Part shown: positions 1-24,002 of the stretch, piece by piece
Position numbering within the stretch: position 1 is the first letter of the stretch
How the letters are laid out: each line of letters starts with the position of its first letter
IMG/VR virus record: IMGVR_UViG_3300021964_008752
Location: 1-24,002 of that record
DNA length: 24,002 bases
Source of the DNA: a virus
Reading direction: 5' to 3' (one strand)
Position numbers and translations under genes: made by a program
The notes under the pieces: model-generated
Databases searched by the model: none
Told to the model about the DNA's origin: nothing
Seen by the model: the letters and a program-made list of their open reading frames with translations, nothing else

Positions 1-1100
1 CCAAAATTTCTTCCGAGGCCGCTGGTTCCTATTTCAGGCGAATATCGGTATCCATCATATTGGTAATCACGATCATATCGATACTTCCATACTTTAACTG
101 CTCCCAGACCCAAAGCTCCTTCATCATATTGGCTGACTACTAATCGTCCTCTTCTAGCTAAAACTTTAAATGTTCCAGTTGAGGTAGTACTAAAATTACA
201 ACTAATTTTTTTAACTATTTTACCAATAGCGCCGTTAACGGCGGTTTCAGCTTTGGCCTGAAAAACAACAATTCTATTATTTCCTCTATCAGAAACAAAA
301 ATCAAATCTTGATCTACATCAAAAGATTCACCATAACTTGCTGAAGCATCTGATGGTGGCTCCAACCACTTGCCGGTGTTGAAAATATGCACACGCTGAT
401 CAACTGTGCTAAAGAAAATCTGTGTACCGTTTACAACTTTAATACCGTTGAAAGTACCACTTTGACTATTAAGCATATTAAAAGTAGACATTGGAATTGT
501 ACGAACAGGGTTTGCTTGTCCAGGCGCAATAAAGGCTACTTGATCATCTTCTACGTCAACATCATTTTCTAAAAATCCTGCGTTATTAGGGATCGTTTCT
601 GTTCTAAGAATTTCTCCAGTAAAAATATCAACCTCTCTACATTCTATACTTGAAACACCGGAGGTGAAAAAAGTTCCAAAAACATAAGCAACATTGCCCA
701 ATAACTTTACATTACTAATAACCCAGCTATCACCCCATCCGGCGCCATATGTTACCGTAGAGGTAGAGGCCGTTAAAGAATCTACTATGAGAATGTTACT
801 ACTAAAACGAACAGCTTTTCCTTTGGCAAAATCCCAATCGTGACCCCAGCTTGAAACGCCTCCTATATATTGACTTATAAAATTTAGTGTGTCGGCATCG
901 TAAAAAGTAATTCTATGATTGTCACCATCAAACAAAGGATCAGCAGAGGATACAGCAATTATTCCATTAGACATTCTTATGTAACGGCCAAAACCTTCGG
1001 CATTATCTTGTCTTTGTAAACTTCCTTCTAGTCTTACAGAAACAGCGCCTGGTCCGCTATTAGTTAAGTTTTGTGAAGAAACTTTGGAAATTAGTGTCAT
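1..1100 (-). CDS. Beta-propeller-like phage protein, partial (C-terminus off the left edge)
   Basis: I translated this by hand from ATG at 1100 (minus strand). The frame stays open for 366 codons to the window edge, so the C-terminus is missing. The start lies 2 nt after the TAA of the 1050-aa gene, with a weak GGAA ribosome site, so the two genes are probably co-transcribed. The protein has repeating beta-strand blade units with Gly-Asp and Trp-Gly turns, such as DPLFDGDNHRITFYDAD near residues 55-71. Near residues 265-285 the motif FVSDRGNNRIVVF closely resembles an NHL repeat. This suggests a seven- or eight-bladed propeller, a fold often used for carbohydrate or protein binding. There is no signal peptide or membrane segment. 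Its place beside tail-fibre genes suggests a virion or adsorption role, which is inference. The open frame and start are directly visible; the fold is moderately supported. Confidence 0.8.
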   Translation of the reverse strand, partial: MTLISKVSSQNLTNSGPGAVSVRLEGSLQRQDNAEGFGRYIRMSNGIIAVSSADPLFDGDNHRITFYDADTLNFISQYIGGVSSWGHDWDFAKGKAVRFSSNILIVDSLTASTSTVTYGAGWGDSWVISNVKLLGNVAYVFGTFFTSGVSSIECREVDIFTGEILRTETIPNNAGFLENDVDVEDDQVAFIAPGQANPVRTIPMSTFNMLNSQSGTFNGIKVVNGTQIFFSTVDQRVHIFNTGKWLEPPSDASASYGESFDVDQDLIFVSDRGNNRIVVFQAKAETAVNGAIGKIVKKISCNFSTTSTGTFKVLARRGRLVVSQYDEGALGLGAVKVWKYRYDRDYQYDGYRYSPEIGTSGLGRNF

Positions 1101-1102
1101 TA

Positions 1103-4100
1103 TTAAGTTCCATAGGTTGATATGGATCCAAGAACTGTCCAAGCAGATCCTGTTCTTATAAATGTAAATGTGACAATATCTGTTTGATCTGCTGTGCCAA
1201 CAAATGTGTTATTGTCTTGGTAAAGTATAGTTTGGCTAGCACCTCCGATATTTACACCAACAGGAACATAAGCAGTTGACCCTTGATCGATAATTATTGA
1301 AACGTTCGTAACTCTATCATTGGTAGTGTCCACGTTAGTAAAGGTTGGTGTCCAGTCTGATATCAAACCACTAACATAAAATACGTTATTGCTTGATACA
1401 TCATATGTTGATCCTGCCGGTGTCCCTATTCTTTCAGCAGTATTACCGGCAGTTAATAATCCAGTATATTCTAAATTGTCAAAGGTAGCATCTACTTCAG
1501 TAGTAGCACCTATCACAACATTGTCCATATTACTTAAAGTAGTAGGATTGATTGTAAGAGCTCCTGTACCACTAGGTGAAATTTCGACAGTACCTGTACC
1601 ACTAGGTGAAATTGTTACATTAGCATCTATTGGTGAAAATGTAGTTGTATCACTAGTATCTAGTGTTGTAAATCTACCTGTGCCTCTGTCACTAGAATCT
1701 AATCCTGTACCTCCAATATCAGTATGTACTATTCCGCTAGGTACTCTTAGTTTTCCACTAAACTCCCAATATGGACCTGGTGGATTCGTTCCACTATCAA
1801 GATATCTTAGATTTGCTGAAGTGCCGTCAATATCAATACCAGCTCCAGTCCATCCTGATGATACAGTTGCTCCTTTAGCAAGTGTAATATTTTTATCAGT
1901 GACATCAAGTGTTTGTGAATTAATTGATGTTGTAGTTCCTTGAACAGTTAGATTACCTTGAACAGTAAGGTTATTAGACATTATGTTGTTGTTTACTGTT
2001 AAATCATTAGTAGTCAAACTATTGCTAACACCTAAATTATTAGTTCCGATATAGTTAGATGTAATAGTTGTTGAAGTTAGGTCAGTAATTGTTGCTTTAG
2101 GTGAAGTAATTCCAGATGAAACAATAAGTGTTGGTACTCTAATGTCGTTGCCAACTGAGATATCACTTTCAAATGTTACTGCTGGAGTAAATGTAATACC
2201 GCTCGAATCATCTGTTGTTAGTGTATTACCTGTGTAAATTAAACTACCAAAATTAATTGTAGTAGCATCACCAAAAGCATTTACTGTTGTTGCGGTATCA
2301 TTAAGTAAATTAAATTCTGTTTGATCAGTAGTTAGGTCGCCGCCTTGAATTTGAATATCTTTTGCTAGGACAACATCGTGTCTAAATGTTGTATTACCCG
2401 TAGTCGCTCCAACTACTATAGTTGAAGTTGTAGGTAATACATTAAAGGTTGGTTGACTTGTTAAAAGATCACCGTTAATTGTAACATTTTCAGTAACCAC
2501 AGCATTTGCTGATAGTTGTAAATCTGTAGCAGTAATGTTGTGTGCTACTACTAGGTCGTTTTCAACTGTTAAATCACTTTGTGTTATCACACTAGGAGTA
2601 ATAGTAATTGCTGTACTATCGTTTGTATCGATAACATTACCATTAATATCAATATTACCTAAGTTAATATCTGTGTTTGCGTTACCAATGTTCAGTGTTG
2701 TTAGGGTAGTGTCAACCAGTAGATTAAATGTTGACTGATCAGTGGTTAAATTTCCACCCTGTATTTCAACATCATCTACAATTCTTAAATTATCATTTAT
2801 GGTTGTCAAGCTAGTTGTGCTACCAATATAAAGTTCATCAACTTGACTGTCAGTAAACACATTTACATATGATTGGTTAGTACTTAACCAGTTTGTTCTA
2901 ATTTGTACTGCGCCAACGCCAGCAGGTTCAAGGTTAATATCTGTATCACTGTTTAGTGCGATAATATTATTATTAAAAATTGTTAATTCATCTGTGCTTA
3001 TTTCATCTGCTAGATTAATAGCACCACGTATGTTTACAGTACCGCCCAGTGTACCAAGTGTTAATACTTCAGTGTCAGTATCGGTTAATATAATCTCTGT
3101 ACCGGGGACATTTTCAATTTCGTATGTTACCCTGATTCTGTAGGTAACAATGTCTGAACTGCCTGTCCACGAAAATATAATTCTGTAGTCTATAGTTGCT
3201 GGATCAATTTCAGCATAATTTCCGTTGATTTCATATGATTGGTCAACAACTGTTCCACTTACATTGTCAATGGTTACCCAGCCGCCGCCATCATTTCTCT
3301 GTAGAATAACACTGCCTGTTGTTAGTGTGCTTTCTGATGTGTAAACTGCTGTATAACTTAGTGTACCTTGTGCCGCAGGACTTTGGAAATTAACATACAC
3401 ATCTTTTGCGGCTTCTGTACTTGTAGCATAGTCTGGTGAAAATAGTAATTCATTATCAAGTGTACCATTACCAGTTAGTGCTATTGCTGTACCTGTTGTA
3501 CCTGTTGTTGTGTAATTCACAACACCGTCAACTCCTGGCGTAGATTCGACTTTGGCAACTAACAGGTTATCCATGATTAGTTTGTTGTTAGTAATATTAC
3601 CACGCTCTGAAATACTCTGTAATGTATCTGTTTCAGTTACACCAAAACTTTCAAACTCTACTTCTTGTGAACCAACTCTAGTAATAGAAATACCACGAGC
3701 GGGTGTTAATATAATACTCTGATCGTCACCGCTATCACTGAACAATCTTAGGTTAGTTGTTCCCACTGGAACTTCAAAATCATACTGTGTTGCGTTTAGC
3801 GTAAAACTTTTAGTATCGTTATTAACACTACTAAAACTAACGCCGGCTCCGCCAACAATGTTTAAAGTATCTTTGACTGATTCTGCTGATATTATTTCTT
3901 CAGGATTAGCAAGGCCGCCTCCTGTTAATCTGATATCTTGAAAAATATTATGTACTGAAGTTTCTAATGGATATATTGTTGTAAATGTCAGTGAGTGGGT
4001 GCCTGCCGGCGTACTTAATAGATCAATATAGTCCGTTTGTCTTGCTTTTTCTTCTGTTAATGCTAATTGAATCTCATCAGGGCCAATCACAATAGCATAA

Positions 4101-4255
4101 TACTTTACTCCACTAACTAGTCCGCCTACTGAATTACCATTACCGTTCTTATAAATTAATCCATCGAGATTGGTTAATCCGTGTGATGTAACTGTTATAA
4201 TATCAGTTGCTATATCAACGTCTGTAGACGGTGTAAATGAAATAATTTTTGGCAT
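1103..4255 (-). CDS. Large repetitive tail-fibre-type structural protein (1050 aa)
   Basis: This is a Thr/Asn/Gly/Asp-rich protein made of beta-structured repeats, typical of marine T4-like phage fibres. Residues about 10-70 form the module TVTSHGL...GGLVSGVKYYAIV, also found in the 2455-aa protein here. Around residues 460, 505, 602 and 645 there are degenerate copies of a unit with the pattern DQxxFNLLxxTxTTLNxG, followed by GDLTTD and NDLxV segments. Residues about 765-795 carry the fibre motif LTVQGNLTVQGTTTSINSQ. Two ISPSGTG repeats follow near residues 890-900. The C-terminal 85 residues (TFTFIRTGSAWTVLGS) look like a terminal receptor-binding or trimerisation domain. The start ATG is preceded by AAGGA 11 nt upstream and by a minus-strand late promoter at 4280-4287. 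It diverges from another fibre gene. Its exact position in the virion cannot be told from sequence alone. Confidence 0.9.
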   Translation of the reverse strand: MPKIISFTPSTDVDIATDIITVTSHGLTNLDGLIYKNGNGNSVGGLVSGVKYYAIVIGPDEIQLALTEEKARQTDYIDLLSTPAGTHSLTFTTIYPLETSVHNIFQDIRLTGGGLANPEEIISAESVKDTLNIVGGAGVSFSSVNNDTKSFTLNATQYDFEVPVGTTNLRLFSDSGDDQSIILTPARGISITRVGSQEVEFESFGVTETDTLQSISERGNITNNKLIMDNLLVAKVESTPGVDGVVNYTTTGTTGTAIALTGNGTLDNELLFSPDYATSTEAAKDVYVNFQSPAAQGTLSYTAVYTSESTLTTGSVILQRNDGGGWVTIDNVSGTVVDQSYEINGNYAEIDPATIDYRIIFSWTGSSDIVTYRIRVTYEIENVPGTEIILTDTDTEVLTLGTLGGTVNIRGAINLADEISTDELTIFNNNIIALNSDTDINLEPAGVGAVQIRTNWLSTNQSYVNVFTDSQVDELYIGSTTSLTTINDNLRIVDDVEIQGGNLTTDQSTFNLLVDTTLTTLNIGNANTDINLGNIDINGNVIDTNDSTAITITPSVITQSDLTVENDLVVAHNITATDLQLSANAVVTENVTINGDLLTSQPTFNVLPTTSTIVVGATTGNTTFRHDVVLAKDIQIQGGDLTTDQTEFNLLNDTATTVNAFGDATTINFGSLIYTGNTLTTDDSSGITFTPAVTFESDISVGNDIRVPTLIVSSGITSPKATITDLTSTTITSNYIGTNNLGVSNSLTTNDLTVNNNIMSNNLTVQGNLTVQGTTTSINSQTLDVTDKNITLAKGATVSSGWTGAGIDIDGTSANLRYLDSGTNPPGPYWEFSGKLRVPSGIVHTDIGGTGLDSSDRGTGRFTTLDTSDTTTFSPIDANVTISPSGTGTVEISPSGTGALTINPTTLSNMDNVVIGATTEVDATFDNLEYTGLLTAGNTAERIGTPAGSTYDVSSNNVFYVSGLISDWTPTFTNVDTTNDRVTNVSIIIDQGSTAYVPVGVNIGGASQTILYQDNNTFVGTADQTDIVTFTFIRTGSAWTVLGSISTYGT
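1563..1613 (-). repeat. 21-bp direct repeat, 30-nt period, in the fibre gene
   Basis: The same 21-base string occurs at 1563-1583 and 1593-1613. On the minus strand it encodes two consecutive ISPSGTG peptides. The near-perfect identity suggests a recent in-frame duplication. Confidence 0.8.
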
Positions 4256-4279
4256 ATTAATGATTGTCCTTATACAGTG

Positions 4280-4287
4280 TATTTATT
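4280..4287 (-). promoter_or_regulatory. T4-type late promoter, minus strand (AATAAATA)
   Basis: The minus strand reads AATAAATA, which fits the NATAAATA late motif of T4-like marine phages (T4 consensus TATAAATA, recognised by the gp55 sigma factor). It lies 24 nt upstream of the ATG at 4255, leaving room for the AAGGA ribosome site at 4267-4271. It should drive the 1050-aa fibre gene and the propeller gene downstream. Confidence 0.65.
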
Positions 4288-4301
4288 GTTTTTCTTTTCT
4301 G

Positions 4302-4309
4302 TATAAATA
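4302..4309 (+). promoter_or_regulatory. T4-type late promoter, plus strand (TATAAATA)
   Basis: An exact T4 consensus TATAAATA lies in the 53-nt gap between divergent fibre genes, pointing right. Its last A is the first base of an ATG at 4309. A second in-frame ATG at 4318 lies close to the expected transcript start, so a very short or absent leader is likely. Confidence 0.7.
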
Positions 4310-5754
4310 TGAGTACTATGAAACATTCTGATATTGATCAACTTACAGCATCGCTTAGTACAGCATTAAAACAGCTCGACGAAAAAGCGAAATCCGGTGA
4401 GAATATACAGCTCACTAATAAACAAATGTCGAAAATTATTCGTCAAATTCCCTATGGCGGGCTGACTGGCGATCAAGTTAGCGGCGGAAAAATTAGTAAT
4501 TTTAGTAGTACTGGTATTAGTGATGATGCTAGTAATACAATGCTAACAGTTACTAACGAAGGAATTATAGCCGCAAATGCTAACTTCCAGACGCTAAAAG
4601 GAAGTGTTACTGTTGAAGAACAACTAACAGCAGGTTCTGCTGTTGTTATCGGCGACTTAACTGTGTCCGGAACACTAAGAGCTAACGTTGAAGTTGACAC
4701 CCAGAAGTTTTTAAGAACATTACCAGACAGAAGTATTTCTGGTAATAAAGTAAATGGCGGAATTATTAGAAACTTCGCTACACCAGGCATCAAAGACGAA
4801 TCAAATTCAAATACAAAATTAATGATCACCGACGATCAAGTTTCAATTGATAGTTTAAGTATAGGTCAAATTAAAGGCAATGTTGCTGTTGAGCAAAAAC
4901 TAACTGCTCATGATGTTCATGTTGAAGGAGAAATCACAGCAACACGTATTAGAACAGACGAGTTGTTCGCTGACATCAGAATCGAAAGAACATCTCCATT
5001 AGAGTTTACTCAAAGTGCAGGAAATCCAATCATAGGAAAAGGACTCCTATGGACCGGTGCTGGTGTAACCAGACAGTTTATCCTGCGTGAAAACGATCAA
5101 CTATTTTCAACTGAAAATATTAATGTTAACAAAGGTCGTTCTTACCAAATTGACAATATTCCTGTTCTTAACTTTGATTCATTAGGCGCAACTGTTATTA
5201 AAAGTAGGCTAAGAGAAGTAGGTAATCTAAACAAGCTCACAGTACTAGGTACAGTAAACTTTGATAATCAATTGTTTTTCTTTAACGAATCGGGCAGATT
5301 ATCATTTGGACACGATGAACCCAACGCTAAGTTTAGCATTTACGAAAACGAAGTTGAATTTAAAGTAGGTACAAAAGAAAATAAATCATTAATAGGCACA
5401 CATGGATATAATTCATTATCTATCATCACTGACAATACTGAACGACTTACGGTCGATGCTGGCGGTAGCATTACTTTAGGTAATAAAAATACACCTCCAA
5501 CTCAAGTTAATGTTCACGGTCGAGTTTCAATTGGGGTTAACAATCCAGATCAAAATGTAGATCTACATGTTAATGGGCCGATAAGATTTAATAATAAACT
5601 ACAAAGTCACGGAGCAGGAATTCCAAAAGCCGGTTCATATACTAAAGGTGACATAATTTGGAACATTGAACCACGGACAGGACAGCCAATTGGATGGGTA
5701 TGTATTGTTACAGGTACCCCAGGAGAATGGCGTCCATTCGGCATTATAGGATAG
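4309..5754 (+). CDS. Tail-fibre-type structural protein (481 aa)
   Basis: The N-terminus is a short helical segment (KHSDIDQLTASLSTALKQLD). Two copies of a beta module follow: near residues 47-75 (YGGLTGDQVSGGKISNF) and 137-165 (RSISGNKVNGGIIRNF). Each is followed by a VEEQLTAG- or VEQKLTAH-type strand segment. The middle is beta-rich and contains NVHGRVSIGVNNP. The last 40 residues (GSYTKGDIIWNIEP, GWVCIV, GTPGEWRPFG) match a C-terminal cap common in phage fibre and attachment proteins. I chose ATG 4309; ATG 4318 is equally possible. The frame extends back to a TTG at 4264, but that adds a hydrophobic stretch reading through promoter DNA, so I reject it. There is no strong ribosome site. It is followed after 4 nt by the membrane-protein gene. 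Being structural is well supported; the exact part is unknown. Confidence 0.85.
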   Translation: MSTMKHSDIDQLTASLSTALKQLDEKAKSGENIQLTNKQMSKIIRQIPYGGLTGDQVSGGKISNFSSTGISDDASNTMLTVTNEGIIAANANFQTLKGSVTVEEQLTAGSAVVIGDLTVSGTLRANVEVDTQKFLRTLPDRSISGNKVNGGIIRNFATPGIKDESNSNTKLMITDDQVSIDSLSIGQIKGNVAVEQKLTAHDVHVEGEITATRIRTDELFADIRIERTSPLEFTQSAGNPIIGKGLLWTGAGVTRQFILRENDQLFSTENINVNKGRSYQIDNIPVLNFDSLGATVIKSRLREVGNLNKLTVLGTVNFDNQLFFFNESGRLSFGHDEPNAKFSIYENEVEFKVGTKENKSLIGTHGYNSLSIITDNTERLTVDAGGSITLGNKNTPPTQVNVHGRVSIGVNNPDQNVDLHVNGPIRFNNKLQSHGAGIPKAGSYTKGDIIWNIEPRTGQPIGWVCIVTGTPGEWRPFGIIG

Positions 5755-5758
5755 GACG

Positions 5759-6106
5759 TTGAAAAAATCATTAATCTCAAAACAGATTGCTTTCTGGAAA
5801 GCATATGGCATCTATAGTCCGTTAGTTTTTGTTGTCGGATTGATAGTCTGTTGGTGGTTAGAATGGTTTCATATAGACACATGGTTTGTTATAGGTGGAA
5901 CTATACTAGCATGTACCGCTGTAATTTGGTGGTGGTGGACCATGTTCACCATAAACAAACTTAACAATACACTAACTAAAAATGTAGAACAATTTTTAGA
6001 ACTATTGGGTATTGTTAAAGAGCTAAATCATGACGTCAGAGAATCATCTAGTAATAGGCAACGGGGAAAGCCGAAAGCCAATAAAAATAAACCTCCTAAA
6101 GAATAA
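5759..6106 (+). CDS. Small two-helix membrane protein (115 aa), holin-like topology
   Basis: The start is TTG at 5759, with AGGA about 6 nt upstream overlapping the end of the previous gene. Two hydrophobic helices are visible: about residues 19-36 (PLVFVVGLIVCWWLEW) and 43-63 (FVIGGTILACTAVIWWWWTMF). The Trp run sits at the membrane border. After that comes an amphipathic, possibly coiled-coil, stretch (NKLNNTLTKNVEQFLELLGIVKEL) and a basic tail rich in Lys, Arg and Pro. Two helices with a charged cytoplasmic tail are compatible with a holin or a membrane-anchoring phage protein, but nothing here proves lysis function and no endolysin is nearby. The last 77 nt overlap the next gene in another frame. 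Confidence 0.7.
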   Translation: MKKSLISKQIAFWKAYGIYSPLVFVVGLIVCWWLEWFHIDTWFVIGGTILACTAVIWWWWTMFTINKLNNTLTKNVEQFLELLGIVKELNHDVRESSSNRQRGKPKANKNKPPKE

Positions 6107-6629
6107 GTTTACTACCTTTGGCTGTAATGCCGTTTGTCGTGATTATGAAATAGATCATCTAGTATGCGTTGATCGGCGAATGGTTAAAGAAGCTCTAGCA
6201 TACAAAGTTCAAAACATTTACACAAGACAGGATTGGAAAAAATATTTTCCAGGGCCCGATGTCCAAACCGTTCCAGAATTACCTTACAAAAGCGATAAAA
6301 GATGGGATCAACCTTTCCATTGGGGCAGTGGACCATATGCTCTATTACTGAGTGCTACTATGGATCCACAGCATGTTCATTTAATTGGTTTTGATTTACA
6401 AAGTACAACAACAACCGTAAACAATATCTACAAAGGAACAGAAAACTATGTGGATAGAAATCATCGCCCTGTTGATCCAAAATATTGGGTGAAGCAAAAT
6501 GCTAAAGTTTTTGAATTGTTTCCTAATATTCAATTCACAATTTACAATAACCAAGAATGGGAATTGCCCATAGATTGGCAATTTAATAACGTTACCAAAA
6601 AACAAATAAAAGAGTTGACAACTTCATAA
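6030..6629 (+). CDS. CstII/DUF115-like putative glycosyl- or sialyltransferase-type protein (199 aa)
   Basis: The N-terminus reads LVIGNGESRK followed by TTFGCNAVCRDYEIDHLVCVD. This Rossmann-like arrangement (a Gly-Asn-Gly loop, then FGCN and a short hydrophobic strand ending in Asp) is seen in GT42 sialyltransferases (CstII) and in the DUF115/motility accessory factor group that binds nucleotide sugars. Later motifs are HWGSGPYALLLSA near residues 97-109 and HLIGFDLQS near 117-125. The family assignment rests on these patterns only, so the substrate is unknown. AAAGAG lies 6 nt before the ATG. It begins inside the membrane-protein gene (77-nt overlap), which implies coupled expression. It belongs with the glycosyltransferases at 7169 and 8099. 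Confidence 0.7.
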   Translation: MTSENHLVIGNGESRKPIKINLLKNKFTTFGCNAVCRDYEIDHLVCVDRRMVKEALAYKVQNIYTRQDWKKYFPGPDVQTVPELPYKSDKRWDQPFHWGSGPYALLLSATMDPQHVHLIGFDLQSTTTTVNNIYKGTENYVDRNHRPVDPKYWVKQNAKVFELFPNIQFTIYNNQEWELPIDWQFNNVTKKQIKELTTS

Positions 6630-6643
6630 ATATCCTGTATTAT
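6615..6643 (+). promoter_or_regulatory. Sigma70-type early promoter (TTGACA-17-TATTAT)
   Basis: The -35 box TTGACA is at 6615-6620 and the -10 box TATTAT at 6638-6643, with an ideal 17-nt spacer. Transcription should start near 6650, giving a 5' leader of about 70 nt before the pterin-synthase gene at 6720. The -35 box lies inside the end of the upstream coding region. Confidence 0.7.
6625..6632 (+). promoter_or_regulatory. Late promoter motif (CATAAATA) nested in the early promoter
   Basis: CATAAATA fits the NATAAATA phage late motif. It sits entirely within the 17-nt spacer of the early promoter at 6615-6643. The downstream operon could therefore be transcribed in both phases from nearly the same spot. 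Confidence 0.55.
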
Positions 6644-6650
6644 ATACATT

Positions 6651-6710
6651 ATGTTTAACAAAGGACTTGGCGTCACCCCTTCTAATTCTGCCGCCATTAT
6701 TAAAGTATAG
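6651..6710 (+). CDS. Possible 19-aa leader peptide ORF
   Basis: ATG at 6651 opens a 19-codon frame (MFNKGLGVTPSNSAAIIKV) that ends in TAG, just before the GGAG ribosome site (6710-6713) of the pterin-synthase gene. It begins about where the early promoter would start transcription, so it would be leaderless or have no ribosome site. It may be chance, or a leader peptide affecting translation of the next gene. I recognise no homologue. Confidence 0.25.
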   Translation: MFNKGLGVTPSNSAAIIKV

Positions 6711-6719
6711 GAGATAATA

Positions 6720-7169
6720 ATGGGAAAACATTACAGTACAAAACACTACGGACACAACATTGGTTTATCGGCAGTATTCCGTCAACCTAACGCAGATCAT
6801 TCACACTGTCATTTACTACACGGTTACAGTCTAGCATTTACATTTACATTTGGATGCGATGAGCTAGACAACAAAAACTGGGCAGTAGACTTTGGAGGAC
6901 TAAAGCCTTTAAAGCAGTGGCTTGAAGATCATTTCGATCACAAGACAGCAATTGATAAACACGATCCACACTTGGATACATTTTTAAAATTACAAGATAT
7001 GGATCTAGCAGAAATTGTTATTATGGACGGAGTCGGTGCGGAGAAGTTCGCAGAACACGCATTTAATTTTGCTGACAAACTAGTACGTGAAATGAGTGAC
7101 AATCGTTGTTATTGTGTAAAAGTAGAATGTGCCGAGCACGGTGCTAATTCAGCGATCTATGAAAAATAA
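6720..7169 (+). CDS. 6-pyruvoyl-tetrahydropterin synthase / QueD-like protein (149 aa)
   Basis: This is a T-fold enzyme family that converts 7,8-dihydroneopterin triphosphate to 6-pyruvoyl- or 6-carboxytetrahydropterin. The latter is a step toward preQ0, queuosine and 7-deazaguanine DNA modifications. The active-site pattern is visible: Cys30 in CHLLHGYS (family C-x3-H-G-H), Asp73-His74 in FDH, and Glu136 in VKVEC. The ending NSAIYEK also fits. Two of the three zinc ligands look replaced: the AAH histidine aligns with Phe20, and the second His of HGH with Tyr36. Extra histidines (27, 29, 31) lie near Cys30. A GGAG site is 6-7 nt upstream. The stop overlaps the next ATG (TAATG). No queC, queE or folE is in the window, so partners would be elsewhere or from the host. 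Confidence 0.85.
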   Translation: MGKHYSTKHYGHNIGLSAVFRQPNADHSHCHLLHGYSLAFTFTFGCDELDNKNWAVDFGGLKPLKQWLEDHFDHKTAIDKHDPHLDTFLKLQDMDLAEIVIMDGVGAEKFAEHAFNFADKLVREMSDNRCYCVKVECAEHGANSAIYEK

Positions 7170-7870
7170 TGTTAAACTTTATTTGTTTAAAATCAGGGAC
7201 AAAGTATTCGCCTGAATATGTAAACAAACTGTACAACATGGTACAGAGGCATCTTACGGTGCCTCATCGTTTCATATGTTTCACAGAACTTCCAGACGGC
7301 ATCGATCCAAGGATTGAAATTCGTCCTCTACCAAGTAATAAACCGCATCTTCAAGGTTGGTGGTTTAAACCATATATTTTTAAAGCAGATCATTTTGATA
7401 AAGGTGACATAAATTTTTATATGGACCTGGATATGGTCATTGTTAGTAACATTGATAGACTGATTGACTTTATGCCCGGACATTTTGTTGGCTTGCGAGA
7501 TGTAGGACGAGTATTTAGACCAACATACCAAAAACTAGGAAGTGCTGTGCTACGATGGAATGCCGGAACATTTAGTAATGTATGGGATGAATTTGAAAAT
7601 CATCCAAGTGTTATAAAAAGGTTTCATGGTGATCAAGACTGGCTGTGGCATTTAAATAACCCTGCGATTAAGTTTTTTCCTGACGACTGGATTAGAAGTT
7701 ATAAATGGGAAATTCGTTCTCGAACTGAACTAAATGGATTTGGTAAGAACAGTACATTTAAAGAAGTTAAAGATCCTAAGATACCAAAAGATACTAGTAT
7801 TCTAGCATTTCATGGCTTTCCTGATGTTCACGATGTCCAAGATCCTGTTATTGTAAATAACTGGAAATAA
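7169..7870 (+). CDS. DxD glycosyltransferase, GT-A type (233 aa)
   Basis: The protein has the layout of GT-A/GT8-like enzymes that transfer a sugar from a nucleotide donor using a metal ion. An N-terminal nucleotide-binding strand (NFICLKSGTKYSPEYVNKLY) is followed by HLQGWWFKPYIF. The metal-binding DxD is at Asp86-Leu-Asp88 in FYMDLDMVIVSNID. Later come VLRWNAGTF near residue 128 and FHGDQDWLWH near 152, which usually bind the acceptor and catalytic metal. A late HGFPDVHDV may supply the third metal ligand (HGxxKP-like). There is no membrane segment. It is translationally coupled to the QueD-like gene by a 1-nt overlap. Sugar donor and acceptor cannot be predicted; virion proteins, modified DNA or host glycans are all possible. 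Confidence 0.85.
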   Translation: MLNFICLKSGTKYSPEYVNKLYNMVQRHLTVPHRFICFTELPDGIDPRIEIRPLPSNKPHLQGWWFKPYIFKADHFDKGDINFYMDLDMVIVSNIDRLIDFMPGHFVGLRDVGRVFRPTYQKLGSAVLRWNAGTFSNVWDEFENHPSVIKRFHGDQDWLWHLNNPAIKFFPDDWIRSYKWEIRSRTELNGFGKNSTFKEVKDPKIPKDTSILAFHGFPDVHDVQDPVIVNNWK

Positions 7871-7916
7871 TATACTACTATTATCCACCTTATGAGTAAT
7901 ATTAAATAATTCTGCT

Positions 7917-8102
7917 ATGATTACCAAATATGTAATCCGCAATAGCAATGATGATGTAATTGTTGAAGTCGATAGTTTAGACGAAGTACACAATACCATC
8001 ATGCTATTAAAGGAGCAGAACCCACATACTGAATACAGTGTCGATGAAAAACAAGTATCAAGCGTAAAACCAGGATTCGGAAGAGACCCTGATTTACACT
8101 AA
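7917..8102 (+). CDS. Small conserved-looking hypothetical protein (61 aa)
   Basis: This short acidic protein begins MITKYVIRNSNDDVIVEVDSL. The pattern is a beta hairpin, then a helix (DEVHNTIMLLKEQ), then a loose C-terminus with a GFGRDPDLH tail. I do not recognise the family. There is no clear ribosome site. Weak late-promoter-like strings lie upstream (TGTAAATA at 7852-7859, ATTAAATA at 7901-7908). Its TAA shares four bases (CTAA) with the TAG of the opposite-strand gene at 8099. Confidence 0.6.
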   Translation: MITKYVIRNSNDDVIVEVDSLDEVHNTIMLLKEQNPHTEYSVDEKQVSSVKPGFGRDPDLH

Positions 8103-8947
8103 TACGTTTTTAATTTATGAAAAATTAGATCCTGAGGAATACCATCAAGCATTTCTTGTTGTGTCCATTCTGTCCAAGCAAGATCATTACTCCACTGTTT
8201 TCTATCGGGCCGTAAAGGCGTTTCAATCATTGAGTAATCAGTGTTTGCCACAGGTGCGGCCAAACTAATCTCACTCACAAATGCCGGTACGCCATTTAAT
8301 ACTGCTTCTATTCCGGGGTTACTACAGTGATTAACAACAGCCCACGCAGTGTTTAAGTCTTGCTGGAAAGCATAATGACTAAGGGTACTATTATTTTTAA
8401 AATTGCGTCTTAATGGAAATCTAGGATGAGGTCTAATTCTAATAGGTCTATCAGAATGTTCTCGAATTTTGTCAATCGCTTCATTAACCCATACATCACT
8501 AGGAGGCATTGTTCTCCATTGTTCACTTCTTTCGTGTTGCGAACAAATTAATATGTGTTCTCCTGATTTTTTCCAGGGTTTGACATTCAAACCTAATTGA
8601 TTAAATCTTTCATCGTTCTTATCACGCACAAAGTAATTAGGTAAATTAATACCGTTGATACCAATCTTCCATGTTGCTTTAGGATCTTTTCCGTCTGGAG
8701 ACTTATCTCTAATTAAATTTCCAATTTCTAAAACAATAACTGGTTTTCCTTGACTTCTGTAGGTGTCAAAAACTGTTTGATTATTACGCATCCTTCCAAA
8801 CCATAACACACTCCATATAACAGCAATATCTCCTTTTCCTGTATGATGATGTATTTCATGGCCGTGTTTTATCAGGCCTTTTTCAAAGCTATCAAAAACA
8901 CTGTTGCTATTCAAGGCTCCAAATTGGTTATAAAAATCAAAGATCAT
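8099..8947 (-). CDS. GT-B-like glycosyltransferase, capsule-synthesis (KpsS/LipB) type (282 aa)
   Basis: The N-terminal half has alternating strands and helices with GDIAVIWSVLWFG and GKPVIVLEIGNLIRD. The C-terminal half carries RPIRIRPHPRFPL near residue 170, AWAVVNHCSNPGIEAVLNGVPAFV near 200-225, and a later DR..W.NDLAWTEWTQQEM..G block. This Pro-His-Pro, Ser-x-x-Gly-Ile-Glu-Ala, then Gly-Val-Pro order is the donor-binding signature of GT-B capsule-type transferases. Such proteins are frequent in marine T4-like phages. The gene stands alone on the minus strand between plus-strand genes. There is no good ribosome site near the ATG; a weak minus-strand promoter (TTTAAC-16-TATACT) ends 2 nt before it. 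Fold confidence is moderate and the substrate is unknown. Confidence 0.75.
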   Translation of the reverse strand: MIFDFYNQFGALNSNSVFDSFEKGLIKHGHEIHHHTGKGDIAVIWSVLWFGRMRNNQTVFDTYRSQGKPVIVLEIGNLIRDKSPDGKDPKATWKIGINGINLPNYFVRDKNDERFNQLGLNVKPWKKSGEHILICSQHERSEQWRTMPPSDVWVNEAIDKIREHSDRPIRIRPHPRFPLRRNFKNNSTLSHYAFQQDLNTAWAVVNHCSNPGIEAVLNGVPAFVSEISLAAPVANTDYSMIETPLRPDRKQWSNDLAWTEWTQQEMLDGIPQDLIFHKLKTY

Positions 8948-8949
8948 AC

Positions 8950-8977
8950 AGTATATATGTTGACCTTTGGTGTTAAA
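8950..8977 (-). promoter_or_regulatory. Weak sigma70-like promoter, minus strand
   Basis: On the minus strand TTTAAC (8972-8977) and TATACT (8950-8955) are separated by 16 nt. The -10 box ends 2 nt before the ATG at 8947, so a transcript from here would be leaderless. The -35 match is poor (3 of 6), so this is tentative. It overlaps the strong plus-strand promoter. Confidence 0.3.
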
Positions 8978-8988
8978 GAGTGTATAAT
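8960..8988 (+). promoter_or_regulatory. Sigma70-type early promoter (TTGACC-17-TATAAT)
   Basis: The -35 box TTGACC (8960-8965) and the perfect -10 box TATAAT (8983-8988) have a 17-nt spacer. A start near 8995 gives a leader of about 20 nt with AAGGA at 9003-9007, 7 nt before the GTG at 9015. This is the clearest early promoter in the window. Confidence 0.8.
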
Positions 8989-9014
8989 GAAATATGTAAT
9001 AAAAGGATTAACCT

Positions 9015-9719
9015 GTGAATAAATTTATATTTGATGTCGATGGCACACTTACTCCTAGTAGAGGAGTTATCGACGAGTCTTTTAGTAAATGGCTATATGA
9101 CTTCATGCGGGAGAATGATGTATATTTTGTAACAGGTAGTGATGCTGGAAAGACTATTGAGCAAGTAGGCGAAGATATTTTTCGTAAGGCAAAGTACAGT
9201 TTTAATTGTAGCGGTAACGAAGTTTATCAATTAGGAAGTCTTGTTTATAAAAACAATTGGCAATGTCCAGACGACTTATGGTTATGGTTAGAAGATAGAT
9301 TGTATCAAAGTGTGTATAGTCCTAAATACGGAAGAAACTTTGAAGAACGTACTGGAATGTTAAATTTTAGTATTGTTGGGCGAGAAGCAGTTGGCGATCA
9401 AAGAAAAGAATATTATGAGTGGGATAAAATTAATAATGAACGTGAAGGATTAGCAGACTATATTAACAGTCACTGGCATAATATTACAGCAAGTGTCGGT
9501 GGTGAAACTGGCATTGATATTTTTGAAAAAGGGACAGACAAAGCTCAAGTTATTAAATGGTTTAAAGAAGATGATAATCTAATTTTCTTTGGTGATAGAA
9601 TTGATCCTTCCGGAAATGACTGGTCATTAGCACAAGCAATTATTGACAATCAGATGGGACTGTGCTATAATGTAAAAGATTATAATGAAACATGGGATAT
9701 TTTAAAAACATATGGTTGA
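9015..9719 (+). CDS. Eukaryotic-type phosphomannomutase-like HAD enzyme (234 aa)
   Basis: The start is GTG with an AAGGA site 7 nt upstream. HAD motif I is FIFDVDGTLTPSR, with nucleophile Asp7 and acid Asp9. Motif II-like VTGSD is at 39-43. The cap region GMLNFSIVGR (114-123) and then YYEWDKINNER match the sugar-phosphate-binding cap of human/yeast-type PMM (HAD-IIB). A GGETGIDIFEKGTDK segment and motif IV GDRIDPSGND (Gly193-Asp194, Asn201-Asp202) follow. The length is close to the 246 residues of eukaryotic PMM and unlike the roughly 450-aa bacterial alpha-phosphohexomutase (ManB). The family interconverts mannose-6-P and mannose-1-P, which feeds GDP-mannose synthesis. The nearby glycosyltransferases support a sugar-modification role. 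A plain HAD phosphatase activity cannot be excluded. It overlaps the next gene by 8 nt. Confidence 0.85.
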   Translation: MNKFIFDVDGTLTPSRGVIDESFSKWLYDFMRENDVYFVTGSDAGKTIEQVGEDIFRKAKYSFNCSGNEVYQLGSLVYKNNWQCPDDLWLWLEDRLYQSVYSPKYGRNFEERTGMLNFSIVGREAVGDQRKEYYEWDKINNEREGLADYINSHWHNITASVGGETGIDIFEKGTDKAQVIKWFKEDDNLIFFGDRIDPSGNDWSLAQAIIDNQMGLCYNVKDYNETWDILKTYG

Positions 9720-10284
9720 AGTTTATAATGTGTTTCCAACACTGATAATGGTTTTTGATTTAAGTCAGCATCCTGCTAATCAACGACTAAAAGATCTAAT
9801 TGAAAAAACTCCTACAGGTACACATGCTCTAGTAGGTAAAGGAACTAGTACATATAAAGAAAGTACCAGTAACAGTTTTTTAAAAAATCCTACAATTTCA
9901 GACTTTACTATATCTATACAGCAATGTATAAATCAATTTACAGCACAGGCAGGACTTCAACCTTGTAGCATTAAAAATAGTTGGTTTAATAAAATGGGCA
10001 AGGGCGGGCAAACTATTATACACAGACATGAGTTTAGCACTATAAGTGGTGCGTATTATCCTATTTGGGACAATGACTGTTGTAATTTAAGATTTAGAAG
10101 TCCTATAGCACAGTGTAAAATGTCAGAGATGTCAGATAGTCAGCAAACAATTTATAATTCAAATGAACAAGAAGTACAAGGTGGCGTAGGAAAGTTAATT
10201 TTGTTCCCTAGTCATCTAGAACATTATACTCCAAAAAACAATTCAGACGAAAGATGGGTAGTAAGTTTTAATGCTTCTCATTGA
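9712..10284 (+). CDS. 2OG-Fe(II) oxygenase (190 aa)
   Basis: This matches the group of small 2-oxoglutarate/Fe(II) oxygenases common in marine T4-like phages (PF13759/TIGR02466 type). The double-stranded beta-helix core is visible: SWFNKMGKGGQTIIHRHEFSTISGAYY, with proximal metal residues around His104-His106-Glu107. Then come a CNLRFRSPI strand, GGVGKLILFPS and the distal HLEHY (His171), with Arg181 in DERWVVSFN positioned to hold 2-oxoglutarate. Such enzymes hydroxylate proteins or small molecules; the target here is unknown. Translation is probably coupled to the PMM-like gene (8-nt overlap). Its stop codon lies inside the -35 box of the uvsE promoter. Confidence 0.85.
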   Translation: MVEVYNVFPTLIMVFDLSQHPANQRLKDLIEKTPTGTHALVGKGTSTYKESTSNSFLKNPTISDFTISIQQCINQFTAQAGLQPCSIKNSWFNKMGKGGQTIIHRHEFSTISGAYYPIWDNDCCNLRFRSPIAQCKMSEMSDSQQTIYNSNEQEVQGGVGKLILFPSHLEHYTPKNNSDERWVVSFNASH

Positions 10285-10309
10285 CAAAAGTAAACAAAGG
10301 CAGTACAAT
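10281..10309 (+). promoter_or_regulatory. Sigma70-type early promoter at the uvsE start (TTGACA-17-TACAAT)
   Basis: A perfect -35 box TTGACA (10281-10286) and TACAAT (10304-10309) are 17 nt apart. The -10 box ends only 5 nt before the uvsE ATG, so transcription would start at or next to the A of the ATG. That predicts a leaderless message. Confidence 0.7.
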
Positions 10310-10314
10310 AAACT

Positions 10315-11427
10315 ATGGATTTAAAATTTACAACAGCAGGTGACTATTTGAAATCGCAACAAGATACACATCGTATAGGCTTTGCTTGCAAATACATGCA
10401 CCCTGATCAAACACAGAAAAAGAAACTGCTTGAAGAGATTCAACGTCCATTAAATACTCGTAGCACAACAGTACAGTGGCTTAACAGACAGACACGTGAA
10501 GTTGCTGAACAACGTCTATGGGATATCATGGTCCATAACATACAAAGTTATTGGAACCTTATTAACTATGTAGGAGGATTACCGAATGAACTTAGAATGG
10601 TTAGGTTGGGAAGTGACGTCTTACCTGTTTATACTCAGCGTGATTGGAGTTACTTCTGGCGCAAGCCTGATGTACGAAAATATTGCGAGACCAACTTCGC
10701 TCACGTCGGCGCAAAAGCTCGTGAACTTGATGTTAGGTTGTCTATGCATCCTGGTCAGTTTACTGTACTTGCGTCAGATAATCCTGATATAGTAAATAGA
10801 AGTATAGAGGAGTTTGAATATCATGTCGACGTCATTCGGTGGATGGGTTATGGCCAAAATTGGCAGGACTTCAAGTGTAACGTCCACATCTCAGGCAGAC
10901 AAGGTCCAGCCGGTATCATCAACGCACTTCAACGATTGTCTCCAGAAGCACGAAACACACTTACTATTGAAAACGACGAAATGTGCTGGGGACTCGACGC
11001 AAGCCTCGAACTTGAAAAACACGTCGCACTCGTTCTTGACATACACCATCACTGGGTCCGTACAGGAGAATACATTCAACCCACCGACCGTAGATTTGAC
11101 CGCGTAGTTGAATCGTGGCGTGGTGTGCGTCCTGTTATTCACTACAGTGTAAGCAAAGAAAATCTACTTACAGATTGGCCTAATAATGAATTACCTGATA
11201 TGGAATATTTGTTAATGAAAGGATTTAAAAAACAGAAACTCAGAGCCCACAGCGACTTTATGTGGAATAAAGCAGTTAATCAATGGGCTATGAGTTTCTG
11301 GGATAGGGCCGATATCATGGTAGAATCTAAATGTAAGAATCTTGCCAGTATCGGACTGTATGAAGAATTTAAGTCTTCTTCTTTGCTGGGCGACCACGCT
11401 TCGCCGGAGCCTTTGCTGGCTTCTTAG
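10315..11427 (+). CDS. uvsE: UV-damage endonuclease UvsE/UVDE (370 aa)
   Basis: This TIM-barrel endonuclease nicks DNA 5' of UV photoproducts (pyrimidine dimers and 6-4 products), starting light-independent repair. The family blocks occur in order: RIGFACKYM near residue 21, TTVQWLNRQ near 52, RMVRLGSDVLPVYTQ near 94, LSMHPGQFTVLAS (His145), NVHISG (His191), TIENDE (Glu219, 217-222), LDIHHHW (His244-246), VIHYS near 276 and RAHSDFMW near 305. These supply the metal-binding His, Glu and Asp residues. There is no good ribosome site; AAAGG is 14 nt away and the promoter abuts the ATG. The last 59 nt overlap, tail to tail, the AT-hook gene on the other strand. The stretch 10861-11160 is about 49% GC, against about 27-37% in the sampled flanks. 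Confidence 0.93.
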   Translation: MDLKFTTAGDYLKSQQDTHRIGFACKYMHPDQTQKKKLLEEIQRPLNTRSTTVQWLNRQTREVAEQRLWDIMVHNIQSYWNLINYVGGLPNELRMVRLGSDVLPVYTQRDWSYFWRKPDVRKYCETNFAHVGAKARELDVRLSMHPGQFTVLASDNPDIVNRSIEEFEYHVDVIRWMGYGQNWQDFKCNVHISGRQGPAGIINALQRLSPEARNTLTIENDEMCWGLDASLELEKHVALVLDIHHHWVRTGEYIQPTDRRFDRVVESWRGVRPVIHYSVSKENLLTDWPNNELPDMEYLLMKGFKKQKLRAHSDFMWNKAVNQWAMSFWDRADIMVESKCKNLASIGLYEEFKSSSLLGDHASPEPLLAS

Positions 11428-11539
11428 TAGCTGGTGCTTTCTTCTTGGCTGGTGCTTTTTTAGCGGCTGGTGCGTTTTGAGCAATAACCGGTGTATCTGA
11501 TACGCCAAATCCAAAAAGTTCTTTTAACCATGTAAACAT
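11369..11539 (-). CDS. 56-aa AT-hook / histone-H1-like basic protein
   Basis: I found this short gene by reading the minus strand. ATG at 11539 is preceded by a perfect AGGAGG (11547-11552) with a 7-nt gap, the best ribosome site in the window. The product starts with an amphipathic, hydrophobic N-terminus (MFTWLKELFGFGVSD). A Lys/Ala/Pro tail follows with AAKKAPAKKKAPATKK-type repeats, and then KRGRPAKKK, whose Arg-Gly-Arg-Pro core is the AT-hook that binds the minor groove of AT-rich DNA. The tail resembles histone H1 and bacterial HU/Hc1-like tails. It may compact phage or host DNA, or tether DNA through its N-terminus; this is inference. It overlaps the uvsE 3' end by 59 nt. A late-type motif at 11559-11566 should drive it. 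Confidence 0.85.
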   Translation of the reverse strand: MFTWLKELFGFGVSDTPVIAQNAPAAKKAPAKKKAPATKKPAKAPAKRGRPAKKKT

Positions 11540-11558
11540 AATTTTTCCTCCTGTCTGC

Positions 11559-11566
11559 TATTTACT
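11559..11566 (-). promoter_or_regulatory. Late-type promoter, minus strand (AGTAAATA)
   Basis: The minus strand reads AGTAAATA, one mismatch from NATAAATA. It lies just upstream of AGGAGG and the AT-hook gene start. It forms the left half of the palindrome TATTTACTAAATA (11559-11571). Confidence 0.5.
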
Positions 11567-11571
11567 AAATA
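11564..11571 (+). promoter_or_regulatory. Late-type promoter, plus strand (ACTAAATA)
   Basis: It contains CTAAATA, a reported variant of the late motif in cyanophages (from memory). It lies 33 nt upstream of ATG 11605 and would give a leader holding the GGAG site at 11595-11598. It overlaps the minus-strand motif. Confidence 0.5.
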
Positions 11572-11604
11572 TTCATGAGCGATAATTTAAATTTGGAGAC
11601 TATT

Positions 11605-11769
11605 ATGTTAAAAAAATGGATTAACGAAAGACTAAGCGAACGTACATCATGGGACGGAGCAGTTCTAGTTGGTGTAGGTATTGCTTTTTTAATTTTTAAA
11701 CCAATTGCAGCACTAGCGGCATACGGTGCCATCGCATACGGTGCTTGGACTATTTGGAAGTCCGAATAG
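11605..11769 (+). CDS. 54-aa membrane-segment protein, phage hypothetical
   Basis: I chose ATG 11605 over the ATG at 11575 because GGAG (11595-11598) sits 6 nt before it, while the earlier ATG overlaps the likely transcript start. The protein is an N-terminal basic amphipathic helix (MLKKWINERLSERTSWDG), then a hydrophobic Ala/Gly-rich stretch (about residues 19-48: AVLVGVGIAFLIF, IAALAAYGAIAYGAWTIW) long enough for one or two membrane passes, and a short KSE tail. Similar tiny proteins are common in T4-like marine phages, with unknown function. A membrane role is inferred from composition only. Confidence 0.65.
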   Translation: MLKKWINERLSERTSWDGAVLVGVGIAFLIFKPIAALAAYGAIAYGAWTIWKSE

Positions 11770-11770
11770 T

Positions 11771-11938
11771 TTGAAAACACATAGACTTATAAATCAGTCT
11801 TTATTGATTGAACGGTGGAGTAAGAATGGTATTCCCGAGCATTATTTTGAATTTTGTCGTAGAATAGACATTCAATCTCCACCGAAGTCTATATCAATAG
11901 ATAAAGTAAAAGTACAGAGACGAGGGAAACCAAATTGA
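11771..11938 (+). CDS. 55-aa basic hypothetical protein
   Basis: The start is TTG at 11771, directly after the preceding stop, with GGAAG about 10 nt upstream. A longer ATG version (11726) would lie inside the previous gene and is less likely. The sequence has a helix (THRLINQSLLIERWSKNG), a short aromatic-acidic stretch (EHYFEFCRRIDI) and a basic end (KVKVQRRGKPN). I do not recognise the family. Its stop overlaps the next TTG start by 4 nt (TTGA), so translation is probably coupled. Confidence 0.5.
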   Translation: MKTHRLINQSLLIERWSKNGIPEHYFEFCRRIDIQSPPKSISIDKVKVQRRGKPN

Positions 11939-12123
11939 GTATCGAACAAAAAGTTGAAAACATTAAACAGCGTATTTCTATGCTTACTGAAATGATTAAA
12001 ATTGGTGAAGAAGAAATTAAAACGCCTAAATTAAAAGATAATTATATGGCTCAAAAATACAAAGAACTAAATGATGCCTATGCTGAGATAAAGAAATATG
12101 ATCCAGATTACAGAAATAGCTAA
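11935..12123 (+). CDS. 62-aa coiled-coil hypothetical protein
   Basis: The start is TTG at 11935, supported by GAGGG 8 nt upstream. The product is almost wholly helical and charged: EQKVENIKQRISMLTEMIKI, then GEEEIKTPKLKDN, then a second helix KYKELNDAYAEIKKYDPD. The heptad-like spacing of Ile, Leu and Met suggests a coiled coil or a helical hairpin. No family is recognised. Its 3' end overlaps the IscA gene by 26 nt in another frame, so the two are co-expressed. A partner role for IscA is possible but unsupported. Confidence 0.6.
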   Translation: MSIEQKVENIKQRISMLTEMIKIGEEEIKTPKLKDNYMAQKYKELNDAYAEIKKYDPDYRNS

Positions 12124-12418
12124 AAATAAAATTAATTCTTTTATAGACAAGAGAGAAAAAACACTAGGTATCCGTATTGGAGTTAAAACCACAGGGTGTA
12201 ATGGGCTATCATATGTTTTAGAATACGTAGATACACCAGACGACCACGATCAATTACACAATGTAGACGGCGTTGAAGTATATGTAAATCCTAAAGATCT
12301 TGTGTATCTAAAAGATATCACTATTGACTACAAAAATGAGAAGTTTCAAGAAGGCTTTGACTTTATAAACCCAATTGAATCAGGACGTTGCGGTTGCGGA
12401 GAAAGTTTTCACATCTAA
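12098..12418 (+). CDS. iscA: IscA-type Fe-S cluster carrier (106 aa)
   Basis: A-type carrier proteins bind iron or Fe-S clusters and hand them to apo-proteins. All three conserved cysteines are present at almost the same positions as in E. coli IscA: Cys34 in KTTGCNGLSYVLE, and Cys98 and Cys100 in the terminal GRCGCGESFHI. The body shows GIRIGVK and VLEYVDTP, closely following bacterial IscA, and the length is right. The GCGESFH ending favours IscA over SufA or ErpA. ATG 12098 has a weak GAGA site. No iscU or scaffold gene is nearby, so the product would feed clusters made by the host to host or phage Fe-S enzymes. It converges on the zinc-ribbon gene with a 4-nt overlap. Confidence 0.93.
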   Translation: MIQITEIAKNKINSFIDKREKTLGIRIGVKTTGCNGLSYVLEYVDTPDDHDQLHNVDGVEVYVNPKDLVYLKDITIDYKNEKFQEGFDFINPIESGRCGCGESFHI

Positions 12419-12684
12419 TATTTGCTAACTGGTAAATCACTACTAGCAGGCATATCCCATATTTTCTTACGTTCAACACCTTTACGTTGAGCAAACCTTT
12501 TAGCATCACAGTTGCTACAAACATGGAAATAGTTGTTACTTAAACGTCTATAATCCATCTTACTTCTAGATCTTTCAAATTCAACATCGCAGTTGTCACA
12601 GCGAAGCACAATCATAGCAACTTCACGATAGTATTTGTGTACATTACCGTGTTTGCTGTACCGCTCGTATATCTTTTTTAGCAT
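12415..12684 (-). CDS. Zinc-ribbon / treble-clef phage protein (89 aa)
   Basis: I chose the ATG at 12684 because AAGGA (12689-12693) lies 4 nt before it and a late-type motif at 12707-12714 puts the transcript start near the alternative ATG at 12702. The basic helical N-terminus (MLKKIYERYSKHGNVHKYY) is followed by two Cys-x2-Cys pairs, Cys29/Cys32 (RCDNCD) and Cys56/Cys59 (HVCSNCD), 23 residues apart. Together they should bind one zinc. The region between is rich in Arg and Ser, and a basic helix (KRFAQRKGVERKK) follows, so nucleic-acid binding is likely. No HNH catalytic His or Asn is evident, so I do not call it a nuclease. Confidence 0.75.
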   Translation of the reverse strand: MLKKIYERYSKHGNVHKYYREVAMIVLRCDNCDVEFERSRSKMDYRRLSNNYFHVCSNCDAKRFAQRKGVERKKIWDMPASSDLPVSKY

Positions 12685-12706
12685 GTATTCCTTAATGAAC
12701 ATATAG

Positions 12707-12714
12707 TATTTACA
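12707..12714 (-). promoter_or_regulatory. Late-type promoter, minus strand (TGTAAATA)
   Basis: The minus strand reads TGTAAATACTAT, which differs at one position from the start of the T4 late consensus TATAAATACTATT. It serves the zinc-ribbon gene and faces away from the plus-strand motif at 12735. Confidence 0.5.
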
Positions 12715-12734
12715 TTCGGCTTATAAAACATTTG

Positions 12735-12742
12735 GATAAATA
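12735..12742 (+). promoter_or_regulatory. Late promoter (GATAAATA) for the structural operon
   Basis: GATAAATA fits NATAAATA and lies 43 nt upstream of the 2455-aa gene's ATG. The leader would contain GGAG at 12774-12777. It probably drives all three structural genes to the window's end. Confidence 0.65.
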
Positions 12743-12784
12743 TCATTGATAGAAGCAAATTCATCCTATTTTTGGAGTTTATAA

Positions 12785-15700
12785 ATGGCAAGAAAAGAGA
12801 TTAATATCGGTGTAGAGGGCAATGACGGCACCGGTGATAGTATTCGTGATTCGTTTGGCAAGGTAAACGATAACTTCCAAGAAATTTATGCTGTACTAGG
12901 CTTAGGCGGCGCATTAAGTTTCATTGGATTAGACGACGTAGCTCAAAACAGTTATCGTACAGAAGATAATAATAAAATCCTTACAGTTGATTCAAACAAC
13001 GAAAAAATACAATTTACAAAATTAGACAGTAACGAAACAATCGTTATTGATTCTAGCGTACCGGGTGTAATTAAATTTAGTTCACTCGCTTCAGCACTTA
13101 TTAATGACCCAGATCCGACACTTGCCGCGGATATGGACGCAAACCAAAAGCGTATTACTTCACTTGCTGAAGCACAGTTAGACAATGATGCGGCAACAAA
13201 AGGCTATGTAGACGGTAAACTGTCACTCGCTGGTGTTGATGCTATTGATGAAAACGGAAATATTGAACCAGACTGGGGTACTATGTCAGGTCCCCTTATC
13301 CTTTCACGTAACCCAATTGATACAGATGATGTTAACTATGGTGGTTTGATTGCTTCTACCAAAGCATACGTTGACAGTAAGACATTTATTTCGGCAAATA
13401 ACTTGTATGTTGCTACAAACGGTCAGGATGAAAGAACAGATATTCCATTAAGTCAACAAGGTCGTTCACCTTCAACAGCCTTTGCTTCTGTTAGTAAAGC
13501 CGCTGAAATCGCAGAAGAACTAGTTAAGGCGGCACCAGTCGAGCTAGGACCTTACCAAAAGACATTAACATTTAATAACGGTACACAAGATTGTACACTG
13601 GTATCATTAATTCAATCTCCATTGTCAGGAAACGGTGCGGCCGGCGATGTTGAAATGCAACTTGACGAAACACAAGTAGTTGGAATTATTAACGGTGGTA
13701 CAGACTATGAAATTGGAACAGAACTTACACTAACAGGTGGTATTGTCGTTGTTCCAGCAGTACTAAGAGTAGTTGCTAAAGACTTTGCTGGTTCTATTAC
13801 ACAAGTTGCTATTATTCAACCTGGTATTTTTAGTACGCTTCCAACAGATATTACAAATGTAGGACACGTTTCTGCTGTATCTGGTAGCGGTACTGCTAAG
13901 TTTAGTGTTAAATTTAGTGTAAACAGGGTTCTTGTTTCAGCAACAGGTTCAAACTACGGTAGTGCTTCTGTTATCTTTAACGGCGGCGGATTTACAAGAG
14001 CCGCTGAAGCAAGTACATTAGAGATTGCCGGCGAAATTAAAGAAGTAAACATTCTAAGAAAAGGTGTTGGATATACTAGTATTCCAACTATTGATATTTT
14101 CCTACCAAGAATGTTGGTTAGAACAGACAACTTAGGAACAGACTTTACTGATGACCTAAGAGAAGGGCAGTTATTACGTGGAGCAACTTCAGATGCTATT
14201 GCTAAGATTATTTCACATGATGCTCAACGTGACGGAAGTGGTAACGAAATCTTTGAAGTTGAACTACTACAGGGTGCGTTTCAATTAAATGAAGTAATTC
14301 AATACGGCGACCCGGCACAAAACATACAAATTACAATCCAAGTTGAAACAGGTATCTACTACGAACATTTTCCAATTAGATTATCACCAAACGTTTCATT
14401 AAGAGGTGACGAATTTAGACGTAGTATTATTAGACCTAAGCCTGGCGTATCTGAATCACCATGGTCTAGAGTGTTCTTCCGCAGAGATACTGTAATTGAT
14501 GGATTGAATGTTACACCATACGAGTTTGGTTATCAATATTTGACTGATCCGTTAGATTTCTCAAGTCAACCTAAGAACAACGATCAGATGGATGTGTTCT
14601 TATGTGCTGATGCTACCATTGTAAGAAACCTAAGTGTTCAAGGACACGGCGGATTTATGATGGTACTAGATCCAAACAATCAAATTAATTCTAAATCACC
14701 TTACTGTCAAACAGGTTCATCATTCTCTAAAAGTATTAACGTTAAAAACTTTGCTGGTGGACAATTTGTTGACGGCTTCATGGGTAACCTAGATGGTATT
14801 TTATTATATAGAGCTGATGAAACAGGTGTACTAACTAGAAATCCAGAAGGCGGAGATGAAAATAAAATTGTAATTGGTGGCTTACAGCGTGAACCACAAC
14901 TTCCAACTTCGTTTAATATTGGCGAAGACATTTATAGAATTACACTAACAAATAGAGTTGAATCTGCGTTCTTTGACGCAAAGGTTCTTGTTGAACAAAA
15001 CAAAACATTCATTCAAGAAGAAACAATTCAATGGCTTGCTACACAAAACTTAGGCTTTACTTTTGATGAAGATAAGTGTAGACGAGATGTTGGATTAATT
15101 GTCGATGCTGTTGTTAGTGATGTACTCTATGGCGGCTATGAAGAATCAACTAGAGCAGGTAGATTATACTTCTCAGGTGGTCTTACTGTTGTTGCCGGAC
15201 AAGTACTTGCTACTTCATCAGCAATTACTAAAGCAAGAGACATTGCTGTGACCTGTGTACAACAGAATACATGGCCAGCATTAGGAACCGTTGCTCAAAC
15301 AAAAATTGCTAGTATCACAAACGCTGAACAAGGCGGTGCGCAACAAGAAGTACAAAACTGTTTTGACATTGTAGCAAACATTATTCGCTACGGTGAAAAA
15401 ATGTACATTGCTAAGAAACTTTTACAAGAAAATAAAGAGTTTATTCAAGCTGACGTTATCGGATATCTTTCTGTTAACTATCCTAACCTTAATTATGACA
15501 AGGCTACTTGTTTTAGAGACTCAGGATATATTATTGATGCTTTAAGTATTGACTTGTTTGGTAATGCTCCAAACGCAGGAGCAAGTGATCTAAACCAAGG
15601 TAACTTTAACAACTCTATTAGAGCAGGTTATAGTTACTATAGAGCAGGTAAGAAACTTATTCCGTCAAGTGGCGACCCACAAATTGATAATCAATTGCCA

Positions 15701-18700
15701 GCAACACTTGATGCTGTTGAACACATTAATATCAGAGTTGGAGAAATATTAACTAACAATACTCCGTCGGGTGTGTTTATTGGTCAAACATTTGATCCTA
15801 ATACTACACTTGATGTAACTTCAAATGAATTTACCATTGCTAACCACGGGTTTAATACAGGTTCAAGAGTTATATATACCAACGGTGGCGGCGCATCAAT
15901 TGATACTGCTGATGGCGGTACGTTGGTAAACAGTGGAATCTACTTTACCTATAAAATTGACGATAACAGATTTAAAATTTATGAGTCATTCGAACTTGTT
16001 AGAGCACAAGAAAGAGATCCGGGTTCTGAGTTTGAAATTGATTTTGCTGGATTTGGTACAGGAACTTCTCACACAATCAACTGGGATGTAACACAAGACG
16101 TAACACTAACTGCTACTGATCTTGCTGATTCAGGAATTAATGATGCTGTTAGTACTTCAATTGGTTATATGAAAACTTTGATTGCTGGTGACAGTGCGCA
16201 AGCAGGTGAAGCGTATGCTTCGTTTGGTGACTCAACCGGCGTTCCAAGTGTTTATCCGCTTTATGAGTGTGTGCTTGATAACCCATATGATAAAATGACT
16301 GCTGGTAAGGTAACACTTGCTACTCCAGGTAACAAATCAATGCTTGGTAATGACTTTACTCAAGTTAACGATATGGGCTATGGTGTGTTTGCTACAAACA
16401 ACGGTCTAGTTGAATCAGTATCAATGTTTACATACTATTGTTATACAGCATACTTTGCAAACAACGGTGCGCAGATTAGATCATTGAACGGATCATCAGC
16501 TCATGGTTTCTATGGAATTAGATCAAATGGTGCTGATCCAAACGAAGTTCCGGATAGAGTTGGATTGAAATTCCCACTTATTCAAACTGGTTCGGTCTAT
16601 GAAGACAGACCAGTTGATGTAGTTAATGACAAAACTACTGCTAAGGTTTATGTAGCAAACGTTTCATACCCTCCATTCCCAGGTTGTTTTGTTGAAATTG
16701 ATCACTCTAATGACCCTCAAAGAGCAGGCGGAACAAGTTCTATTGGACTTAGAGCATACAAGATTACAGCAATTTCATCTAGTGGTTTACCATCAGGCAC
16801 ATATGAAATGTCAATTGATACTGATATCAGTGACGGCGGACTGGCGGCTGATGTTCCAGCAGGCAAAAAAGTTATTATTAGATCGTTTGAAGAATTTACT
16901 ATTACTGACAAAGTTCAGGTTGTTAGTACTAGACCTTCAACTGCTCTTGTATTTGATGAAAGCTCAGGCATTGACAACGCTGTTATTAGAGTACTTTCAT
17001 TCAACGGCTTTAATGGTGTTGATGCCCAAGAAGGTGATCAAACAATTAGTACAAAAGACGGATTTCCATATGTTAACTTAAACGTTAGAAAACTTGAAGC
17101 AGGATTTACACCGCCAACATATACAAATGGTCTAGGCGATGACGCTATTGCTGTTCAATCACTTGAGCCAGCACAGGCTGCACGTTTAACTAAACCAACA
17201 ACTGGTTATGCTATCTACGATGGAAGTAGTGTAACAACAGGCGGAATGCTTTTTGGTTACCAAGACAGCATTTACGAAGTTACTGGATATAAAGATGTTG
17301 ATATTTTAGACGGCGGTGGCAATAAAATTGCTAGTTATGGTGAAGTTTCATTCAAGAACATCACAGACAATAACGAATCACTTATTAACAAAACATTTAC
17401 TATTACAGGAGCAACAGCAACAAGTACAATCACTGTAACAGTATCAGGTTCACTGGCTGATCTAAGACCAGGAAGACCAATTAGAATCACAGGTGCTGAT
17501 AACGCATCATTCAATGGCTTACACTATGCCGGAAATGTTACTGCTAATACATTTGATTTGTATAGTGACATAAATTTAACCACACTAGTAGACGGTAGTG
17601 GTTTTGGTTCGGCAGCCACAAGTGGTACTGTAGAACTGTTTGGCGGAGCTACTGTAGACTTTGGTGCTTCACTAGAAAATGTACAGCTCAAAGCAGGTAT
17701 TAGAGCAGGAGCACAAGGACAAGTTACTGTTAACATCTCAACTATGAGAGCAACAGGACACGACTTCCTAGATATTGGTACAGGATCATATGCTGATACT
17801 AACTATCCATCAAACATTTTTGGTCCTCCTAATAACAATCCTCTACAATCCAACGAAGCAGTTGAACAAGGAACTGGGCGTGTGTTCTGGGTATCATCAG
17901 ATCAGTCAGGTAACTTTAGAGTTGGTGAATTTTTTGCTGTTGACCAAGGTACTGGTAAAGTAACACTTGATGCTAAGATCGACTTACAAGGTCTTACAAG
18001 TTTAAGACTTGCGGCTGGCGAAACTGTAAGTGAATTTACAGGAGATGTTACACTAGGTGGGGCAGGCGAAGCAAGTAACCAAGCACTTCCAACTGAAGCG
18101 GCTGTTAGAAGTTATATTGATAGACGATTAGGTCTAACACACGAAGGTGGAATTCAAACTGTACTAATTGGTCCAGGTTACTTACCAAGAGACGGCTCAC
18201 GTCAAATGACTGGTCCAATTGATATGAGTAACAATCCTGTTACAGGTTTACCAGATCCTGATGTAGGTATCGAAGGCGAAACTGAAGCAGTTAGAAAATC
18301 ATATATGACGATTGGTAATCTTCAAGATGCTCCAGAAGGATGGATGTTTGAAGAGGATCCAACAGATCCAAACGCAAAAAGACAACCAGATTACAGCTAT
18401 GTTGAAAGTGCTGACATTTTAGCATTTACAGGCAATGGATCTACTGAGTTCTCAAATGCTACAGTTGTTGGAGCATTAACATTTACGTTCCAACAGAATG
18501 CTGTAGGTGTTCCAGATGCTATTGCGCCAACCGTAACAAACTATCCTGATCCACAAATTGTTGCTACAATCAACGACAATGTTATTGTTAACGCAGATGT
18601 TAACTATGACGCAGGAATTGAACAGCACAAATTGTCTTTAAACACCGCTAGAACAACAGAACCAGAAGGAATTATTGTTAACGGTTATACCTATGTACCA

Positions 18701-20152
18701 GAAACTTCACCAGGTGCTGGAGATGATTACACAGTTATTACAGCTAACATTGATCACAAGTTAACAAATGGCGATGCTGTTGTTATTAGCGATGAAACAG
18801 TTGTTACTGCTATTAATGGTGACTGGCAAGCTACAGTGATTTCTGATAGACAGTTTTCTATTCCGGCAGATACATCAGCAGGCGGAGTACTTAGCGGCGG
18901 TGTAATTAGACAGTACGGTTTAATAAGCGGTGCTCAAGAATTAGAATTTACACTAGTAAATGGATTTTTAGAACTTAAAGATTCAACTAGTGCTACAAGA
19001 ACCGGTGCTTACTATGACGGTATTGGTCTTGATAAACTGAGATTTGTTGATGTTGCTGTAATTGATGCTACTGATGATACAAATCTTGCTGTAGGCGAAG
19101 GAACTAAAGTTCTTGCTAGAAGATCTACTCCAGGCGGTATTGGTAATCCTAAAAACGGACATCCTGTGGCAATTGACGCCAGAACAATCGTTGATGACGG
19201 TCTAGGTTGTCGTAGACCAGACTTTGGCGACATTGGTGTTATGATTCGAATTGGTACAGGCAATGAAGCGTCTGACTTTGGTACTATTGAAAAGACTTCT
19301 TCAAGTACTGTTAACACAGTTGTTGAAAGAAGTGGTACTGGTAGCGCAGACTTTGCTGGAACTTCAAACTTTGAAAATCTAACAGCTGATGGTAATGTTA
19401 CTATTAACGTAAGTGACGGTGTTGAATCTGGTAACTTGTCAGACTTAGAAGGTCTATGGATGACATACGCGGCTAACACTGCTCCGGTTATTACAAAACA
19501 CGAACAAAGTGCAGCTAATAATTCTTACTATACAATTTTTAGAAACGGTACAGGTGGCGTTGCTATTAAAGCACAGTACAGTGATGTATCAGCTGATCAG
19601 TGGACTGAGTACAGAGCAGGCACACACAAATTTAGAACCACTGGCGGAAGTGCTGGTTATGTTGAAGTCGGAAGTGGCGGCTTCCTAACTGCTGAAAAGA
19701 ATAATACCTCAGCTATTGGTAGAATCGAAGGTAATTGGCAATTAACAGCAGGTAGTAGAATGCAAGCTACTTGGGCTGACTTAGCTGAATATTACGAAGG
19801 CGATACAGAGTACGAAGCAGGCACAGTTGTCCAATTTGGTGGTGACAAAGAAGTTACACAATCTGGAGAGCTTGGAACACACAAAGTTGCTGGTGTTGTA
19901 AGTACTGAAGCGGCATACATTATGAATGCTGATTGCCCAGGTACAAAAGTACTTGTTGCTTTACAGGGTAGAGTACCATGTAAGGTTATTGGCAAGGTTG
20001 AAAAAGGAGATTTAATGATTGCGAGTGGTATACCAGGTGTTGCTACAAGCGCAGGAGGCGAGGCTTCACCAGGAACAATAATTGGTAAAGCTATTGAAAC
20101 TTACGATAGCGATCGAATAGGAACGATTGAAGTAGCAGTGGGGAGACTATAA
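12785..20152 (+). CDS. Giant virion structural protein with beta-helix and C-terminal G2-like domain (2455 aa)
   Basis: The start has GGAG 7 nt upstream. The N-terminus (DSIRDSFGKVNDNFQEIYAVLG) is a helical anchor motif shared by marine T4-like fibre proteins. ATKGYVD and STKAYVDSK segments (near 138 and 191) are fibre-shaft features. Residues about 300-440 carry beta modules ending GVGYTSIPT. Residues about 519-670 (YYEHFPIRLSPNVSLRGDEF) and 1196-1245 look like pectin-lyase-type beta-helix. A Cys/Arg-Asp module is duplicated at about 737-825 and 882-998. A SHG-type module is near 1012-1077, and GRVFWVSSDQSGNFRVGEF is near 1698. The last 135 residues (WADLAEYYEGD, GTVVQFGGDKEV, VALQGRVPCKVIGKV) resemble the peptidase G2 autocleavage/trimerisation domain of phage appendages. 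It is probably a tail-fibre or baseplate-associated protein; the exact position is unknown. Confidence 0.92.
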   Translation: MARKEINIGVEGNDGTGDSIRDSFGKVNDNFQEIYAVLGLGGALSFIGLDDVAQNSYRTEDNNKILTVDSNNEKIQFTKLDSNETIVIDSSVPGVIKFSSLASALINDPDPTLAADMDANQKRITSLAEAQLDNDAATKGYVDGKLSLAGVDAIDENGNIEPDWGTMSGPLILSRNPIDTDDVNYGGLIASTKAYVDSKTFISANNLYVATNGQDERTDIPLSQQGRSPSTAFASVSKAAEIAEELVKAAPVELGPYQKTLTFNNGTQDCTLVSLIQSPLSGNGAAGDVEMQLDETQVVGIINGGTDYEIGTELTLTGGIVVVPAVLRVVAKDFAGSITQVAIIQPGIFSTLPTDITNVGHVSAVSGSGTAKFSVKFSVNRVLVSATGSNYGSASVIFNGGGFTRAAEASTLEIAGEIKEVNILRKGVGYTSIPTIDIFLPRMLVRTDNLGTDFTDDLREGQLLRGATSDAIAKIISHDAQRDGSGNEIFEVELLQGAFQLNEVIQYGDPAQNIQITIQVETGIYYEHFPIRLSPNVSLRGDEFRRSIIRPKPGVSESPWSRVFFRRDTVIDGLNVTPYEFGYQYLTDPLDFSSQPKNNDQMDVFLCADATIVRNLSVQGHGGFMMVLDPNNQINSKSPYCQTGSSFSKSINVKNFAGGQFVDGFMGNLDGILLYRADETGVLTRNPEGGDENKIVIGGLQREPQLPTSFNIGEDIYRITLTNRVESAFFDAKVLVEQNKTFIQEETIQWLATQNLGFTFDEDKCRRDVGLIVDAVVSDVLYGGYEESTRAGRLYFSGGLTVVAGQVLATSSAITKARDIAVTCVQQNTWPALGTVAQTKIASITNAEQGGAQQEVQNCFDIVANIIRYGEKMYIAKKLLQENKEFIQADVIGYLSVNYPNLNYDKATCFRDSGYIIDALSIDLFGNAPNAGASDLNQGNFNNSIRAGYSYYRAGKKLIPSSGDPQIDNQLPATLDAVEHINIRVGEILTNNTPSGVFIGQTFDPNTTLDVTSNEFTIANHGFNTGSRVIYTNGGGASIDTADGGTLVNSGIYFTYKIDDNRFKIYESFELVRAQERDPGSEFEIDFAGFGTGTSHTINWDVTQDVTLTATDLADSGINDAVSTSIGYMKTLIAGDSAQAGEAYASFGDSTGVPSVYPLYECVLDNPYDKMTAGKVTLATPGNKSMLGNDFTQVNDMGYGVFATNNGLVESVSMFTYYCYTAYFANNGAQIRSLNGSSAHGFYGIRSNGADPNEVPDRVGLKFPLIQTGSVYEDRPVDVVNDKTTAKVYVANVSYPPFPGCFVEIDHSNDPQRAGGTSSIGLRAYKITAISSSGLPSGTYEMSIDTDISDGGLAADVPAGKKVIIRSFEEFTITDKVQVVSTRPSTALVFDESSGIDNAVIRVLSFNGFNGVDAQEGDQTISTKDGFPYVNLNVRKLEAGFTPPTYTNGLGDDAIAVQSLEPAQAARLTKPTTGYAIYDGSSVTTGGMLFGYQDSIYEVTGYKDVDILDGGGNKIASYGEVSFKNITDNNESLINKTFTITGATATSTITVTVSGSLADLRPGRPIRITGADNASFNGLHYAGNVTANTFDLYSDINLTTLVDGSGFGSAATSGTVELFGGATVDFGASLENVQLKAGIRAGAQGQVTVNISTMRATGHDFLDIGTGSYADTNYPSNIFGPPNNNPLQSNEAVEQGTGRVFWVSSDQSGNFRVGEFFAVDQGTGKVTLDAKIDLQGLTSLRLAAGETVSEFTGDVTLGGAGEASNQALPTEAAVRSYIDRRLGLTHEGGIQTVLIGPGYLPRDGSRQMTGPIDMSNNPVTGLPDPDVGIEGETEAVRKSYMTIGNLQDAPEGWMFEEDPTDPNAKRQPDYSYVESADILAFTGNGSTEFSNATVVGALTFTFQQNAVGVPDAIAPTVTNYPDPQIVATINDNVIVNADVNYDAGIEQHKLSLNTARTTEPEGIIVNGYTYVPETSPGAGDDYTVITANIDHKLTNGDAVVISDETVVTAINGDWQATVISDRQFSIPADTSAGGVLSGGVIRQYGLISGAQELEFTLVNGFLELKDSTSATRTGAYYDGIGLDKLRFVDVAVIDATDDTNLAVGEGTKVLARRSTPGGIGNPKNGHPVAIDARTIVDDGLGCRRPDFGDIGVMIRIGTGNEASDFGTIEKTSSSTVNTVVERSGTGSADFAGTSNFENLTADGNVTINVSDGVESGNLSDLEGLWMTYAANTAPVITKHEQSAANNSYYTIFRNGTGGVAIKAQYSDVSADQWTEYRAGTHKFRTTGGSAGYVEVGSGGFLTAEKNNTSAIGRIEGNWQLTAGSRMQATWADLAEYYEGDTEYEAGTVVQFGGDKEVTQSGELGTHKVAGVVSTEAAYIMNADCPGTKVLVALQGRVPCKVIGKVEKGDLMIASGIPGVATSAGGEASPGTIIGKAIETYDSDRIGTIEVAVGRL

Positions 20153-21315
20153 TGCCATTAACAACACTTTACAATACAACTAATCACCCACTTACCTGGG
20201 ACAAAGTAAACGAAACACTAAAAGCAGTTGACGATAATTTTACATTTGTTAACTCACAAGCAGTGACAGGCGTGCTACAAGACCTATCACAAGATATTAC
20301 ACCTAACATAGTTGGAACATTTGACTTAGGTACTACAACACAACGTTGGGATAATATCTATGCTAATAACATTTCAGTTGTTAATTCAATTACAACAAAC
20401 ATTACAGGCGACTTAACTGGTAGTGTGTTTGCTGATGATAGTTCAATTATTATTGATGCTACTGAAGGAACACTAACTGGTAACTTAACTGGTGATGTTA
20501 TTGGTAACTTAACTGGTAATGTTATAGGTGACTTAACTGGTGATGTTACAGGTGATGTTACAGGTGATGTTACAGGTGATGTAACTGGAAACGTAACAGG
20601 TAATGCTGGAACCGTAACAAATGGTGTTTACACAGCGGGCGACCAAACCATTGCCGGAGTAAAAACTTTTTCAAATACTATTGTAGGTAACACGCAAGGA
20701 ACACACACAGGCGGTGTTGTTGGTAATGTTTTAGGAAACATTGATGGTGATGTTACTGGTAGTGTTTATTCAGAAGATAGTTCAGGTGTGTTAGTTGATG
20801 GATTACACGGAGTACTTAACACATACAAATTAGATCAAGTAGGCGCAACTGACGGACAAGCTCTTGTATGGAGTGCTTCAGGACAAAGATGGGAGCCAGG
20901 CGCTGGCGGAGGCGGTGGAGGCGGAATCGGGCTAGGTTCAAGAACTACTAAATCAGGAAGTACTTCATCTATTGCTGACGGGACTATTGGAAATACTACA
21001 ATTACCGGAGCATTTAAATCTTATATGGTTTTAAAATTACAAGTTGATGCCGCGGCTTGGGTAAGAATTTACACAGATACCGCAAGCAGAACTGCCGATG
21101 CTAGTAGATTGGAAACTGTTGATCCTGCTCCAGGAGCAGGTGTAGTAGTAGAAACTATTACAACAGGTGCTGATACAATATTGATTAGTCCAGCAGTATT
21201 AGGTTTCAACAACGAAAGTCCTGTTACTGATGTAATACCTATAGCAGTAACAAATAAATCAGGTATTACGCAAGCAATAACTGTTACACTTACATTACTT
21301 CAATTAGAGGCATAA
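20152..21315 (+). CDS. Glycine-repeat fibre with poly-Gly hinge (387 aa), candidate adhesin
   Basis: The start ATG overlaps the preceding stop (TAATG) and GGGGAG lies 6 nt before it. The N-terminus (TWDKVNETLKAVDDNFTFVN) is the same kind of anchor helix as in the 2455-aa protein, implying attachment to the same structure. RWDNIYANNISV near 61-74 is a common fibre motif. Residues about 105-150 are tetrapeptide repeats Gly-Asp/Asn-Leu/Val-Thr. Then come QALVWSASGQRWEPG, a seven-glycine run (about 251-257) and a 130-residue beta-rich C-terminal domain (SYMVLKLQVDAAAWVRIYTD; ending ITVTLTLLQLEA). A flexible Gly hinge before a compact tip is typical of host-recognition domains, so it is a good receptor-binding candidate, though unproven. 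Confidence 0.88.
   Translation: MPLTTLYNTTNHPLTWDKVNETLKAVDDNFTFVNSQAVTGVLQDLSQDITPNIVGTFDLGTTTQRWDNIYANNISVVNSITTNITGDLTGSVFADDSSIIIDATEGTLTGNLTGDVIGNLTGNVIGDLTGDVTGDVTGDVTGDVTGNVTGNAGTVTNGVYTAGDQTIAGVKTFSNTIVGNTQGTHTGGVVGNVLGNIDGDVTGSVYSEDSSGVLVDGLHGVLNTYKLDQVGATDGQALVWSASGQRWEPGAGGGGGGGIGLGSRTTKSGSTSSIADGTIGNTTITGAFKSYMVLKLQVDAAAWVRIYTDTASRTADASRLETVDPAPGAGVVVETITTGADTILISPAVLGFNNESPVTDVIPIAVTNKSGITQAITVTLTLLQLEA
20470..20605 (+). repeat. 12-bp tandem repeat array in the fibre gene
   Basis: About eleven copies of a 12-base unit encode Gly-Asp/Asn-Leu/Val-Thr/Ile. Three copies at 20539-20574 are identical (GGTGATGTTACA) and a diverged fourth follows. The unit length keeps the frame on gain or loss, so fibre length can vary by slippage. 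Confidence 0.85.
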
Positions 21316-21318
21316 CAG

Positions 21319-24002
21319 ATGGCTGTTGTTACACAGAACAAATACATTGTAACTGCTTATACCATGGAAGGTATGGAACGGTTACGTACCCAAATAGTTA
21401 ATAAAGGGCAAGCTCCAGAAAAGACAGTAATTAATAGATCAGTTAAATGCGCCGAAGAAAGGCCTAAAAGCAGATCTACAACGTATTGGCTTACTTCTAG
21501 AGAAGCAATATCTTTAAAATTAAATCCAGATGTTAGATCAGTTCAACCATATCCATCAGACATGGGAGTTCAACCTGAATTACATGCTATTACACAGACC
21601 TCTAACTTTTCTAGATCAGTTGGGCAGAATAGTAATCATAAAAATTGGGGACTGTTAAGATCTATTGAAGGCGGATTAAATGAAGATTGGTCGGGTGATA
21701 ACACTCAAACTATTACACTAACTGAAACAGGCAAAAATGTTGATTGTATCATTTGTGATAATAACGGGTTAATTACCGGACATCCGGAATACGCTGTGAA
21801 CGCCGACGGCACCGGCGGCTCAAGAGCAAATGCTTATGATTGGTTTACTGAACACCAAGCTGAGGTCGGAGGTGATGGTGCTGGAACAAACTACAGTTAT
21901 GGAACAGCATATCATGCTGTTCATGTTATGGGAACAGTTGGCGGTAATACACAAGGGTGGGCACGTGATGCTAACCTTTATAACTTATATTATTATACAG
22001 GAGCCGTAGGAAATACTAATTTTCCATATGTTTATGATTATATTAGAGAATTTCATAGAACAAAAGCAATTAATCCAGACACTGGTGTCAAAAATCCTAC
22101 AGTTGTAAACAGCAGTTGGGGCATGAGTATTTTCCCACAACAATGGACTTTTGGTGATATCACTGCGGTGACTTACAGAGGAACACGCTACTTGCCAGCA
22201 AGTCTAGAGTTTTTAGTAGATGGCCATTGCGGAATATATTCTTCAACATCAAATACTGATCTAGCTCGTTTTATACTTGGTGCTGGAACTAATGCTACTA
22301 ACAGTTATCTTCAATATAATTGTTCCACTTCAGGTACTGAAACACAAGTATCGGCCGAAGGAACACTTAATCCACAACCTCAAGGTGGCGCACCTGACAT
22401 TGGATGGACAAATTCAGGAGGAAAAGTTGCGTACTTTACTAGCCAAGAAAGGTTAGAAACAATAACCCAGAAAGTTTTTATACAAACCCTACCAGTAGGC
22501 GGAGGAGTGACTACTTTTACAGCAGACATTCTACAAGACATGTCATATGCTACTCCTACAGGAACTGTAGATCTAACTACTAGAGTTGAGGTAACGGATC
22601 CAGATCTTATAACAACAACATTTACTAACGGTACCTATACAGGAGCATCAGTAAATAATGTAATCAATGAGACTATTACCATAAACAAAGCAGGCTACTG
22701 GATTGTTGAATTCTTTTATACATATAGCACTGCTCCTGACAGTCCTACATACGATAACACTTTTAGAGTTACACTTAATACTTCGTACACTGATCAACCA
22801 AGCGCAACGGCAACTTTAGTAGCGTCTGGAGAAGCAAATGTAAGTATCGACTCTATTGCTGGATTAAATGCCGATACCACTCCAAGCGTTGGAGATAATG
22901 ATGACGGATATTGGGTTGTAAACTTACCATGGAACGTAACATTCTTAGAAGAAGATTATTCTACTTTACATGTAGGAACTAATGGTTATGTAACTTTCGG
23001 CGGAGGTAGCATTGTAGAGCCAGGTCAAGATCCAAGTCTAGTGCCTTATCCTAAGATTATGATAGGTAGTGGTAGTAAATCTTCAGACACAGATACTGCT
23101 ACTAGTGGTCAAAGAATATATTGGGGTGCTGTACCTACTGGTATATATACCACCCCTGTTAATACTTACAGCGTAGATGCTGTTAACAACAGTAACATTT
23201 CATATATATTAAGTGGCGGAACTGATAGAAATGGAGCTGTTGCCGGCGACAGTGCTACTATTAATATTTTAGTAGGTGATACTATTGAAATAACAAATAA
23301 TTCAAACTTTATTCATCCTTTGTATATTAAAACTGCTCAAATTTCAGGAACTGGTGATCAGGTTATTGGTGCGACAGGTCAAGGCGCTACGCAAGGAAAT
23401 ACCGTGAGCTGGACTCCAACACAAACTGGAACATACTACTATCAATGTAGCAGTCATACTTCAATGAATGGTCAAATTGTTGTAGGTGCTAACGATACTT
23501 CGGAATATTTTAGATTAGTGTTTGAAGGATCCAGTACCGCATCCGGAGTTGTTGGATCCCCTGATATAAGATGGGAAATAAGATTTGATGAATTAAATCC
23601 TGATCAGTTTAGAGTCATTACTGAGGAAATTAATCAATACACAACAACTGGAGATAGTGGATTCACTGATGCTGAATTAAATGCGTTTGGATTCTTACCC
23701 GGTAAGAGAATTCCTGTTCCGGTCGACGCACTAGACAGTGACATCGAAGATGCTATTGCTGAAGGAATTATTAACATAGGTGCAGCAGGAAATGGTCAAT
23801 GGTACCATGCCGCTCCTGGGGATCAGGATTGGGATAATACATTTGAAATGGGAACCCGATATCCTGATTCAGTAAACTTTCCTTACTATTATATGCGAGG
23901 AACTTCGCCAACTCGAGTTGATACTGCAGCAACTGGAGGCTATGAGCTTCCAACTATTTGTGTAGGAGCATTTGGAAACCTAGATTTTCTAGATGAAAAA
24001 AT
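21319..24002 (+). CDS. Subtilisin-like (S8) protease with a nested blue-copper domain, partial (first 894 aa)
   Basis: I translated this by hand from ATG 21319 (AGAGG 8 nt upstream); the frame is open to the edge. Residues about 5-90 resemble an I9-type propeptide (LTSREAISLKLNPDVRSVQP). The S8 motifs follow: Asp147 in CIICDNNGLITGHPEY, His199 in YHAVHVMGTVGG, VVNSSWG at 263-269, and the oxyanion-hole Asn825 in IINIGAAGNG, then TICVGAFGN. The catalytic Ser (GTSMA-like) must lie past the edge. His to Asn normally spans about 90 residues, but here it is 626, because of a large insertion at about 300-800. The insertion holds a beta domain (LPWNVTF, HVGTNGYVTFGG; FRLVFEGSSTASGVVGSPDI), which is itself split by a cupredoxin (626-722) with His666, Cys710, His713 and Met716. 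There is no signal peptide. It is probably a virion-borne protease (inference). Confidence 0.9.
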   Translation, partial: MAVVTQNKYIVTAYTMEGMERLRTQIVNKGQAPEKTVINRSVKCAEERPKSRSTTYWLTSREAISLKLNPDVRSVQPYPSDMGVQPELHAITQTSNFSRSVGQNSNHKNWGLLRSIEGGLNEDWSGDNTQTITLTETGKNVDCIICDNNGLITGHPEYAVNADGTGGSRANAYDWFTEHQAEVGGDGAGTNYSYGTAYHAVHVMGTVGGNTQGWARDANLYNLYYYTGAVGNTNFPYVYDYIREFHRTKAINPDTGVKNPTVVNSSWGMSIFPQQWTFGDITAVTYRGTRYLPASLEFLVDGHCGIYSSTSNTDLARFILGAGTNATNSYLQYNCSTSGTETQVSAEGTLNPQPQGGAPDIGWTNSGGKVAYFTSQERLETITQKVFIQTLPVGGGVTTFTADILQDMSYATPTGTVDLTTRVEVTDPDLITTTFTNGTYTGASVNNVINETITINKAGYWIVEFFYTYSTAPDSPTYDNTFRVTLNTSYTDQPSATATLVASGEANVSIDSIAGLNADTTPSVGDNDDGYWVVNLPWNVTFLEEDYSTLHVGTNGYVTFGGGSIVEPGQDPSLVPYPKIMIGSGSKSSDTDTATSGQRIYWGAVPTGIYTTPVNTYSVDAVNNSNISYILSGGTDRNGAVAGDSATINILVGDTIEITNNSNFIHPLYIKTAQISGTGDQVIGATGQGATQGNTVSWTPTQTGTYYYQCSSHTSMNGQIVVGANDTSEYFRLVFEGSSTASGVVGSPDIRWEIRFDELNPDQFRVITEEINQYTTTGDSGFTDAELNAFGFLPGKRIPVPVDALDSDIEDAIAEGIINIGAAGNGQWYHAAPGDQDWDNTFEMGTRYPDSVNFPYYYMRGTSPTRVDTAATGGYELPTICVGAFGNLDFLDEK

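Follow-up and report, generated by a model that had tools for sequence, protein, structure and literature searches.

A predicted blue-copper-type domain nested in a phage S8 protease is a module shared with cyanophage tail proteins

Cupredoxins, S8 proteases and phage-borne plastocyanin genes are all already known. The plastocyanin gene petE, for example, was present in 10 of 16 cyanophage genomes (PMC3037559), and a report on Alteromonas phage R22Y describes a tail fibre with putative iron-binding domains (PMC11705849). In the literature searched, whose coverage leaves out most subscription journals, we found no description of a copper or cupredoxin domain in phage tails, and databases annotate the phage proteins that carry the module discussed below as protease, connector or hypothetical.

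The stretch of DNA analysed here (the window), 24,002 bases long, is the record of a marine-type virus of bacteria. Near its right edge lies an S8-type protease gene within which, as the first-pass annotation had proposed, a domain of the blue-copper type is present. The features needed to follow the analysis are given below, with the type of evidence in parentheses; L004 is a homologue 64% identical to the window protein.

12785..20152, + strand: 2455-aa tail-fibre-like protein (weak T4 gp9/gp10 N-terminal match; phrog_9851 tail fiber)
20152..21315, + strand: 387-aa neighbour (phage structural/tail similarities)
21319..24000, + strand: S8-type protease gene, incomplete, with 894 codons ahead of the right edge (L004 matches PF00082 at 2e-17)
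21319..21585, + strand: N-terminal alpha/beta region, residues 1-89 (predicted secondary structure of L004 residues 1-98)
21586..22173, + strand: N-terminal part of the S8 catalytic fold, residues ~90-285 (proteinase K-like, Z 33.9 in L004)
21757..21759, + strand: Asp147, catalytic Asp (invariant in 45/45 homologues)
21913..21915, + strand: His199, catalytic His (invariant in 45/45 homologues)
22861..23139, + strand: split beta domain, N-terminal half, residues 515-607 (domain-free homologues, model)
23140..23499, + strand: predicted cupredoxin domain, residues 608-727, of which 626-723 were reported first (Pfam, PDB matches, model, structure matches)
23314..23316, + strand: His666, predicted copper ligand (invariant in 29/29 copies; plastocyanin alignment)
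23446..23448, + strand: Cys710, predicted copper ligand (plastocyanin alignment, 29 copies)
23455..23457, + strand: His713, predicted copper ligand (plastocyanin alignment, 29 copies)
23464..23466, + strand: Met716, predicted axial copper ligand (plastocyanin alignment, 29 copies)
23500..23643, + strand: split beta domain, C-terminal half, residues 728-775 (domain-free homologues, model)
23686..24000, + strand: S8 fold, C-terminal part, starting at residue ~790 and truncated ahead of the catalytic Ser (homologue alignment, L004 model)
23791..23793, + strand: Asn825, oxyanion-hole Asn (invariant in 45/45 homologues)

Full-length homologues of 1045-1049 aa are 61-63% identical to the window protein from end to end, and judging from their lengths approximately 150 codons are missing past the right edge. 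The predicted secondary structure of residues 1-89 suggests that this region is possibly an I9-like propeptide. In the L004 model, the N- and C-terminal portions of the chain come together as a catalytic fold of the proteinase K type that superimposes on 5wsl (Meiothermus keratinase, 34% identity) with a Z score of 33.9 and an rmsd of 2.4 over 277 residues. The window gene ends before the position of the catalytic Ser, which lies in a GTS-M motif in all 42 homologue rows that reach it. Because Asp147, His199 and Asn825 are also invariant across the alignment, the protease family is very probably active. A broken protease can be ruled out for the family on the same grounds, and the window gene simply runs off the edge.

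Since the 2455-aa tail-fibre-like protein is encoded upstream, the protease gene appears to be placed in a tail gene cluster. The match of this neighbour to PF07880 (1e-4) scores 22.8 bits, just under the cut-off of 25. Homologous proteases of S-H9-1, S-CAM4 and P-SSM2 are likewise found among tail or baseplate genes, and this gene neighbourhood, together with homology to tail proteins, makes it likely that the window protease is virion-associated. Elsewhere, the window carries genes for a UvdE-type UV endonuclease (10315-11427; PF03851, E = 4e-36) and a phage-borne A-type iron-sulphur assembly protein (12098-12418; PF01521, E = 2e-19), in addition to PTPS-like (6720-7169), phosphomannomutase-like (9015-9719) and 2OG-Fe(II) oxygenase (9712-10284) genes that likely represent a row of sugar or modification genes.

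Several lines of evidence identify residues 608-727 as a cupredoxin, an assignment that we regard as virtually certain. First, the Pfam model PF00127 (Copper-bind) matches residues 642-722 with E = 5e-6 and 27.3 bits against a cut-off of 21.2, and the TIGR02657 (amicyanin) and TIGR02656 (plastocyanin) models match the whole protein at ~8e-5. Second, plastocyanins and amicyanins in the PDB are matched, the plastocyanins with E = 2e-4 in a single-sequence phmmer search and 6e-8 when a profile of phage copies is used. Third, an AlphaFold model of residues 515-775 has a mean pLDDT of 88.9, with values of 93-96 over most of the cupredoxin. Structure comparison of residues 608-727 by VIA-align returned cupredoxin-fold copper proteins as all 50 of the matches listed, the best among those listed having a Z score of 11.1 and an rmsd of 2.4 over 98 aligned residues, and rusticyanin and amicyanin are among the Foldseek matches to the model. 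The fold prediction therefore yielded the cupredoxin sandwich expected from the first reading of the sequence. The segment originally reported (window 23194-23487, residues 626-723 of the open reading frame at 21319-24000) does lie inside the cupredoxin; the model and structure matches indicate that the folded domain is better taken as residues 608-727 (window 23140-23499). These HMM scores and the fold, together with the conservation described below, rule out a chance motif.

The predicted ligands His666, Cys710, His713 and Met716, like His199 and Asn825, are located exactly where they had been placed previously, and the last three ligands have the Cys-x2-His-x2-Met spacing of the amicyanin type. 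All four are in register with PDB plastocyanins, with His666 aligned to the first His ligand, and this alignment to known structures suggests that they form a single cluster. An alignment of 29 copies of the domain, whose identity to the window copy falls to 22%, has just five columns without any variation: those of the four ligands and that of a Tyr located two residues before the Cys. To limit the bias of loci that had been fetched with a Cys-His-Met search motif, which were counted separately, a further count was restricted to complete copies that fall outside this motif; 48 of 51 such copies keep all four ligands, and the other three have lost all four. All four ligands are also kept by 117 of 117 distinct complete copies in or next to gp9, which were found by patterns outside the ligand region. 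Homologues thus do not routinely lose the ligands. The three ligand-less copies (in L146, L148 and L150) carry E, S, N and A/V at the ligand positions and reside in proteins that also contain an intact copy; they are part of tandem cupredoxins that follow the S8 domain. Loss of all four ligands together is the behaviour expected of a metal site that is used, and from these sequence patterns it is very likely that the window cupredoxin binds copper.

The site nevertheless departs from the standard type at one position. The Asn that usually follows the first His ligand is absent, and Pro667 is found in its place, as is Pro in nearly all phage copies. This substitution weakens the claim of an ordinary blue site, but not the claim of a cupredoxin. 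Judging from azurin and rusticyanin, Pro at this position should weaken a hydrogen bond to the Cys sulphur, raise the potential and favour Cu(I). The phage copies are accordingly predicted to have an unusual and probably high copper potential.

The cupredoxin belongs to a larger stack of beta domains, approximately 450-500 residues in total, that separates a conserved SWG segment from the helix preceding Asn825. The entire block therefore sits between the catalytic His199 and the oxyanion Asn825, as first described. We take SWG to be the wall of the substrate cleft by subtilisin numbering (segment 125-128), and if so the beta stack should leave the fold beside this cleft. Within the stack, the cupredoxin splits a beta domain whose strands flank it on either side in the model, and domain-free homologues are continuous across this point, with QRIYYGVEGT directly joined to APNRTYRVRVEG. 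Most homologues of the window protease lack the domain and have a short, plain hairpin turn instead (QRIYYGVEGTAPNRTYRVRVEG).

Gain and loss at this hairpin can be traced among close relatives. The protease L073 carries the domain and its near relative L052 does not, and their flanking sequences are nearly identical on both sides. Presence and absence between near-identical proteases indicates that neither folding nor catalysis depends on the module. In a tree of the host proteins built with the cupredoxin removed, the nested state needs at least four changes, all forced by well-supported branches, while the C-terminal cupredoxin state needs two. In the cupredoxin tree, the window-type copies form one clade (98/96), and the L073-type copies group in another part of the tree, close to the copy from a P-SSM2 tail fibre; this P-SSM2 copy is 67% identical to the L019 copy. 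At least two different cupredoxins therefore appear to have been placed in the same hairpin, which on these trees has been entered by a cupredoxin more than once. The L073 protein has a second insert of ~110 residues (residues ~411-522) that is also missing in L052. At six loci (L053, L054, L067, L045, L052 and L019), two S8 protease genes adjoin, the first being more divergent.

Nesting is not unique to the window protease, a point that the first-pass annotation missed, but is one outcome for a mobile module shared with gp9 and other cyanophage tail proteins. In related S8 proteins the catalytic domain is followed by between one and three cupredoxins or, in one case (L118), preceded by three; L092-L094 have one inside the S8 catalytic domain, at a loop other than that used in the window; and P-HM1 encodes one large protein in which the S8 domain is flanked on both sides by cupredoxin copies. 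Searches with two other phage subfamilies recovered 326 and 359 phage records, nearly all from cyanophages and mostly gp9, the baseplate wedge tail-fibre connector. Only the first ~60 residues of Syn9 gp9 resemble T4 gp9 and gp10, and its residues 304-406 are a cupredoxin. We collected 84 gp9 loci, consisting of viral loci from a Syn9 gp9 scan (with patterns outside the ligand region) and four isolate loci, and the C-terminus of gp9 is a cupredoxin in 82 of them. In these loci (L178-L261, e.g. L178:2062-3279) the C-terminal cupredoxin has four ligands, and the gene after gp9 contains weaker, partly degenerate copies. The module is far commoner than the protease. Among distinct module-bearing frames, 166 have a single copy and no S8 match. 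A further cupredoxin-like match occurs in a 4898-aa frame (L263) on a 364 kb viral contig whose own S8 protease (L035) is without the domain. Two limited, pattern-based scans of bacterial genomes, covering 84,980 species, found no cellular relative of the module. Given this distribution and the ligand patterns, cyanophage-type tails are probably copper proteins.

Taken together, these observations are consistent with the hypothesis that the domain is an exchangeable, copper-clamped surface module of tail proteins, which in the window protein would lie beside the protease cleft. We give this explanation as a whole an even chance of being correct. The gene product would be an S8 protease of the proteinase K type that belongs to the phage tail region and is probably active. 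Its catalytic fold would be interrupted by ~450-500 residues made up mostly of beta domains, beside the substrate cleft if the analogy with subtilisin holds. At the hairpin tip of the last beta domain, the cupredoxin would hold one copper ion through His666, Cys710, His713 and Met716. The same module would circulate among tail and baseplate proteins of cyanophage-type viruses as a rigid, degradation-resistant and exposed beta-sandwich, docking the protease, or elsewhere a fibre or connector, either on a neighbouring tail protein or on the cell surface. Copper would then serve as a structural clamp rather than as a redox cofactor. In this picture the predicted fold, the conserved ligands, the modularity and the recurrence are what the analysis shows; copper loading, virion location and protease activity are inferred, and a docking role is suggested by the position and turnover of the module.

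The spread of the module through connectors, fibres and proteases argues for a general, exposed building block, and its pattern of presence and absence is more readily explained by a structural-copper surface module than by a switch through which copper or redox state would control the protease. The mechanical unfolding of azurin is altered by copper (PMC5792602), an effect that fits a part that is load-bearing or exposed to proteases. Two observations count against the explanation. Perfect conservation of the ligands, with free turnover of the remaining sequence, could reflect a chemical (redox) role, and the protease can evidently do without the domain, which most homologues lack altogether. 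A docking or structural role, as opposed to a redox one, has in our view an even chance of being right, and docking or stiffening is the best-supported reading.

The most interesting rival holds that the site acts as a sensor of the copper level or redox state close to the cell, through which protease activity or tail behaviour is altered. In addition to the near-perfect retention of the ligands amid sequence drift, S8 and cupredoxin domains have been joined repeatedly and in varied orders, as if the pairing mattered, and the insert should exit the S8 fold near the substrate cleft. However, most of the close homologues in which all catalytic residues are retained have no nested domain, the module occurs just as often without a protease, as the single-copy frames lacking an S8 match attest, and no electron-transfer partner was found encoded in the window. 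We consider such a switch unlikely. The broader proposal that copper state controls a tail enzyme or the tail-fibre connector, with type-1 sites reading surface copper or redox state to time proteolysis or adsorption, is a quite doubtful one in our estimation.

Equally unlikely, in our judgement, is that the module is purely a recognition domain whose conserved Cys-His-Met cluster binds in vivo no metal, or another one (Zn, Ag, apo). The nearly universal Pro for Asn after the first His does imply that this is not a standard blue site, and the protein is without a recognised export signal, such that copper loading inside the cell is not assured. Arguing against this reading, even highly divergent copies retain all four type-1 ligands as well as the loop length of amicyanin, and the joint loss of all four ligands, where it occurs, is again what a used metal site would exhibit.

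Storage or scavenging, in which the virion would carry copper either to keep it bound away from itself or to supply the host with it or deprive the host of it, as a copper counterpart of the Ferrojan horse, is highly improbable. Some single proteins do contain several copies of the module, and if gp9 is present in the copy number of its T4 namesake then each virion would have many. However, a capacity of one metal per 100 residues is low for storage, copper genes were not seen clustered with the module, and the three degenerate, ligand-less copies persist. Finally, plastocyanins and amicyanins are the best sequence relatives, but an electron carrier like host plastocyanin is scarcely credible for a fused domain of a large protein located in tail genes, with a score of 23 bits against equivalog cut-offs of 110 for amicyanin proper (TIGR02657) and 88 for plastocyanin proper (TIGR02656); a free plastocyanin or the capture of a host gene is ruled out by these low scores and by fusion of the module in tail-type proteins.

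If the site is filled, the tails of abundant marine viruses would be copper proteins, and through gp9 alone every tail-fibre joint of a cyanomyovirus would have a copper site. Ocean copper would thereby be linked to phage adsorption, and a function would be given to domains now labelled hypothetical. Gain and loss of the module at one hairpin tip also constitutes a clear natural experiment on modular tail evolution.

Among described systems, the closest to the module itself are amicyanin and plastocyanin (PF00127), with which it has in common the fold, the four ligands and, for amicyanin, the C-x2-H-x2-M loop. The phage module differs in residing inside tail-region proteins rather than acting as a free periplasmic or lumenal electron carrier, and in having HP where HN is usual after the first ligand. 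The window gene is predicted to encode a type-1-like copper domain that is complete and lies within an S8 protease, and not a free plastocyanin. Cyanophage petE likewise encodes a copper protein, but it is a stand-alone metabolic gene, whereas the module is a domain of the tail-region protease and of gp9. The R22Y tail fibre and the Ferrojan-horse idea similarly involve a putative metal site in the tail of a marine phage, although the metal reported there is iron rather than copper and the domain is not a cupredoxin. Proteinase K-like S8A subtilases such as aqualysin and Meiothermus keratinase share the catalytic fold (Z ~33-34) and the conserved D, H, N and S residues, but the window-type fold is split by ~450-500 residues of beta domains that include the cupredoxin. 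Cyanophage S8 proteases (PHROG 9158, the 'subtilisin-like serine protease' of S-H9-1 and S-CAM4, and PHM1_104 of P-HM1) carry the same module; in the S-H9-1, S-CAM4 and P-HM1 proteins it lies outside the catalytic domain, and their records are labelled protease or hypothetical, with the copper domain named in none. Cyanophage gp9 (PHROG 677) has the same cupredoxin at its C-terminus with all ligands, and no protease.
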